A stretch of DNA of 64,000 nucleotides from Nostoc carneum NIES-2107 (lineage in GTDB: Bacteria; Cyanobacteriota; Cyanobacteriia; Cyanobacteriales; Nostocaceae): the NCBI GenBank assembly GCA_002368155.1, contig AP018180.1:6814561-6878560 (forward strand). The letters run 5' to 3'. Each line of letters starts with the position of its first letter. Within the stretch, counting starts at the first letter, position 1. Under the pieces are notes generated by a model that worked only from the letters and a program-made list of their open reading frames with translations, made no database searches and was not told the DNA's origin. The position numbers and the translations under genes were made by a program. Shown here piece by piece: positions 1 to 64,000 of the stretch.

Positions 1-1
1 C

Positions 2-379
2 TATCCTTTTTATGAAGAAGCACAGGAAACATACGGCACAGAATATAGTGAATACGAAGAAATGCTCATCTTCCATGTTGATGAAAATGATTGTGAATAT
101 TACGATGAAGACGACCCCGACAGACCAACACCAATAGATATTCAATTATCTTGGAATAGAACAGCAGATAAGCTTTCCGGCTGGGGCTACTGGGGACAAC
201 AGTTAGAGCATCAATATTGTCGGATCTGCAATCAACCCATGCAATTGTTTTACCAATTAGGTCACGGTATCGAATACGAAGGCAATACTGGATTGGATTA
301 CGATACGGATAATCTCTTGCTAATACTTCAGTGCGCCGAACACAAAGATGAATTTAGTTGTTATGGTAGTGCATTTTAG
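2..379 (+). CDS. DUF1963/YwqG-like protein, 3' part (5' end outside the window)
   Basis: The reading frame is open from the left edge of the window, before the first ATG at 62, so this is the C-terminal part of a gene that starts upstream. The visible part is acidic. It contains a GWGYWGQQ stretch, then a CRICNQPM zinc-ribbon-like CxxC, a QLGHG segment and a final ...LQCAEHKDEFSCYGSAF tail. This order (Gly/Trp segment, CxxC-P-M, Leu-Phe-Gln-Leu, Cys-x-x-His) is the pattern I associate with the C-terminus of DUF1963/YwqG family proteins, whose function is unknown. The family call is by eye. Confidence 0.6.
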   Translation, partial: YPFYEEAQETYGTEYSEYEEMLIFHVDENDCEYYDEDDPDRPTPIDIQLSWNRTADKLSGWGYWGQQLEHQYCRICNQPMQLFYQLGHGIEYEGNTGLDYDTDNLLLILQCAEHKDEFSCYGSAF

Positions 380-407
380 TCATTGGTCATTTGTCATTGG
401 TCATTTG
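380..407. repeat. Two tandem copies of a 14-mer (TCATTGGTCATTTG)
   Basis: Two perfect head-to-tail copies start right after the stop of the preceding gene. The same TCATTGGTCATT word recurs near 20866. This is the short tandem repeat type common between genes in Nostocales. Confidence 0.85.
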
Positions 408-471
408 AGGTTGATATTTTCTACTCTGCTGCCTCAATTCTTTCTGATTTTTTATTAACAAATAAATAACT

Positions 472-813
472 ATGCATACAGGTGCGATCGCTGTATTACT
501 GTTGCTATTTTTGGTGCCGTTTTTTTGGGTTAGTTATCAGACATTGATGAGATTTGGCTGGACATGGATGTTGCTATTTTTACCCATCGCCTGGTTGGTT
601 GGGGTGTTTGTAGGGGCGATCGCAGCTTTATGTATGACTGGAATACTTGAATGGCTAAGTAATCTCAATCAGCCACCTGCCGAATCGGGGTCAATGGGTG
701 GGGTCGCATGGCTAGGTATATGGTTGGTGATAGCGTTGATCACTAGCCCTCTGTTTGCGGCTCTATCTACTTGGCTAACTGCAAATTTCCTATTGCCAGC
801 ATTTAGGAGATAG
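472..813 (+). CDS. Small integral membrane protein, function unknown
   Basis: A 113-residue protein with three or four hydrophobic segments: about residues 5-24, 30-57 and 77-105. The last is rich in Trp, Leu and Ile and leads to a short basic C-terminus (FRR). No catalytic motif is visible. The stop lies 2 bp before the next start, so it is probably cotranscribed with the DUF6745-like gene. The coding part contains the HIP1 cores typical of the host chromosome, which argues for a resident gene. I do not recognise a family. Confidence 0.6.
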   Translation: MHTGAIAVLLLLFLVPFFWVSYQTLMRFGWTWMLLFLPIAWLVGVFVGAIAALCMTGILEWLSNLNQPPAESGSMGGVAWLGIWLVIALITSPLFAALSTWLTANFLLPAFRR

Positions 814-815
814 TT

Positions 816-1829
816 ATGATTGAAAATCTGCCATTTTCAGAAAAAGAGCTTATCATATCTCAAACTCAATCTGAGTGGCGCAATATTAGCAGCACGCCTT
901 TGGATTTAGAGCAAGCAACAATTGCGATTCAAGGATTATATAAATCTGCCGGATTAGCCCAACCAGAAATCCAGTTTGTTGAAAGTCCCGCAGCAGCTAG
1001 AGAGCAGGTTGAGCAAGAAAGTACACAGTCTGACTGTCTGCTACCTGAGTTATGGGATTTGTTGCGCGAGGATTTGTGGCGATCGCTCTCTCGTAGTTTA
1101 GGAACATTGCAACAAGAATTAACTCATAGTATCAGGAATCCGCTAGTTGAGCTATGGGAACGCTCTTTTCAGCGCATTATGTTGGATGCTTTGCATGAAA
1201 TTTTGGGCGATTGTTTAGCAGATTGTCTGCTGCCAGAATGGGGTATTTGCTGGGCGGCGATGTTTGCAGCAGCACATCGGCTAGGAGTGCCGCTAGAACC
1301 AGACAAATACAATCTGTTCTGCAACTATATGCGACAGGTTGGTTGGATGTTTCCTTACGAAGGAGTGGCGATCGCAATTTTGCGTCCTCAAATTCGCTGG
1401 AATAGTGCAGGGGAAATTCATGGCGAAGGGATTCCCGCAATTGAGTTTCCTGATGGCTTTGGTGTCTATGCTTATCGAGGAATAAATCTGCCAGAAAAAT
1501 ATGGTAAAGTCCACCCAACAAACTGGCGCGCCCAGTGGTTACTAGAACCACGAAATGCAGAACTAAGGCGGGTTTTAATTCAAGGCATTGGTTACGATCG
1601 CATTTGCCAAGATTTACAAGCCAAGGAATGCGATCGCTGGCAAGAGTACACTTTACTGAAAATCGAGTCTGAGATTGATGTTGAACCTATACATCTATTG
1701 AAAATGACTTGTCCTAGCACAAATTTTATTCATGCATTGCGAGTACCACCAGATATCAGTTCTGCCCGCGAAGCTATTCGCTGGATTAATTGGGGCATTG
1801 ACCCCACAGAGTTTGCTTTTCAAAGCTGA
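816..1829 (+). CDS. DUF6745-like protein
   Basis: A soluble 337-residue protein. Residues 20-60 read EWRNISSTPLDLEQA...LYKSAGLAQPEIQFVESP. This matches the opening I know from DUF6745 proteins (W-R-x-I-x-x-S-T-x-P-x-D ... Y-x-x-A-G-L-x-x-P). The middle is Trp-rich, and residues 205-270 hold the second conserved stretch (FPDGFGVYAYRGINLP ... EPRNAELRRVLIQGIGYDRI), also typical. The family has no established biochemical role. It follows a small membrane protein by 2 bp, so the two are probably one transcript. The leucine-rich repeats found in some relatives are absent. Confidence 0.65.
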   Translation: MIENLPFSEKELIISQTQSEWRNISSTPLDLEQATIAIQGLYKSAGLAQPEIQFVESPAAAREQVEQESTQSDCLLPELWDLLREDLWRSLSRSLGTLQQELTHSIRNPLVELWERSFQRIMLDALHEILGDCLADCLLPEWGICWAAMFAAAHRLGVPLEPDKYNLFCNYMRQVGWMFPYEGVAIAILRPQIRWNSAGEIHGEGIPAIEFPDGFGVYAYRGINLPEKYGKVHPTNWRAQWLLEPRNAELRRVLIQGIGYDRICQDLQAKECDRWQEYTLLKIESEIDVEPIHLLKMTCPSTNFIHALRVPPDISSAREAIRWINWGIDPTEFAFQS

Positions 1830-1986
1830 TGTGATGCTGCTATGAGGTGATAAATTTCATCCTCAAAGTTCAAATTTTGGCACAAATTATGGTTCAAAAT
1901 GTTCAACCCCTTTTCCTGCAAAGAAGCTAGGTGTAGCTTGTTCTGCAGCAGTGTATAGGGAATTCACAATTTAAAATTCAACTATT

Positions 1987-4446
1987 ATGATGTTCGGATT
2001 TTTTCACTATCCCTCCCATGTAAACAGTTTCATTCCTCATGGGCATTGTTATCTCTGGAAAACAGGACTAGTGTGGCTCCACATTATTTCTGATGCGACA
2101 ATCGCCCTGGCTTATTATTCTATTCCTCTGCTACTGCTTTACCTAATTTCTAAACGCAAAGATGTTCCTTTTAATGGAGTTTTTCTCTTATTTAGTGCTT
2201 TTATCCTTGCCTGTGGTACTGGACATTGGATGGAAATTTGGACGCTTTGGCATCCTGATTACTGGATTACAGGCGTTTTAAAAGCTTTTACTGCAATTAT
2301 TTCCATATATACGGCATTTACATTAATTCACCTCATTCCTCAAGCTCTCACGCTACCCAGCCCCGCTCAGTTAAAAGCTATCAATAGAGACCTTTCACAT
2401 GAAATTATTGAGCGCATAAAAACAGAACAAGCTTTATTACGCATTAGTAAAGCTGTGGAAAGCGTCAGTGATGCTATTGGGATAGCGGATGTTACAGGTA
2501 AGTCAATTTATCAAAATCCTGCCTTTATTAATTTGTTCGGTTATACAGTTGACGCACTGAATGCTGCTGGCGGGCCAGTAGCAGTCTACAACAACCCAGA
2601 ACAAGCACAAAGTGTCTTAACTACTATTGGTAACGGTCAGTCTTGGCGTGGTGAAATCACTATGCAACACGCTAGTGGTAAAACAATGCAAATCGATTTA
2701 CGGGCAGATGCTATTAAAGATCGGACTGGTAAAATTATTGCTTTAGTTGGTGTCCATACAGATATTACTGAGCGTAAGCAAGCAGAAGCGCAACTACAAA
2801 CTGCTCAACAGTTTATGTGTTCTGTGATCCAAGCCATGCCCATAGCAGTCTTTGTTAAAGATGCTACTGACCTGCGATTTGTTTTATGCAATCGAGCAGC
2901 TCAAGAGTTGGTTGGTGTCAGCGCTGATGAAATTTTGGGCAAGACCGATTATGATTTATTTCCTCCACAAGAAGCTGATTTTTTTACCCAGCGAGATCAA
3001 GAAGCTCTAACTAGCAAAAAAGTTGTAGAAATTCCTGAAGAGATAGTTCACCCAAACAGTGGCGAAACCCGCATTTTGCGTATTAGAAAAACTCCCATTA
3101 TCGATTCTCAAGGTCAGCCCAAATATTTGCTAGTAATTCGAGAAGATATCACAGAGCAGAAACAAATCCAGGCTGCACTCACAGCCAGTGAAGCAAAGTT
3201 CCGTAGCTTGGTAGAAAATGCTAACGATGCAATTTATGCTATGACACTTGATGGCATATTTAATTATCTTTCTCCCAACTTTACGCGTATGTTTGGATAT
3301 GAAATATCAGAATTTTTGGGGCAATCTTTCATACCGATGATTCATTCAGAGGATGTGCAAAATTGTATGGAGTTTTTTCACAAAGTTACCCAAACAGGTA
3401 AAAAACAAGCTGGACTTGAAGTAAGAGTTAAACGCAAGGATGGCACCTATGGCTGGATTACATCCAACACTTCCCCTGTAATTGATACTAATCAACAGGT
3501 TGTCAGTTTTCAAGGTATCATTCGCGATATTACTGCCCGAAAACAAGCAGAAGCGCAACTCCAACAGCAAGCAATAGAACTAGCACAGACTCTAAAACAA
3601 TTGCAAACTACTCAATCCCAACTCATCCAAAGCGAAAAAATGTCTTCTTTAGGTCAATTAGTAGCTGGAGTTGCCCACGAAATCAATAATCCAGTTAGTT
3701 TTATTTATGGCAATCTAGCTCACGCTAACAACTATACTCACCAACTACTAAATCTAATTCAGCTTTATCAAAGCAACTACCCAAATCCTGTAGGAGAAAT
3801 TCAACAAGAAATTGAGGCTCTTGACCTTGATTTTTTAATAGATGACATACCAAAACTATTTTCTTCTATGGAAGCAGGTGCTGGGCGTATCCGTCAAATT
3901 GTGGATTCTCTGAGGACTTTCTCGCGACTAGACGAAGCTGAATTGAAATCAGTAGATATCCACAAAGGTATCGAAAGTACCTTGATGATTTTAGATCATC
4001 GCTTGAAACTAAAGCCCAACCATCGACAAATTCAAGTTATTAAAGATTATGGTAATTTACCTTTAGTTGAGTGTTATGCTGGGCCACTAAATCAAGTATT
4101 TTTAAATATTTTGGCAAATGCTTTAGATGCATTAGAAGATTCATTAATTCAAGGAAAACTTACACATAACCAGCCACAAATTAGCATTTGTACTCAACAG
4201 CTACCTAGCAAACAAATAGTTATCCGCATCAGCGATAATGGCCCTGGGATTCCCGAACAAGTTAGGCAAAAGTTATTTGACCCGTTTTTTACTACCAAAG
4301 CTGTAGGTAAAGGTACTGGTTTAGGTTTATCTATTAGCTATCAAATTATTACTGAGCGACATGGTGGGTCGTTACAGTGTATTTCCTCACCAAATGAAGG
4401 AGCAGAATTTATCATTGAAATTCCAGTTGCACAGACGAATAAGTAA
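1987..4446 (+). CDS. Ethylene-receptor-like hybrid-free sensor histidine kinase (ETR1-type membrane domain, three PAS domains)
   Basis: An 819-residue membrane sensor kinase. The N-terminal three-helix domain carries D36, Y43, I46, P47, C76 and H80. Their spacing equals that of D25, Y32, I35, P36, C65 and H69 of plant ETR1, the residues that bind Cu(I) and ethylene; Cys and His lie in CGTGHW. A short coiled coil follows, then three PAS modules, each ending in a DIT(E/A)[12 protein letters not shown] linker (about residues 150-265, 275-395 and 400-520). The dimerisation helix carries phospho-acceptor H564 in VAHEINNP. The ATPase domain has an N box ([10 protein letters not shown]) and G boxes ([16 protein letters not shown]). 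Synechocystis Slr1212 (SynEtr1/UirS) has the same membrane domain but also a photosensory GAF domain, which is absent here. No response regulator is adjacent, and no receiver domain is fused. Confidence 0.9.
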
Positions 4447-4615
4447 TATTAATTTGCTGAGTGACAAATTACAATCTGCGATCGCACTTCCAACTGTGGA
4501 TAAAAATATTACCTGCTATTCTGTTTGCTGAATTGAAAACCCATCTATAGAGCGTTAAACTATTAAAGCTCCATCCCTAATATGGTTATTAGTGTTTTTC
4601 GCATCATCAGGTGTT

Positions 4616-5653
4616 ATGAATAATCCCCTTTTAGACTACAATCCCAGTGGTGTTGGTGAAATTAATGGTAACCTCTTAGGTTTACCCTTCGATTACGAGT
4701 CTGCAAAATTGATTGTGTTTGCTGTGCCTTGGGAAGTCACAGTTTCTTATGGTGCAGGAACCGCCAACGGGCCGCAGCAGATTTTGGATGCATCGACTCA
4801 ATTAGATTTATTTGATTTTGATAATCCTGATGGTTGGAAACAAGGAATTTTCATGATGGAAATTCCCCAAGATATTTTAGAAAAGAATGAATATTACCGA
4901 GGTTTAGCCGCAAAAATTATTGAACGCCTAGCCCAAGGGAAAACACTGGCAGGTGCGCCAGATTTAACACCTGTGCTTACGGAAATTAATCAGGCTTCGC
5001 AACAAGTCAATCAATGGTTGTTTGAGAATTGCCAAAAAGCAATTAATGATGGTAAGCGAGTGGCAGTGATTGGGGGCGATCACAGTTCACCTTTAGGATA
5101 TTTTCAGGCTTTAGCAGCTAAGTATCCTGACTATGGCATTTTACACTTAGATGCCCACGCAGATTTACGGGATGCATACGAGGGATTTGAGTTTTCTCAT
5201 GCGTCGATTATGTTCAACGCCATGAAAATACCGCAGATTACCAAGTTAGTGCAGGTGGCTTTGCGAGATATTTGCCACGATGAAGTGCAAATAATTGACG
5301 AATCGCGCGATCGCATTATTGCCTATTACGACCCAGCTATAAAACAAAAACTCTATTCGGGAACAACTTGGATTAATTTGTGTCAAGAAATTGTCAGCAA
5401 CTTACCGGAATTCGTTCACATCAGCTTTGATGTTGATGGTTTAGATCCTAAACTCTGCCCAAGTACAGGGACTCCGGTTCCTGGTGGCTTGGAATTAGAA
5501 CAAGCGTTCTGCCTGTTCCGTGAATTAGTGAAGAGTGGCAGAAAAATTATTGGCTTTGATGTCTGCGAAGTCGGTGATGCTGAATGGGATGGTAATGTCG
5601 GGGCGCGAATCGTTTACAAACTAGCTAATTTCATGGATTTATCGTGGCGATAA
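4616..5653 (+). CDS. speB: Agmatinase / ureohydrolase family enzyme
   Basis: A 345-residue metal-dependent ureohydrolase, which splits a guanidino compound to urea and an amine. Metal-ligand motifs are all present: GGDHSSP, DAHADLRD and SFDVDGLDP, followed by TGTPVPGG. I chose the ATG at 4616 (MNNPLLDYN); a GTG at 4592 in frame would add eight residues. Filamentous cyanobacteria use an enzyme of this type in arginine catabolism, with agmatine as substrate. However, the same fold includes the nickel guanidine hydrolases of cyanobacteria, so the substrate cannot be fixed from the motifs. No guanidine riboswitch pattern is apparent upstream. It stands alone between the kinase and the glycosyltransferase. 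Confidence 0.85.
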   Translation: MNNPLLDYNPSGVGEINGNLLGLPFDYESAKLIVFAVPWEVTVSYGAGTANGPQQILDASTQLDLFDFDNPDGWKQGIFMMEIPQDILEKNEYYRGLAAKIIERLAQGKTLAGAPDLTPVLTEINQASQQVNQWLFENCQKAINDGKRVAVIGGDHSSPLGYFQALAAKYPDYGILHLDAHADLRDAYEGFEFSHASIMFNAMKIPQITKLVQVALRDICHDEVQIIDESRDRIIAYYDPAIKQKLYSGTTWINLCQEIVSNLPEFVHISFDVDGLDPKLCPSTGTPVPGGLELEQAFCLFRELVKSGRKIIGFDVCEVGDAEWDGNVGARIVYKLANFMDLSWR

Positions 5654-5855
5654 ATCAGACGATTCCGGACATAAAATCCCCGGCTCAATATCACTTTTTA
5701 CATCAAAAAACAACTGCCTTTAGACAGATGCAAAAAGATTCCTGGGTCTGTCAGATTAAAAACGTGAACTCAAATTACACTCACTGGAGATGAGTTTTTC
5801 GGTTCTACTCACCCAATTTGCCAAGTTCGCGGCAATCAAAGTGAAAGTCAATTGC

Positions 5856-5887
5856 AGATATCGAGGAAGAATTGTCTTCCCATATCT
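5856..5887 (+). promoter_or_regulatory. Hairpin in the leader of the glycosyltransferase gene
   Basis: AGATAT...GGAAGA pairs with TCTTCC.ATATCT around a 4-nt loop, about 50 bp before the start codon. The rest of the 285-bp gap (5654-5938) shows nothing that I can name. A regulatory role is only a guess. Confidence 0.35.
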
Positions 5888-5938
5888 CAAATCAAGTCCA
5901 AGTGACAGGGACTTTTGACTTCTGAACCCTATACAGCT

Positions 5939-7030
5939 ATGAAAATCGCACAAATCGCACCCCTGTGGGAACAAGTTCCGCCTGTAACCTACGGTGGAAC
6001 AGAGCTTGTAGTGAGCCGTTTGACTGATGAACTGGTACGCAGAGGTCACGAAGTGACACTATTTGCATCCGGTGATTCTCAAACTCTAGCTCGTTTAGAA
6101 GCTGGAAGTCCGCGTGCTTTGCGTTTGGATACTAGCATTAAAGAACCCATAATGTATGAACTCATGCATGTTGGGGAAGTATTTCAACGCGCTGAGGAGT
6201 TCGATATTATCCACTCCCATGTTGGCGTTTGGTCGTTACCTTTAGCGAGTGTTGTTGCCACACCAACAGTGCATACCTTGCATGGTATCTTTACCAACGA
6301 CAATACTAAAGTATTTCGACAATACAAAACGCAACCATTCATCAGCATTAGTGATGCTCAACGGTTGTTAAACCTCAATTATGCTGCCACCGTTTATAAC
6401 GGTATCAGCGTCGAAAAATTCCCATTTTTTGCTGAACCCCAAGATCCACCATATTTAGCGTTCCTGGGACGCTTCTCACCAGAGAAAGGGCCACAACATG
6501 CGATCGCCATTGCCAAAAAGACAGGTTGGCGCTTAAAAATGGCTGGTAAAGTCGATGTAGTCGATAAAAAGTTTTTTGAAGAAGAAGTTGCGCCCCATAT
6601 AGATGGTAAGCAAATAGAATTTTTAGGCGAAGTTAATCACGGACAAAAAGCTGAACTGTTGGGTAATGCAGCAGTTACTCTGTTCCCTATCACCTGGTGC
6701 GAACCCTTTGGGTTGGTGATGGCTGAATCTATGGCGACTGGTACACCAGTGATCGCCATGAACATGGGTTCTGTGTCAGAAGTAATTGCTAATGGCGAGA
6801 CTGGTTATGTTTGCCAAAGTTACGACGAAATGGCAGATATGATTCCTAAAGCTTTAAAACTCAGTCGCCAAAAATGCCGCGAACATGTCGAGACGAAATT
6901 TAGCGTCACCCAAATGGTTGACGGTTATGAAGCAGTCTACGAAAAAATCGTTGGCGATCGCAACTTCAGACATTGGTTCAATGCTGCAATCAGAAACTCT
7001 TTAGAATCTCTCACCTCTTTAAAACGCTAG
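5939..7030 (+). CDS. Glycosyltransferase family 4 (GT-B fold)
   Basis: A 363-residue retaining glycosyltransferase. I start it at the ATG at 5939 (MKIAQIAPLWEQVPP); the frame is open to a TTG at 5915. The N-terminal domain has the GGTELVVSRLTDELVRRGHEVTLFA acceptor-side pattern. The C-terminal domain opens with FLGRFSPEKGPQHAI and carries the nucleotide-sugar motif E-P-F-G-L-V-x-x-E-S-M-A-x-G-T-P, with the two glutamates that contact the donor. There is no signal peptide, so it is cytosolic or membrane-associated. Donor and acceptor cannot be read from the sequence. An intrinsic terminator follows at 7104. Confidence 0.9.
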   Translation: MKIAQIAPLWEQVPPVTYGGTELVVSRLTDELVRRGHEVTLFASGDSQTLARLEAGSPRALRLDTSIKEPIMYELMHVGEVFQRAEEFDIIHSHVGVWSLPLASVVATPTVHTLHGIFTNDNTKVFRQYKTQPFISISDAQRLLNLNYAATVYNGISVEKFPFFAEPQDPPYLAFLGRFSPEKGPQHAIAIAKKTGWRLKMAGKVDVVDKKFFEEEVAPHIDGKQIEFLGEVNHGQKAELLGNAAVTLFPITWCEPFGLVMAESMATGTPVIAMNMGSVSEVIANGETGYVCQSYDEMADMIPKALKLSRQKCREHVETKFSVTQMVDGYEAVYEKIVGDRNFRHWFNAAIRNSLESLTSLKR

Positions 7031-7103
7031 TCAGAAATTTCTGTTAGCAAATCTTGCTTAGCTTTCAAACTTGTACAAACTAAACAATAATCAATCTACA
7101 TTT

Positions 7104-7133
7104 GCTCCCCTCATACGGGAGCTTTTATTTTAT
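7104..7133 (+). terminator. Intrinsic terminator after the glycosyltransferase gene
   Basis: GCTCCC / GGGAGC, a 6-bp stem with a 7-nt loop, is followed by TTTTATTTTAT, 74 bp beyond the stop codon. Confidence 0.75.
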
Positions 7134-7177
7134 CCGGAATAATAGACCTTTTGCAAAAGTACTTTTTGTAAGAGATG

Positions 7178-7256
7178 GAAAAAGGGGAAGGGAAAAAAGG
7201 GGAATGGGTAAGGGGAAAATACAAAACCTTTCCCCCTTTACCCTTACCCTTTTCCC
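7178..7256. repeat. Purine-rich imperfect inverted repeat
   Basis: A G/A-rich left arm (GGGGAATGGGTAAGGGGAAAA) is mirrored by a C/T-rich right arm (CCCCCTTTACCCTTACCC) around a short spacer. A similar element follows larC at 16109. It looks like a dispersed hairpin repeat. An open frame of about 79 codons runs through it, but low complexity argues against coding. It fills most of the 7031-7330 gap. Confidence 0.6.
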
Positions 7257-7330
7257 AACTTCCGCAAGAAGTCTAGTCCCCACACCCCAAGCTATGGTTA
7301 AGCTAGATAAAGTCATATTAAGTATTAATA

Positions 7331-8167
7331 ATGCCTAGTATTAAACAGCACGTAGGCACTTTAGCTAAAAAATTTGTGCCATCCCAAAGATTTCTACGAA
7401 CACAAGAATCTACTATTGACAGCATCCATGTTATTCAAACAGCGCTAGATGTGCGGTCGATTAAAGTGCTGAACTGGAATATTGCCAAGAAAAATTATGA
7501 CAAAACTTGGTTACAGGATTTTTTCAATATTCTTGAGGAATATCAACCAGACCTAATTTTCTTACAAGAATTCCGCCTAGATGTAGATGCCCAGAAAGTC
7601 GCAGAATTGATAAATATGAGTTGGAATTTTGCGCCTAACTTTATTGATGCTCATCATCAAACTTACGCGGGAATTTTCACAGCAGCTAAAATTAGTCCCT
7701 TAAAAAAGAGAGCTATCATCACAAAACATTATGAACCGATTATTAAAACTCCTAAAGTTTCCCTGATTACAGAGTATCCCCTATCTCATCACCAAGATAG
7801 CCTTTTAACTATCAATAGCCATTTAATAAATTTTGTAAATATCACTAAGTTTAAAACTCAACTACAAGAATTAGAAATCGCCCTATCTACCCATCAAGGG
7901 CCAATAATCTTTGCCGGAGACTTTAACACCTGGAGTCGCAAACGAGCATTACTTTTATATAAAGTAGCTACTCGCTTAGGATTAGTGCCAGTAGCTTTTG
8001 CACCTCATCAAAGTAAGAAAATTAAACGCTTCTTATTATCACCACCTTTAGACTATATATTTTACCGAGGACTCAATGAACAAAAAACCAGTGCCAAAGT
8101 ACTAGAACATATTAATTCATCCGATCACAAGCCATTATTGGCAGAATTTAGCTATATCAATAATTAA
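7331..8167 (+). CDS. Endonuclease/exonuclease/phosphatase (EEP) family protein
   Basis: A 278-residue protein with the EEP fold signatures in order: LNWNIAKK (residues about 45-52), DLIFLQEFRLD with the metal-binding Glu, FAGDFNTWS with the catalytic Asp and Asn, and SSDHKPLLAEF with the final Asp-His pair. This superfamily includes DNA repair nucleases, phosphodiesterases and sphingomyelinase-like enzymes. It begins 21 bp before a cardiolipin synthase gene, which makes a phospholipid or nucleotide phosphodiester substrate plausible but does not settle it. No signal peptide is visible. Confidence 0.8.
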   Translation: MPSIKQHVGTLAKKFVPSQRFLRTQESTIDSIHVIQTALDVRSIKVLNWNIAKKNYDKTWLQDFFNILEEYQPDLIFLQEFRLDVDAQKVAELINMSWNFAPNFIDAHHQTYAGIFTAAKISPLKKRAIITKHYEPIIKTPKVSLITEYPLSHHQDSLLTINSHLINFVNITKFKTQLQELEIALSTHQGPIIFAGDFNTWSRKRALLLYKVATRLGLVPVAFAPHQSKKIKRFLLSPPLDYIFYRGLNEQKTSAKVLEHINSSDHKPLLAEFSYINN

Positions 8168-8188
8168 AATAATTAATATAAATTGGGA

Positions 8189-9631
8189 ATGCTTATAGAT
8201 ACTGGTGCTATAACTTTTTTTAGTGCAGCTACAGTTGTGGTTCATGCTTTAGGAATCGCCCATGCAGCTCATGCAGTGATGAATGTTCGTTCTTCTCAAG
8301 GAGCGATCGCCTGGGGAATTTCTTTAATAACCTTTCCTTGGCTAGCTATTCCCTTGTATTGGATTTTGGGTAGAACTAAATTTCATGGATATGGAGAAGC
8401 CTTGCGCTTAGTTTATGCACAGCACCATAAGCTAGCTCGTCAAACCTATAATGATATTGCCAAATTTAAAGTCCCGCTATCAGACAAAATAGCGACTTTG
8501 CAGCCATTAGCCGAGACATTTACAGGGATTCCTTTTACATCAGGTAATGCAGCCGAATTGCTGATTGATGGAAAGAGAACTTATGAAGCCATGTTGAGTG
8601 CGATCGCCATTGCCACCAATTATATTTTGCTGCAATCTTACATCGTTAATGATGACCAAGCAGGTCACGAGTTTAAAGAAGCATTAATTGCGAAAGCCCA
8701 GCAAGGAGTTAATATTTACTTTCTCTACGATGAAATAGGCTCTAACAAATTATCTCGTTCTTATCTTCAATCGCTACGAAAATCTGGTATTCAAGTTAGT
8801 GCTTTTCATACCACCAAAGGTAAAGGTAATCGCTTCCAACTCAACTTTCGCAACCACCGCAAAATTTTAGTAGTAGATGGGGAAATAGCTTTTGTTGGTG
8901 GTTTGAATATTGGTGACGAATATTTAGGAAAAAATCCTCGCCTTAGTCCTTGGCGAGACACTCACATGAAATTACAAGGGCCGACCGTCCAAAGCTTACA
9001 AGCATCTTTTCTGCAAGATTGGTATTGGGCGACTCGACAATTACTTGATGTTAATTGGCAGATTAAACCTAACCGCGAACTGAATCAAAGTGCATTGGTA
9101 CTTCCCACAGGGCCCGCAGATCGTTTAAAAGCCTGTAATCTTTTCTTTGTTAATGCAATCAATGAAGCTCAAAATTGCCTATGGATTGCTACTCCTTATT
9201 TTGTCCCAGATGAGGCTACTTTAACAGCATTGAAACTCGCTACAATGCGTGGCGTAGATGTGCGAATACTCTTACCAAATCGCCCCGATCACTTATTTGT
9301 TTATCTCTGTTCTTTTTCCTACTATAACGAAATGGAGGCGTTTGGAATCAAACTTTATCGCTACAAACATGGATTCATGCACCAAAAAATCATCCTCATC
9401 GATGACGACATGGCAGGGGTAGGAACAGTTAACTTAGATAATCGTTCATTCTTCCTCAACTTTGAAGTCATGGGTTTTGTGGCTGCTCCCCAATTTGTAG
9501 CTAGTGTAGAGAAAATGTTAAAGGATGATTTGGCAGTTTCTGTTGCTGTTGATTTCTCTGAATATAAAAGAAAACCACTGTGGTTTAAGTTGGCTGTGAG
9601 AATCTCTCGTTTGTTAATGCCATTGCTATAA
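8189..9631 (+). CDS. cls: Cardiolipin synthase, phospholipase D superfamily
   Basis: A 480-residue protein, the usual length for bacterial cardiolipin synthases, which join two phosphatidylglycerols (or equivalents) into cardiolipin in the plasma membrane. Two hydrophobic segments lie at the N-terminus (about residues 5-25 and 37-57, the latter ending in the typical WILGRTKF). The two HKD motifs are HRKILVVD and HQKIILID, each followed by the GG/GT-N(L/I)-(D/G) pattern. I start it at ATG 8189; a TTG two codons upstream is also in frame. It is closely spaced after the EEP gene, so the two may form an operon. Confidence 0.88.
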   Translation: MLIDTGAITFFSAATVVVHALGIAHAAHAVMNVRSSQGAIAWGISLITFPWLAIPLYWILGRTKFHGYGEALRLVYAQHHKLARQTYNDIAKFKVPLSDKIATLQPLAETFTGIPFTSGNAAELLIDGKRTYEAMLSAIAIATNYILLQSYIVNDDQAGHEFKEALIAKAQQGVNIYFLYDEIGSNKLSRSYLQSLRKSGIQVSAFHTTKGKGNRFQLNFRNHRKILVVDGEIAFVGGLNIGDEYLGKNPRLSPWRDTHMKLQGPTVQSLQASFLQDWYWATRQLLDVNWQIKPNRELNQSALVLPTGPADRLKACNLFFVNAINEAQNCLWIATPYFVPDEATLTALKLATMRGVDVRILLPNRPDHLFVYLCSFSYYNEMEAFGIKLYRYKHGFMHQKIILIDDDMAGVGTVNLDNRSFFLNFEVMGFVAAPQFVASVEKMLKDDLAVSVAVDFSEYKRKPLWFKLAVRISRLLMPLL

Positions 9632-9759
9632 AAGACAGAGCAAAACAGAATTAAAATAGTACAATTAAACTATATAAGGAAAGAAAATTTTTTATAGCCT
9701 TTTATCTGAGAAAGTATCAAGGCTAGCAATGATTTACCAGGTTGAAGGAGGTGGTTACA

Positions 9760-10212
9760 GTGCTGTCATGTTTTCAAGTAGCAGATTATTTTATCTGGTT
9801 AGCAAATGAAACAGGCGCTTTCATTAGTAATCTGAAGCTGCAAAAGCTTGTTTACTATGCTCAGGCTTGGCATCTTGCACTCCATGAAACTCCTCTATTC
9901 CCAGAAGATTTTCAAGCATGGGTACATGGGCCTGTGATTCCTTCTTTGTACCAGAAGTATAAGAATTTTGGATGGCAACCAATTTTAGAAGATGCTAGTC
10001 CAAAATTGCCTCCTGAAATCCAAGATTTTCTCAATGAAGTTGCACAAGAATACTTTAGCTGTGATGGCTATGAACTTGAACAGATGACTCATGTTGAAGC
10101 ACCCTGGAATTTGGCTAGGGGAAATTTAGCACCTGATGCACCTTCTAATGCAATTATTCAGAAGGAGTGGATGAAGGAGTACTACGGATCTCGTGTCGAA
10201 GAAGAAAATTAA
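9760..10212 (+). CDS. Panacea-domain (DUF4065, GepA/SocA-like) protein, probable antitoxin
   Basis: A soluble protein of about 150 residues with the Panacea signature: VADYFIWLANETG, then ISNLKLQKLVYYAQAWHL, then the HGPVIPSLY motif and WNLARG near the end. The frame is open to a TTG at 9742, but a strong AAGGAGGT sits just before a GTG at 9760, which I take as the start. Panacea proteins act as antitoxins for many unrelated toxins, each encoded next door. Here the next gene overlaps by 20 bp, the typical arrangement. A phage- or SocB-related adaptor role is the alternative. Confidence 0.8.
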   Translation: MLSCFQVADYFIWLANETGAFISNLKLQKLVYYAQAWHLALHETPLFPEDFQAWVHGPVIPSLYQKYKNFGWQPILEDASPKLPPEIQDFLNEVAQEYFSCDGYELEQMTHVEAPWNLARGNLAPDAPSNAIIQKEWMKEYYGSRVEEEN

Positions 10213-10627
10213 GAAGACTGAGATTGCCAAAGAAAGCACATCAGGTATTAAACCAACAAAGCTGAAGCCACTTCAAGGCATCAGCTTTTCGTTTAAATAC
10301 TATCAAGACAGTAACAGCAAGTTTTCTTGTAGCGAAAAAGAAGTTATTTACTGGTTGACCCTGCTAGAGCGATTAAAAGCTATATCCAGCCTAACCGCTC
10401 AAGAGTTGTTAGTAAATCGTAGTAGCAGCCTCAGATGCCATCCCATCAGGTGGGAAGAAACCAGCGAAAGAGGATTTGGTTTGCCAAACGAAGAACAATT
10501 AGTTGATACACCCTATCAGTTTTCTCTCTCCTCAAATGAGCATGGTAGGGTTCATGGATTTTTTATTAATGAGATTTTCTACATTGTTTGGCTAGATCCA
10601 TATCACTTACTTTACGCTGAGAAGTAA
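10193..10627 (+). CDS. Probable toxin partner of the Panacea protein (function unassigned)
   Basis: A 144-residue protein whose start overlaps the Panacea gene by 20 bp. The first 30 residues are very lysine-rich. The middle holds CSEKEVIYWLTLLERL. The C-terminal 40 residues read YQFSLSSNEHGRVHGFFINEIFYIVWLDPYHLLY. A terminal beta-strand pair followed by L-D-P-x-H is reminiscent of compact RNase-type toxins, but I cannot name the family. The toxin role is inferred from size, overlap and the partner, not from catalytic residues. Confidence 0.55.
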   Translation: MSKKKIKKTEIAKESTSGIKPTKLKPLQGISFSFKYYQDSNSKFSCSEKEVIYWLTLLERLKAISSLTAQELLVNRSSSLRCHPIRWEETSERGFGLPNEEQLVDTPYQFSLSSNEHGRVHGFFINEIFYIVWLDPYHLLYAEK

Positions 10628-10751
10628 CAGGTCTGTGAGAGCCAAAATACCTCTCCGTAACTGCTGTTCTCTCTCAACAGTTAGATGCACGCTGTTTAGT
10701 AGGGTGTGATGCTATAACAGGGAGCTTGAAAGAGTTAGGGATAGAAAAATA

Positions 10752-11789
10752 GTGGATATCAGCAGGCGGGATTTATTAAAAGTAGTTTCTACTTCTGGTT
10801 TGGTTGCAGCCGGGTTAGCGGGTGGAGAAGCATTATTTTCCAGAACATCAGCCCAAAATACACCTGCTCCCAGTCAAACCAAAAGCGGCGAAATGATCTA
10901 CAGAACTTTGGGCCGCACTGGAGAAAAAGTTTCTGTGATTGGCTTAGGCGGTCACCACATTGGGCGACCCAAAGATGAGCAAGAAGGTATCCGTCTCGTC
11001 CATGCTGCAATTGACCGTGGCATCAATTTTATGGATAACAGCTGGGATTACCATAACGGAGGTAGCGAAATTCGCATGGGTAAAGCCCTCCAAGACGGTT
11101 ACCGTCAAAAGGTTTTTCTCATGACTAAAATTGATGGCCGCACTAAAGATGCTGCTACTAAGCAAATTAATGATTCTTTAAAACGATTGCAGACAGATCG
11201 GATTGATTTGCTACAGCATCATGAAATCATCCGCATGGAAGACCCCGATCGCATCTTTGCTCCTGGGGGTGCAATGGAAGCGGTATTAGAAGCCCAAAAA
11301 GCCGGAAAAATTCGCTACATTGGCTTTACTGGACACAAAGACCCGTTAATTCATTTAAGAATGCTAGAGGTTGCTGCCCAAAATAACTTCCGTTTTGACA
11401 CAGTGCAAATGCCATTAAATGTCATGGATGCTCATTTCCGGAGTTTTGAACGGCAAGTTTTACCCAGACTTGTGAAAGATGGTATCGGTGTGCTGGGGAT
11501 GAAATCAATGGGCGACCAAATAATTCTTAAAAGCAACACAGTCAAGCCTATCGAATGCTTGCACTATGCTATGAATTTGCCGACATCAACTGTAATTACA
11601 GGCATTGAAAGCATGGAAATTCTTAACCAAGCATTTGAGGCAGTACGCACCTTTAAACCCATGAGTCAAGAACAAGTCAGAGAATTACTAAATCGCACTC
11701 GTGAAGTAGCAGCAAAAGGTCAGTACGAATTATTTAAAACTAGTAATCAGTTTGATAGTACCGCTAAAAATCCCGAATGGTTAGGATAA
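10752..11789 (+). CDS. Tat-exported aldo/keto reductase
   Basis: A 345-residue NAD(P)H-dependent oxidoreductase with a GTG start. The N-terminus SRRDLLKVVSTSGLVAAGLAGG is a twin-arginine signal, so the folded enzyme is probably exported to the periplasm or thylakoid lumen. The barrel carries the catalytic set of the aldo/keto reductase family: Asp and Tyr in FMDNSWDYHNGGSE, Lys in FLMTKIDGR and His in LLQHHEI. The C-terminal ferredoxin-like cluster domain found in some relatives is absent. It stands alone, with about 120 bp on its 5' side and a long gap downstream. Confidence 0.88.
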   Translation: MDISRRDLLKVVSTSGLVAAGLAGGEALFSRTSAQNTPAPSQTKSGEMIYRTLGRTGEKVSVIGLGGHHIGRPKDEQEGIRLVHAAIDRGINFMDNSWDYHNGGSEIRMGKALQDGYRQKVFLMTKIDGRTKDAATKQINDSLKRLQTDRIDLLQHHEIIRMEDPDRIFAPGGAMEAVLEAQKAGKIRYIGFTGHKDPLIHLRMLEVAAQNNFRFDTVQMPLNVMDAHFRSFERQVLPRLVKDGIGVLGMKSMGDQIILKSNTVKPIECLHYAMNLPTSTVITGIESMEILNQAFEAVRTFKPMSQEQVRELLNRTREVAAKGQYELFKTSNQFDSTAKNPEWLG

Positions 11790-11928
11790 AGATAAAAATC
11801 AGTAAAGTCTTTTAGGGTGGGTATTCTGCCCTGCCCAATCATACAAATTCAAAGTACTTAGCTGTAAATATAGGAATCCGATTTGATTTCTGAAAAAATC
11901 TCAGTAACGCATGAAAAGCTTTGGTAAT

Positions 11929-11955
11929 GATGCGTTACGCTATCGCTAACGCATC
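11929..11955. repeat. Palindromic repeat GATGCGTTA...TAACGCATC
   Basis: Nine-base arms around a 9-nt loop, followed by CTACA. This is a dispersed cyanobacterial hairpin of familiar type. It could also serve as a terminator for the reductase gene, but no T-run follows. Confidence 0.75.
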
Positions 11956-11993
11956 CTACATGAACTGTAAATATTAGGAAAAATCAATCCAAA

Positions 11994-12037
11994 ATCTAAA
12001 ATCCAAAATCTAAAATCCAAAATCTAAAATCCAAAAT
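11994..12037. repeat. Tandem array of AAAATC(T/C)A units
   Basis: Alternating AAAATCTA/AAAATCCA units, three full rounds, of the short tandemly repeated type. The same words appear at 21485-21550. Confidence 0.85.
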
Positions 12038-12040
12038 TAA

Positions 12041-12086
12041 TTAACCCCCATTTCTCTCTACAGCTATGCGAGAGGATGGAGGTTAA
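12041..12086. repeat. Inverted repeat TTAACCCCCAT...ATGGAGGTTAA
   Basis: Eleven-base arms with one mismatch around about 24 nt. It could be a bidirectional terminator between the two convergent genes, or a repeat. Confidence 0.5.
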
Positions 12087-12363
12087 TTGATGTATTCAAT
12101 AATGTCAAAATGCGACTTTAATAAAATATTAACTGTTTGTTTGAAAATAACAAACACAATAGCTTAAAATCTGAAAATTCCGACTTGCAAATGTCCTGAA
12201 CACTTAATTAATAAATGACAGGTTAAATCAAAATAAAATTGAAAATCTAGAAACAGCCTACAAATTTGGTGTTGAGATTCATTTTTTACTTTTCATAATT
12301 CAGCCTTTTTGTACTAGTGCGTACATTTGAATTTTGAATTTTAAAGTTGAATCTTGCACTTTA

Positions 12364-13677
12364 TCAGCCTGTTTGAACTTCCAGATTGCCGTTACGGATA
12401 GCCCATGCGAGGTCTAACAGTTGAGTCCAACGCTTTTGCAGTTGTTTGGGGGTACATTTGAGTGTTTTAGCGATCGCTTGGTCGCTGTGTCTAGCTGTTT
12501 TTAACTGCAAAATTTGCTGTTGCTGTTCAGTCAGTAGACCTAAAAAGGTTTGCCACTGTTGAGCAGATAAGCCTAATCTATGCTCTAAACCAGCACCTAA
12601 CCATTGATGTACCAATTGCCAATGATGTTGCTTGGCAAATTTTTCTACATGATATTTAAAGCGTTGTTGTAGATAATCGCGCTGACGGCTGGTGAGACCG
12701 AGAATTTGGTCAATTTCGGGTGCAGACAGGTCTTGTAGTTTCAAGGTGAGGTAATCTACACAATCAGATTGACCTTGAGATTCGAGATAATTAATTAACT
12801 CAGTAATGACGCGATCGCGTTCTGATTCTTCTGAAGGATCGAAGTTGGTTTGGGCGATCATTTGGGATCTCAGCTGTTGTACAGCCGAGTTACGCTGGTA
12901 GGCTTCGCCTTCCTCACTCTTAGCAGACTCTACCGCCATTTCAATATCTACGGTAGTTTCTTGGGGCTGGCGACGCGCAAAACCTTGGGCGCGTAAGATA
13001 ATTAACTGCTGACTAGCGCTACCAGGTAAATTGATGCGGCGCTTGGCATACTGTTCTGTAAATGCCATGTATTCCGCTAATTGTAACTGAGTGCGCGGGG
13101 TGTAATCTTCAGCTAGTTCATTTTCCCGACGGAAAGCTTTGATAGCTTCGATATAAAAGGCTTGCAGAAAATCTTCAATCAGGTTGTAACGCCCCTGAAA
13201 TCCCATATCTGAGCCGGAAATAGTCACGTGACGGTAAACCATAGCACCGAGACTGCTATGTAATTCTACCCGACCTCTGCGCGATCCCAGTTGGTAGTAA
13301 CGCAGACATTTTTGCAAACGATGTCTCGCTAAAGTTAGCTGCCAAGCTTGGATTTCTCCCGAGGTTTGGATGCGGGCGCTTTTATCACAAATGCGTTCCA
13401 CTTCCTTTGCTATGCGTTTTGCTACCGCTTGCACACACCCAGGTGCAGCTTTTACTTGAGCTTGGATTTCTTCAACTAGCAGTTGCATCAAAGTATTAAT
13501 ATTACTGGCTGTTACTTCGTCAGTTGCAGCTTGAAAGTCAAAAGCGGATGTAGAAGTTGGTAGATTAGCAAGGTTAGCTTTCATAACTTTTTCCAGGAAA
13601 TGGTATTGCACCTTATAACAATGTCGTTTCAGCACCTGAGTTGTTTCTTGATTGGTGAACATTTTGGTATTCATCAT
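12364..13677 (-). CDS. HetZ-related protein
   Basis: A basic, Gln-rich, mostly helical protein of about 437 residues. A GGGAG ribosome site precedes the ATG at 13677; a TTG one codon upstream is the alternative. The middle holds the block I associate with HetZ proteins: IEDFLQAFYIEAIKAFRRENEL ... TQLQLAEYMAFTEQYAKRRINLPGS ... QQLIILRAQGFARRQP. The last 60 residues (QAIAKTLKCTPKQLQKRW) look like a sigma-region-4-type helix-turn-helix. HetZ acts early in heterocyst differentiation with HetR. This protein is longer than the roughly 400 residues of HetZ itself and may be one of its paralogues. The assignment is from memory of the pattern. Confidence 0.6.
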   Translation of the reverse strand: MMNTKMFTNQETTQVLKRHCYKVQYHFLEKVMKANLANLPTSTSAFDFQAATDEVTASNINTLMQLLVEEIQAQVKAAPGCVQAVAKRIAKEVERICDKSARIQTSGEIQAWQLTLARHRLQKCLRYYQLGSRRGRVELHSSLGAMVYRHVTISGSDMGFQGRYNLIEDFLQAFYIEAIKAFRRENELAEDYTPRTQLQLAEYMAFTEQYAKRRINLPGSASQQLIILRAQGFARRQPQETTVDIEMAVESAKSEEGEAYQRNSAVQQLRSQMIAQTNFDPSEESERDRVITELINYLESQGQSDCVDYLTLKLQDLSAPEIDQILGLTSRQRDYLQQRFKYHVEKFAKQHHWQLVHQWLGAGLEHRLGLSAQQWQTFLGLLTEQQQQILQLKTARHSDQAIAKTLKCTPKQLQKRWTQLLDLAWAIRNGNLEVQTG

Positions 13678-13952
13678 CAAGACTCCCTGTGAGCACCGCT
13701 CACATATATGACTGTAGGCAATCTGAAAAAGTTACAGGGAAGGTATTGTGTCGGTTTTTTCAAAAGCAACCTCATGACTAGTGGCACAGGGGATTTACCA
13801 TGTTCTAAAATCAGCCACAACTCTTGCTGCGCCGGACTTTGCCGTCAGCTGCTTCTAGCCGTTTTTCACCCTGTATTTAGGACAATTGTTAAACTGGAGC
13901 TTTTTTAATTAGATTTTCCGAAATCGACGAATCAGGTTGTGAATTATACTCT

Positions 13953-14612
13953 CTAAACCCATGCTGCTGCGGCTTCCCAACCTAAACCTCGTCTTGTAAC
14001 CATTGGCTGATCTCCAGTTAGATCTAATATTGTTGACACTTCATATGTGGGTTCTTCGCCAGTATCGACAATAATATCTACCAAGCTATCCAAACGGTCA
14101 AATAATTCTACTTGAGACAAATTAGAATTGGCGTTAGCTCCTACTATCCCATCATCATCCTCATCTGGCGGCAGATGAGCTGAAGTAGAAATAATGGGAT
14201 TGCCCAGTGCTGTCAGTAATGCTAAACATACAGTATGGTCTGGTACTCGTATGCCAGTAGTTTTGCGCTTGGGATTCTGCGCTAGGCGTGGTACTAACTT
14301 TGTAGCAGGTAACAAAAATGTGTATGGCCCTGGAATCAGGCGCTTCATAATTCGATAGCCTATATCACTTACGAACGCATAAGTTGCCACATTTGACAGT
14401 GAAGGACATAAAAATGTCAGTGGTTTGTCATTCGCTAGCTGCTTAATTTTCCGTACTCGTTCCACCGCCGATTTAGCATTTAAATCACAACCAATTGCAT
14501 AGACTGTATCAGTAGGGTAGAGCATTACTGCGCCGCTAGAGAGTGCCGATTTTATTTCCTCTATTCGGCGGATTTGAGGATTATCAGGATGGACTGTGAA
14601 AATTTTTGCCAT
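13953..14612 (-). CDS. Sua5/YciO/YrdC family protein, YciO type
   Basis: A 219-residue protein. The YrdC fold starts with AVMLYPTDTVYAIGCD (residues about 29-44) and continues with IKQLANDKPLTFLC, PGPYTFLLPATKLVPR and KRKTTGIRVPDH, ending in PIISTSAHLP. The PGPYTF...KRKT(T/I)G(I/L)RVPDH block is the YciO subgroup pattern rather than TsaC/YrdC. TsaC makes threonylcarbamoyl-AMP for the t6A37 base of tRNA. YciO proteins do this weakly at best, so the in vivo role is open. It is a single gene whose promoter side faces larC. Confidence 0.85.
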   Translation of the reverse strand: MAKIFTVHPDNPQIRRIEEIKSALSSGAVMLYPTDTVYAIGCDLNAKSAVERVRKIKQLANDKPLTFLCPSLSNVATYAFVSDIGYRIMKRLIPGPYTFLLPATKLVPRLAQNPKRKTTGIRVPDHTVCLALLTALGNPIISTSAHLPPDEDDDGIVGANANSNLSQVELFDRLDSLVDIIVDTGEEPTYEVSTILDLTGDQPMVTRRGLGWEAAAAWV

Positions 14613-14811
14613 AAAAAGTTTAGGAAGGAAAATTCAGGGTTGTATATTGCCAGGAAAATATAAAATTGAATACTAGGATAGGCAGTAAAGATAACTATAT
14701 TTAAAACTGCGAAAACATCCTCAAAAGTTATTCAGTTGTCAGTTGTGAGTTATCAGCTTTTGCGATTTGTACTGTTAACTGATTACTATGTACTGATGAG
14801 TAATTTTATAT

Positions 14812-16083
14812 ATGACCACACTTGTTTATCTTCAATGTCCATCGGGGATTTCCGGTGATATGTGTTTGGGGGCCTTGGTAAGTCTGGGTGTTCCCTTGGA
14901 GTATTTAAGTGAAAAACTCAACAAATTGGGAATTGCCCAGGAGTACGAATTAACAGCCCAATTAGTTCAGCATCATGGTCAGCAAGCAACTAAAGTTGAT
15001 GTAGATTTAGTACATAATCACGCACACCATGATCACGAACATAGTCATCATCATGGACGACATCTGCCAGAAATAGAACGCATGATTTTGCAAGCCGAAT
15101 TGCCACAAAGAGCAGAAGCTTGGAGTTTAGCTGTATTTCGCCAACTAGCAGTTGCAGAAGGGGCTGTACACGGCATCGCCCCAGAAAAAGTCCACTTTCA
15201 TGAGGTGGGTGCCGTGGATGCAATTGTGGACATTGTTGGCACTTGCTTGGGGTTAGATTGGTTAGGCGTTGGGAGCGATCGCGCAGGATGGCCTTTACTT
15301 TACTGTTCAGCGTTTCCCACAGGCGGAGGCACAGTGCGTGCAGCGCATGGACAAATGGCAGTACCAGTACCCGCTGTCTTGAAATTGTGGGAAATGCGGG
15401 GTTGTCCAGTTTATAGCAACGGAATTGAGCGAGAATTAGTAACACCTACGGGAGCTGCGATCGCCACTACTTTGGCAAGAGAATTCGGTTCACCACCACC
15501 AATCACCATCAAGCAGGTAGGATTGGGAGCAGGTTCGATAAATTTGCCCATCCCCAATATACTACGCATGTGGCTGGGTGAAAGCAGCAGTTTACAGGCA
15601 GATATTAGCAGTTATGACGATACTAGCCCTACTCTCGAAACCATTTCGGTACTAGAAACTCAAATTGATGACTTAAATCCCCAAGCAATTGGCTATGTAT
15701 TTGAAGCATTATTTGCCGCAGGTGCAGTGGATGTCTTCACTCAATCTATAGGGATGAAAAAATCTCGTCCTGGAATATTGCTCACTGTTATTTGTCATCC
15801 AGAAAATTTACTCAACTGTGAAGCAGTTTTATTTCGGGAAACTACTACTTTAGGAATTCGCCGCACAACTCAGCAACGGGCAATTTTACAAAGAGAAATT
15901 CAACAAGTAGAAACTGAATATGGCACAGTTCGCGTTAAGGTAGCTTGGCAATCTAAAGGTGTTCTAGCTAATGTCCAACCAGAATACGAAGATTGTGCAG
16001 AATTAGCACGCAAACATCATATTCCCTGGCGCGAAATTCAACGGCTAGCGCTGCAAAGTTGGTATTTAAAAACAACAAGCTAA
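14812..16083 (+). CDS. larC: LarC, nickel-pincer cofactor biosynthesis cyclometallase
   Basis: A full-length 423-residue LarC (DUF111). The N-terminal half opens with [16 protein letters not shown] and holds a His-rich loop (residues about 65-85), likely for nickel binding. [15 protein letters not shown] and [14 protein letters not shown] follow. The C-terminal half has [15 protein letters not shown] and [13 protein letters not shown]. LarC inserts Ni into the pyridinium dithio-mononucleotide in a CTP-dependent step, giving the cofactor of lactate racemase. The gene is one uninterrupted frame, unlike the frameshifted larC1/larC2 of lactobacilli. No larA, larB or larE lies nearby. Confidence 0.92.
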
Positions 16084-16108
16084 GTTAATTAAGCAAAGGG
16101 GAAAGGGG

Positions 16109-16146
16109 AAAAGGTTAAAGGGTAAGGGAAAAACCTTTAACCTTTT
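16109..16146. terminator. Strong hairpin after larC (terminator or dispersed repeat)
   Basis: AAAAGGTTAAAGG / CCTTTAACCTTTT, a perfect 13-bp stem with a 12-nt loop, 25 bp after the larC stop. The purine-rich flank resembles the element at 7178. Confidence 0.6.
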
Positions 16147-16200
16147 TCCTAAATTTAAGCAGTATTCTTGGATCTACTTATTGATAACAAACATAAAAAA

Positions 16201-16226
16201 CAGGGCAAGCATTTTGCCTACCCTGA
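16201..16226 (-). terminator. Hairpin between larC and the lipoprotein gene
   Basis: CAGGGCAA...TTGCC..CCCTG is an imperfect stem downstream of the minus-strand gene at 16261. A run of A on its plus-strand left side reads as T on the minus-strand transcript, which fits an intrinsic terminator. Confidence 0.5.
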
Positions 16227-16260
16227 ATTTCAATTTAACCGATGAGTGATTTTGATGAAC

Positions 16261-16800
16261 TTATCTCAATGTTTTATTTACAGCATCACCTGCATTTCTG
16301 CCTAAGTCTTCAGCAGCATTTTGAGTGTTATCTTTGATGTTTTCAAGACCGCGCTTGGTTCCTTTAGCAACACCTTCGCCTACTTCTGCAGCAGAACTAC
16401 CGATATCTTCACCCAAGTTCTTTACTCTTTGACCAAAGGGTGTTCCTTGCCGATAGTTTTCTACATATTGTCCAGGGCTATCAATGCTTTTTTCATCTAT
16501 GTTTCTTTGAGAATTATCACGCAAAGCTTTAGCTCTTGCTTCTGCTGCTTTTTCATCTCCACGGGCGCGGGGATCTACATCACTAAAGTTATTCATTCCA
16601 CCTTGAGGAGAGGAGAGATCATAACTCTTTGTGGGATCGTAGCGTTCAGCATTGGGTGGTTGAGAACCAGGTTGTGAAGGTTGTCCAGCTATTGTAGGAC
16701 GGTTACAAGCTTGTGTTACTAATAGAAGGATTCCTGCTAAGAAAACTCCTACAATTTTCACCGGACGAAAGTTTTGTAGCCAAGCTGTGAATTTTTTCAT
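16261..16800 (-). CDS. Probable lipoprotein, DUF6658-like, paralogue of the next gene
   Basis: A 179-residue exported protein. MKKFTAWLQNFRPVKIVGV is followed by a hydrophobic core ending in ...TQAC, an imperfect lipobox with Cys32. The mature part is polar, rich in Ser, Gln and Asp. It ends in an amphipathic stretch with repeated GEGVAKGTKRGLENIKDNTQNAAEDLG, of the kind seen in helical stress or apolipoprotein-like proteins. A good AAGGAG site precedes the ATG. Its N-terminus and layout match the neighbour at 16879, so the pair arose by duplication. The DUF6658 name is tentative, and no function is known to me. Confidence 0.65.
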   Translation of the reverse strand: MKKFTAWLQNFRPVKIVGVFLAGILLLVTQACNRPTIAGQPSQPGSQPPNAERYDPTKSYDLSSPQGGMNNFSDVDPRARGDEKAAEARAKALRDNSQRNIDEKSIDSPGQYVENYRQGTPFGQRVKNLGEDIGSSAAEVGEGVAKGTKRGLENIKDNTQNAAEDLGRNAGDAVNKTLR

Positions 16801-16878
16801 TATGTTACTCCTTGCATTTTTTGACTAAATTATTGGACTGTAATTCCAAGACTCAACCTCAGTAACCAAATAAACTTC

Positions 16879-17445
16879 TTATCTGCCTACTGCGGGATCT
16901 TTTTGTAATTCGGGTCTCGCACTTGCTTCATCTGCTTTCTCTTTCAAAAAGCCAGAAGCTTCTTTCACATTTTCTTTGACAGTATCAATACGGTCTTTAA
17001 TGCGATTACCTACATTTGATTCACGCTGAATCAAACCACCTGGTTCGGGTTGTTGAAAATTCTTTTCGGTAATCAGGGGTAATTCACCTTCTTTTAGCAC
17101 TCTACCTGTTGGTGTTTCTGCACCAGGGTAAAGTATTTTGGATTCTTGATTAGTGGCAATTAACAGTCCTGAAATTGTTTCTAAGCTAGCTTGGTCACGT
17201 TCATTCTGGCTGCTAGAGTTAGTAACTTTAGGATCGGTGGACATTCTATAATTGGTATATTTATCTCCACCGTTTTTATATGGATTGTTTGCACCGCCAG
17301 CTTGTACAGCTGGATTTTGAGGATTTGCACCTTGTGCATTTGCGCCAGTACAAGCAGTACTAAATATCAAAAATAGACTAGCCAAGCAGACAGTTAAAAT
17401 TTGGCGCAGTCGTAGTTTTTTCAATAAAGCTGTCAAACGATTCAC
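16879..17445 (-). CDS. Probable lipoprotein, DUF6658-like, paralogue of the gene at 16261
   Basis: About 188 residues from a GTG at 17445, chosen because a perfect AGGAGG lies 5 nt before it; the frame is open to 17490. The start NRLTALLKKLRLRQILTV and a lipobox ...FSTAC (Cys near residue 32) give a lipoprotein signal. The mature part is Asn/Gln/Gly-rich, and the C-terminus holds an amphipathic helix (RIKDRIDTVKENVKEASGFLKEKADEA). It lies upstream of, and in the same direction as, its shorter paralogue, with a gap of about 78 bp. A membrane-anchored stress or envelope role is conceivable but not shown. Confidence 0.65.
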   Translation of the reverse strand: MNRLTALLKKLRLRQILTVCLASLFLIFSTACTGANAQGANPQNPAVQAGGANNPYKNGGDKYTNYRMSTDPKVTNSSSQNERDQASLETISGLLIATNQESKILYPGAETPTGRVLKEGELPLITEKNFQQPEPGGLIQRESNVGNRIKDRIDTVKENVKEASGFLKEKADEASARPELQKDPAVGR

Positions 17446-18031
17446 TAAGTCCTCCTTGCAACTGTAAGCAAACCGATTAGCGCTGAACATGATTTATTTG
17501 CCAGCGGAATTCGTGCTTGTTTTCAGTTGAGCAATATTGTGTTCAACAATTATTAACAATAAGGAGTTAAAAAATGCTTTTCCTCTAGCGTAGGTCACAT
17601 TTTAATCGCAACCAACAATCTGTTTTTATCTAACTATGGAGAGAGATTATCTAAGAGAATTAGCTTGTAATCCTGATGGTACCTATTATTAAGCTACGCA
17701 TCACAGTATATGCTCTTGATTGTAAATTTGATTTTCAATTTATACTTGCTAATAAAAGCTTGTTAAAGAATATTAAATATTCGAGTTATGCTGAAGATAG
17801 TTAGTAAAATACTCTTTTATTTTGCCGGAAGTAGTTAGTAAGTGGGTGTTTAGTTAACTAAGTTGAATGCAACTAAACTCAAATCATAAACTTGATGTTA
17901 GTTTTTGTTTATTAACCCAAGTTCTACAGTTTTCAGTTTTTCTATCCCACTCAACCATAATGTTAATCAGCTGATGTAACATAAAATTTGAGATGTTCAG
18001 CCTGAGGGTATTTAATCGTTAAATTGCTGGA
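17446..18031. other. 586-bp divergent intergenic region, no gene seen
   Basis: It is AT-rich, lies between divergent genes and so must hold both promoters. I find no RNA gene, no convincing open frame and no strong repeat in it. Confidence 0.6.
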
Positions 18032-18955
18032 ATGTGGAAAAAAATTTTACGTTGGGTAATTTTAGGCGGAACGCTGGTTTTTTTAGGCAAAGCCTTAAAA
18101 GATCATTGGCAAGAAATAACAAACATCCAGATTGATACAGCCGGATGGGCAATTTTAGCGATCGCAACTGGTGTGACTTTACTTGCACATACCTGGGCTG
18201 GCTGGATATGGACTTGGGTTCTCAAAGAGTTAAATCAACCTGTAGTCTCCATTCAATTGATTCAGGTATATCTCAAAACAAATATCGCTAAGTATTTACC
18301 TGGCAATATTTGGCATCACTACGGAAGAATTGTAGCGGCAAAAAATGCTACAGGTTCTACTGGGGCTGCGACTTTAAGTGTCGTACTAGAACCACTCTTG
18401 ATGGCTGCGGCTGCTTTAATTATCGTACTTGTATTTGGTACGCAATTGACTGCTGCCAATACCAATATTTTGTTTTTAATATTGCAATTTCTGTGCTTGG
18501 CTGTGGTGCTTTGTGTGCTTCATCCCTGGTTTTTGAACCCAGTCATTCACTTTGTACATAAATTTAAGGCGAAAAAGCTGGATCGACAGGGTAGCGACTT
18601 CAGCAGCAATCTACGTATTGAACGCTATCCTGTACGCCCGTTATTAGGAGAATTAGCCTTTTTAGGGTTGCGTGGGGCTGGGTTTATCTTAACTCTATTT
18701 GCCTTGGGGCCTTTGAATACAGACCAAATTCCTTTATTGCTAGGGGCGTTTAGTTTTGCTTGGCTACTGGGGTTTGTTGTTCCTGGCGCGCCTGGGGGAT
18801 TGGGTGTATTTGAAGCTACTGCGATCGCACTTTTGCAAAATCATTTTCCTGCGGCTGTGGTGATTAGTGCGATCGCTCTCTATCGTTTAATTAGTATTGT
18901 CGCAGAAACTGCTGGTGCGGCTCTAGCTTGGCTTGATGAATACCTAGCTAAATAG
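18032..18955 (+). CDS. UPF0104 / lysylphosphatidylglycerol synthase-type integral membrane protein
   Basis: A 307-residue polytopic membrane protein with about eight hydrophobic segments. It carries the family landmarks QLIQVYLKTNIAKYLPGNIWHHYGR (residues about 76-100) and LLGFVVPGAPGGLGVFEA near residue 250. These belong to the membrane half of MprF-type lipid flippases/synthases. The soluble aminoacyl-transfer domain is missing, so this is the stand-alone UPF0104 form, likely involved in lipid or glycan transfer across the membrane. No neighbouring gene suggests a substrate. Confidence 0.82.
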   Translation: MWKKILRWVILGGTLVFLGKALKDHWQEITNIQIDTAGWAILAIATGVTLLAHTWAGWIWTWVLKELNQPVVSIQLIQVYLKTNIAKYLPGNIWHHYGRIVAAKNATGSTGAATLSVVLEPLLMAAAALIIVLVFGTQLTAANTNILFLILQFLCLAVVLCVLHPWFLNPVIHFVHKFKAKKLDRQGSDFSSNLRIERYPVRPLLGELAFLGLRGAGFILTLFALGPLNTDQIPLLLGAFSFAWLLGFVVPGAPGGLGVFEATAIALLQNHFPAAVVISAIALYRLISIVAETAGAALAWLDEYLAK

Positions 18956-18967
18956 TTATTGTATTAA

Positions 18968-19093
18968 GACTTACGCAAGTGTCATATTATTTTTCGTTTA
19001 GCCTGTCCAGGGTCAAGAGTCCAAAACACCTGAATTTTTGACTCTTGACTCTTGACTCTTAAACCAGAAGAGGGGTGTACCAGTTGCGTAAGC
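18968..19093. repeat. MITE-like element with GACTTACGCAA / TTGCGTAAG(C/T)C ends
   Basis: Inverted ends of about 11 bp bound a 126-bp segment that lies between two genes and encodes nothing. Three tandem TTGACTC heptamers sit inside (19038-19060). The ACTTACGCAA word is frequent at repeat ends in Nostocales. Confidence 0.55.
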
Positions 19094-19128
19094 CCTGTGT
19101 ATTTTTTGCATGAATACATTATTAATTT

Positions 19129-20463
19129 TCAGTCATCCATTCTCGACTGAGAAAATACCCGATAATCATCTATATTTTCTGAATTTAATGTTTCTACATC
19201 GGACACGCTGTCGTTGATTTTTATCAATGTATATTCTACATTTTCGGCATAAATTGCAAATGTAATATTAAAGAACTCCAGAAAATTAATAAACTTTTGG
19301 CATTCTTCTTCTGGTAAATTTTCATAGTATCTAATTAAATGAGCAATTTTAATTTCTAAATGGCTACGTGCGTTTTCACAGATTAAAATGATTTTTAATA
19401 GTAAAATTATTAAGGTTAGAGGATGTCCTTGAGAAAGCAATAAATTAAATAATGCTGATGGTTCCTTGCCATTATCGATAATTAGACAATCAATTAATCG
19501 AGTACAAATTCTCAAGAATAAGTTAGGAGTAATAATCTTCTCGTCAGCCTCTATTTTCCAAGAAGATAGATTTTCTGATAATTGCTGCATCAAGGTGGTT
19601 GTGCAACCTTGGGGTGAGATGGTAAAAAATAAATAACTTTGCAGACTTTGTTTAAAATCTTTTAATTTCTGGTTTTCTGTTTGTTTGATAAAGATATTAG
19701 CAAGGTTTTCATAACTGAATATACCTTTTTTAACCAAAATAATTTTAATTATTCTGATCACATTATCACCCAAAAGGCTAGGATTTTTATAGCGAGACTT
19801 ACTAGAAGCGGAAGACTGAGAACGAGCAATGTACATCGCTAATTCAAATTTAAATTTGTCTTTCATCTGCCTAGAGAGCTTTCTTGCGACCTCTTGTTGC
19901 TCTTTGGGTTTCTTGTCGTCAAAGGCTTGCGCTGATAATAAATAAGAAGTGTAGCGATTAGCCCAGTTACTTTTAGTCGCTGAATTATTTACCTGTTTTT
20001 TATATTTTTCAGCCAACAATTTGATGTCTTTGTACTCTTGGCTGTTAATAAAATTTTTCAACCAAACTTTGTGTATTATCTCGTCACTGCTATTAGTTTG
20101 TGTTTTATCTTGATACTCATCAAATAATTTAACTAATTCGTGGATATATTTATATCGCCTTTGAGCTTCCCAGTTATTTACTAATATATAAAAGCAACGC
20201 TTGATTGTATAATTAAAATCTTTTTCTTTCTTCATGAAAGAAATTCTATTTAGTCCAGTTGATTTAGCTAAATTAGGTGACTCCTTAAAATCTATAAATA
20301 AACTTTTAAACTCTTGCAACGTATCATCTGGTCGCCATTTTTGCACTATTCCTACAAGAAAGCTGTAAAGCCTTTCTTGTGCAATTTGCAGATTTATTGG
20401 TTGAGACTTGCGTTTAACAATATCCTGCTCTTCCTGACTAATGTCTAAACCATTAATAGCCAT
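19129..20463 (-). CDS. Hypothetical protein, function unknown
   Basis: About 444 residues from the ATG at 20463 (MAINGLDISQEEQ); upstream codons to 20535 are open but look non-coding. The protein is soluble, Lys/Asn/Leu-rich and mostly helical, with no transmembrane segment. A middle block reads WANRYTSYLLSAQAFDDKKPKEQQEVARKLSRQMKDKF. The C-terminus is acidic. No catalytic motif stands out. It is a single gene, convergent with the UPF0104 gene across the MITE-like element. I do not recognise it beyond a general resemblance to cyanobacteria-specific proteins. Confidence 0.6.
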   Translation of the reverse strand: MAINGLDISQEEQDIVKRKSQPINLQIAQERLYSFLVGIVQKWRPDDTLQEFKSLFIDFKESPNLAKSTGLNRISFMKKEKDFNYTIKRCFYILVNNWEAQRRYKYIHELVKLFDEYQDKTQTNSSDEIIHKVWLKNFINSQEYKDIKLLAEKYKKQVNNSATKSNWANRYTSYLLSAQAFDDKKPKEQQEVARKLSRQMKDKFKFELAMYIARSQSSASSKSRYKNPSLLGDNVIRIIKIILVKKGIFSYENLANIFIKQTENQKLKDFKQSLQSYLFFTISPQGCTTTLMQQLSENLSSWKIEADEKIITPNLFLRICTRLIDCLIIDNGKEPSALFNLLLSQGHPLTLIILLLKIILICENARSHLEIKIAHLIRYYENLPEEECQKFINFLEFFNITFAIYAENVEYTLIKINDSVSDVETLNSENIDDYRVFSQSRMDD

Positions 20464-21219
20464 ACCTGTTTTCAAGAACCAAAGCGTTGCTGATAATATT
20501 GTTATCAGCTTAACCTCAGCAACCCAGAGTATCAATCAATAATTGATAAATTACGTAATTTTTTACCGAATTTTAGGTAAAAATACTAATAAATTTCTGC
20601 GATGTAATATGAAAATTTAACTTCCACTTCAGCGGTCTTCACTGTTAAGTAAGGTTTGAGTATAAAATTTATCTCTGATAAAGTCGAGTTCAGCATATAC
20701 AGATGGCTTGTATATCTTCGGACTGATTTATACTTAAGCTGGCTAAATATTTTATTAAGTAATATTACAAAATAATTAAATTTATTAATGTATAAAAAAT
20801 CCTTGCAAATTTTGCGTTTAAAGCTTTTTAGTAGGTCAGCGCAATAAAGATAAGTGGAGAGGTTTGTCATTGGTCATTGAGCCTTGGTCAGGGTTTCCAG
20901 CTTATCTACAGTTCATAACATAGTTCGGTTTATTCCACTGAATCACTTATGTTTAAAAGCTGATTCAGGAGCAGGAATTTTCCCGACTGCGCCTGATGCT
21001 CAAAACTTACAAGCAAACTTGAGATAATTCTTCTGGTCTCAATCCCCGATTCATAGTATAAAATTTCGCCTAATTCCACAGGCAGATATAAATTTAGCTG
21101 AGTTATCGTTGCAAAGCTTAAACAAAATAATAATGATGAATTAACATTATCTTTAAACAGAAGGACTACAATCAAAACGGACAAATTAGCATCCGTAACC
21201 AAGGAGGCATAACACCACT
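20464..21219. other. About 750-bp intergenic region, no convincing gene
   Basis: AT-rich divergent region between the hypothetical gene and the 46-residue gene. Minus-strand frames of 94 and 90 codons exist (20586-20870, 20930-21202), but they lack ribosome sites and have random-looking composition. Confidence 0.6.
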
Positions 21220-21360
21220 ATGTCCGACTTAAATCGTGGAATTATGAAATTTGAGGGCGCTGACTCTCCCAAAGTGGTCACTATCTCTACCGTGCTGCTT
21301 TTGGGGTCAATTGCTGCTCTAATTATTTGGGCTCTACAAGCTGCCTATGCGCTAAACTAA
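21220..21360 (+). CDS. 46-residue single-span membrane protein, possibly photosynthesis-related
   Basis: A strong AAGGAGG lies 10 nt before the ATG. The protein starts MSDLNRGIMKFEGADSPKVV and continues with one transmembrane helix (about residues 20-43) ending in QAAYALN. A short charged N-terminus plus one helix is the build of the small subunits or assembly factors of photosystems and NDH-1. A Psb35-like role crossed my mind, but I cannot confirm any named family. It is an isolated gene with its own long upstream region, as expected for a well-expressed small protein. Confidence 0.75.
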   Translation: MSDLNRGIMKFEGADSPKVVTISTVLLLGSIAALIIWALQAAYALN

Positions 21361-21484
21361 GTAAATAGCAGCTTAGTATTTGGTAGCTTAGCAGGACACT
21401 GGTAAAAGCTTCTGCCGTAACCAAGTGTTCCCTGCTCATCCTGATAAAAGCGCCCTTAGAAGCATCAATAAAATTTCCCACCGA

Positions 21485-21537
21485 TTTTAGATTTGAGATT
21501 TGAGATGCAACGTGCAAAATCCAAGATAAATCTAAAA
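21485..21537. repeat. Inverted repeat TTTTAGATTT / AAATCTAAAA
   Basis: Ten-base perfect arms, with GATTTGA and AATCCAA tandem words inside and beside them, end just before the next gene. It could be a hairpin terminator or one of the dispersed STRR-type repeats. Confidence 0.6.
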
Positions 21538-21550
21538 TCCAAAATCCAAG

Positions 21551-24445
21551 ATGTTTGAACTTTGGGGTGCCTTAACTATTTTAATTGTCTGCCCCCTATT
21601 GGGTGCTATACCGCTAATTGCCTGGATTACCTATGCCATTACTGGTAAAAACTTGGCAAGACTGGGGACAGGAAATATCAGTGTGTCAGCCGCTTTTTAC
21701 CACGGTGGCAAACTGGTAGGGATTCTAGCAGTATTATCTGAGGCTTTTAAGGGTATTGCCGCAGTTCTCATTGCCCGCGCTTTCTTTGGCGAGGGTTCAA
21801 CATGGGAATTAATTGCCATGATTGCCCTAGTATTGGGTAGATACTCGCTAGGTAGAGGGGCTGGTACAACCAACGTCGTCTGGGGATTTTTGGTACATGA
21901 TCCACTTGTGGCGGGGTTTATAGGTTTATTAGCAGCGATCGCCTTTTCAGTTTTTCAATCGAAAAATCTCGTGAAATTTGGAGTTTTGTTGCTGTTACCT
22001 ATATTTGAGATTGTGCTGCACGCGGAAGACTTCTCCAGAGTGCTTGCAGCTGTAGCTCTAGCTGGCTTACTAGGCTGGATTTATACCAGAATTCCTGATG
22101 ATTTGAAGTTACCCGTCCCAGGGGCGAAAAGTGAATCAAAGCCCATGCTGGAATTTTTGGGCGGGGATATCAAGCTTTTCTCTCTGAATGAAGATTTAGA
22201 TGAGTCGATAGTTGGGCACAAAGCAGCAGCATTATCTCAAATTAAACGCTGGGGTTATCCAGTTCCCAAGGGATGGCTACTCACACCCAATGATGATATA
22301 GATGCAGTCATCGATTTTTTTCAACCTTCAGAATTATCGCCTTTAGTGGTGCGTTCCTCCGCAATTGGCGAAGATTCAGAATCCGCCTCTGCTGCTGGAC
22401 AGTATTTAACAGTATTGAACGTTACCACCGAACAGGGACTAAAAGAAGCGATCGCCCAAGTTAGAGCTTCTTATGATCATCCCACAGCTGTACAATATCG
22501 GCGCGATCGCGGTTTACCTGACCAATCGATGTCTGTATTGGTGCAGCAACAAGTCCAGAGTGTGTATTCTGGCGTGGCGTTCAGTCGCGATCCCATCACT
22601 CAGCAAGGTGATGCCATTGTGATTGAAGCTTTACCAGGCAGCGCCAGTCAAGTTGTTTCTGGCAGAATTACACCAGAACAATATCGGGCTTTTGTGGTGG
22701 AAACTGAGAATTTCTCCTCTGTGCAATTGGAAGGTACAGGAAGAGTTCCACAAGCCATTATTAAACAAGTAGCATTTTTAGCCCGTCGCCTGGAAAAGCG
22801 TTACTACGGCGTTCCCCAAGATATTGAGTGGAGTTACGACGGTCAAACTCTGTGGGTATTACAAGCTAGACCCATCACTACCTTATTACCTATTTGGACA
22901 AGGAAAATCGCTGCGGAAGTGATTCCTGGTGTGATTCATCCCTTAACTTGGTCGGTGAATCGTCCCTTAACTTGTGGTGTTTGGGGAGAAATTTTTACTA
23001 TTGGTTTAGGCGATCGCGTTTTAGGATTAGACTTTGCCGAAACCGCTACCCTTCATTATTCTAGAGCTTATTTTAATGCATCCCTCCTGGGAGAGATTTT
23101 TCTCAGAATGGGTTTACCGCCGGAAAGTTTAGAGTTTTTGACCAGAGGCGATAAATTAAGTAGACCACCCTTACTAGCTACATTACGAAGTATCCCCGGA
23201 TTGCTGCGGTTAGTGCAGCGAGAAAGGGATTTAGAGCAAGACTTTAAGCGAGATTACCGGGAAAAGTTTGTACCTGTATTGTCGCAGTTAGCTCATGAAT
23301 CCATCAGTGATTTAGAACCAGCGCTGATCTGGAGAAGAATTGAATTAATTTTAGATGTGCTGCGCTTGGGGACTTACTACAGTATTTTCGCTCCAATCAG
23401 TGCTGCCATCAGACAAAAGATATTCCGCATCAAAGAAGGGGAAATCGATCATAGCGTTGCGCCAGAGGTCGCAGTTTTACGGGCGTTGAGTAGTTTAGCG
23501 CAAAACGCCAAACAGATATTACCGGAATTTGAGCCAGAGAAAGTGTTTGAGCAGTTGGATGAAACACCGGAAGGCAAAAACCTGTTGTATGATTTCAACG
23601 AACTGCTGCAAGATTACGGTTATTTAAGTGAAGTCGGCACAGATATTTCTGTAGTCACGTGGAAAGAAAACCCGCAGTATGTCAAGCAGTTATTTGTGCA
23701 ATTAATGCAGGGAAACGATCCCCAACCTGGCGGCGTAGATCCCATAAATCAGGTATTTTCTGGAAAGCGGAAGCGGGGAAGCGTACAACGGCGAGTGGAT
23801 CTCAAAGGTCGAGTAACTGAAGTTTATTCCCGACTCTTAGCCGAATTACGTTGGAGTTTTGTCGCATTAGAAGAGATTTGGTTAAAATCTGGCTGGTTAA
23901 GTCAACCTGGAGACATCTTCTTTTTGGAATTTGAGGAAATCGGCAGTTTAATTGCCAATCCCGATTTAGAAATTAGTACTCAGTTACATAAGTTAGTCCA
24001 AAAAAGGCGATCGCAATTTGTTCAAGACGGCGAAATCACGCAAATTCCCTTACTAGTTTACGGTCATACACCACCCCATCCTCTACCCCCATCACCGTTA
24101 TATTCTGACCAAGTTCTACATGGTATCCCCGCCAGCCACGGACAGGCGGAAGGCAAAGTTAAGGTGTTACGGAATTTACAAACAATTCCCGAAATTGATA
24201 AAGAGACAATTCTCGTCGTACCTTATACCGATTCCGCCTGGGCACCTTTCCTAGTCAGGGCTGGGGGATTAATTGCCGAAGCCGGAGGTAGGCTTTCTCA
24301 CGGTGCGATCGTTGCCCGTGAATACCGTATTCCTGCTATTATGGATGTGCGCGGTGCTACATGGCTGTTGCAAGATGGGCAGAGAGTCCGCATAGATGGT
24401 TCTAGGGGTATTGTGGAATTATCCAATGATTTGAGACCTGAATGA
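21551..24445 (+). CDS. Fusion of a PlsY-like acyltransferase domain with a PPDK/PEP-synthase-like phosphotransferase
   Basis: A 964-residue two-part protein. Residues 1-195 are a membrane domain with six or so helices and PlsY-like motifs (GTGNISVSAAF near residue 40, and LGRYSLGRGAGTTNVVWG), the fold of glycerol-3-phosphate acyltransferase. Residues about 215-450 form a PPDK N-terminal ATP-binding domain (VVRSSAIGEDSESASAAGQY, SGVAFSRDP, WVLQARPITT). A long middle region follows. The C-terminal swivelling domain holds GGRLSHGAIVARE with phospho-His917. The expected activity is ATP-dependent phosphate transfer via the His, on an unknown acceptor, at the membrane. The stop overlaps a cupin gene by 4 bp. 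A full PEP-binding barrel is not evident, so it is not a true PEP synthase. Confidence 0.82.
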   Translation: MFELWGALTILIVCPLLGAIPLIAWITYAITGKNLARLGTGNISVSAAFYHGGKLVGILAVLSEAFKGIAAVLIARAFFGEGSTWELIAMIALVLGRYSLGRGAGTTNVVWGFLVHDPLVAGFIGLLAAIAFSVFQSKNLVKFGVLLLLPIFEIVLHAEDFSRVLAAVALAGLLGWIYTRIPDDLKLPVPGAKSESKPMLEFLGGDIKLFSLNEDLDESIVGHKAAALSQIKRWGYPVPKGWLLTPNDDIDAVIDFFQPSELSPLVVRSSAIGEDSESASAAGQYLTVLNVTTEQGLKEAIAQVRASYDHPTAVQYRRDRGLPDQSMSVLVQQQVQSVYSGVAFSRDPITQQGDAIVIEALPGSASQVVSGRITPEQYRAFVVETENFSSVQLEGTGRVPQAIIKQVAFLARRLEKRYYGVPQDIEWSYDGQTLWVLQARPITTLLPIWTRKIAAEVIPGVIHPLTWSVNRPLTCGVWGEIFTIGLGDRVLGLDFAETATLHYSRAYFNASLLGEIFLRMGLPPESLEFLTRGDKLSRPPLLATLRSIPGLLRLVQRERDLEQDFKRDYREKFVPVLSQLAHESISDLEPALIWRRIELILDVLRLGTYYSIFAPISAAIRQKIFRIKEGEIDHSVAPEVAVLRALSSLAQNAKQILPEFEPEKVFEQLDETPEGKNLLYDFNELLQDYGYLSEVGTDISVVTWKENPQYVKQLFVQLMQGNDPQPGGVDPINQVFSGKRKRGSVQRRVDLKGRVTEVYSRLLAELRWSFVALEEIWLKSGWLSQPGDIFFLEFEEIGSLIANPDLEISTQLHKLVQKRRSQFVQDGEITQIPLLVYGHTPPHPLPPSPLYSDQVLHGIPASHGQAEGKVKVLRNLQTIPEIDKETILVVPYTDSAWAPFLVRAGGLIAEAGGRLSHGAIVAREYRIPAIMDVRGATWLLQDGQRVRIDGSRGIVELSNDLRPE

Positions 24446-24792
24446 TTACCGCATCCTTGAACGATTTACCCGAAGAATCCGTTTCTCATAATCCGGAAAT
24501 CAAGAAAAAAGTGATGCTGCGTCTGGGAGATTTACCTCACCTGACAAACTTTTCGCAAGCGCGTTTTGCACCTGGACAAAGCGCTTCAGCCCACGCCCAT
24601 CAAGATATGTCAGAAGTGTTTTTTGTCGAAGCTGGTGAGGGGGTAATTCATGTTGATGGTGTAGAATACCCCCTACTTCCAGGTAACTGTATAGCTATAG
24701 AACCAGGTGAAGTTCACGAAGTTGTGAATACAGGTAAAGATGAACTAATACTTACCTACTTCGGTTTGCGCGTTGAACAGCCCACATCATGA
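24442..24792 (+). CDS. Cupin-domain protein
   Basis: A 116-residue single-domain cupin, start overlapping the preceding stop (ATGA). Metal-binding motif 1 reads AHAHQDMSEVFFVEAGEG, with two His and one Glu. Motif 2 reads PGEVHEVVNTG, with the last His. The coupling suggests it works with the acyltransferase-phosphotransferase fusion, perhaps as a small-molecule sensor or an isomerase/oxygenase on the same pathway. The fold alone does not tell which. Confidence 0.85.
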   Translation: MITASLNDLPEESVSHNPEIKKKVMLRLGDLPHLTNFSQARFAPGQSASAHAHQDMSEVFFVEAGEGVIHVDGVEYPLLPGNCIAIEPGEVHEVVNTGKDELILTYFGLRVEQPTS

Positions 24793-24855
24793 GTTCTATC
24801 TACAGATAATTCTCCCCCTGCTCCCTGCTCCCTGCCCCTCTGCCATCTATTGATA

Positions 24856-25662
24856 TTATTGGAGTTTTAAGAACTTCTCCAAAGCAGATATCATGCTGGG
24901 AGGCCAACGGCGAATAGTTGTTACCCAGTTGATATCTTTGTAGCGGGTATCAAGTCCTACGGCTGCAACCCAGTTGCTTTCAGCTTCACCTTTTTGTCCA
25001 GTCACCCAATAGGCTGCTGTCAGTGCTGCGCGCATATCCGCAAATTTGGGATATTTACGGACTATATTCCGCATTTCGCGAATAGCTGGCTCTATTTGAC
25101 CAGTTTCATATAGTGCTAAAGCATAATTAGCACGAGCAAAGGCAAAATTAGGAGCAATCGCAAATGATTTTTGATAGTCTGCGATCGCATCTTCCCATTT
25201 TCCCAATCCGGCTTTAGCATTACCGCGATTGTTATATGCCATTGCGTCCTTAGGATCTAATTCTAGGACATGGTTATAATCTGCGATCGCATCTTGCCAT
25301 TTTCCCAAACCTTCCAATGCTGTACCGCGATTTAAATAAGGATCGGTAACTTGTGGAGCCAGTTCTATAGCCTTGTTATAATCCGTCAGCGCTGCTTCTA
25401 ATTTATTTTGACTCACCCGCGAATTGCCGCGATTACTCCATGCACCCGCATTAGTCGGAAATTGCTCAATAATCTGTGTCCAATAGCTTTCTGCCGTCGC
25501 AAAATCGCCTTGATTAGTAGCCGCAAAAGCTTTATTAGCCAACTCATCCCCTTGTTCTAACTGTTCTTGAGTCAGATTAGTAGTTTGGGAGAGTGCCATA
25601 ACTGGTGTACCCCAGCCAAACACAAGTAAAAGACTGAGAAAAATACTAATTAATTGAATCAT
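24856..25662 (-). CDS. Secreted TPR-repeat protein
   Basis: A 268-residue protein with a clear signal peptide (hydrophobic residues about 4-20, cleavage near VMALSQ). At least four TPR units follow (GAWSNRGNSRVSQNKLEAALTDYNKAIEL, then DPYLNRGTALEGLGKWQDAIADYNHVLEL, and so on). Such proteins act as periplasmic or lumenal scaffolds, several of them in photosystem assembly. No partner is suggested by the neighbours, which lie in other directions. Confidence 0.85.
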   Translation of the reverse strand: MIQLISIFLSLLLVFGWGTPVMALSQTTNLTQEQLEQGDELANKAFAATNQGDFATAESYWTQIIEQFPTNAGAWSNRGNSRVSQNKLEAALTDYNKAIELAPQVTDPYLNRGTALEGLGKWQDAIADYNHVLELDPKDAMAYNNRGNAKAGLGKWEDAIADYQKSFAIAPNFAFARANYALALYETGQIEPAIREMRNIVRKYPKFADMRAALTAAYWVTGQKGEAESNWVAAVGLDTRYKDINWVTTIRRWPPSMISALEKFLKLQ

Positions 25663-25678
25663 CTGGCTTTATCGGTGT

Positions 25679-25830
25679 CTATCTGTAATGGGGACTGGGG
25701 AATGGGGACTGGGGACTGGGGACTGGGTAATTGGTAATTGGTAATGGGTAATGGGTAATGGGAAAATACCAAACCTCAAACATCCAAACTTCATGCCCCA
25801 TGCCCCATGCCCCATGCCCTATGCCCTATC
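25679..25830. repeat. Heptamer tandem repeats (GGGGACT, GGTAATT/GGGTAAT, CCCCATG)
   Basis: The gap between the TPR gene and ruvB is filled with three successive heptamer arrays: about four GGGGACT-like units, four GGTAATN units and five CCC(C/T)ATG units. This is the STRR class typical of Nostoc and relatives. Confidence 0.9.
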
Positions 25831-25838
25831 TAAAATCA

Positions 25839-26939
25839 TTACAGCAAAGACATCTGTTCATTAGGTGGCTTAAAGCCTAAATGCTTGTATGCTGCGGTTG
25901 TGGCGGTTCTACCGCGGGGAGTGCGGCTTAAATAGCCAATTTGCATCAAGTAGGGTTCGTAGACTTCTTCAATGGTTTGGGTATCTTCACCTGTGGCGGC
26001 GGCGATTGTTTCTAAGCCTACTGGCCCGCCATTAAATTGTTCAATGATTACACTTAACATCTTGCGATCTGTCCAATCTAAACCGCATGGATCTACTTGG
26101 AATAGTTGCAGTGCTTCACCTGCAATACTTTGATTAATTTCCCCAGATTTTTTTACTTCCGCATAATCACGTACTCGCTTAAGTAGCCGATTTGCTATCC
26201 GTGGCGTGCCCCGCGATCGCTTGGCAATTTCTGTAGCGCCATCTTCTGTAATGGGTGTTTGAAGCAGTTGAGCAGTTCGCAGGACAATTTTGCTCAGTTC
26301 ATCAACTTCATAAAATCGCAGTTTTTGGACTAAACCAAAGCGATCACGTAGTGGAGAAGTTAAAGCACCTACACGGGTTGTAGCTCCCACTAGAGTAAAT
26401 TTGGACAAAGGTAAACTCCGGGTGCGCGCACTGGAGCCTTTACCAATGGTAATATCAAGGCGATAATCTTCCATTGCGGGATAGAGAATCTCTTCGGTCA
26501 TGCGCGAGAGCCGATGAATTTCATCAACAAAGAGAATATCTCCTGGCTTTAAGTTCACTAGTAGCCCTACAATATCCCGTGGACGTTCTAGTGCTGGCGC
26601 ACTTGTAATTTTGTAGTTTACCCCCATTTCCGATGCTAAAATCATTGCCATTGTGGTTTTCCCCAGTCCCGGCGGCCCGTATAGTAGCAAATGATCCAGC
26701 ACTTCACCTCTTGATTTGGCAGCTTTGATGGCAATATCTAGCACATCTTTTAAGTCTTTTTGCCCAATGTAATCGGCAAATCGCTGCGGGCGAATACTTT
26801 CTTCTTGTTTACCTTGTTCATCGATCGCAGCTTCGGCTTGCAAAAGTTCCTGGTGACCAGAAGCTTTCGCTGACTCGGGACGCTGCGGTGGTTGTTCATT
26901 GGGTTCTTGAGGCTGTTTTTTAGAGGAGATAATCGCCAT
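25839..26939 (-). CDS. ruvB: RuvB, Holliday junction branch-migration ATPase
   Basis: A hexameric DNA motor that works with RuvA and RuvC in recombination and repair. It has Walker A (GPPGLGKTT), Walker B (LFVDEIHRL), sensor 1 (LVGATTR), the arginine-finger region (SPLRDRFG) and the C-terminal winged helix ending in [20 protein letters not shown]. About 366 residues from the ATG at 26939; an in-frame ATG at 26954 would add five. The Gln/Glu-rich 45-residue N-terminal extension is typical of cyanobacterial RuvB. It is divergent from hisF. Confidence 0.96.
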
Positions 26940-27094
26940 AATTTCAGCTATCAACGGTTAAGGAAGACTGTGTAAGCACGATGTTGGCTACAAAACAACG
27001 CATAAACAAGGTATCCAAATATTTTCGCTTGAGAACACGCACGCCAATTTAAAATTTAAATTCCGGACAATTACCCAGGAGTACAAAAATTATT

Positions 27095-27868
27095 ATGTTA
27101 GCTAAAAGAATCTTACCTTGCTTAGATGTGAAGGCGGGACGAGTTGTCAAAGGTGTTAACTTTGTTAACCTACAAGATGCAGGCGATCCGGTAGAACTGG
27201 CAAAGGTTTACAACGAAGCCGGTGCTGATGAGTTAGTGTTTCTAGATATTACCGCCACTCATGAAGATAGAGATACAATTATAGATGTGGTGTACCGCAC
27301 GGCAGAGCAGGTCTTTATCCCCTTAACCGTAGGCGGTGGGATTCAATCCTTAGAAAATGTTAAAGGTTTGTTACGAGCCGGGGCAGATAAGGTTAGTATT
27401 AATTCTGCGGCAGTACGTGAACCAGACTTGATTAATCGGGCAAGCGATCGCTTTGGTAATCAATGCATAGTTGTTGCTATTGATGCTAGACGCAGAGTTG
27501 ACCCAGAAAATCCGGGTTGGGATGTGTATGTGCGGGGTGGCAGAGAAAATACAGGCAAAGATGCTTTACTCTGGGCACAAGAAGTAGAAAAGCGTGGCGC
27601 TGGAGAACTATTGGTAACAAGTATGGATGCTGATGGAACTCAAGCTGGTTATGACTTGGAATTGACAAAATCTATCGCTAACGCTGTCCAAATTCCGGTA
27701 ATTGCTTCGGGTGGCGCGGGCAATTGCGAACATATCCACGCTGCATTAACTGAGGGGAAAGCAGAAGCAGCGCTATTAGCATCGTTGTTACATTATGGGC
27801 ATTTAAGTGTAGCTCAAATCAAGAATTATTTGCGCGATCGCTCCGTTCCAGTAAGAATGCTTAACTAA
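27095..27868 (+). CDS. hisF: HisF, imidazole glycerol phosphate synthase cyclase subunit
   Basis: A 257-residue (beta-alpha)8 barrel that, with HisH, makes imidazole glycerol phosphate and AICAR in histidine synthesis. The catalytic pair is in place: D11 in [15 protein letters not shown] and D130 in VVAIDARR. Phosphate-binding loops GGGIQ and GGAG are also present. The length is normal. No other his gene is nearby, as usual in cyanobacteria, where these genes are scattered. Confidence 0.97.
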
Positions 27869-27968
27869 GCAAAAACTTATCCTTATAGGGACATTTATCC
27901 CAGGTCAGAGACGCATTCTTGAAACAGTGTTAATATATATTAACTACTATGAATAAATATTAATAAAT

Positions 27969-28160
27969 ATGTTGATTCCTATTTTGTTATTCGATGTGGC
28001 GCTGGTTGCTTGGTCACTCCACTTAATGGAAAAAGCCTTTGAGCACAAGGAATTTTCTTTGATGTTGGCTGGAACATTAGTGGCCCTAGCAGCGGCAGCT
28101 ATGTTAGTAGTTTACTTTCTTATGGGACACTGCATCAGCTATTTGTTGCAAGTATCTTAG
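27969..28160 (+). CDS. Small two-helix membrane protein, unknown
   Basis: A 63-residue protein: hydrophobic residues 1-18, a charged loop (MEKAFEHKEFS), then a second long hydrophobic stretch rich in Ala and Leu. It lies between hisF and tRNA-Ala in the same direction. No ribosome site stands out, but composition and layout favour a real gene. Confidence 0.5.
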   Translation: MLIPILLFDVALVAWSLHLMEKAFEHKEFSLMLAGTLVALAAAAMLVVYFLMGHCISYLLQVS

Positions 28161-28242
28161 TTAAGCCCTGGGAGCATAAATTCTCATTTACCTATATTGA
28201 CAAAGATAATATTATTCAGCGATAATTGTTAAGGCTTATTCC

Positions 28243-28315
28243 GGGGTTATAGCTCAGTTGGTAGAGCACTTCAATGGCATTGAAGGGGTCAGCGGTTCGA
28301 ATCCGCTTAGCTCCA
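28243..28315 (+). tRNA. tRNA-Ala (anticodon GGC)
   Basis: A 73-nt cloverleaf. The acceptor GGGGTTA pairs with TAGCTCC using two G-T wobbles. The D arm is GCTC...GAGC. The anticodon stem CTTCA/TGAAG encloses ATGGCAT, anticodon GGC. The T arm is AGCGG TTCGAAT CCGCT, and the discriminator is A. CCA is not encoded. It is the attachment target of the Tn7-like element that starts 31 bp downstream. Confidence 0.97.
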
Positions 28316-28341
28316 TCTGGAATTTAAATAATCATTGTTAT

Positions 28342-28346
28342 TTTTG
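28342..28346. repeat. Target-site duplication TTTTG, left copy
   Basis: It precedes TGCGACAACAAC at the left transposon end; an identical TTTTG follows the right end at 49382-49386. The 5-bp length is that of Tn7 and Mu-type insertion. Confidence 0.9.
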
Positions 28347-28358
28347 TGCGACAACAAC

Positions 28359-28421
28359 TATAAGTTGTCCAAAATGGTCACTTTATGCTTGTCATTCTCA
28401 GTGGACACCTTATGCTTGTCA
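28359..28421. promoter_or_regulatory. Three TnsB-type binding repeats at the left end
   Basis: TATAAGTTGTCC (28359-28370), TTTATGCTTGTCA (28382-28394) and CTTATGCTTGTCA (28409-28421), spaced 23 to 27 bp. They share the core of the right-end repeats. Binding by TnsB is inferred from position and repetition. Confidence 0.75.
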
Positions 28422-28518
28422 ATTGTCGCACGTAGGCTAGAGGGAGAAAGAAATTTAAATGAACAATATATTTGGGAGTAGATTGAGGAGTTTGGACTAG
28501 GTTCAATTTCCCACTTGC

Positions 28519-29892
28519 TCATTGGCATAGTTGATATTGTATGTTTTGTAACGCTGCACGGACTTTCTGATATCGTAAGCATCCTGGCATAGTCATCTGT
28601 TTTGAAACGCGAGCTTCTGAGGGGTATTGTCCCTTGTTGTGTAAGCTCCGGGCAATTTCTTGAACTTCGTTGCAGGATTGTTCTATCTTGCTCGCAAGGA
28701 TAGCCTTTCTGTCATTAAGATAGTTAGCAGATATAGCGCGACATAAATCTGGAAAGTGTTTATAAACGGTCCTTCTATTGCATTTTAATCGCCTAGCTAC
28801 TTCCTCCATTGACGGTGATGGGTATTCTTTACTCACAAGCACTGCTTCCAAATATTGCATTACGCTATCAGCATCAAACGGGTGACTACTTGCTCTTGGT
28901 TTAGATTGTATTTTAGACCTTGGTAGTCGCGTTGTCTGACTAGAATTTACAGATTCTATTCCTTGTGTTATGAAATCTAGAACTGAGATTTTCAGGGAGT
29001 AGCAAATCTGTAAAAGTGCATTAATTGAGGGTAAATTCTGACCTTTACACCAAAGCCATACTGTATTTCTAGGTATTTGAAGCTGACGAGCAAATGCAGC
29101 TATATTTCCCTCCGCTACTTGGTCTACGTAAGCACACAGCGCTTTAGCAATGCTGTCTTTTGATGGCATAAATGCTAGATACGGCGATTGAGCAAGCAAC
29201 TCTCCTACAGTCTTTGCAATCCAAATCTCAAACTTTAGTTCATGATAGATTGAATTTTTGCGATCGCTTAGTTGAGTCTCAAAAGGTAAACCAAGCCACA
29301 TCAAGCATTTTGAGCAGTATCCTGGTCGCGATCGCCAAGCTAAGAGAAAATTACTCTCGCCGCAATTATGACATATTTGCTCCAAGGGACGCTGGTGGAG
29401 TGGACAAACCTTAACCACATCCATTGTCCAAAGCAAAGGCTCATAGATCGCCTGACCATTAGTGTGCCATTCTTGGTAGCAGGATGGGCACCAGGCACGA
29501 TGGCGATGAAGCAAATTTCTTGTTGGTAAGATATTAGACCATGTTAACCACGTTAAAAATCGAAGGTTATTTTGCCACGTTAATTTCTCCAGCGCTTGAA
29601 CCAGGTCAGAAGCCATAACACCTGTACCGTTCAATGCTCCTGTAAAATCATAAATCCTATGTAAGTTCGCTCCTCCATAAGGTTTGTTGATAACTGGTGC
29701 AACTTCTGTTTCCATTAATACACCAGGAGGTAAGCTGTGTGAGTCAGCTAACCGAGCGATGTAGCTCGTTAAGCTTTCCACAAATTCTGTACCAATGCTT
29801 ATGGGTTGTAGATGATAAAGACGACTACGTTCTGGAATTATAAGGTTATCTAAAATCGACAACTCAAAAGTAATTTTTTCTTGATTTAGCAT
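28519..29892 (-). CDS. tniQ: TniQ/TnsD-family target selector 1
   Basis: A 457-residue protein. The TniQ domain opens with SRLYHLQPISIGTEFVESL and HSLPPGVLMETE. Four zinc-type pairs follow: CPSC, CPLH, CHNC and CSKC. The C-terminal half holds a Cro-like helix-turn-helix (AAFARQLQIPRNTVWLWCKG) and a second one (VARRLKCNRRTVYKHFPDLC). Short TniQ proteins of CRISPR-guided elements lack such a tail, while TnsD-type selectors use it to read a fixed chromosomal site. It is the gene nearest the left end, next to tRNA-Ala. A paralogue follows at 30013, and either could be the tRNA-Ala reader. Confidence 0.88.
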   Translation of the reverse strand: MLNQEKITFELSILDNLIIPERSRLYHLQPISIGTEFVESLTSYIARLADSHSLPPGVLMETEVAPVINKPYGGANLHRIYDFTGALNGTGVMASDLVQALEKLTWQNNLRFLTWLTWSNILPTRNLLHRHRAWCPSCYQEWHTNGQAIYEPLLWTMDVVKVCPLHQRPLEQICHNCGESNFLLAWRSRPGYCSKCLMWLGLPFETQLSDRKNSIYHELKFEIWIAKTVGELLAQSPYLAFMPSKDSIAKALCAYVDQVAEGNIAAFARQLQIPRNTVWLWCKGQNLPSINALLQICYSLKISVLDFITQGIESVNSSQTTRLPRSKIQSKPRASSHPFDADSVMQYLEAVLVSKEYPSPSMEEVARRLKCNRRTVYKHFPDLCRAISANYLNDRKAILASKIEQSCNEVQEIARSLHNKGQYPSEARVSKQMTMPGCLRYQKVRAALQNIQYQLCQ

Positions 29893-30012
29893 ATTTTATT
29901 TTTTAGCAAATTTAATATGGCTTCTTGGAAATATTTAAACCTCCTAAGAAGTTAGTTAAAACTGATAGCTTGACTACCGCTTTAATATTTAAATTACAGA
30001 ATATTTAACTCA

Positions 30013-31593
30013 TTAATCATAGCCAAGTTCGCGTAGTACTTCCTCCAAAGCAGAGACAGCTATATCATTAAACATTAGTTTTGGCGTACTCAATATTTTC
30101 CCAATATTTGCAGCATTAGGTTTTTTGCCTGTACCATGAATTTGAAAAGCAGCCTGCCTAACCTGCTGCCGTATTTCTTCTTGACGTTTTTTTGAACGTT
30201 CGTGACGATAATTTGCAAATTTAGCAGAAATGGCATGGCATATTTCACCAAAGTATTTATATAGAATTGAATCATTAACTTTTATTCTTCTAGAAACTTC
30301 TGACATACTAGGTGGTGGATACTCATCACTATTTAATGCTGATAGAAGTTGGTAGCGAATACTTTCATATTTAATTTTTTTGCAGTAATCTCTATATTTA
30401 GATGTAATTATGTAGCTTAATTCTGGAAAATAAGTATATATAGCATTAGAGCTTTTTAAACCCAAAGAATTTAGTACTGATCTTAGTGATTGTGGTGGAT
30501 ATTCATTACAAGCTGCTATCAAAACTAATTCTATTTTTTGCTGGCAAATTTCTATGATTTTTCTATCCAATGATTCTATATAAGAAATTTTTCTCTTTAC
30601 TAAATTAAATTTACAATTATTTATATTAACAACTTTGGCATTCAAAAACTCTAATAACGAGATTTCTAAATTAGAGCAAATTTTCAAAAGTGTATTCAGA
30701 GTCGGCAGTTGTTCATTATTATACCAATAAAGTACTCTATCTATCGGCTGTCCCAGAAGTTTAGCAAGGGCTAATATATCTCCTTGAGTTGCTTGGATAA
30801 GATAATTAGAAATTAGCTGTTGAATAGTTTTTCTAGGATAGGGAAAAGATAAATAAGGCGATGATTCTATTAGCTGTCCAATGTTTTTGATTACCCATAA
30901 TTGCCATTCTTGCTCCGCTTCTAATAAATTTGGATTATCTAGTCCTTCTATTTGCTGAGTAACCCCAAGCCATTTTTGGCACTTTGAGCAATATCCAGGA
31001 CGAGAATGCGATCCTAAAAATGTAACCTGTCTGTGGCAATGCGGACATTGGGTATGTAAAGGTTGATGATGACGTGGACAAATGGTAACTAGAGACAATG
31101 ACCAAATCAGAGGTTCATAAATATCTTGTCCTGCTGTAATCCAATCTTTGTAACAAATTGGACACCATGCTTTACAAGGTCGGAGCAAAAACCTGTGAGA
31201 GACGACCTCAGCAAAATTGAGGAGTGTTAAGTATTTCAAATTCTCAGTTTTTGTTAAAGTTTCAATTGCTTTAACAAAGGTAGTTGCCATTGAACCAGTT
31301 CCGTTCAATGCTGTTCTAGAATGTCTGGTACCACCATATATTTGTGCTAAATGTTTATTTTTTTCATTGAATACATAACCTTCTTTGATAAGCGGTCCAA
31401 TTTCGCTCAACAGTAGAAACCCTGTATTAAGGCTATGAGCCTCGGCAAGTCGAGTAAAATAACTAGTCAAACTCTCAACATAAGGTGTTCCTATACCTAT
31501 TGGTTCTAAGTGATATAAGCGACTACGCTTTGAAATATCAGGTATTTGCAAATCGCATAACTCTATTGGTTCAACAAAGTCATCCAAACTCAT
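30013..31593 (-). CDS. tniQ: TniQ/TnsD-family target selector 2
   Basis: A 526-residue paralogue of the first TniQ. It shares SRLYHLEPIGIGTPYVESLTSY, WCPICYKDW, CPRHHQPL, CPHC and CSKCQKWLG. The C-terminal region has at least three helix-turn-helix-like units, including LAKLLGQPIDRVLYWYNN and VSRRIKVNDSILYKYFGEI. Its start overlaps the end of tnsC by 4 bp, so it is translationally coupled to tnsC. It is longer than the first copy and differs most in the C-terminal half, as expected if the two read different targets. There are no Cas partners. Confidence 0.88.
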   Translation of the reverse strand: MSLDDFVEPIELCDLQIPDISKRSRLYHLEPIGIGTPYVESLTSYFTRLAEAHSLNTGFLLLSEIGPLIKEGYVFNEKNKHLAQIYGGTRHSRTALNGTGSMATTFVKAIETLTKTENLKYLTLLNFAEVVSHRFLLRPCKAWCPICYKDWITAGQDIYEPLIWSLSLVTICPRHHQPLHTQCPHCHRQVTFLGSHSRPGYCSKCQKWLGVTQQIEGLDNPNLLEAEQEWQLWVIKNIGQLIESSPYLSFPYPRKTIQQLISNYLIQATQGDILALAKLLGQPIDRVLYWYNNEQLPTLNTLLKICSNLEISLLEFLNAKVVNINNCKFNLVKRKISYIESLDRKIIEICQQKIELVLIAACNEYPPQSLRSVLNSLGLKSSNAIYTYFPELSYIITSKYRDYCKKIKYESIRYQLLSALNSDEYPPPSMSEVSRRIKVNDSILYKYFGEICHAISAKFANYRHERSKKRQEEIRQQVRQAAFQIHGTGKKPNAANIGKILSTPKLMFNDIAVSALEEVLRELGYD

Positions 31594-32028
31594 GCTAATT
31601 CTCCTCCGACAGGATCTCGCTTGGGCTTACGCTTGAATGGTTGTGTTTTTTTACTAGATTGGGATGCGTTATGAGGTTGTTTACTATCCTGATTTGATAA
31701 TTTTTCTTTACCGATCGAAGTTTTGTTGTTATTCAAACCCAACATGATACGCAGTTTGTTGCTCTTATCTGCACTATCTGTCAGTTTTTCCTCACCTTCA
31801 ATCGCTTCTAAAACCATTTGTTCACATTCAGAAGCTGACTTGGCTGTTTCTTTGAGATGTTCGAGAGTGAGAGTGTTTGCATTTTCAGAAAGAGAAAGAT
31901 CATAAGCATCTGTCAGCCAATCAATGAGAGTACCAATATTACCAATACTGCGTTCGTAACAAAACTCCCAGTATTTCTCTCTTAAAGCAGGTGGCTCTAA
32001 AAGTGGCATACGGCTTTGCAGATGCTCT
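31590..32028 (-). pseudogene. tnsC: TnsC, C-terminal part separated by the IS insertion
   Basis: The frame encodes the end of the TnsC AAA+ protein: MPLLEPPALREKYWEFCYERSIGNIGTL and a Lys/Gln-rich tail. The ATG at 32009 is internal. Upstream codons read V-L-E-H-L-Q-S-R up to the IS boundary at 32030. Removing the IS and one CTAG copy joins these codons in frame to the N-terminal part at 33838-34594, giving a protein of about 397 residues. Whether this fragment is translated from the internal ATG is unknown. Confidence 0.85.
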
Positions 32029-32030
32029 AG
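32027..32030. repeat. CTAG target duplication of the IS, left copy
   Basis: Palindromic CTAG directly outside the left IS end; its twin is at 33838-33841. Confidence 0.85.
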
Positions 32031-33837
32031 AACACCGATTCAGTAATGGAGAAACGAAAGCAAATCAAGCTGATATAGAGTAAAAGGATGAAGGTAAAAA
32101 TAGAGCAAAATCTTATCAGGTAATGATTGTAGCCATTAGTAATGGAATATAGAGATTTAATCAACTCTCAAGGAAAAGTGCGCTCAAGTTTCAGGTATAT
32201 TCGATGTTACACAGATGCATGAAAGACCGAGAGTATACCTATGCGTCCAGTCCATTGGCATCCACCGACCGAACTTAACGCTCAAGAGCAAAAAATCGTC
32301 AAGCGGATCAAAAGAGCAAAGCTATTCACGTTCTTGCGGCAATACCGTCATCAGTTATTTGATGAGGAATTTCAAGAAGAACTGAGCAAGCTTTATGCAG
32401 ATTCTCCCAAAGGGCATCCACCAGTACCTCCAGCACAACTGGCATTAGTGACAATCTTACAAGCTTATACAGGAGCATCCGATGCGGAAGCGATTGAAGC
32501 GTTGCTCATGGATAGACGTTGGCAGTTAGTGCTTGATTGCATTGATTGTGAGCAAGCACCATTTTCTCAAGCGACACTTGCCAGGTTTCGCACAGCACTG
32601 ATTATCCAAGGACTCGACCGACGATTAATTGAGAAAACAGTAAAACTAGCAGAACAGAGCAAGGGTTTTGGCTCAAGGCAATTACGGGCAGCGCTTGATT
32701 CCAGCCCCTTGTGGGGAGCATCGAAGGTTGAAGATACATATAATTTATTGGGTCACGCGCTCAAAAAAGCGATTGGCGTGATAGCTGTCCAGCAGGGGAG
32801 GGGGTTGGCGGAAGTTGCACAAGATATTGGGGTAGATATGGTTGCAACTTCAAGCTTGAAAGCGGCTTTAGACTTAAACTGGGATGACCCAGATCAGAAA
32901 AATTTGGCCTTGGGGATTGTACTGGATGCTTTAGAGAGAGTTGAGACTTTTGTTCAAACACAGCCTACTGAAAATGAACATCCGCTACTTCGTTCAACTC
33001 TTGAAACAGCAAGACAAATCGAAACACAGGATGTGGAAGTTGATGCCAATGGTGAGGTAAAACTGCGCTCTGGTGTTGCCAAAGAACGACGTATTTCAGT
33101 TGAAGACGAAGAGATGAGACATGGACGTAAAAGCCGTAGCCAGAAAATTGATGGCTATAAACGTCATGTGTTACGAGATTTAGACAACGGAATGATTCGC
33201 GCTGTTGGTATTACCAAAGCTAATGTCCCAGAAGCATCAGTAACCGATGCGATTACTCAGGACTTACAAACACAAGATGTTGAACTTACCGAATTGCATA
33301 TTGACCGGGCTTACTTGAGTAGCTCCTTAGTTAAAAATCGTAGTGAGCAATTGAGTATATACTGTAAGGCTTGGGTCGTCCACAACGGTACAAAATTTGG
33401 TAAAACTGCCTTTGTGTTGGACTGGGACAATGGTACTATTTGTTGTCCCAATCAGGTAACTTTACCTTTTAGTTTGGGTGCTAAAATTCAGTTCCCACAA
33501 GAAGTTTGTGCAACCTGTCCTCTCAGAGAATCTTGCACCAGTTCACCACGCGGACGTAGTATTTCAATTCATCCAGAAGAACAATTATTTCGAGAGTTAC
33601 GAGAACGTCAATTAACCCCTATTGGACGTGCCAAACTCCGCGAACGCGTTTGTGTTGAGCATTCTTTATCTCATATTGGTCGTTGGCAAGGTGAACAAGC
33701 TCGCTATGTTGGTTGTCGCAAAAACTTATTTGATCTTCGTCGCGTAGCGGTTGTTCATAATCTTCATGTCCTTGCCAAAATTTTTACTCACACTACTGAG
33801 CCAGCCTCTACTTCTATTTGATTACTGAATCGGTGTT
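32031..33837 (+). mobile_element. IS1182-like insertion sequence, 1,807 bp
   Basis: Perfect 17-bp terminal inverted repeats (AACACCGATTCAGTAAT) bound one transposase gene, flanked by 4-bp CTAG duplications. It lies inside tnsC. The intact frame and perfect ends suggest a recent arrival. Confidence 0.92.
32241..33821 (+). CDS. IS1182-family transposase
   Basis: A 526-residue DDE transposase. The N-terminal part has the IS1182 pattern: PPVPPAQLALVTILQAYTGASDAEA, then DRRWQLVLD and FSQATLARFRTAL. The core holds ALDSSPL (first Asp) and the IDGYKRHVLRDLDNG block. A CATCPLRESC cysteine cluster and VEHSLSHIGRWQGEQARYVG (last Glu region) follow near the end. The stop lies 16 bp before the right IS end. 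It is full length, so the element may still be active. Confidence 0.92.
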   Translation: MRPVHWHPPTELNAQEQKIVKRIKRAKLFTFLRQYRHQLFDEEFQEELSKLYADSPKGHPPVPPAQLALVTILQAYTGASDAEAIEALLMDRRWQLVLDCIDCEQAPFSQATLARFRTALIIQGLDRRLIEKTVKLAEQSKGFGSRQLRAALDSSPLWGASKVEDTYNLLGHALKKAIGVIAVQQGRGLAEVAQDIGVDMVATSSLKAALDLNWDDPDQKNLALGIVLDALERVETFVQTQPTENEHPLLRSTLETARQIETQDVEVDANGEVKLRSGVAKERRISVEDEEMRHGRKSRSQKIDGYKRHVLRDLDNGMIRAVGITKANVPEASVTDAITQDLQTQDVELTELHIDRAYLSSSLVKNRSEQLSIYCKAWVVHNGTKFGKTAFVLDWDNGTICCPNQVTLPFSLGAKIQFPQEVCATCPLRESCTSSPRGRSISIHPEEQLFRELRERQLTPIGRAKLRERVCVEHSLSHIGRWQGEQARYVGCRKNLFDLRRVAVVHNLHVLAKIFTHTTEPASTSI

Positions 33838-34594
33838 CTAGTACTCTCTTGAACGCCTTAATATCTTCATCGCACTCAAGGCGGTAACGTGGAAAATGAA
33901 TAACTTTAGTGCGTCGGCTCAGTTGAGGACTTAATTCAAGAAAGTCAAGAAGTTGATAAGTGCCAAACCCTGTCCAAGGAACATTGGTAGTATTTACTGC
34001 TGACTTCACACAGTCCATATGAGCTTGTAATAGCTGTTCACCAGCCATCTTGCCAATATGCTGAAATTCGTCCACAGCCAATGTGTATGGTTTACGATGA
34101 ACTAAAGCTTTCTCCATCGCTATACGTAGAGAATCTTCTGTTGCCCTTCCAGCAACAACTAATTGCCCATCACTACCTCTACGAATACCATCAAAGTTGT
34201 AACTGATTTTTTGATCAATTCCTGGTTCATCAACAGCAATTAGAATAATTCTGTAAAAATTTTTCCATCTAAAAGTGCCTTTAGCAGGTGCTGGTGCTTC
34301 AACACAAACTATAGGAATCCAGCCAGGATCTGTTTCCATTTGCGCTAAACTTTCTTCAAGTATCTTTTTCCTGAGTAAGCGCTGTAAGGTAGATTTACCA
34401 ACACCGGAAGGACCAATCACTAAAATTATTGAAGCTCCTGCGGGTTCACGAATACTACGGTAAGCTTTGTCAAAGGCAGTCTTGAGATTTGGGTGCATCA
34501 ATGTGATGCCAGGATTTTTGAAGTATTGCAATCGCTCTTCTGATGAATGTTCAAGTAATTCTGCTGGGAATTTATACTGAGTCACTCTTACCAT
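33838..34594 (-). pseudogene. tnsC: TnsC, N-terminal AAA+ part, interrupted by the IS
   Basis: TnsC is the AAA+ regulator that links the target selector to the transposase. This part keeps Walker A (GPSGVGKST, near residue 60), Walker B (TLAVDEFQHIG) and the NTTNVPWTGFGTYQLLDF sensor region, then runs into the IS after codon E253. In the present DNA the frame reads 15 foreign codons of the IS end and stops at 33788. The C-terminal 144 residues lie beyond the IS at 31590-32028. The start overlaps the tnsAB stop by 7 bp. The broken gene probably makes the transposon immobile unless the IS excises. Confidence 0.9.
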
Positions 34595-37371
34595 TCCTCC
34601 AAAGGCTCAAAAATTTCCTCATCAACTTCATTTTTTGTTGCAAATGATTTTGTCTCTGGCACTGTAAAGTTGTCAGCGTTAATAGGAATGGCAGCTTTAA
34701 CACTAAGCAAATTATTTGTGTCTACCTCAATTAACTCTCCTTGTATCTGTGCGTGAACTTGCTTGAGTTCTGTATCCTTTAAATACTGTGTCTGTACAGC
34801 CTTTTTTGCCTCGCGCCAGGGTGGAGTAAGCGCAACTTCCTCCATCTGGATACGAGTAAAAAACTCAGCCAGTTTTTTGCCAGTAATATCACTAGATTGC
34901 TTGTTCTGAAGCTGATTGAGCTTTTTTAACTCCCTGGCTGCAATCATTAATTCTCGTTCTGAGTGATCTTGAAGTTCTTGCAAATCACGAGAACGACATT
35001 CCACCCATTCATCTTTAACATAGGCATAAGCTACCGTGATATTAAATGGGTCATATCTGACTTCTACTTTCTCGTTCCGAATGCGAGTAAAGGATGGGTG
35101 CCAATAGTAGAGGTAGTTAATTTTGACACCCTCCTGAGTGACTTTTCTCATCCCGTTTGTTTCATGTGGTGATGGTAGTGCTAAAAGCTTGAACTCATGT
35201 TCATTAATCAACATATGCTCTCTGCTACCGCCTCTAGCTATCCCGATATTGAAAGCCTCTCTTGGACTCATTCTTAAAGCTGGATGCGGGCAAGTATCGT
35301 AGATTTCATAGCAATACTCGCAGAAGTAAGCGTAAAGCTTACCAAGTGTCCAGACAGCATGGTTTTTGGGATTTACTCCTTTAGTTACCTGTCGGACATT
35401 TTTCATAATTTGGGTATTCCCCTTTAAGTTGTGCCAGAATTCTTTGTCAGCTACACCAAAGAAAGATTCAATTACCGAACCATTCCGTGGCTTAGCTGCG
35501 GGACGTTCCTTTTTGGTTTTATGAAAATAAGCAAGGAGAATTTCAAAGTAACTACTGTTAAAGTCAGATCCTCCATCTACCACAGTGATTTGGGGAAGTC
35601 GTCCATATTTTTGAACACATATCCTCAAAACCATCATGACGGAACGATAGCTAGGTGGGTCGAAAGTCATGTAGACAGCTAGTGTTCTTCGTGAATAAGC
35701 ATCTGTTAAAAGAGTTGCCCAAGCTCTCCCCATATTTGCGTTTTCTTTGATCCAACTTAGATCAGCACCGAGGTTTAACATAGTTTCACTGAGGAGTTCA
35801 AGATTCGCCTCTGTGTGGTCGATATGACCAATTTCAAATGGGCGATCGCCGTGGATAGGAGTTTCTTCTCGATGTAAATACCAGTAGAAAGGTTCTTCTT
35901 TATAAGCAGCGCGATCGCCCATGCGTTTTTTAATTTGTTCATGAAGAGGACGGTTCCTCACTGCTTTACGGTATGATTCACCGCTAGGAGGCGTGAGTCC
36001 TTTTTCTTTACATAAGATTCTAAAAGAGTGATAGGAGTGGCGTATTGAGTGCTGTGTGATAGTTTCGTAGTTTTCCTCAATATGCTCTTTCATCAAAATC
36101 TGAACTTCTTCCGGGAGACCTTCTCTTCGATAGCCCTTATTCCGATGTTTAGGAAAAAGCCCAACAAAACCCCTGTTGTATAACTTTTCTGCTTTCCTAT
36201 AGCTGGCAATCCAACGTCTTTGAGTCCGACTTGGCTTAGTCGATGAAGTACCATGAAGAAATGGCTCTATTTCCTTGTAGCGAGCATGAGCTACTTTGCG
36301 CTCTTCGGTACTTGCTTTATTGAGTAGTTCCTCAACTTCAACATTAATAGTTAATTCTTTGGTTGTTAAAAGACCTGTTATCTTTCCATCCCGAACTAAA
36401 CCCTCAAAAACAAAGTTGGGTAGGTCGATGAATTTTTCTTCACCGCTAAGTAGTCCTATTGATTTCTCACCAGTGTTAATGATTTCCCACTGAGCACCAT
36501 CCCAGCAGATTGAGGTTCCGATAGTGACTTTAATAGCGGACAGGTTGTTAGCAGGAGTTGATGCAAGAATATTTGTTAATTGACCATAAGTGAAAGCTTC
36601 CTCTTCATCTGTATAGACTTTTACTTGTTCAGGTTTACCCAAGAAAGCATTATTTAGGTCAACGTAAATCTGGTTTGTGGCAATCAGAATATTTAAATCA
36701 TCAATGCTAACTTCCTCCACGCGATGTATTATTTCTGCCAAACTAATTCCTGGCTGAGTTTTTAAAAGACTAAAGATGGTAGAAGTTACTACCTCATCAA
36801 TTTCTAACTGCTTGTTCTGGAAATAATCTTCCAACCAGACAAAATTTCGTATGAATATCGAGTTAATTTCAGCAGAGGAGCGAACAACATAATAAAGACC
36901 GAATTGAGAAGCGTATTCTTCGCCAGGTGGACAGCGCCATTTCCCATCGTTTTGTCTTTGCCAACGATTTGGGCTATCTTGTGTTATTTGAAGTAACTCT
37001 TTTTCGGTTTTACATTCTTCCCAACCCGCAGCATTTTTTCGTATGACAAAAAAGTCTGCTGTATGTTTGTGGTAGTTTCGCCTTCCATTCTTACTCAAGT
37101 AATCTAGAAAAAATGAGGGTGGTTGGTCATAATATTCCATTACATCTTCGTCATGTTCTAATTTATATATATGAGCTAATTCGTTACGGTGTGATTCAAA
37201 CTGTATGGTCACTCCCATCTTTCTACTGGGATAACGACCTGAAACATTTTTTTTACCACCTCCTACACGGCGTGATGGTTCAGATGAACGAATTTCTTCT
37301 ATGATCTTTCGAGATTGTTCTGAAAGGTTGAGATTTTGACACCAGAATCTCAACTCATCATGGGTGAGCAT
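34588..37371 (-). CDS. tnsAB: TnsA-TnsB fusion transposase
   Basis: A 927-residue protein. Residues about 40-200 are a TnsA-type endonuclease: E59 (FESHRNE), D106 (HTADFFVI), E119 and K121 (EECK) match the catalytic set of Tn7 TnsA. YDQPPSFFLDY is the usual TnsA landmark. The C-terminal part is a TnsB/Mu-type DDE integrase with D518 (HIDHTEA), D599 (VVDGGSDF) and E635 (SVIESFFG), a D-35-E spacing, then a beta-barrel and an Arg/Lys-rich tail. TnsB cuts the 3' ends and TnsA the 5' ends, so the element should move by cut and paste. Fused TnsAB is known in several cyanobacterial Tn7-like and type I CAST lineages. Confidence 0.93.
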   Translation of the reverse strand: MLTHDELRFWCQNLNLSEQSRKIIEEIRSSEPSRRVGGGKKNVSGRYPSRKMGVTIQFESHRNELAHIYKLEHDEDVMEYYDQPPSFFLDYLSKNGRRNYHKHTADFFVIRKNAAGWEECKTEKELLQITQDSPNRWQRQNDGKWRCPPGEEYASQFGLYYVVRSSAEINSIFIRNFVWLEDYFQNKQLEIDEVVTSTIFSLLKTQPGISLAEIIHRVEEVSIDDLNILIATNQIYVDLNNAFLGKPEQVKVYTDEEEAFTYGQLTNILASTPANNLSAIKVTIGTSICWDGAQWEIINTGEKSIGLLSGEEKFIDLPNFVFEGLVRDGKITGLLTTKELTINVEVEELLNKASTEERKVAHARYKEIEPFLHGTSSTKPSRTQRRWIASYRKAEKLYNRGFVGLFPKHRNKGYRREGLPEEVQILMKEHIEENYETITQHSIRHSYHSFRILCKEKGLTPPSGESYRKAVRNRPLHEQIKKRMGDRAAYKEEPFYWYLHREETPIHGDRPFEIGHIDHTEANLELLSETMLNLGADLSWIKENANMGRAWATLLTDAYSRRTLAVYMTFDPPSYRSVMMVLRICVQKYGRLPQITVVDGGSDFNSSYFEILLAYFHKTKKERPAAKPRNGSVIESFFGVADKEFWHNLKGNTQIMKNVRQVTKGVNPKNHAVWTLGKLYAYFCEYCYEIYDTCPHPALRMSPREAFNIGIARGGSREHMLINEHEFKLLALPSPHETNGMRKVTQEGVKINYLYYWHPSFTRIRNEKVEVRYDPFNITVAYAYVKDEWVECRSRDLQELQDHSERELMIAARELKKLNQLQNKQSSDITGKKLAEFFTRIQMEEVALTPPWREAKKAVQTQYLKDTELKQVHAQIQGELIEVDTNNLLSVKAAIPINADNFTVPETKSFATKNEVDEEIFEPLEEW

Positions 37372-37681
37372 ATATAACTTGAATAATTATTTTGCTAACA
37401 ATTACGACTTGGCGATAAAGCTAATTTGCTAGAAATTTATGCTTTGCGACAAAGTTATTACATAAATAATATATTAACTAGTAAAAAAATAGTTAAAAAT
37501 CCTTTATATTTATGAGTTTATATATAAAAATATCGCTTATATAAGTATATAAATCCTTGCTGTACAAGTTATTTGTATATATATATCCAGTTGAAAATAT
37601 TTTAATGTATTTGGTCTACAAGGTTTACATTACAATAATCTAGAATATGTACCTCAACTAATTTAAAGAGTGTGTATCGTC
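37372..37681. promoter_or_regulatory. AT-rich divergent promoter region of tnsAB and the RHH gene
   Basis: 310 bp with very low GC, rich in TATATA runs (around 37575) and short palindromes (around 37455 and 37530). It must carry the promoters of both divergent transcription units and is a natural operator site for the neighbouring RHH protein. Confidence 0.5.
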
Positions 37682-38437
37682 ATGAATAAAGGGCATAAGC
37701 GAAAGAAGGGAGTTCCAGAATTATATGATGAAACCAAAAAACAAGTTAGTATCTCCCTCACTCCTACTGCTGTTAAAGAATTAGATGTTCTGGCAAAGCA
37801 GGAAGGAGTCTCCAGATCAGAGTTTATAGAGCGAATAGCTCGGCACAGAATCCCAATTGCCGATAATCAAACATCTACAAATTCTCAAAATTGTGAACAG
37901 CAGAAATATAGCACTGAAACGATTAATAATGAACCTTTAATAGAGTTTAGTGCTAGACGAAATATTATCCGTTTGAGTGAATGGGAAAATCTACCAGATA
38001 GCCCAGGAGTTTTCTCTGTATATATTGAGGGAAATCCAATTGCGTATCTTAAGGTTCACACCAATATGAAGCAAGCCTTTATTGCTGAACTGAAAACAAA
38101 ACCTGATATTGAAGAATTAATATCTGATGATGGTAATGCTTATTTAATCTGGAATCAATGTAATGATGAGCATTTTTTTCCAAAACTTAAGAACATTATT
38201 TGGGATTTTTTGGAAAAACTTGAAGATGGTACAATACCTAAATGTAATGTTCTACCTAAGAAAAAAGCTTATATTGATAAGAAACAGATAAAGTTACATA
38301 TACTTTATTTGATGATGTCATATTTCCAATCTTCTCCTCCTACAGACCATCTTTTGTTACCTTCGGCAGAGAATAATCTGAAAGCTGTATTTTTACGTCG
38401 CCAGCAAGAAAGAGACGGGAATAAACCACGTCTCTAG
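37682..38437 (+). CDS. RHH-domain DNA-binding protein, possible transposition regulator
   Basis: About 251 residues from the ATG at 37682; a GTG at 37670 is also in frame. Near the N-terminus lies a ribbon-helix-helix of CopG/Arc type: KKQVSISLTPTAVKELDVLAKQEGVSRSEFIERIARHRI. The remaining 190 residues form an unrecognised domain containing ENLPDSPGVFSVYIEGNPIAYLKVHTNMKQAF, which looks like a small ligand- or nucleic-acid-binding module. It is divergent from tnsAB across a short AT-rich region, which suggests it represses the transposase operon. That role is inferred from position only. Confidence 0.7.
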   Translation: MNKGHKRKKGVPELYDETKKQVSISLTPTAVKELDVLAKQEGVSRSEFIERIARHRIPIADNQTSTNSQNCEQQKYSTETINNEPLIEFSARRNIIRLSEWENLPDSPGVFSVYIEGNPIAYLKVHTNMKQAFIAELKTKPDIEELISDDGNAYLIWNQCNDEHFFPKLKNIIWDFLEKLEDGTIPKCNVLPKKKAYIDKKQIKLHILYLMMSYFQSSPPTDHLLLPSAENNLKAVFLRRQQERDGNKPRL

Positions 38438-38465
38438 GAGATGAGAAGTTTATCTATCAAAGCTT

Positions 38466-38768
38466 TTACGCTGCATCTGCCACCAGCAAGCCATTAACAG
38501 CTATGATGATCAACTGCGCTTGCAAAGGAGTATCGCAACAAGGTCTGTCATCGCTATTACAGGGTTGTGATATCCATTTGCCCTCAATATTTTGATAAAA
38601 AGTTCCTAGCAGTTGCCGACCATTCCAAACTCGATAAAGTTCTCCAAAATCATCGTTTACGGAGTCAATTTCTATTTCTGGTGGTGCTAGGTCAGTTAGC
38701 TGGTTAATGTAGTTCTCAAACTCTGATTGCCTCAAAGTTTGGTCGTCAAATACCTCTTGTGTAATCAT
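38466..38768 (-). CDS. Hypothetical protein, unknown
   Basis: A soluble, acidic 100-residue protein. ELYRVWNGRQLLGTFYQNIEGKWISQPCN forms a small beta-rich unit, followed by CCDTPLQAQLIIIAVNGLL. It is convergent with the RHH gene, 28 bp apart. I recognise no family, but the regular composition supports a real gene. Confidence 0.6.
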   Translation of the reverse strand: MITQEVFDDQTLRQSEFENYINQLTDLAPPEIEIDSVNDDFGELYRVWNGRQLLGTFYQNIEGKWISQPCNSDDRPCCDTPLQAQLIIIAVNGLLVADAA

Positions 38769-38843
38769 GTGAATAACCTCACTGATGGGGTCTTACCAAA
38801 GGCGATCGCATTACTCTTGGCGGAGGGCGATTGCCTTTGTTTT

Positions 38844-38937
38844 GTTACTATATTGTAAGCACTTGTTATTACTAAATCAAGAGCGTTACTACAAAATTTT
38901 CCAAACCCTGCAAATTTGAGGTAAATAGAGTTATTAC
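38844..38937. promoter_or_regulatory. Four GTTA(T)TACT-type sites before the small RHH gene
   Basis: GTTACTA (38844), GTTATTACT (38865), GTTACTAC (38885) and GTTATTAC (38930) lie in direct orientation. The first three are 21 and 20 bp apart, two helical turns. RHH proteins usually bind such repeats and regulate themselves. Confidence 0.55.
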
Positions 38938-38965
38938 AGATTTAGGGTTTGAAGCGATAACGAAC

Positions 38966-39223
38966 ATGGCAAAGCGTCAGACAACAAAGCTTAACAATCA
39001 AATAATCGTCAGAATGGACGATGAGACAAAGGAAGCTTTTATGAATAAAGTTCAGTCTGAAGGGAAAACAGCTTCAGAATTAATTATGGGATGGATTCGT
39101 TCTTACCTTGCAGAAGAACGCCATGAAGCGCCCGATTTAACCCAAATGCACACAGACTTGGAGAATCTAAAGCAGCAAGTTGCTTTAATTCAGAATGAAC
39201 TCCTGGGAAAAACCGCAGCCTGA
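38966..39223 (+). CDS. Small RHH protein with coiled-coil tail
   Basis: An 85-residue protein. Residues 8-50 (KLNNQIIVRMDDETKEAFMNKVQSEGKTASELIMGWIRSYL) form a ribbon-helix-helix DNA-binding domain. Residues 55-80 (TQMHTDLENLKQQVALIQNELL) form a short heptad coiled coil for oligomerisation. The gene is followed by an intrinsic terminator. Iterated GTTATTACT-like sites lie before it, and a palindrome of the same word lies between it and hsdR. It probably regulates itself and perhaps the restriction operon downstream. An antitoxin is the alternative, but no toxin gene is beside it. Confidence 0.75.
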   Translation: MAKRQTTKLNNQIIVRMDDETKEAFMNKVQSEGKTASELIMGWIRSYLAEERHEAPDLTQMHTDLENLKQQVALIQNELLGKTAA

Positions 39224-39292
39224 GAGATGAAAATGATTCTCTCAGGCGATGGATAGACGAAATAATTAATTCTGCGCCCAAGATTCCAAAAG

Positions 39293-39320
39293 ACCCGTCA
39301 GATTCATGACGGGTTTAGCT
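39293..39320 (+). terminator. Intrinsic terminator after the small RHH gene
   Basis: ACCCGTCA / TGACGGGT stem with a 6-nt loop, followed by TTAGCTTT, about 70 bp beyond the stop. Confidence 0.8.
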
Positions 39321-39334
39321 TTATCAAGTGGGCA

Positions 39335-39366
39335 ATGTTATTACTAGTATATATAAGTAGTAACAT
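39335..39366. promoter_or_regulatory. Palindrome ATGTTATTACT...AGTAGTAACAT
   Basis: Eleven-base arms with one mismatch around 10 nt. The arms contain the same GTTATTACT word that is iterated at 38844-38937. It is a candidate operator for the RHH protein, about 400 bp before hsdR. Confidence 0.5.
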
Positions 39367-39513
39367 ACTGACTATAATTGCGATCGCTTGAACAACCAAA
39401 TCTAGAGCTTCTTACCTCTCAGCTTTATAGGCATTTCTCTATAATTCTTTGTAATGATGAGTGTAGTGACACTAAAGTTCAAGAAATAAATGTAATGCTA
39501 GATTGGAGATAGC

Positions 39514-39549
39514 GTAAAGCTAGCTTGAAATCTTGGGAAGCTAGCTTAC
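39514..39549. promoter_or_regulatory. Hairpin GTAAAGCTAGCTT / AAGCTAGCTTAC upstream of hsdR
   Basis: Twelve paired bases with one bulge around an 11-nt loop, in the 539-bp gap 39224-39762. It could act as attenuator or operator. The rest of the gap shows nothing that I can name. Confidence 0.4.
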
Positions 39550-39762
39550 AGCGAGTAGACTAAATAAAAGATAGCAAATTTTTCAAATAATTTTTTTCTA
39601 TCACTTCGTTCACAGAGAGTAAAAAATGAAATCATTGCTCTGTTGGGCAGGAAAGGGCAAGATAGAGCTAAGTAACCTCTCCTCTTTGTAAGAGGATACT
39701 TTTTGTTCTGCCTCAAACTAAAAATAGTTCACTAAATAAACAATTAGTTAGTCAACTGAGCA

Positions 39763-42498
39763 ATGTCTCTTAATCCTTCAGAAGCTGAAACCCGCCAAAA
39801 CTTGATAAATCATCAACTTGCTCAAGCTGGGTGGAGTCGTGAGCGAAGAAATCTATTGGATGAGTTTCTAGTTGATCAAGAAGATAAAGGAACTGACTGC
39901 TTAGGTAACGAATACGTTGACTATGCTCTTGTCAATAGAGATGGTAAGCCATTGGCTATTGTAGAGGCAAAGAGAAGCAGTCGCGATGCTTTAGCTGGTA
40001 AGCGGCAAGCTAGCGATTATGCTGACCGCATTCGAGAAAAACACAATTTTGAACCCTTCGTTTTTCTCTGCAACGGTGAGACTATTTATTTTTGGGATCG
40101 TCAGCAGTATCCATTGCGAAAAGTTAGCGGTTTCTTCACAGAGGAAGATTTGTCACGTCTTACGTTTCAGCGCCAGTATCGTGTGTCTTTAAATCAGTTC
40201 AGTCCTAGCAAAAATATTGTTGATCGCCTATACCAACTTGAAGCAATCAAGCGAGTAGCTGAATCTTTAGAACAGGGACAGCGAAAGTTTCTGCTGGTGA
40301 TGGCAACGGGAACAGGCAAAACTCGTACCGTAATAGCCTTAGTAGACTTATTGATGCGTGCTAAATGGATACAAAGGGTTCTTTTTCTTGCAGATAGACG
40401 GGAGCTTGTACGACAGGCACTAGGCGACTTTAAAGAACATATTCCTAACGAAACTAGAGCGCGGATAGAAGGGAACGAAGTTGATAGCACCGCTCGGATT
40501 CATGTAGCCACTTACCCTAGCATGATGAAAGTGTTCCAGCAGCTTTCTCCTGGCTACTATGATCTCATCATTGCTGATGAAAGCCACCGTTCGATTTACA
40601 ACCGCTATCTGGCGTTGTTTCAGCATTTTGATGCCTTACAGCTTGGCTTAACGGCAACCCCGACAGATTACATTGACCACAATACTTTTGAACTATTTGA
40701 GTGTCCAGATGGGCTGCCAACTTTTTACTATCCTTATGCAAGAGCCGTTGATGAAGGATATTTAGTTAACTACCGAGCGCTAGAAGCACAGACCACTTTT
40801 CAAATTCAGGGTATTCAAGCGGGACAATTACCCCCAGAGCTTCAGCGGCAAATAGAAGAACAGGGGATCGACCTGAGCGAACTGAATTTTGAGGGAGGCG
40901 ACCTAGAGCGGCGGGTAACAAATGCAGGTACAAATGATGCTCTGGTTAAAGAATTTATGGCGAAATGTCGTAAGGATGCGACAGGAACGCTGCCTGCCAA
41001 AACAATAATTTTTGCGATGAGCCACCGCCATGCAGTCGAGATTTGGAAGAGCTTCAATCGCCTTTACCCAGACTTGCAGAGACGAGGATTAGCAGAAATT
41101 ATTGATAGTCATATGGAGCGGGCTGACCGAACGCTGGATGATTTTAAGCGGAAGAATATGCCGCGAGTGGCGATTTCGGTAGATATGCTGGATACAGGAA
41201 TTGATGTGCCTGCAATTCAAAATTTGGTATTTGCCAAGCCTGTCTTCAGTCAAGTGAAATTCTGGCAGATGATTGGTCGGGGAACTCGATTATGGACAGA
41301 TCCACAGACAGGAGAGAAGAAGGCAGATTTTCTGATCATTGATTTCTGGAACAATTTTGCTTACTTCAACATGAATCCAGAAGGGGAAATTGCCAGTCCA
41401 ACAGAACCATTACCTGTAAGATTGTTCCGGTTGCGGCTAGAAAAACTTGCTCTACTCAGAAGTCAGGAAAAAACGGAGGCGATCGCTGCTATTATTACTC
41501 AACTTCAGCAAATGTTGGCGCAATTACCCACCGATAACATCAACGTGCGTCCTCACTTGCAGGAGTTAGGAGAATTGGCGAAGGCTAGAGCTTGGAAGTC
41601 TTTAGATGAAGCTAAAGTTGAGCATTTGAGTACGGCGATCGCACCTCTGTTGAGGTTTCTGCCTGATATCAACCTGTTTGTAATGACATTTGAGGTAAAA
41701 ACAGAACGGTTAGCTGTTACCCACCTTGCCGGACAAGTCGATCTGATTGACAAGCTAAGGGAATCTATTACCGAAGACTTGAAGTTGTTGCCCACAAACC
41801 TACCGGATATTCAAGCACAAAGGGAAAAACTTACCTGGATGAAGAGTGCTAAATTTTGGCAACACCTGAGCTATGAGCGTATTTTGGATTTGCAGATAAC
41901 CTTTGCTTTTTTGATGCAGTTCCGCCAGCGTCCACGCAAAGACTTAATTGAGCTAAATCTACCCGACCAGATTGCCACCCGTCGCTGGGTAATTTATGGA
42001 CCAAGTGGTGAAGGAGCCTTTGCAGAGAATTATCGAGAGCAGGTTGAGGCTAATGTGAAAACCCTAGCAGAGCAACATCCCACAATACAAATGCTCATGC
42101 GGGGTGAGAATTTGAGTAATCAAGAGATTGACTCTCTTGCCCATATGCTTAACCAGTCTGATCTATTTGTGACTGAAGATGTGTTAAGAGATGTGTACGA
42201 TCGTCCCAATGCTACTCTCATAGACTTCCTGCGCCACATTTTAGGATTAGTGCAAATTACTAGCAGAGAAGAAGAGATTTCTGGGGCGTTTGATGAGTTT
42301 ATTGCTGCTCATCCCGGTTTTTCAGCCAAGCAAATTTACTTTCTCAGAACTATGCGCTCGGCGATATTGCGCCGGACAAGGTTAACAGTTCACGATTTGG
42401 AGCAACCACCTTTTAGCCGAGTTGGAGCAGTGCATCAGTTGTTTGAAGAAGCAGAACTGGAAGAAATTCTAAATTTTTCCAATCAGTTTGTTGCTTAG
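39763..42498 (+). CDS. hsdR: Type I restriction enzyme R subunit
   Basis: The 911-residue motor and nuclease subunit. The nuclease domain near residues 40-70 has D-Y-A-L ... I-V-E-A-K. The SF2 helicase follows with Walker A (MATGTGKTRT), DESH box (IIADESHRS), motif III (LTATPTD) and motif VI (QMIGRGTRLW). The C-terminus matches the EcoEI-type R C-terminal domain. With HsdM and HsdS it translocates DNA and cuts unmodified invaders. It opens a tight operon hsdR-hsdM-hsdS-ATPase-HNH. The frame is intact. Confidence 0.94.
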   Translation: MSLNPSEAETRQNLINHQLAQAGWSRERRNLLDEFLVDQEDKGTDCLGNEYVDYALVNRDGKPLAIVEAKRSSRDALAGKRQASDYADRIREKHNFEPFVFLCNGETIYFWDRQQYPLRKVSGFFTEEDLSRLTFQRQYRVSLNQFSPSKNIVDRLYQLEAIKRVAESLEQGQRKFLLVMATGTGKTRTVIALVDLLMRAKWIQRVLFLADRRELVRQALGDFKEHIPNETRARIEGNEVDSTARIHVATYPSMMKVFQQLSPGYYDLIIADESHRSIYNRYLALFQHFDALQLGLTATPTDYIDHNTFELFECPDGLPTFYYPYARAVDEGYLVNYRALEAQTTFQIQGIQAGQLPPELQRQIEEQGIDLSELNFEGGDLERRVTNAGTNDALVKEFMAKCRKDATGTLPAKTIIFAMSHRHAVEIWKSFNRLYPDLQRRGLAEIIDSHMERADRTLDDFKRKNMPRVAISVDMLDTGIDVPAIQNLVFAKPVFSQVKFWQMIGRGTRLWTDPQTGEKKADFLIIDFWNNFAYFNMNPEGEIASPTEPLPVRLFRLRLEKLALLRSQEKTEAIAAIITQLQQMLAQLPTDNINVRPHLQELGELAKARAWKSLDEAKVEHLSTAIAPLLRFLPDINLFVMTFEVKTERLAVTHLAGQVDLIDKLRESITEDLKLLPTNLPDIQAQREKLTWMKSAKFWQHLSYERILDLQITFAFLMQFRQRPRKDLIELNLPDQIATRRWVIYGPSGEGAFAENYREQVEANVKTLAEQHPTIQMLMRGENLSNQEIDSLAHMLNQSDLFVTEDVLRDVYDRPNATLIDFLRHILGLVQITSREEEISGAFDEFIAAHPGFSAKQIYFLRTMRSAILRRTRLTVHDLEQPPFSRVGAVHQLFEEAELEEILNFSNQFVA

Positions 42499-42583
42499 GA
42501 GCATTAAGCAATGTGGCTCAGATGACAACTTGGTAGTAACCTTATAAGGTTATAAGTTAGTCGCTGATTTTGATTAAGGTTCT

Positions 42584-44461
42584 GTGCTTTCACCGCAACT
42601 TAAACGAGAAATTCGTCAACTGTGGGATTATTTTTGGTCGGGTGGGATTGCTAATCCATTAGCCGCGATCGAACAAATTACCTATTTGGTATTTTTGAAG
42701 CGGCTGGAGGACTTGAATCCGAACGTTATTCCAGAGGAATGTCGTTGGAGCAATTTTAAGCACCTTTCAGGAGATGCGTTACTGAAGCGGGTTCGGGGTG
42801 AGGTATTTGAGTGGCTGCGATCGCTGGATACAGATGATCCACAAGCACAAAAATCTGAAACTGAAAGTTCTGAAGACAGTGCAGATCAAAAAACGAGCGA
42901 GAAGCGTCACGGGCGGATGAGCGATGCTGTCTTTTTAATTCCGAATGCAACATTGCTGCGGCGGGCGATCGACACTATAGACAAGCTGTTCATTCCCTCA
43001 CGCAATCAAGACACACTGGGCGATATCTATGAGCATCTGCTAGGTGAAATTGCCGAAGCTGGGAAAAATGGACAGTTTCGGACTCCCCGTCACATCATTC
43101 GGGTAATGTGCGATCTGGTGAATCCGCAATGGAATGATCGCATTTGTGACCCAGCGTGTGGCACAGCAGGATTTTTGATAAATGCGTATCAGCACGTTCT
43201 TAAGACCCATACTGATCCAGCAAATTTGGTGTTTGAGGGGGATGGCACGCCCATAAACACGCTGGAAGGCAGACCATTCAACATGGTGGGTGAAAATCTT
43301 TCCACTGAACAGGATAAATATCTCCGAGAAAACGCCCTCTATGGCTACGACTTTGACAAAACGATGGTGCGTCTGGGCTGGATGAACCTGATTCAGCACG
43401 GCATTGAAAAGCCGAAGATTAACTACGCCAATACGCTGGGCAGTGCGTTTAATCAAAAGATTCAGTCTGGTGAAGTAGGGGATTTTAGCGTAATTTTAGC
43501 TAACCCGCCATTTACAGGGAGTTTAGATAAAACAGATATTGGTGAAACTCTTCAGGATCTTAAAACTAATAAAACCGAACTGCTATTTATAGAACTAATT
43601 TTGCAGCTTTTGACAATTGGTGGTAGAGCAGCAGTGATTGTACCGGAAGGGGTGCTGTTTGGCTCAAATAAAGCACACAAAATTTTGAGAGAAAAGCTGG
43701 TTGCCGAAAACACTTTGAGAGGGGTGATTTCGTTACCAGGAGGTGTGTTTCAGCCCTATACAGGTGTGAAAACTTCGATTTTGCTGTTTAACAAAGGCGG
43801 TAAAACCGATAAGGTTTGGTTTTATGAAGTGGCGAAGGATGGGGAAACGCTGGATGCAAAGCGTAACCCGAGACCACAGGAAAATGACCTATGGGATTTA
43901 ACACTGAAATATCGGCTGCAATTTGAAGAATCTGCCCCAGCATTTGTAGATGGCGAAACCTGGAAGCAATGGCAGACGATGGAACCTAAAAGGCGATCGG
44001 TTTCTTATGCTAGACCCCTTATTGAAACCGAGATATTCCGCTCCGAGGAGCCTGAAGACCGCGAAATTAATGACAAAATCAAAAAGATTAAGGCTCTATT
44101 TCATCTCTGGTATAAAACACTTCTACAAATCCAGAAACAACAGCCCATTAATTCTGAAAAACTGAAACTTTGGCTCTTTAGTCTTGGCTATCACTTCTTG
44201 TTTGCCGTTGTCACCTTTCCAGTTGATATTTTTGAAGGTCTGGAAACTGAAGAATTAACTGAGCCAAAAAATTGGTCATCCTCTACTGAAGAGCTTTCTG
44301 AAAACGATCACAATCTTTCTGCTGGACGTTACAAGCCATTAACATTAGCAACGGAAAAGTATGATCCTCCTGCACAAATTATTTCTGAGCTACAAGATTT
44401 AGAGAATAGAATTCAATCTAAATTGAACTCTTTGCTCTTGATGATAGAGGGCAATAAATGA
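42584..44461 (+). CDS. hsdM: Type I restriction-modification methyltransferase subunit
   Basis: A 625-residue N6-adenine methyltransferase with a GTG start (MLSPQLKREIRQLWDYFWSGG). The N-terminal HsdM helical domain contains ITYLVFLKRLEDLNP. SAM motif I is DPACGTAGFLINAY, and the catalytic motif IV is NPPF (ILANPPFTGS). The C-terminal 110 residues are longer than in plain HsdM and run FPVDIFEGLETEELTEP, with no recognised fold. The stop overlaps hsdS by 4 bp (ATGA). Confidence 0.94.
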   Translation: MLSPQLKREIRQLWDYFWSGGIANPLAAIEQITYLVFLKRLEDLNPNVIPEECRWSNFKHLSGDALLKRVRGEVFEWLRSLDTDDPQAQKSETESSEDSADQKTSEKRHGRMSDAVFLIPNATLLRRAIDTIDKLFIPSRNQDTLGDIYEHLLGEIAEAGKNGQFRTPRHIIRVMCDLVNPQWNDRICDPACGTAGFLINAYQHVLKTHTDPANLVFEGDGTPINTLEGRPFNMVGENLSTEQDKYLRENALYGYDFDKTMVRLGWMNLIQHGIEKPKINYANTLGSAFNQKIQSGEVGDFSVILANPPFTGSLDKTDIGETLQDLKTNKTELLFIELILQLLTIGGRAAVIVPEGVLFGSNKAHKILREKLVAENTLRGVISLPGGVFQPYTGVKTSILLFNKGGKTDKVWFYEVAKDGETLDAKRNPRPQENDLWDLTLKYRLQFEESAPAFVDGETWKQWQTMEPKRRSVSYARPLIETEIFRSEEPEDREINDKIKKIKALFHLWYKTLLQIQKQQPINSEKLKLWLFSLGYHFLFAVVTFPVDIFEGLETEELTEPKNWSSSTEELSENDHNLSAGRYKPLTLATEKYDPPAQIISELQDLENRIQSKLNSLLLMIEGNK

Positions 44462-46104
44462 ATATTTCGGAACTTCCTTCAACATGGATTTGGATAGAGC
44501 TGGATAAAGTTTCAGAAATTGTTGGTGGAGGTACTCCATCTCGAAACAACTTAACCTACTTTGGAGGAGATATTCTCTGGGCTACCCCTACAGATGTGAC
44601 TGCTCTTGATAATCTTTGGATTAAAAATACTAAAGAAAAAATTACTCAGATTGGTTTAAAAAATTCCTCTGCTAAGTTGTTGCCTCCTGGGACAGTCTTA
44701 ATGACCAGTCGCGCAACTATTGGGGCAACAGCCATTGCACATGATTCAATGGCGACAAACCAAGGATTTGCAAATTTTATTTGCAATAAAAATCTTTTGG
44801 ATAATGAGTATTTAGCCTACTGGCTCCCATCAATTAAATCACATTTATTAAACCTGGCTGGTGGAACCACCTTCAAGGAAATAGGTAGGTCTGCTTTAAA
44901 AAAAATAAAAATTCCTCTGCCACCATTGCCGGAACAGAGGCAAATTGTTGCAATTTTGCGCGAAGCGGATGAACTTCGTAGTTTGCGTCAGCAAGCAAAT
45001 GAAAAAATAAAACAGTTTATACCTTCCCTTTTTCAAGAAATGTTCGCTGCTAAAGTTGCACAAAGGAATAGCTGGAAGACAAAAACAATTGCTCAGTTAG
45101 GAACAGTTCAATACGGACTTACTGTTAATAGGACACGCAGAGAAAATAAAAATAAATACCCATATTTAAGAGTTGCTAATGTTTTTCGTGGGCATCTAGA
45201 TTTATCTAAGGTTGTAACTATTGGAATAACGAGAAGTGATTTAGAAAAATATCTTCTCAAGGAAGGAGATATTTTAGTTGTAGAAGGCCATGCTAACCCG
45301 AATGAACTAGGTCGGGCTGCTGTATGGAAGAATGAAATACCTAATTGCTTACATCAGAATCATTTGTTAAGAGTTAGACCCGATTTAGCATGGATTACGC
45401 CAAATTATCTGACTAATTGTATTAATAGCGCAGACGGAATCAACTATATGCTGCGCTATGGTAAGACTAGCAGTGGACTCAATACAATTAATTCTAAAGT
45501 TCTCTCTGATATGCCAATTATTTATGCACCTTTAGAACTCCAAAAAGAATTTGATCGGTGTTATATAGAGTTTCAAGAACTGGTAGCCCAAAGCCAGCAA
45601 TCTACTAAATATCTTGATAGCCTCTTTGAATCTCTTCTTGCCCAAGCATTTACAGGTAATCTCACGGAAATTTGGAGAGAGCAGCATCAGGAAGAACTGG
45701 TAGAAGTCGCAGCAGAACGTGATCGCCTACTTCAAATATCTCAGCCTGTGGATGTGGAGGAACTGGCGGACGAGGAAGCAAGCGAAACTAAGACATCGGA
45801 ACTGCACCGCGATCGCAATGAACTTTTACGCAGCTTAAGCAAGAGCCAATGGAAAATTTATAAATTGGTAATTCAAGAAACTGCCTATTTTACTCCCGAA
45901 AACCTGGAAGAAAAATATTCCATTCCCCGCAACATTGGTCAAAAGAACTTACAGCTATTAGCTGCTGCCGGACTTATTATTCCTGTAACTTTGCCCACTC
46001 CCACGTCTAGTAGATTACAGTATGAATCGGCTTATCGTAACTTAAACCAGGATGATGATACCCGGTATAGTGATGATGCATTGTTAGAGAAGGATGCTGT
46101 GTGA
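44458..46104 (+). CDS. hsdS: Type I restriction specificity subunit with a C-terminal extension
   Basis: A 548-residue protein. Two target-recognition domains (about residues 1-150 and 205-355) are each followed by the conserved helix, LPPLPEQRQIVAIL...ADELRSLR for the first and DSLFESLLAQAFTGNL for the second. Normal HsdS ends near residue 405. Here about 145 residues follow. They include a charged linker and a unit (SLSKSQWKIYKLVIQETAYFTPENLEEKYSIP) that reads like a winged helix. The extension is the odd feature. The stop overlaps the next gene as GTGA. Confidence 0.92.
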   Translation: MNISELPSTWIWIELDKVSEIVGGGTPSRNNLTYFGGDILWATPTDVTALDNLWIKNTKEKITQIGLKNSSAKLLPPGTVLMTSRATIGATAIAHDSMATNQGFANFICNKNLLDNEYLAYWLPSIKSHLLNLAGGTTFKEIGRSALKKIKIPLPPLPEQRQIVAILREADELRSLRQQANEKIKQFIPSLFQEMFAAKVAQRNSWKTKTIAQLGTVQYGLTVNRTRRENKNKYPYLRVANVFRGHLDLSKVVTIGITRSDLEKYLLKEGDILVVEGHANPNELGRAAVWKNEIPNCLHQNHLLRVRPDLAWITPNYLTNCINSADGINYMLRYGKTSSGLNTINSKVLSDMPIIYAPLELQKEFDRCYIEFQELVAQSQQSTKYLDSLFESLLAQAFTGNLTEIWREQHQEELVEVAAERDRLLQISQPVDVEELADEEASETKTSELHRDRNELLRSLSKSQWKIYKLVIQETAYFTPENLEEKYSIPRNIGQKNLQLLAAAGLIIPVTLPTPTSSRLQYESAYRNLNQDDDTRYSDDALLEKDAV

Positions 46105-48056
46105 GGTTACGCTACTTACATCTCTGGGGGACACCGCCATTACAGGAACTAATAACTACCTTTAACCAGGAACAAATCCTGGGGCGGAAATGCGCTATTC
46201 GCTTTGTTGTTGGTGTAAACGGCACTGGGAAAACTCAACTACTGCAAACCCTTACAGAAATTTTTCTGAGCCTGGAAAGAAAAAAATTACCGCCCTTTCG
46301 GGTTACATTTGCCTACGACCTGGAAAAAATTGGTGAAGAAGAACGCCCTGCAACCATATATCTCCGTTATCTACAGGATACCCCTTCATCCACAGCCATC
46401 TTCGCTGTATTTGAGCCAGGTTTAGAGGAGCAAGACTGGGAAGCACTAGAAAACATTCCTAGCGAAAATTTTGAAACTGAGGTTTCTGGAATTTCGTTCC
46501 TTATTCGTGGCGATCAACTCGGTAGTAACATTCGTCCCTATCTCCCAAAAGTTCTGTTAGCCTACACTTCCGGCGCAACAGAAACTTGGGCAACTCTGTT
46601 TGCCAATCAGCAGACCGAACGTGAAAATTTACCTGATGCAGTGTTTGAGGAAATTACCCTTGAAGAAGAACGTCCTCCTAATTGGGATCTCGGTCAAGAA
46701 AAACTTTATCGAGAACAGGAAGGATTAGAGCCTCTTCTAGAACCAGAGCTAACTTCTGACGGAGCGCAAACTCGCAGCATCGGCTATTATGTGTCTCCCC
46801 AAGCACTTAAACTTGTCTTCTTTGCTGTTGCGCTACACCAAGCGCGACAAGACTTTCAGGAAATGCCCACTGAACAAGCAGAACAAAGTTACCGCGATCG
46901 CATCGAGCAAGCTATCCAAGATAGCGAACCAATGACCGGACTGCGGGGACTTTTTAATAAAATTGACTGGCTTTGGTTGATTAGCGTCAATCTTCAGGTT
47001 CTTATTCAACCTACTCATTTCTCCCAGCAGATCCGCCCACTGAAACGCCTCTATGACATAGCAACTGCCGTCATCCGTGAACCCATTCCAAGCAATGGTC
47101 GGAAACTCATCTTTGACCTGCGTCGCTCCCTACCAAATCAAACTGATGTCGATACCAGCACTTGTGCCGCCCTCATCCGAGCTATATGCGACAAACCTGA
47201 TAGCGCGATTGATGAAATCACCCCCTTTGATATCTTTAAGCAACTGCTCTCCTGGCAAGAACAAGGCTGGCTCCAAGACTTAACGATGACCTTTTGCAAA
47301 CGAAATGTCGAAGATATTTTGCTTTACAACTGGCTAAGTGACGGTGAACGGGTATTTTTAGGGCGTATGGCATTATTTCAACTGCTAAGGGGCGAAAACG
47401 ATGCCCTAATGATTTTGGATGAGCCAGAAACTCACTTCAACGATGTTTGGAAACGTGAAATTGTCGATGTCATTGATACTAGCTTACGAGATAATAGCAG
47501 TGAAGTCATTATTTCCACGCATTCAAGTATCTCACTCACAGATGTATTTGATACCGAGATTACTCTGCTCTATAAAAATGAAATTGATGGTGCGATCGCC
47601 ATTATTGAGCCAAGAATAACCACCTTCGGAGCTTCACCCAATGAAATTATGATTGATATTTTTGATGCCCCTGAAAGCGTAGGTAAGCGTGCTACAGAGT
47701 TCTTAGATCTAGTATTGATGCTAGCTGCTCACCCAGATCATGTACAAACTGTTTGGGCAGTAATCGAAAGTGAGCCTACTACAATTCTTCAGCTACCAGA
47801 ATTTCAGCAACTTAGAGAATTTATCAAAGAGTTACCTCATAAATATGATGGTAAAGATTCTGAAAAGCTTGATGAACAAATACTCAGAGTCTTGAAATCA
47901 ATTCGTAAGTATACCCAAAAAGAACGCGATAAAGAAGATGTTAGCGTGACTGAAACCTTAGAAGTTCTTAAAGAAAAGATTGGTCCTGGATACTACGAAT
48001 TTGAGTTTCGTCGTCGTTTAAGAGCATTACGAGAAAGGGAATCAAGTGTTTCATAA
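46101..48056 (+). CDS. ABC/AAA-type ATPase, PtuA-like (Septu)
   Basis: A 651-residue ATPase with a GTG start overlapping the hsdS stop by 4 bp. Walker A is VGVNGTGKTQ (near residue 40). A long insertion follows, then the signature LSDGERVFL, Walker B LMILDEPETHF, and a His switch in ISTHSSISL. This is the layout of OLD/PtuA-type ATPases. The next gene is an HNH protein and overlaps by 11 bp, as PtuA and PtuB do in Septu defence systems. PtuA senses or assembles, and PtuB is the nuclease. Exact Septu subtype is not resolved. Confidence 0.85.
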   Translation: MRLRYLHLWGTPPLQELITTFNQEQILGRKCAIRFVVGVNGTGKTQLLQTLTEIFLSLERKKLPPFRVTFAYDLEKIGEEERPATIYLRYLQDTPSSTAIFAVFEPGLEEQDWEALENIPSENFETEVSGISFLIRGDQLGSNIRPYLPKVLLAYTSGATETWATLFANQQTERENLPDAVFEEITLEEERPPNWDLGQEKLYREQEGLEPLLEPELTSDGAQTRSIGYYVSPQALKLVFFAVALHQARQDFQEMPTEQAEQSYRDRIEQAIQDSEPMTGLRGLFNKIDWLWLISVNLQVLIQPTHFSQQIRPLKRLYDIATAVIREPIPSNGRKLIFDLRRSLPNQTDVDTSTCAALIRAICDKPDSAIDEITPFDIFKQLLSWQEQGWLQDLTMTFCKRNVEDILLYNWLSDGERVFLGRMALFQLLRGENDALMILDEPETHFNDVWKREIVDVIDTSLRDNSSEVIISTHSSISLTDVFDTEITLLYKNEIDGAIAIIEPRITTFGASPNEIMIDIFDAPESVGKRATEFLDLVLMLAAHPDHVQTVWAVIESEPTTILQLPEFQQLREFIKELPHKYDGKDSEKLDEQILRVLKSIRKYTQKERDKEDVSVTETLEVLKEKIGPGYYEFEFRRRLRALRERESSVS

Positions 48057-49170
48057 AATTAATTTTCCAAGTTGCGTTAACCAACTGGAAAGAATTGTTT
48101 TATTTCAACGTAAATTGTTAAATTTTGCTTGTAGTTCTAGTGCCTCGTTACCAATTACAGAGAGCCAACTTAAAACAGAGTTCGGCAATGATATTGGTGA
48201 GTGGCTATGGAATAAGTTATGTCCTAAGCGTAAAAGTGGCAATAAAGGTAAATCAAAATTGCATAAAGCATTAGAGAAAGTTATTAGATATTTAGCACGC
48301 CACTCTACCATGAGTGCAAAAATCATGGATGCTTTCGACCATGACATACAATTTCATCAATATTTAAATGACCCTAATTTTAAGTTTAAGTACCGTGGAG
48401 AACTAAGCCTTACAGTTCAAAAGATAGTGAAGGGATTACTTGCAGCATTCTATACAGACCTTCTAGCATCTGGTTTTCCTTCAATTATTCATGGGCAAAC
48501 TCAAACATTTAATCGAGATAAATTTATTTCATCTTTTTGGAGTGCTAATTCCAAGTTAGAAGTGTGTCCAGCTTGCGATCGCCCTCGTTCTCCGAAAGTA
48601 GATAATAAAGTTTATAGCGATGCGGATCACTTTTTTCCTAAATCAATTTATCCATTTTTGTCAGTTCATTATGCGAATCTTGTGCCACTGTGCCTTGATT
48701 GTAACCGAAGTATGAAGGGCGACAGAGATCCTATTGATGACCTAAGTAAAGAACCTTTAGTAAATACCTTTCACCCATACACAAATCCTGCAATTAGCCA
48801 GGTTGATGTAATAGTCAGCCGCGATCAAGTTGGTAAACGACAAGTCAAGATTGAAGACAAGGTTGGTATGCCATCTCGCCGTGTTGCCAGCTTAAATCGA
48901 GTATTTAAGTTAGAAAAACAATGGCTAGACCATTTAAATTACGTTGTAAAGTCCATTGTAGAAAGTGTAATGGAGGACAAACGAAATCTAATAAGGAGAG
49001 GACTTACATTAACCTTAGAGGATTTGAAGGATGATTTGGAGGATAAGCTTAAAGAAGATATGGCTAAACTAGGAGAGAAACACTACTATGTTATGCAATG
49101 CAGCTATTTGCGTTATACCTTAACGAATAACCAGGAATTAACTGAATTACTTGCGGAGTCTACTAAGTAA
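48046..49170 (+). CDS. HNH nuclease, PtuB-like (Septu)
   Basis: A 374-residue protein with a GTG start inside the ATPase gene. The HNH core sits at about residues 175-235: CPACDRPRSP, then SDADHFFPKS with the catalytic His, then ANLVPLCLDCNRSMKGDRDP with Asn and the second zinc pair. N-terminal (about 170 residues) and C-terminal (about 110 residues) helical parts flank it. It is larger than many PtuB proteins but paired with the ATPase in the expected way. It is the last gene of the operon, followed by the transposon's right end. Confidence 0.83.
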   Translation: MFHKINFPSCVNQLERIVLFQRKLLNFACSSSASLPITESQLKTEFGNDIGEWLWNKLCPKRKSGNKGKSKLHKALEKVIRYLARHSTMSAKIMDAFDHDIQFHQYLNDPNFKFKYRGELSLTVQKIVKGLLAAFYTDLLASGFPSIIHGQTQTFNRDKFISSFWSANSKLEVCPACDRPRSPKVDNKVYSDADHFFPKSIYPFLSVHYANLVPLCLDCNRSMKGDRDPIDDLSKEPLVNTFHPYTNPAISQVDVIVSRDQVGKRQVKIEDKVGMPSRRVASLNRVFKLEKQWLDHLNYVVKSIVESVMEDKRNLIRRGLTLTLEDLKDDLEDKLKEDMAKLGEKHYYVMQCSYLRYTLTNNQELTELLAESTK

Positions 49171-49226
49171 AAAATTTTACAAAGCTTATTTCACGAAAGG
49201 CTAGTAGACTCTGAGCTTACAACTTT

Positions 49227-49370
49227 TGGTCAACTAATGCCTTGTATTTCTACTCTTGGTCAACTAATAATTGTCAGTGGGTTTTACTAGTGCGATCGCC
49301 CTAACGAAAGAATAAGTATTTCCAAGTCCGTCTTGGTCAACTATTGGTTGTCATTGTGGACAACTTATGG
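49227..49370. promoter_or_regulatory. Four TnsB-type binding repeats at the right end
   Basis: TTGGTCAACTAATG (49227), TTGGTCAACTAATA (49257), TTGGTCAACTATTGG (49333) and GTGGACAACTTATGG (49356). With three sites at the other end, the 3 + 4 count resembles Tn7. Function is inferred from position. Confidence 0.75.
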
Positions 49371-49381
49371 TTGTTGTCGCA

Positions 49382-49386
49382 TTTTG
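49382..49386. repeat. Target-site duplication TTTTG, right copy
   Basis: Follows GTTGTTGTCGCA; identical to 28342-28346. Confidence 0.9.
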
Positions 49387-49395
49387 ATGTCTTTA

Positions 49396-49459
49396 GAAGC
49401 ATAACTTTGCCGCTATAGAGGGCTTATACTTCCAATGAGATTTGGCAGAGTTATGCTTC
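49396..49459. repeat. Inverted repeat GAAGCATAACTTTGCC / GGCAGAGTTATGCTTC
   Basis: Sixteen-base arms with one mismatch, 32 nt apart, directly outside the transposon's right end. Confidence 0.7.
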
Positions 49460-49805
49460 CACTCTTAGCGACTCTTGCAAGGATCAGTAGTTGTCCAAAA
49501 TTAAATATACATTTGTCATTGCGTTGGCGGAACCCCTTCCCGCAGGGTACGGAACGAAATGAAGTAAAGCAATCGCAAGGGTTTTGGGATTGCTTCTTTT
49601 TGCTACGCAACGCTACCGCGAACGAGACGCTACACGTTAAGCGTTGGCGCAGCCTCTCACAGAGAAGGCTTTACGCTTCGCTCGCAATGACATAATTAAC
49701 AATTCAAAATTCGTCTTCTCCCAAAGGGAGAGGCTACGCCAAGGAAAGTTTGCTCAACTGGGGGAACCCCCGCACGCAACTTTCCGCAAAATTCAAAATT
49801 AAAGA

Positions 49806-49842
49806 CAGTTTCAGTCGGGGATTTAAACCCCGACTGAAACTG
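49806..49842. repeat. Perfect hairpin CAGTTTCAGTCGGGG / CCCCGACTGAAACTG
   Basis: A 15-bp perfect stem with a 7-nt loop. No T-run follows, so it is more likely a dispersed palindromic repeat than a terminator. Confidence 0.85.
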
Positions 49843-50056
49843 ATGCTACGTATAAACGTAGGGGTCTTAAACCCTTTTATTTACGATAATTTTGCGTTAG
49901 TACTTAAAAAAAGGGGCAGAAGTAAGAAATAAAAGATTCCGTTTTGACGGAATTTATATCACTTAACCTCTACCCCTTCTTTTTACAAATCAAGTTCCCT
50001 TGGTGCTTCACTCAAAGAAGTATGGAGTTTTTACAGATTGAATTTAGCTTTTAAAA

Positions 50057-50122
50057 CGGAGAGGGAGGGATTCGAACCCTCGTATACGTTGCCGCATAAC
50101 AGCATTTCCAGTGCTGCGCCTT
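50057..50122 (-). tRNA. 3' fragment of tRNA-Ser (GGA), attachment-site half
   Basis: On the minus strand, AAGGCGCAGCACTGGAAATG begins the match: anticodon stem CAGCA/TGCTG with GGA. A variable arm, T arm GAGGG TTCGAAT CCCTC and acceptor half CCTCTCC plus G follow. The 5' acceptor and D arm are missing; the sequence diverges past 50122. A tyrosine integrase gene begins 126 bp away. This is the pattern left when an integrative element inserts in a tRNA gene. It is not a functional tRNA. Confidence 0.85.
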
Positions 50123-50247
50123 AATAAGCTGTAAACCTGAACTGTTAAGCTTTCTAACTAAATTTACATTGTCAATTGTATCACTTCAACCAATCCTTCA
50201 ACCAATTGAGTTAAAATGCTACTACTTCAACCAATAAAGGACTGATA

Positions 50248-51471
50248 ATGGTAGCTTCAAAATCTGACTTCAAAAACTTGTCTGTAATGACCATGAAGAC
50301 CCAATACGGGGAAATGTACCAACTAAGGTTAAGCAGCAAACTGGGAAGAAAGACTATTGGCTTAGGTGGTGACAGAATACAAGCTTTAAACTTAGCTCTA
50401 ATGGTAGATGAGGAAATAAGCAGGCTGATAGCGTTGGGGGAGCTGATAGAACTGGACAGGCTCAAGGAATTGGTGAAACAAGAACAGGATAGGCTTAAGG
50501 CTAAAAAAACTGATGGTATCAGGTTAGTAGAGAAAGATGATTTAGCTGTTTTGTGGTCAAAGTATGTAGACTTTCACGTATCTATCAAAGCATGGGAAGA
50601 AACATATATCCTTACAACAATCAAAACTATTACGAATTTGGTTAAAGAATGCCCACATCAAAAACTAGAAAAGAAAAATGAAATCCTTAACTGGTTATTC
50701 AGCGATCCTAATAGAAATAATAAAACCTCAAAAGATAGATTTAAATTAATAGTTGCTGCTATTGATTGGAACAGCAAGCAAGGTAATATTCTGAGAAAAT
50801 GGGGAATAGAGTATAGAGACTTATTAAGCACTATTAATATTAAGTCTCATAAAAAATCAATCATTATTGAGGATGAAAATGTTGATACTTTCTCGATCGA
50901 TGAAGTATATCAAATTCTAGAAGCATTGAAAAATGACACTTATGCCAGATTTAAAGGTACTCATCAGCAATATTACAAGTATATATACTTCTGTTGGTTA
51001 ACTGGTTGTCGTCCATCAGAAGCTATTGCTTTGAAGTGGGAAAATGTGAGTTTAGAAAAAAATAGATTAAAGATTTGTGAAGGTCAGGTAAACGCTAGTG
51101 GGAAGATAATAAAGAAAGAAGGAACTAAAACGGTAGAGTCAAGACTGGTTCCAATCAATCAAGAATTAAAAGATTTATTGCTATCAATTCCACATAAGAC
51201 AGGCTATGTCTTTATCAATAGATTAGGTGAACCAATTAGCCAGCAAGCATTTAATGGAGTATGGAAAACATTGTTAAGTAGAATGGGGATAAGGTATAGA
51301 ATACCCTATCAACTTAGGCACACAATGATTAGTTATCACGCTAACAATGATTATCCGATCCACAAGCTAGCTGAGTTAGTTGGCAATAGTGCTGATGTTA
51401 TCCAAGAACATTATCTCAGGTTGGATATTGAACGCATCAATTTACCTGAGATCATCAAAAACTATTATTGA
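50248..51471 (+). CDS. int: Tyrosine recombinase / phage-type integrase
   Basis: A 407-residue integrase. The catalytic domain (about residues 225-400) has the first Arg in TGCRPSEAIALKW, the second in YQLRHTMISY and the nucleophile Tyr in QEHYLRLDI. The first position of the H-x-x-R box is Tyr rather than His, a tolerated variation. The N-terminal part has a Lys-rich arm-binding region and a SAM-like core-binding domain. The gene begins 126 bp from the tRNA-Ser fragment and points into the element, the standard arrangement for a tRNA-targeting integrase. Confidence 0.92.
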   Translation: MVASKSDFKNLSVMTMKTQYGEMYQLRLSSKLGRKTIGLGGDRIQALNLALMVDEEISRLIALGELIELDRLKELVKQEQDRLKAKKTDGIRLVEKDDLAVLWSKYVDFHVSIKAWEETYILTTIKTITNLVKECPHQKLEKKNEILNWLFSDPNRNNKTSKDRFKLIVAAIDWNSKQGNILRKWGIEYRDLLSTINIKSHKKSIIIEDENVDTFSIDEVYQILEALKNDTYARFKGTHQQYYKYIYFCWLTGCRPSEAIALKWENVSLEKNRLKICEGQVNASGKIIKKEGTKTVESRLVPINQELKDLLLSIPHKTGYVFINRLGEPISQQAFNGVWKTLLSRMGIRYRIPYQLRHTMISYHANNDYPIHKLAELVGNSADVIQEHYLRLDIERINLPEIIKNYY

Positions 51472-51875
51472 AAAATAATTCAGAAGCCAGAATCCATGAT
51501 ATATATTTTTTTTATTCAATGATAGTTTTTTTAGACAGCAAGGGTTTAAGGGTTGTTTAGTACATTTGCATTGGGAAAGTTCAGATTCCAAATATAGGTT
51601 TCACATTATTTTCTGTCGATAGTAAAAAACAAGGTAAACCTGTATCCAATCTTAATCTTTCCTTAAGACTAGCCATCATATCTTTTCCCTTAAGATAAGA
51701 TTTTACTTCTAATGTGAATTAAGTGCCGAAAAACTTGTAATTCCGTCGAGAGTTGCAAAACCAGAATTTTTCACAAGTAATGAAATCCTTATGGAGGAAG
51801 AGGCATTTTTAATTCACATCAGGCGTAGTTTTGATTATTTCAATATCAATAAAGAGCCTAAAGATTAAAAAAATT
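51472..51875. other. 404-bp gap between the integrase and the pore-former gene
   Basis: AT-rich. It contains the long inverted repeat at 51712-51819 and a CTTAAGAC/CTTAAGAT pair near 51665-51690. No open frame of interest is seen. It probably contains the promoter of the following four-gene module. Confidence 0.6.
51712..51819. promoter_or_regulatory. Inverted repeat ATGTGAATTAA / TTAATTCACAT before the pore-former gene
   Basis: Perfect 11-base arms 86 nt apart, with a further near-match TGCC inside each. It may be a pair of operator sites or the ends of a structured leader, ending 56 bp before the ATG. Confidence 0.5.
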
Positions 51876-53309
51876 ATGGCTACCATGAGAGAATATTCCC
51901 AAGGAATGGAACTAGCATTAGGATATGATCTACTTACTGAAAAAATAAGAGCAAAAAGTGTAGAAGGTGTTACAACAGAGTCAGCTACTCCCTTTGATAG
52001 TCGCTTCTTTTGTCGAGAAGTTACTTCACAATCTCAACTGGCAGATTGTCTCGGTGTTTCAGCTGCTATATCTGCAAAAGCTAATATCCTAAATGTGGGA
52101 ACATCAAATTCTAATTTGATTGCAAACTTTGCATCTCAAGTCAGTAATACCAGATATTATTCATATTTTCTAATACAATTTTCTGTAAGAAATTCTGAAG
52201 TAAGTATTCAAGATCCAAAATTAATTGACAGCGCTATTCAGCTTCTAGAAAGTGGAAAATCAGAGGATTTTCGTAGAAGATTTGGAGATGAATTCATTAC
52301 AGGTTCAGTAAAAGGAGGGAGATTTATTGCATTTATTAAGGTTAAAAATGATACTGAAGAAGAGAGAATAAAATTATCAAATCAGTTTAATAATAATTTA
52401 AGTGGTAATAATATCAATGTTAATGCTTCTTTAGATATAAACGCTAAGTCGTCAATGAGTAACTTTTTCAAAAGTGTAAGTTCTATAGCAGAAGTTGAAG
52501 TCTATCAACAAGCTATTTCACCTTATTCTCAGCCAAGAAATATACAAGAAGTATTTAGTTGTTTAGATGCTTTTCAAAAACAAATGGAAGAAGGAAAGTT
52601 TGTAAATTATCAAGTAAGGTTGATAGATTATCATACTTTAGAATTACCATCAAATGCACAATTAATTGATATTAATAGACAGCAACAGTATATTGAAAAT
52701 ACACTTCAATATCGTTCCGAATACCTTACACAGCTTAACGATATTAAATATGTATTAGAGAATAACAATAAATTTGAAAAATTTAATATTAGTAATTTAA
52801 CTGATATAGAGAAACGTATAAGGCAAAAAGTTCAACAAATTGATAAAACGATTCAAGAATGCGTAAATAGTCCTTATTCTTTTACAGAAGTGAATTTTCA
52901 AGAAGATATTATAGAATTTAAACTTCCAGAACGTATTATAAAAAAAGCTATTCCTTTTTCTTTTAGACCTACCACAAATACTAGAAATTTGATTCCAGAT
53001 CTGATTGATAGCCTACTTGGTACTGCTCCTAAACAAGTACCCACTCTGACTAGAGAGTGGATATATTCGCATTCCATGAAACTGCGCTTCAAAAATATTA
53101 ATATTAAAAGAGTGATGATTCTCTTAAACAAACATTCTCAACAAAAAGACCTATATCACATAGTTATTCTATGTTTAGATCAAAAAAATGATCCTGTCAC
53201 TGATGACACGGGAAAGTCCATAACTCGTGAATATCTTACCGAATCCCTTGATAATGAGCTTACAGAAATATTTGCATCAAAAGATAGATATTTTATTGAA
53301 TTTGAATAA
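51876..53309 (+). CDS. MACPF/stonustoxin-like pore-forming candidate with a C-terminal TREW domain
   Basis: 477 residues from the ATG at 51876 (MATMREYSQGMELALGYD); a TTG at 51831 in frame is less likely. Residues about 8-30 (MELALGYDLLTEKIRAKSVEG) resemble the opening of stonustoxin-type MACPF proteins. About residues 80-160 hold long amphipathic strands and the core FRRRFGDEFITGSVKGGRFIAF, close to the MACPF signature Y-G-T-H-(Y/F)-I-T-x-x-x-x-G-G. After a helical region (about 260-350) comes a 100-residue C-terminal domain (TREWIYSHS ... SITREYLTESLDNELTEIFAS). The next gene carries a copy of it. There is no signal peptide. The MACPF call is by motif only. Confidence 0.6.
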   Translation: MATMREYSQGMELALGYDLLTEKIRAKSVEGVTTESATPFDSRFFCREVTSQSQLADCLGVSAAISAKANILNVGTSNSNLIANFASQVSNTRYYSYFLIQFSVRNSEVSIQDPKLIDSAIQLLESGKSEDFRRRFGDEFITGSVKGGRFIAFIKVKNDTEEERIKLSNQFNNNLSGNNINVNASLDINAKSSMSNFFKSVSSIAEVEVYQQAISPYSQPRNIQEVFSCLDAFQKQMEEGKFVNYQVRLIDYHTLELPSNAQLIDINRQQQYIENTLQYRSEYLTQLNDIKYVLENNNKFEKFNISNLTDIEKRIRQKVQQIDKTIQECVNSPYSFTEVNFQEDIIEFKLPERIIKKAIPFSFRPTTNTRNLIPDLIDSLLGTAPKQVPTLTREWIYSHSMKLRFKNINIKRVMILLNKHSQQKDLYHIVILCLDQKNDPVTDDTGKSITREYLTESLDNELTEIFASKDRYFIEFE

Positions 53310-53517
53310 CAAATATAAGTAGGTCGGTGTTAAAAATTGTCGTTATGACAAGCCAGGAGGCAGAAGGGAAAGTGATTTCAAGCAACTTTACTTTTCCTTA
53401 CATAGTTAGTTTTATTTGCACCGTTATACTTATAAATAATTAAATAATTGAATATTTAATTTATACTTTTAATTTGTTTTTGCTAAATGGTTTTAAATTT
53501 CTTCAAAATCCACTATT
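53310..53517. other. 208-bp gap inside the four-gene module
   Basis: An imperfect hairpin, GGGAAAGT...ACTTTACTTTTCC, lies near 53368-53398. The rest is AT-rich. It may hold an attenuator or an internal promoter. Confidence 0.4.
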
Positions 53518-53994
53518 ATGGCAATCTTGTTAATCTCACTTTCGATAGAACCTATCTCTTCATTTGTATTAGAAATTGCTAAGGCTCTGGGTATTAGTTG
53601 GTGGTTAGCATTCTTATTGATTTGTATCGGAGCTATTGGCATAGTCTATTTGGTTACGCTCGCTTTCAAGAAAGATTCCTTTTCTGCCTTGATCGATAGG
53701 CTGCTTGGTACTTCTCCTCAAAAAATCCCAGTAATGACCAGAGAATGGATAAGTGCATATTCAATAGAAATGCACTACAAAAATTCTAATATTAAGAGGG
53801 TAATGATTTCACTAAACAGCCGTCCACAAAAAGAAGGGCAACATCACATAGTAATTTTATGTTTAGATCAAGAAAATAATCCCGTATTTAATGATCAAGG
53901 TCAGTCCATTACCCGTGAATATATTACTGAATCTCTTGATGATGAACTTACGGAAATATTTGCATCAAAAAATAGATATTTTATTGAATTTTAA
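53518..53994 (+). CDS. Two-helix membrane protein with the same C-terminal TREW domain
   Basis: 158 residues. The N-terminal 50 residues form a hydrophobic hairpin (IAKALGISWWLAFLLICIGA...). The remaining part (from about residue 58) is a copy of the C-terminal domain of the pore-former candidate: LLGTSPQKIPVMTREW, NIKRVMISLN, HHIVILCLDQ, SITREYITESLDDELTEIFAS, FIEF. By eye roughly 60 percent of positions are identical. Thus two proteins join one domain to two different membrane-acting modules. The hairpin itself recurs in the next gene. Function unknown. Confidence 0.7.
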   Translation: MAILLISLSIEPISSFVLEIAKALGISWWLAFLLICIGAIGIVYLVTLAFKKDSFSALIDRLLGTSPQKIPVMTREWISAYSIEMHYKNSNIKRVMISLNSRPQKEGQHHIVILCLDQENNPVFNDQGQSITREYITESLDDELTEIFASKNRYFIEF

Positions 53995-54070
53995 AACCAG
54001 AGTATATGAGCAACTAGATATATAAACCGCTAGGTTTTTTCTGACTACTTTATTATTTTAATAATCCAAC

Positions 54071-54430
54071 ATGATAGCAGCAATAGTACCAGCAATAGTA
54101 GCCATTATCACAGCAATTGCAACGGCTTTGGGTATCCCTTGGTGGGTTGCTGCATCACTTGTTGCAATTGGAGTCATTGCTATAGTTTCTCTTGCAATAA
54201 TCTTGTTCAACAAGCTTTTAGAAATCATAAGAAATGCTTGGAAGAAATATAAAGATATTAAATATAGTAGAATAATACGAGATAATCCAATTCAAGATGA
54301 TGAAATTGTCCATATTATCCATATGAGCGCCGAAGGAGAAATCATTAGTGGAACAACTGTAAGAGGAAGACAAGTAGATGAAAAGATGAAGGAATTACAA
54401 AAGAATACTATTGTTAATAAGGAAGAATAA
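54071..54430 (+). CDS. Small membrane protein with the shared ALGI-WW hairpin
   Basis: 119 residues. Residues 1-50 form a hydrophobic hairpin (AIATALGIPWWVAASLVAIGVIAIVSLAI), matching ALGISWWLAFLLICIGAIGIV of the preceding protein. A basic stretch (KLLEIIRNAWKKYKDIKY) follows. Then comes a short soluble tail with VHIIHMSAEGEIISGTTVRGRQVDEKMKE. The tail is not the TREW domain. The gene ends at or just before the AAA+ gene, so coupled translation is likely. Function unknown. Confidence 0.7.
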   Translation: MIAAIVPAIVAIITAIATALGIPWWVAASLVAIGVIAIVSLAIILFNKLLEIIRNAWKKYKDIKYSRIIRDNPIQDDEIVHIIHMSAEGEIISGTTVRGRQVDEKMKELQKNTIVNKEE

Positions 54431-54473
54431 AATTAGCAATACTAATTATAAGTTAATATACGATTTATTAGAT

Positions 54474-55550
54474 ATGGCAAATAAAATATATACTTCTATT
54501 AAAGGACTTCCTAGTAAAAAGTTTCCAAATGAATGTGCTAATCTTACAAGTAAGCTCGATTCTTATATTCGAAGTTTTATTTTAAAAACTGGTTTGGAAG
54601 AGCTTGATATAGAAATTAAAGTTGCTCTTACTTCTATTTCATCTAATGAAAGCCAAAACAATTCTCATCCAAAAGCAGAATCTTTGAATGAAAGTAAAAA
54701 TAATAGTGATGAAGAGCCACTTTTGAATGTACGTGCACAAAAATATAAAGCAGAAGAACCATTATATAGCTTTGAGCAGCTTATTTTACCTCATGCTGTT
54801 AGAGACGATTTATTGAATGCAGCGGATGCAGTTCTAATTGATAAATTTATATTTGACAAGTGGAATTTGCAGAAAATTGAGCCGTTTCCACGTACAGTTA
54901 TAAACCTTTGGGGATCTCCTGGAACAGGTAAAACTCTTGCTGCACATGCAATTGCCAATCGGTTACAAATGCAAATTCTGTGTGCTAGTTATGCACAAAT
55001 AGAGAGTATGTATCATGGAGTTGGTCCTCAAAATCTTGAAGCTTTATTTTATGCAGCGCAAAGAGATCGGTCTGTTCTGTTTATTGATGAGGCAGATTCT
55101 CTACTTTCTAAAAGACTGACAGATGTTACGACTGGTTCTGAACAAGCCATTAACTCTATGCGAAGTCAGTTATTAATTTGTATACAGCAGTTTCAAGGTA
55201 TTGTCATTTTCGCAACTAATCTCATTAAAAATTATGATGATGCCTTTAAAACACGCGTTTATAGCATTCACTTTCCTTTGCCTGATACAGAATGCCGTAA
55301 GGAGATTTGGCGAACGCAATTATATTTGCCAGGTAATTTACCTTTAGAAGATAATATCGATCTAAATGAACTTAGCAAGTTTGAGGTTTGTGGTAGAGAT
55401 ATCAAAGAAGCTGTTATTAAAGCAGCTAGGATTTCAGCACTCCGAGAAATGCGAATAAAACGTTCAATGGAATCCGCAATAATTACTGCAAATGACCTGA
55501 TTAATGCAATTAAACTAGTTAAAGATAGCCAAAATAATATACCTATCTAA
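54474..55550 (+). CDS. AAA+ ATPase of the pore-former module
   Basis: 358 residues from the ATG at 54474; a TTG at 54411, overlapping the previous gene by 20 bp, is in frame and possible. A helical N-terminal region with a Ser/Asn/Glu-rich linker (about residues 60-85) leads to one classic AAA domain. It has Walker A GSPGTGKT, a pore-loop-like YAQIESMYHGVGPQNL, Walker B VLFIDEAD, sensor 1 VIFATN, and an Arg-finger site in FKTRVYSIHF. A lid domain follows. This is the FtsH/p97-like clade, which remodels or unfolds protein partners. There is no protease domain. It is the likely energy-using regulator of the membrane proteins upstream. Confidence 0.82.
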   Translation: MANKIYTSIKGLPSKKFPNECANLTSKLDSYIRSFILKTGLEELDIEIKVALTSISSNESQNNSHPKAESLNESKNNSDEEPLLNVRAQKYKAEEPLYSFEQLILPHAVRDDLLNAADAVLIDKFIFDKWNLQKIEPFPRTVINLWGSPGTGKTLAAHAIANRLQMQILCASYAQIESMYHGVGPQNLEALFYAAQRDRSVLFIDEADSLLSKRLTDVTTGSEQAINSMRSQLLICIQQFQGIVIFATNLIKNYDDAFKTRVYSIHFPLPDTECRKEIWRTQLYLPGNLPLEDNIDLNELSKFEVCGRDIKEAVIKAARISALREMRIKRSMESAIITANDLINAIKLVKDSQNNIPI

Positions 55551-55822
55551 AGGTATTCTTCGGAGTGTCGGATCAAACTTAAATTTTTTTACGAGTTTCT
55601 TCTTCCCAACCGCAGCAATTTCAATGCTTTACTAATCACTTTCTCAGCATTCGCATATCTACCTGTAGCAATTTACAAAAGAATAAATTGCTCGATTTCT
55701 TCACACCAATGAGAAATGCCAGAGTATCAATGCGATCGCAGCTTCCCTGGTAGTCAGTAAATTTCAAGCATTTCCAGGGAAGATTGCCAGTCTGTACCAC
55801 AATTTCAATACATCGTCCAGTT
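55551..55822. other. Gap after the AAA+ gene, with degraded coding sequence
   Basis: No intact gene. A minus-strand open stretch (about 55640-55820) encodes TGRCIEIVVQTGNLPWKC and more, without a start. It overlaps the direct repeat at 55723-55848 and is probably a gene remnant. Confidence 0.45.
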
Positions 55823-55848
55823 TTTAAGGCACGGAATTGGCGATCGCT
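55723..55848. repeat. Direct repeat, copy A (about 126 bp)
   Basis: It matches 58389-58517 at roughly four positions in five, from AGTAT(C/T)AATG to GCGATCGCT. The copies flank a 2.5-kb segment with the LAGLIDADG gene. Confidence 0.8.
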
Positions 55849-55993
55849 CTTTTATCTTCAGCACCTAAATCCTGAGCAAAGTTAATTAAATCATTGAAGA
55901 ACATCTGCACGTTGCGTGAGTCAGCATTGTAGTCTGAATCATCTGGTGGAATTTTTCCAGGTAGTCGATGCGAGTTTTATTTAACCTCACCAT
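55824..55993 (-). pseudogene. Type I restriction R subunit, C-terminal remnant
   Basis: Minus-strand codons read MVRLNKTRIDYLEKF. After a frameshift they continue DDSDYNADSRNVQMFFNDLINFAQDLGAEDKRAIANS and a stop. NKTRIDYLEKFQ...YN.GS.N...FF..L..FA is the familiar end of HsdR. This fragment is broken, has no start, and comes from a different hsdR than the intact one at 39763. Confidence 0.7.
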
Positions 55994-56029
55994 CTGCTGG
56001 AGTTTTTTTTGCGATCGCTGCAAGGAGAA

Positions 56030-56326
56030 ATGCCAAAATCTGCAATAGACAGATTTACTGGCAAGAAATCAAAAAATAAGAAACGCTTGTGGTATAGAAA
56101 GTTACAACTTTTTTACCACAAGCATTTAAATATGAAAATCAATCGCTTTGGCAAGGCAGAAATCCTTTATCCACATGAAATCTCCTTACTATTTAGCGAG
56201 GTTTTGTTAAGTCACGCGATCGCGCTCTATTCTGTGTCTGCCTTTATGCCGCTGCCTGAATCAAAGAAAGTTGCACTTTGCTCAAAGGTTATGTCATCAG
56301 TACTAAGAGTGTTATACCCAAGTTAA
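56030..56326 (+). pseudogene. Possible integrase N-terminal remnant
   Basis: A 98-codon frame. MKINRFGKAEILYPHEISLLF resembles the opening of cyanobacterial phage-type integrases (N-R-x-G-x-A-x-x-L-x-P-x-E-I-x-x-L-F), but the catalytic part is absent and later residues are irregular. AAGGAG lies only 3 nt before the ATG. Best read as a decayed or truncated gene. Confidence 0.4.
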
Positions 56327-56361
56327 TTGTCAGCGCATACAATACTAAAGGTAGGCGATAT

Positions 56362-58116
56362 CTACGTTTTTCTACACTCAACACAGTAGTTGAATTTTTG
56401 ATCCCTTAAACTTAATCCGGTTCCTTGATAGTTGTGTTTTTCTTTACACAATTCTCCTAGCCAGTACTTGTCCACATCAATTTCTATCAAGTGTTTTCCT
56501 GCTTTATAAGCATCTAAAAACTGTTGAACTTTTATTAAATGGCGTTGTCCCTTGCATTCAACACAATCCCCACCAATAATTCTACGCAAACTTTTACCTG
56601 TTGCGGCATACTCATGCTTGTGCTTGCATAAGGTAGCAAGATAAAACTGGCTAGTATCTATTTCTGGAGCGACTATTTTAGTATGTTTAATTTTTGATAT
56701 TAAACTTTGTTGACGATTGGGTCTTGCTGGCTGTATTAACCTTTGTGCAACTTTAGCTTTCCTATTAACCTCCTCGCATTTAAGGCATATTCTATTTGAT
56801 AATCTTCTAAGACTATAGCCTGTACCTTCAAAATTATGTTCTTGACTACAAAGACTACCTAAATAAAATTTATTAATATCAATATCTGGACGTATAGTTT
56901 TAGTTTGCTCTATCCAAAATTTAATTGGTATTAATGGCTCCTTAACCTGAGAGTTAATTTGACCACATCTAATACAACTTCCATGTCCTACACGTCTTAA
57001 AGATTTACCAGTACCCTGATAATCATGCCCTTTTTTGCAAAGCCGTCCTAAATAAACTTTTGAAGAATCAAAAATATATACTTGAGTTTCTTGGCGTATT
57101 CTCTCAAATTCTTGTTCTTTCTTCTTTAAATGTTCTTGAATTTTGTCCCACTTTCGGCTCATACCAGGTATATCGAGCTTGAGAATCTCTTTAGCAAGGA
57201 TTTCAGCTCGATATTCTCCTATACAATAATTAAAAATCTTGTCTTTTTGAAAGACATCGGCAGTTTTGCGTTGTCGTTCTCTCCAATCATCAGTATAATT
57301 GGGAGCAATTTCATCACAAATTGACTTAATCCATGTCAGGCACTCAAATGTGCCATAGAAAACTATATTCAAATAACCATTTTTTCTAATGTGGGCACAG
57401 CCATCACCATCAAAAAAGCCTTTGATATAGGCAAGTGAACACTCCCTATCTAAATTATCTGGTGGTTGTAAGGTCAGACTTTTTCGTGGAGTAATATTAA
57501 AGTTTTTCTCTAAATCAACAAACCATTCCTGGGCACAGCTTACTGAAATAGAGACTGTAGGTTTGACATTTAGCTTTCTGCCATTGATGATAGATTCTTT
57601 AGCTTGATCCAGACTTACGATCCCAGTGAATTCAGTGTCACTAACGAAACGTTCTAATAGATAATGATCGCCTTGCGTAATAGATATTTTTAAACTTTTT
57701 GTACTGCAGTTTTTATGTTCACAAATACAACCATCAGCAGCTATAAATCCTGCCCAATAAGAATTGAGGATATTGGGTTCTGAAAAAAATTGCCTGTTGG
57801 CAGAATGTGTACAAGCCCATTGCACACCTTGTATACCTAAATCTCTGATTCTCTGTTGTACTGAATGTTTAGAGCGATTATTTAACATTGCTGCTATTTC
57901 TCTAGCAGTCTTAGCAGGAAAGTTTTCTCTAATAATTTGGTCTTCCCAATCAGTCCAAACATTCTTTTTAGGAAGATAGCCCATTTTAAAAGCTTTAAGA
58001 TGAACAGATTTTTCTGTCCTATGTGATAAAACTTTAACAACTTCTTCAAAAGGTACACCTTGTTCTAGCTTTTTTATCTCTGCAATTTCCCACAATTCCC
58101 AGATAGAGCCACCCAT
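56362..58116 (-). CDS. LAGLIDADG-type endonuclease with two N-terminal DNA-binding units and four zinc-knuckle repeats
   Basis: 584 residues. Residues 1-95 hold two SANT/Myb-like helix-turn-helix units (AREIAAMLNNRSKHSVQQRIRDLGI is the second). Two LAGLIDADG helices follow: YWAGFIAADGCI (about residue 120) and YIKGFFDGDGCA (about residue 231), each with the acidic residue needed for cleavage. From about residue 353 come four copies of a 35-residue unit, (F/Y)(Y/W)L(G/A)xLCxxxHxYxGTGxSLRRxxxxxCxxC, probably each binding one zinc. It is a free-standing homing-type endonuclease, not inside an intron or intein. Repeats at 55723 and 58389 flank it. Confidence 0.82.
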   Translation of the reverse strand: MGGSIWELWEIAEIKKLEQGVPFEEVVKVLSHRTEKSVHLKAFKMGYLPKKNVWTDWEDQIIRENFPAKTAREIAAMLNNRSKHSVQQRIRDLGIQGVQWACTHSANRQFFSEPNILNSYWAGFIAADGCICEHKNCSTKSLKISITQGDHYLLERFVSDTEFTGIVSLDQAKESIINGRKLNVKPTVSISVSCAQEWFVDLEKNFNITPRKSLTLQPPDNLDRECSLAYIKGFFDGDGCAHIRKNGYLNIVFYGTFECLTWIKSICDEIAPNYTDDWRERQRKTADVFQKDKIFNYCIGEYRAEILAKEILKLDIPGMSRKWDKIQEHLKKKEQEFERIRQETQVYIFDSSKVYLGRLCKKGHDYQGTGKSLRRVGHGSCIRCGQINSQVKEPLIPIKFWIEQTKTIRPDIDINKFYLGSLCSQEHNFEGTGYSLRRLSNRICLKCEEVNRKAKVAQRLIQPARPNRQQSLISKIKHTKIVAPEIDTSQFYLATLCKHKHEYAATGKSLRRIIGGDCVECKGQRHLIKVQQFLDAYKAGKHLIEIDVDKYWLGELCKEKHNYQGTGLSLRDQKFNYCVECRKT

Positions 58117-58574
58117 TTTCTATTCACTATCACTGGCAAATTGACAACAGTACTAATGTACACCGAACATCAAATCCTGTGATCCGCATGGCATAGACAA
58201 ATATGATGCATAGCATAGCAGAGGAAGATTAACCTCAGTACCGGAATGGAATACTCACTGGACTTTAGCCTAGAGTTAGCGCGTAACTCATCCACTGCTT
58301 ACCATAAATGTTTCTCCAAATAGGATTAGCAGATATAAATAGGTATTACATTATAAAAACCGATCATAGGATAGTTTATCTAATTACCAAAGTATTAATG
58401 TGATCGCAGTTTCCCTGTTAGTAAGTAAATGTCAAGCATTTCCAGGGGATATTGCCAGTTTTTACCACAACGTCAATACATCATCCAGTTTTCAGGGAAT
58501 GGAATTTTGCGATCGCTGATTTCCGGTATGATAACTGAATATGTTGTCACCTGTGCATTATTTAAGTAATCGTT
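58117..58574. other. 458-bp gap with direct repeat copy B
   Basis: Apart from the repeat at 58389-58517 it is AT-rich and holds the divergent promoters of the endonuclease gene and the HTH gene. No gene is seen. Confidence 0.55.
58389..58517. repeat. Direct repeat, copy B (about 129 bp)
   Basis: Partner of 55723-55848. Both copies end in a HIP1 site. Confidence 0.8.
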
Positions 58575-58904
58575 ATGATTGCAGCCAAAACGCCCACTAG
58601 AAGACACTGGGAACTGTTTGAGGTTTACAAAGCTAAGGTTGCTATCAAAATGGAGCCTGAAGAGTTCCTAAAGCATTGGGCAGTCAACTACGAAGAACTT
58701 GCCGAATTGTGTGGTCGTTCTAAAAGCACAGTGGCTCATTGGTTTTCCCAAGGAGAGCATCGTAGGGAACCCTCAGAATCCGACAAACGGCGATTAGCGG
58801 AAATTCATGCTCTGTGGATTCAATTTGAAAATGAACCTGTCCACCTCCGAGAGATATGGGCAAGAAAACGACGGCGCAAACACAACACAAACTGTAATGA
58901 TTAG
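58575..58904 (+). CDS. Helix-turn-helix protein, function unknown
   Basis: A 109-residue protein. The centre (YEELAELCGRSKSTVAHWFSQG) is a helix-turn-helix of the XRE/homeodomain-like kind. It ends in a basic tail (WARKRRRKHNTN). The start is the ATG at 58575. TTGTCAC-CAGTGCATTA words occur both before the gene (about 58545) and after it (about 58907), so these may be binding sites for the protein itself. The target is unknown. Confidence 0.65.
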   Translation: MIAAKTPTRRHWELFEVYKAKVAIKMEPEEFLKHWAVNYEELAELCGRSKSTVAHWFSQGEHRREPSESDKRRLAEIHALWIQFENEPVHLREIWARKRRRKHNTNCND

Positions 58905-58991
58905 TTGTCACCAGTGCATTATTAAGTTGTCATGGTGACAACAAGAGCTTTATTGTGTGTCATAGCTATTCCCACCTCATATAGGTGAATT

Positions 58992-59246
58992 ATGATTACC
59001 CATAGCTTTTTATCCAGCGTCGAAGAATCGAATCCAGCAGTCAATAGCCCAAACGAATTTCAGACTGTACAAGGTAAAGAACCACTCAAACATCTGTTGA
59101 TTGGTTCTTCTAAAGCTGTAATTAGCACAATTCACTACTTGCAGGTTATTGGTTATGCGGATGTTGGGGATTGGAGTCCTTTACTACCCAGTCCTAATCC
59201 TGGTGAAGTCATGAGCATTTTGAACAGACCTATTGTGGTGCAATAG
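58992..59246 (+). CDS. Small hypothetical protein
   Basis: An 84-residue soluble protein containing LKHLLIGSSKAVISTIHYLQVIGYADVGDWSPLLPSPNPGEVMSIL. I have seen this type in cyanobacteria as a conserved short protein without known function, often near restriction or mobile genes; that is memory, not proof. A strong terminator follows 28 bp after the stop. Confidence 0.6.
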   Translation: MITHSFLSSVEESNPAVNSPNEFQTVQGKEPLKHLLIGSSKAVISTIHYLQVIGYADVGDWSPLLPSPNPGEVMSILNRPIVVQ

Positions 59247-59274
59247 GCATCGTTACATCATGAACTCAATAATT

Positions 59275-59302
59275 AATGACCCTTTGGTAGGGTCATTTTT
59301 TT
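59275..59302 (+). terminator. Intrinsic terminator
   Basis: AATGACCCT / AGGGTCATT, a 9-bp stem with a 5-nt loop, followed by TTTTT. Confidence 0.9.
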
Positions 59303-59415
59303 ATTTGTAAATTATTTTGTGTGCGATGTGCGATCGCAGGATAGAGGAATTTTAGACTATCACTGCAATGTGCGATCGCTGTTTGTATTGCTCACTCCCA
59401 TCAGTTTTTTTATAG

Positions 59416-59781
59416 TTAGTGCTTGTGAGGTAACAAACCTTGTAGCTGTGCAAGACTCAAATGCTCAAGTTCTAGAAGTTGCTTGCCAATATGTTCCATG
59501 AATCGCTCGAAGTTTGGACAACCATGACATTCTTTATCATGACCAGGAACAGTACATTGGCAAGTGCGAGAAGGAGGAATTTCTTTGAAGTAGTAATTAC
59601 ACCGGATACAATAGCAAACGCGGTTTCCCTGACTCTGGTAAGAAGTGGCAGAACCTTTGCGATCGCATTTAGGACATTTAGGTATACTCAAGTCTTCAGG
59701 TTGCCACTCTTGCAAAACTAGGTGGGAAGCAACTTCAAACCTTAACTGTTTTAGTCGCAGAAGTTCAAGCACATTCATCAT
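59416..59781 (-). CDS. Zinc-ribbon protein coupled to the serine recombinase
   Basis: About 121 residues from the ATG at 59781, which overlaps the end of the recombinase gene by 17 bp; the longer open frame to 59841 lies wholly inside that gene. The centre has CPKCDRKGSATSYQ...CYCIRCNYYF, a zinc ribbon. A CQCTVPGHDKECHGC cluster and a Leu-rich helical tail follow. The overlap suggests joint translation and a joint role, perhaps as an accessory or direction factor for recombination. No named family is recognised. Confidence 0.65.
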   Translation of the reverse strand: MMNVLELLRLKQLRFEVASHLVLQEWQPEDLSIPKCPKCDRKGSATSYQSQGNRVCYCIRCNYYFKEIPPSRTCQCTVPGHDKECHGCPNFERFMEHIGKQLLELEHLSLAQLQGLLPHKH

Positions 59782-61336
59782 GGTTCTCCACTTTGCCAGA
59801 AGAGGTGTTTTGAAAAATGATGGATTCGATTTGACCATCACGAATGAAAATTCTATGTACTATGCGACGATATATCTGAACCTTCTCATTGTTAGACAGC
59901 GATCGCCAAATTCCTAAGTTATTGCCTACTTGAATAATTTCCTCAACAGTCTTGTCCTCAAGCTGCTTGGACTGAAAGAAATTAGTTTCTTCTTCAATCT
60001 GGCGTTGTAGTTCTGCTTTAAGATCCTCTGCACTAGGGTTAAATCCAGGAAACTGCTCTAAGAAAGCGAGTTGTGCTTCTAGCTTCTGCAAACGCTCAGT
60101 TTTAAAGGGAACTACATCAGTTGTCTTGTGATGATCCTGACTCAGATGATGAGATTTCTCCAGTAATGCTGTAATCAGAGCTTCTTCAATGTCAGTTTGT
60201 TTAACATTTTTGGAATTGTTGCAACCAACACCAGAGTGCCGACAGGCATAGTAACTATATTGTTTGGATAAGGTGTACATTCCCTTTTGAATACAGCGAG
60301 ATCCACATTCCGCACAATAAACTAAACCAATTTGATAGGCATAGGGACGATACCCTTCTTGAGGGTTTGTCTTGGTTCCAAATGCCCCAGCACCCATTTG
60401 GGTGTTTGCTTGCATAATTCGCTGAATTTCTTCAGCTTCCCCATCTCTAAGAAGTCTTTGGTTGGGATGGGTATTATGAATAATTTGCCACTCCTCGCGT
60501 GGTTTAAGCTTTCTTTTACTATCAGAACTCCGTTGACCATAACAAGTATGCCCATCCAAAATTGGATTCTGAAGCCATACAGAAAATCCACGTTTAGTCC
60601 AATGAAGAACTTTGTCCGTGCCATTTTTCTTAGCTTTAGTTTTGCACACACCGTACTTGTTAAAAATTTTCTTTAATCCAGGAGTAATACCTTTTACCTC
60701 AAGAAAAATCTCAATACAATCTCTGGCAATTTCAGCTATTGTTCGATGCGGTAAATTCTGCGTTGCTTCTTCGTGCATCGAATCACTGTAAAAATCTCGG
60801 TAGTTTTCTGGTCGATCTGTCAATAGACACAGAAAAGGGGTGAGATCCAAAAAATATTGGTGATCAATGACAACTAAACCGAAAGGACAAGAGCCATTAG
60901 CCCAGATTTGTTTTCGCTGGTGTTCTTTACCTCGCTTAACTCTTTCTGACAGTAAATCGACTTCCCATTCAGCTAGTACCCCTAACATATTAAGCATGAG
61001 TTTCCCTTGTGGGGTACTTAAATCCATTTTTTGATCAAGAATCACTAGGTTAACATCATGCTTTTGAAGGATGTCAACAATTTTTCTCAGAGTAGGTAAA
61101 GAACGAGTAATGCGATCAATTCTAGTAATAATAACTGTCCTGATTTTCCCTGCTTCAACAAGTCGCATCAATTCTTGATAATGAGTACGGTCATCCTTCT
61201 TGCCTTTCTCAACATCAGTAAGAATCTGCTTTGCTCCAGCATCCTTAAGTCTAGATATTTGTTGTTCTAAAGCATTTGTATCCTCAGCTTGTTCACGGGA
61301 AGAAACACGAGCATAGCCAATATCTAATCGTTCCAT
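59765..61336 (-). CDS. Large serine recombinase, XisF-like
   Basis: About 523 residues from the ATG at 61336 (MERLDIGYARVSSREQ); the frame is open a further 85 codons, but these look non-coding. The resolvase domain has catalytic Ser in ARVSSREQ and the Arg pair in ITRIDRITRS. A recombinase domain (LLSERVKRGKEHQR...NPILDGHTCYG) follows. Then come a zinc ribbon (YCAECGSRC...ACRHSGVGCNN) and a coiled coil. This length and layout match XisF, which excises the fdxN element during heterocyst formation in Anabaena. No xisH or xisI gene is visible nearby. The companion zinc protein follows directly. Confidence 0.85.
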   Translation of the reverse strand: MERLDIGYARVSSREQAEDTNALEQQISRLKDAGAKQILTDVEKGKKDDRTHYQELMRLVEAGKIRTVIITRIDRITRSLPTLRKIVDILQKHDVNLVILDQKMDLSTPQGKLMLNMLGVLAEWEVDLLSERVKRGKEHQRKQIWANGSCPFGLVVIDHQYFLDLTPFLCLLTDRPENYRDFYSDSMHEEATQNLPHRTIAEIARDCIEIFLEVKGITPGLKKIFNKYGVCKTKAKKNGTDKVLHWTKRGFSVWLQNPILDGHTCYGQRSSDSKRKLKPREEWQIIHNTHPNQRLLRDGEAEEIQRIMQANTQMGAGAFGTKTNPQEGYRPYAYQIGLVYCAECGSRCIQKGMYTLSKQYSYYACRHSGVGCNNSKNVKQTDIEEALITALLEKSHHLSQDHHKTTDVVPFKTERLQKLEAQLAFLEQFPGFNPSAEDLKAELQRQIEEETNFFQSKQLEDKTVEEIIQVGNNLGIWRSLSNNEKVQIYRRIVHRIFIRDGQIESIIFQNTSSGKVENHDECA

Positions 61337-61685
61337 CTCTTCTGCATTAATAGTAGAATCAGGTACCTTGTTGGCTAATTCTACCAGCTTTTTTGTGCAT
61401 AATCTATTTGATTGGAGTATGCACAAAATCCAAGAACAAATGTTGTTAAATAGCTGTATTATCTTATTAGCAAATAAATCTATTAATAGTTTATTTAATA
61501 GATTAAATCTGGCAATAATAATTGCTTTAAGATAAAAGTAGACAGACAGATATTTAACAGATAGCTGTCTAGGGCAAAGCGAATAAGACATAAGGTTATA
61601 CTCCTTGCTTATAACAAATGTTATTTACAAGGAATAGCAAATTAATTCAAATGGATACAAACGAGTTCAAAGATATTAAAAAATA

Positions 61686-62780
61686 TTAATCCCAGCACCA
61701 AACTATATATCCCCAATCATTGACAGTTCCTTTTACCTTTCCAGGACTGTTTGTGATCTTCCCATTCTTTTCTCGCTTTTTGTAAGGTTCTCCTCTTCGC
61801 CAATCGAATTCATCTACAAAAAGTTCTTTACCTTGCTCGAAAGCACTGAGGTAGTTTTCTAAATATTGTTCTAAGTGCTTGTTATACCGAGAAGTAATTT
61901 GCGATCGCATTGCCAATAACCAATAAGCATTCCAACCTGCTTCTTGCAAATACTTAAGGTATTCTCCCTTCTTTTTTGAGTAATAAGCATTATCTAGAGA
62001 CGACTCTTGCCAAATTGCTTCTTTGAGCAAGTAAGCACGAGTAGCGATATTATCTCGCTGCATTTTTTTTGTAATCCATTCAGAATCTTGGTTAGATGGA
62101 CCCAAATGCCAAGCATCTAGAAAATCTTGTTTAAGGATCTCAATAAAAAGCTCTAAGGGATGACTAAACGCATAGTTAATTTTATTCTTTCTTGCCCAGC
62201 GTTTAATATTTTTCTCACCTTTCAGCAAAATTTGGTAACAAGCAATATCTATCTCTCTGGTCAATTGAAGGTTTTTAATAGTAGTTTCTGGGATGTTATA
62301 GCTAAGAATACCACCTTCTTCTAAAGGATCTTGCATCAGTCCTATCAGTTGATGCGCTATAGCTAATCCTCTCGCTTGCCAGAAGTAATGTAGCGTTTTT
62401 AGCCAGTAGCCTTGGTTTTGATTCTTAGGTATAACCGATAGAGTCAAAGGAATGTCACCAATTGCCTTAGCAATTTTAAAAAACTCCTGCCCTTCGGGTG
62501 TATTTGGTATGTAGATAGGGATATGTGGAATCCAACGACGTTCAATTCGCAAACGCTCATCATCTATCTTTGCAATATCAAGCCATTTCTGTATTGCTTC
62601 TTGGATAAATAAATGCTGCTGCTTCATCTCAAGAGGAAGAGATAACAAGTGTTCGGGAATCAGGATTAGTGGGAGTTCTTGTAAAGCTTTAGATGCGTCA
62701 ATATATCGCTTTGCTAAAGTTTGGAATTCAGCATCTGCTATCATTTTCTTGATTTTGAATAGTGAAGTGGTCATGGGCAA
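61686..62780 (-). CDS. Hypothetical protein, unknown
   Basis: A 364-residue soluble protein, rich in Lys, Leu and Trp, mostly helical. Landmarks are IERRWIPHIPIYIPNTPEGQEFFKIAKAIG, YWLKTLHYFWQARGLAIAHQLIGLM, and a C-terminal FVDEFDWRRGEPYKKREKNG...DWGYIVWCWD. No catalytic motif is obvious. An ATG at 62774 or 62771 region (internal Met codons) is also possible as start. It is divergent from the next gene, with only about 50 bp between them, so the two may share regulation. Confidence 0.55.
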   Translation of the reverse strand: MPMTTSLFKIKKMIADAEFQTLAKRYIDASKALQELPLILIPEHLLSLPLEMKQQHLFIQEAIQKWLDIAKIDDERLRIERRWIPHIPIYIPNTPEGQEFFKIAKAIGDIPLTLSVIPKNQNQGYWLKTLHYFWQARGLAIAHQLIGLMQDPLEEGGILSYNIPETTIKNLQLTREIDIACYQILLKGEKNIKRWARKNKINYAFSHPLELFIEILKQDFLDAWHLGPSNQDSEWITKKMQRDNIATRAYLLKEAIWQESSLDNAYYSKKKGEYLKYLQEAGWNAYWLLAMRSQITSRYNKHLEQYLENYLSAFEQGKELFVDEFDWRRGEPYKKREKNGKITNSPGKVKGTVNDWGYIVWCWD

Positions 62781-62829
62781 TCACTGACAATTGATTAAAA
62801 TAGAGGCAATTACTTTAACATCCACTTAT

Positions 62830-63735
62830 ATGTCAATAGAAGAATTTTTTACTGAGCTTGATGACCAAAATCTTTTAGATGATAATTATAAATTTCAGAA
62901 AATTAAAAAAATTAAGGACTATATTGCAAAGTTACCAGATCAAAAAGTTCTCAAAGACCTATGTAAAACTGAGGATTTGCTATTCTTATGGTTCAAGATG
63001 CGTTGTTTCTATGGGCAAATTGCTAGATGTTTTTCTATTTTATACTTGGCAGAAAATCAAGAAAGCTACAATATTGAACTAACATCTGTTTTTAAGGAAG
63101 CTCTTGAGCAAAATTGGATTAAAAAAAAGGATAAAGAATTTTACGAACTGGAAGCAAAACGCATATTGAAGGAATGGAATCTAATTGAGGTTGGATTTCC
63201 ATATCTTATTGCAGAAATGCCTAACCTTCATTTTCACGAAGATACAGCACTCTTCTTCAATCTTCTTAGTAATGAAGCAACTGAACAGATTCAGCAACAT
63301 ACTAAAAGCTACTATGAAATCAATATTCATGAGCGATCTAAAATCTATGAGCGAATCTATGAAGCTGCTCGTGGGGAAACACATATTAAAAATAAATTGT
63401 TAAAAAGTCCAATTTTTTATAGATACAAGTTAAAGGAAGAAATAATAAAATTATTAAGTAGCAAGGCTCAAGCAGATCAAGATATTGAGCGACGGTTGAA
63501 GGAATTGCAAATAGCAGATAATGATTTCGATTTACTAGCAGTAGACATTTGTAAAAATCGAAACAGCAAGGGTAAATGGCTAAAATCTGAAGTTTGGAAG
63601 AATGGCGAAAGATATCTACTTAAAAAAGATGGCTTGGAAAAATATCCATTAATGGAAGAATTAAAATTGCACTTTTCTGAAAGTTCGCTACAAGAAACCA
63701 AGTTAGTCTTGCAGCAATTTATTGATGGTAATTAA
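62830..63735 (+). CDS. Hypothetical protein, unknown
   Basis: About 301 residues from the ATG at 62830 (MSIEEFFTELDDQ); the frame is open to 62791. It is a charged, helical, soluble protein with LFLWFKMRCFYGQIARCFSILYLAENQ in the first third and a Lys-rich second half (IKLLSSKAQADQDIERRLKELQIADNDFDLLAVDICKNRNSKGKW). Not recognised. It is divergent from the preceding hypothetical gene. The AT-rich 265 bp that follow to the window end show no gene. Confidence 0.55.
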   Translation: MSIEEFFTELDDQNLLDDNYKFQKIKKIKDYIAKLPDQKVLKDLCKTEDLLFLWFKMRCFYGQIARCFSILYLAENQESYNIELTSVFKEALEQNWIKKKDKEFYELEAKRILKEWNLIEVGFPYLIAEMPNLHFHEDTALFFNLLSNEATEQIQQHTKSYYEINIHERSKIYERIYEAARGETHIKNKLLKSPIFYRYKLKEEIIKLLSSKAQADQDIERRLKELQIADNDFDLLAVDICKNRNSKGKWLKSEVWKNGERYLLKKDGLEKYPLMEELKLHFSESSLQETKLVLQQFIDGN

Positions 63736-64000
63736 TTTTTTCATAAAAAAACTCAAGCTCTTAAGTATTAGTATTTGGGTAGATATTTTAAGAAATGTAA
63801 CATAGTTAGCTTTTAGAAGATTTGGACATTTAGCTAATAAAGTGGAGCGTACTGTTGGCTAAATTATAGTGAAAATCAACTTTTCCAATCTTCTGAGGAT
63901 AAGAATTATTGTTGAAATTCTGGCTTTACAAAACTTTATTTGATAGCACTTATCCAACATTGGAGATTTTTGGGCTTATTTTGGGTGAGTGAAGTTCAAC

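What the first reader, a model, noticed from the sequence alone, without database searches (positions are those of the whole stretch)
51876..55550. Candidate new four-gene membrane-attack module: MACPF-like protein, two modular membrane proteins and an AAA+ ATPase
Seen: four same-strand, AT-rich genes within 3.7 kb next to an integrase. They encode (1) a protein with a MACPF/stonustoxin-like core (FRRRFGDEFITGSVKGGRF), (2) a hydrophobic hairpin fused to the same C-terminal domain as protein 1, (3) another hairpin protein and (4) a single-domain AAA+ ATPase. Known: MACPF proteins insert in membranes as oligomers, and AAA+ proteins of this clade remodel partners. Inference: a membrane-disrupting, possibly abortive anti-phage or competition system, in which the ATPase licenses or restrains the effectors through shared domains. 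I know no described defence system with this gene set.
Basis: partly seen in the sequence, partly recalled or inferred. Interest (0 to 1): 0.9.

Follow-up and report, generated by a model that had tools for sequence, protein, structure and literature searches.

The report
AAA+ membrane cassette with perforin-like partner
In a cyanobacterium, a mobile island carries a perforin-like (pore-protein) gene fused to an unnamed 'handle' domain shared with neighbouring membrane proteins and encoded beside a AAA+ motor ATPase; the handle, membrane protein and motor form a gene cassette that also exists in other bacterial phyla and may let the motor control membrane-damaging proteins.

Summary
In detail: four same-strand genes follow an integrase. 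Protein 1 is MACPF/stonustoxin-like. Its C-terminal ~95 residues ('handle', CTD in the full text) recur in protein 2 behind a membrane hairpin (64% identical; a 300-nt DNA duplication). Protein 4 is an AAA+ ATPase with intact catalytic motifs. The reading needs revision. The four-gene set was found nowhere else, but its core was: handle protein, small membrane protein, AAA+. Of 65 AAA+ relatives examined, 51 have a handle gene upstream, in about ten phyla by record titles; 47 of those 51 also have a small membrane ORF. Tails of the small proteins are diverged handles (profile-profile 94.6%; shuffled controls at most 3.1%). No MACPF gene was found in the other cassette loci, and no handle in the MACPF loci. 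So a pore-former-like domain sits on a handle of a widespread cassette for which I found no description. The module lies in a 17.6-kb element integrated at tRNA-Ser, next to a Tn7-like transposon with restriction and Septu-like genes. Best mechanism (inferred): the ATPase grips handles and licenses or extracts membrane-embedded partners; the MACPF is a self-directed executioner. Anti-phage function is untested; neighbours elsewhere are only weakly defence-like.

The parts
50058..50122 (-). attL-like 3' piece of tRNA-Ser; second copy inside the intact tRNA-Ser(GGA) 17.6 kb downstream, outside the window (G000:C1:6882255-6882319)
   Evidence: 94% identity over 65 bp, same orientation; intact tRNA-Ser at L185:4754-4842 -; Rfam tRNA fragment 50065-50130 -
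50248..51471 (+). tyrosine integrase at one end of the tRNA-Ser island
   Evidence: PF00589 1.4e-19
51876..53309 (+). protein 1: MACPF/SNTX-like domain, then helical segment, then C-terminal CTD ('handle')
   Evidence: Profile to 9uj0 E 7.8e-14; Foldseek/VIA top stonustoxin on a poor model; CTD hit 2.8e-21
51876..52670 (+). MACPF/SNTX-like core, about residues 1-265, with signature FGDEF-x6-GG and amphipathic stretch 179-191
   Evidence: borders approximate
52671..52880 (+). two long helices, about residues 266-335
   Evidence: DSSP of model
53037..53309 (+). CTD of protein 1
   Evidence: HMM match residues 403-489 of the 492-aa ORF
53518..53994 (+). protein 2 (158 aa): membrane helical hairpin (residues 11-51) plus CTD (about 66-158)
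   Evidence: AlphaFold model mean pLDDT 85.5, CTD blocks mostly 95-98; CTD HMM 2e-22
53002..53301 (+). copy 1 of the 300-nt CTD DNA duplication
   Evidence: 77% identical to 53690-53989
53690..53989 (+). copy 2 of the 300-nt CTD DNA duplication
54071..54430 (+). protein 3 (119 aa): membrane hairpin plus diverged CTD-like tail
   Evidence: hairpin match to protein 2; tail family A8 vs CTD profile, hhalign 94.6%, E 7.1e-8
54474..55550 (+). protein 4: AAA+ ATPase (start corrected from TTG 54411)
   Evidence: PF00004 3.4e-23; Walker A/B, sensor 1, Arg finger and pore-loop aromatic conserved in 51 of 51 aligned; start from alignment

Best explanation
The genes are a local, effector-bearing version of a widespread cassette for which I found no description. 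Shown: an AAA+ ATPase is encoded with small membrane proteins and one or more proteins carrying a common ~95-residue CTD ('handle'), and in this strain a MACPF/stonustoxin-like domain carries a handle that is a DNA duplicate of the one in the neighbouring hairpin gene (direction of copying unknown). Inferred: the ATPase ring binds handles through its own N-terminal region and threads or remodels handle proteins by its aromatic pore loop, keeping hairpin and MACPF proteins apart or extracted (safe) or, on a signal, releasing them to oligomerise in a membrane. Protein 1 has no hydrophobic N-terminal segment (by eye; no signal-peptide predictor was run), so the target is most likely the producer's own inner membrane from inside: an abortive, cell-sacrificing response carried as cargo by a tRNA-Ser integrative element. 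The trigger is unknown.
For: Cassette: 51 of 65 AAA+ relatives have a CTD gene upstream on the same strand within 6.5 kb, and 47 of those 51 also a small TM ORF. Specificity: CTD profile 0 hits in 24 loci of mostly other AAA+ families (1769 ORFs); in cyanobacteria 4 of 386 genomes, own included, the other three lying in cassettes (L015, L016, L160 = L042). CTD on another large protein: Hsp70-TPR-CTD in a cassette on Planktothrix plasmid p1. TM-protein tails homologous to CTD. AAA+ motifs intact in 51 of 51. MACPF. Duplicated CTD DNA. Mobile island; beside a Tn7-like element with type I RM and Septu-like genes; L030 cassette 181 bp after a tnsAB-tnsC-tniQ-like set (named by eye).
Against: No experiment. 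CTD-AAA+ binding is inferred from co-occurrence alone. 14 of the 65 AAA+ relatives show no CTD gene (four of these start within 900 bases of a contig end). Neighbours of the cassette elsewhere include radical-SAM, RuBisCO and chorismate synthase genes and only a few known defence genes, without a matched control, so a defence role of the core is not demonstrated. The MACPF model is poor (pLDDT 49.6), and its structure alignment to 9uj0 itself is bad (rmsd 14.8). Pfam MACPF matches only 2 of 9 relatives, weakly, and not the window protein. The MACPF-CTD fusion is a single case. The 209-bp gap between genes 1 and 2 leaves co-transcription open.
Confidence: 0.45

Rival explanations
1. The AAA+/CTD/TM core is a housekeeping-type membrane-protein remodelling or extraction machine (Msp1-like in action), and the MACPF-CTD is a recruited structural or export substrate, not a suicide effector.
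For: Neighbours include ordinary metabolic genes and, in Clostridia, radical-SAM/SPASM and Sel1/M48-like genes; no toxin family stands out in the listed neighbour families (25 of 133 Pfam families shown); AAA+ pore loop and profile matches to PAN, CDC48 and FtsH fit substrate threading.
Against: Sparse presence (4 of 386 cyanobacterial genomes, own included), plasmid and island locations and about ten phyla: a mobile pattern unusual for housekeeping.
Confidence: 0.3
2. The MACPF protein is a competition toxin aimed at other cells or grazers; the CTD and hairpin proteins are its membrane anchor or immunity, and the AAA+ disassembles pores in the producer.
For: Some MACPF relatives lie in toxin-like settings: beside helical proteins that look ClyA/HBL-like and a lectin-like repeat (L017, recognised by eye), or with a crystallin-like C-terminus (L165); closest solved relative is the Aegerolysin-L pore.
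Against: No export genes among the seven window proteins scanned; cassettes in which no MACPF was found exist in about ten phyla, so the core cannot be primarily immunity to it.
Confidence: 0.17
3. The MACPF-CTD fusion is a chance recombination product without function in a decaying island.
For: Single case; the CTD copies are a DNA duplication.
Against: All four frames are open; the MACPF signature and both CTD copies are recognisable; the copies have diverged to 77% nt and 64% aa identity, so the fusion is not new and has stayed open.
Confidence: 0.08

Closest known systems
MACPF/CDC/stonustoxin (SNTX) superfamily; Aegerolysin-L pore (PDB 9uj0), stonustoxin (4wvm)
   Same: Protein 1 residues ~1-340: signature, profile match 7.8e-14 to 9uj0, stonustoxin first in Foldseek and VIA, helical region behind the core.
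   Different: C-terminus is the CTD; encoded in an AAA+ cassette; no hydrophobic N-terminus (by eye); pore formation unknown.
IetAS anti-phage system (IetA AAA+ with IetS subtilisin-like protease; partner recalled)
   Same: AAA+ is nearest to IetA among PADLOC models (3.4e-21); NCBIfam IteA 1.7e-21.
   Different: 76.8 bits against a cut-off of 510; no S8 protease among seven window proteins scanned; partners are CTD and TM proteins.
MoxR-vWA ternary conflict systems (Kaur et al. 2020, PMC7159879; 12 passages seen)
   Same: An AAA+ chaperone is proposed there to set the threshold for variable effectors.
   Different: Here PF00004 AAA and no vWA; MACPF, perforin and hairpin have 0 occurrences each in that text.
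TRIP13/Pch2 with HORMA in CBASS (recalled; PADLOC TRIP13 7.8e-11)
   Same: AAA+ remodeller controlling an effector.
   Different: No HORMA or CD-NTase match among the proteins scanned.
Msp1/ATAD1 (recalled, compared by no call)
   Same: Proposed action: a AAA+ extracting small membrane proteins by pore-loop threading.
   Different: No membrane anchor expected here; partners share a dedicated domain.

Membership tests
MACPF/CDC/SNTX superfamily | Signature [YF]-G-x-x-[FY]-x6-G-G (recalled) | tested here: met
   FGDEF-ITGSVK-GG in protein 1
MACPF/CDC/SNTX superfamily | Sequence homology to solved members | tested here: met
   A2 profile vs 9uj0 7.8e-14 (title 'Structure of Aegerolysin-L pore'); A6 profile 1.1e-7, with stonustoxin alpha only 0.048; single sequence only 0.01. 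That 9uj0 is itself a MACPF was not tested apart.
MACPF/CDC/SNTX superfamily | Pfam PF01823 match above its cut-off | tested here: inconclusive
   2 of 9 relatives match (best E 0.0024), the window protein not; L165 full length 17.5 bits, cut-off 21.5
MACPF/CDC/SNTX superfamily | Bent sheet with two helical clusters (fold) | tested here: inconclusive
MACPF/CDC/SNTX superfamily | Oligomeric membrane pore | not testable with these tools
   Needs biochemistry; a hint only from the amphipathic stretch 179-191
IetAS | IetA equivalog score | tested here: not met
   76.8 bits vs 510
IetAS | Adjacent IetS S8 protease | tested here: not met
   No S8 match in the seven window proteins at 50.2-58.1 kb
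MoxR-vWA ternary systems | MoxR AAA+ plus vWA protein | tested here: not met
   PF00004 AAA, no vWA among the seven; protein 1 shows only a 0.038 match to bpMoxR
TRIP13/HORMA CBASS | HORMA protein and CD-NTase | tested here: not met
   None among the four proteins or seven
AAA+ CTD-TM cassette (proposed here) | CTD gene upstream of this AAA+ | tested here: met
   Proteins 1 and 2; 51 of 65 elsewhere

The most novel reading that the evidence does not exclude
An unrecognised bacterial immune or self-killing system present in about ten phyla, in which one AAA+ motor controls interchangeable membrane-active partners through a common C-terminal handle domain. The MACPF-handle protein would be, to my knowledge, the first intracellular, ATPase-licensed perforin-type executioner in prokaryotes, and the duplicated handle DNA shows how new effectors are grafted on.
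Probability: 0.3. Interest if true: 0.92.

Novelty: categorically new. Interest (0 to 1): 0.76.

Why it matters
The CTD has no credible Pfam match (65 members) and no clear fold match, and none of the module's proteins meets a PADLOC- or NCBIfam-defined family, although the cassette occurs in about ten phyla. If the ATPase controls membrane insertion of handle proteins, that is a new regulatory principle for membrane-active effectors and gives baits (CTD, AAA+) for finding more of them. It would also tie a bacterial MACPF protein to a regulated switch. A published description was looked for in ten searches (listings seen, plus passages of three papers) and none was found; most subscription papers and bioRxiv preprints are not in that library.
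Full report
What is there. The window is part of an unnamed cyanobacterial genome. Four + strand genes follow a tyrosine integrase: 51876-53309 (477 aa), 53518-53994 (158 aa), 54071-54430 (119 aa) and a AAA+ gene ending at 55550. Alignment with relatives suggests that the AAA+ protein begins at the ATG at 54474 rather than at the TTG at 54411. GC is 0.302 at 52-54 kb and 0.347 at 54-56 kb; the other 30 steps of the window are 0.335-0.458.

A widespread core. The CTD led to other cyanobacteria, in which a CTD protein (often two CTDs in tandem), a 104-124-residue membrane protein and this AAA+ follow each other (L015, L016, L028, L029, L030; L031 shows no middle gene in the ORF list). A scan of the genome-contig collection with the AAA+ profile found 126 relatives, of which the tool kept the best 80 as 79 loci. 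I took 65 as the same subfamily (L032-L095 and L107, 38-62% identity) and left 14 (37% or less) aside. 51 of these 65 have a CTD gene upstream on the same strand within 6.5 kb; four of the 14 without begin less than 900 bases from a contig end (L048, L058, L061, L062). In 47 of the 51 there is also a separate ORF of 60-230 aa with a predicted TM segment in or just before the run (mechanical ORFs, hydropathy only). By record titles (phyla assigned by me) the 51 lie in Cyanobacteria, Desulfobacterota (Geobacteraceae), Pseudomonadota (one Thiomargarita), Myxococcota (one), Synergistota, Riflebacteria (one), Planctomycetota, Actinomycetota (two), Spirochaetota and Bacillota; many are MAGs. Control: the CTD profile has 0 hits in 24 loci of mostly other AAA+ types (L096-L119, 1769 ORFs; L107 is among these). 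In cyanobacteria the CTD is rare: 4 of 386 genomes, own included; the other three loci are cassettes (L015, L016; L160, whose CTD and hairpin proteins are those of L042).

The tails of the small membrane proteins are diverged CTDs. A profile of 28 tails (27 of the 51 found, chosen by hand with most of the divergent clostridial ones left out, plus window protein 3) aligns with the CTD profile A4 over 78 columns (hhalign 96.7%, E 4.3e-10); with the one tail-type row removed from A4, 94.6%, E 7.1e-8 over 77 columns, against at most 3.1% in ten column-shuffled controls. The iterated CTD profile also picks up tails directly in L052, L057, L064, L067, L087 and L093 and in L168. On its own, protein 3 is not hit by the CTD profile; its place in the tail family rests on the alignment. 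If that is right, all three non-ATPase proteins of this module carry one domain family.

The ATPase looks competent. In 51 sequences (the window and 50 of the 51 cassettes; L056 gave no single ORF), the Walker A G-x-x-GTGK residues, Walker B LFIDEAD, sensor-1 N270, R282 and GR328-329 are conserved in 51 of 51, and pore-loop position 201 is Y or F in 51 of 51 (motif names recalled). The nearest named defence ATPase is IetA/IteA, far below the membership score (76.8 vs 510 bits).

The MACPF is a graft. The CTD profile has 0 hits in 11 loci fetched for MACPF matches (1108 ORFs). MACPF relatives are themselves rare (5 of 386 cyanobacterial genomes, own included) and several carry other C-termini: GUN4 (L011, L013) or a crystallin-like part (L165). 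The CTD is also grafted elsewhere: in Planktothrix agardhii plasmid p1 it ends a 699-residue Hsp70-TPR protein in a run with five small proteins and the AAA+, and CTDs with a TM helix of their own recur (e.g. L055, L060, L067, L087, L093).

Mobile setting. The 3' piece of a tRNA-Ser gene lies at 50058-50122, and 17.6 kb further on, outside the window, a 94% copy lies in an intact tRNA-Ser(GGA). An integrase at one end and a Prim-Pol/PriCT_2/DUF3987 protein near the other make this an integrative element; the module is its cargo. Directly to the left lies a separate Tn7-like element, about 28347-49381 by its inverted ends, with 5-bp flanks TTTTG on both sides (read): TnsAB (TnsA part just under its Pfam cut-off), TniQ, a second TniQ and tnsC pieces by eye, a type I RM set and Septu-like PtuA/PtuB genes. 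In a genus-mate the cassette (L030) begins 181 bp after a similar tnsAB-tnsC-tniQ set (named by eye). These facts fit cargo on mobile elements. They do not prove anti-phage function: neighbours of the 51 cassettes are mixed, with single Cas1, Cas6, type II RM and PD-T4-6 matches, four Uma2 and two NB-ARC, but also metabolic genes and, in Clostridia, radical-SAM/SPASM genes, and no matched control was available.

How it probably works. Shown: co-encoding, common handle, intact motor motifs, pore-former family, duplication of the handle. Inferred: motor-handle contact; threading or release; self-targeting; abortive outcome. The handle sits at the C-terminus of its carriers (tandem first copies apart) behind unrelated front parts, as expected of a docking module recognised by a common partner, and the AAA+ is the partner gene by which these loci were found or, in the CTD-first searches, the one that recurs. 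I give this mechanism 0.45, membrane quality control 0.30, outward competition 0.17, and decay 0.08.

Known systems. Not IetAS, not MoxR-vWA, not TRIP13-HORMA (membership table). In the Kaur et al. 2020 text MACPF, perforin and hairpin have 0 occurrences (passages seen); in the 2021 death-domain paper perforin occurs once, for T cells (passages seen). The BREX paper that came up for 'membrane attack complex' has the phrase only in a reference title (passage seen).

Noticed in passing
window 28347-49381: A Tn7-like transposon with inverted ends and 5-bp flanks TTTTG just after tRNA-Ala(GGC): TniQ genes, tnsC pieces with an IS-type transposase ORF between them (32241-33821, by eye), TnsAB, type I RM and Septu-like PtuA/PtuB cargo.
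   Followed up: partly
L168 1077-10753 (Planktothrix agardhii plasmid p1): Hsp70-TPR-CTD protein, five small membrane/CTD-like proteins, AAA+, then a HerA/DUF87-type ATPase and a weakly matched zinc metallopeptidase in one run: perhaps an extended form of the system.
   Followed up: partly
L068-L088 (Bacillota): Several of these cassettes have a same-strand 500-650-aa gene upstream (Sel1 or M48-like in 3 of 6 scanned) and a radical-SAM/SPASM/PqqD gene downstream in 2 of 4 scanned.
   Followed up: partly
L017 4120-9251 (G101): A 666-aa MACPF relative next to two long helical proteins that look ClyA/HBL-like, one with a lectin-like repeat (by eye): a possible multi-component toxin locus.
   Followed up: no
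L011, L013: MACPF fused to a GUN4 (tetrapyrrole-binding) domain in two cyanobacteria; a third such gene in G682 is interrupted by an insertion sequence.
   Followed up: no
L067 6330-6959, L093 6088-6714: DUF1232-membrane-CTD-like fusion in a spirochaete cassette (DUF1232 1.7e-13 in L067; CTD tail hits 3.2e-12 in L067 and 1.7e-13 in L093).
   Followed up: no
window 55714-55838 and 58382-58506: 125-nt direct repeat (84%) flanking a LAGLIDADG-type gene (56362-58116, - strand) right after the module; origin unclear.
   Followed up: no
L169 2439-4870, L170 3932-6353: More distant AAA+ relatives (38-40%) on Synechococcus and Moraxella plasmids also sit with small proteins, some with a TM segment, but without a detectable CTD: the family may be wider.
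   Followed up: partly
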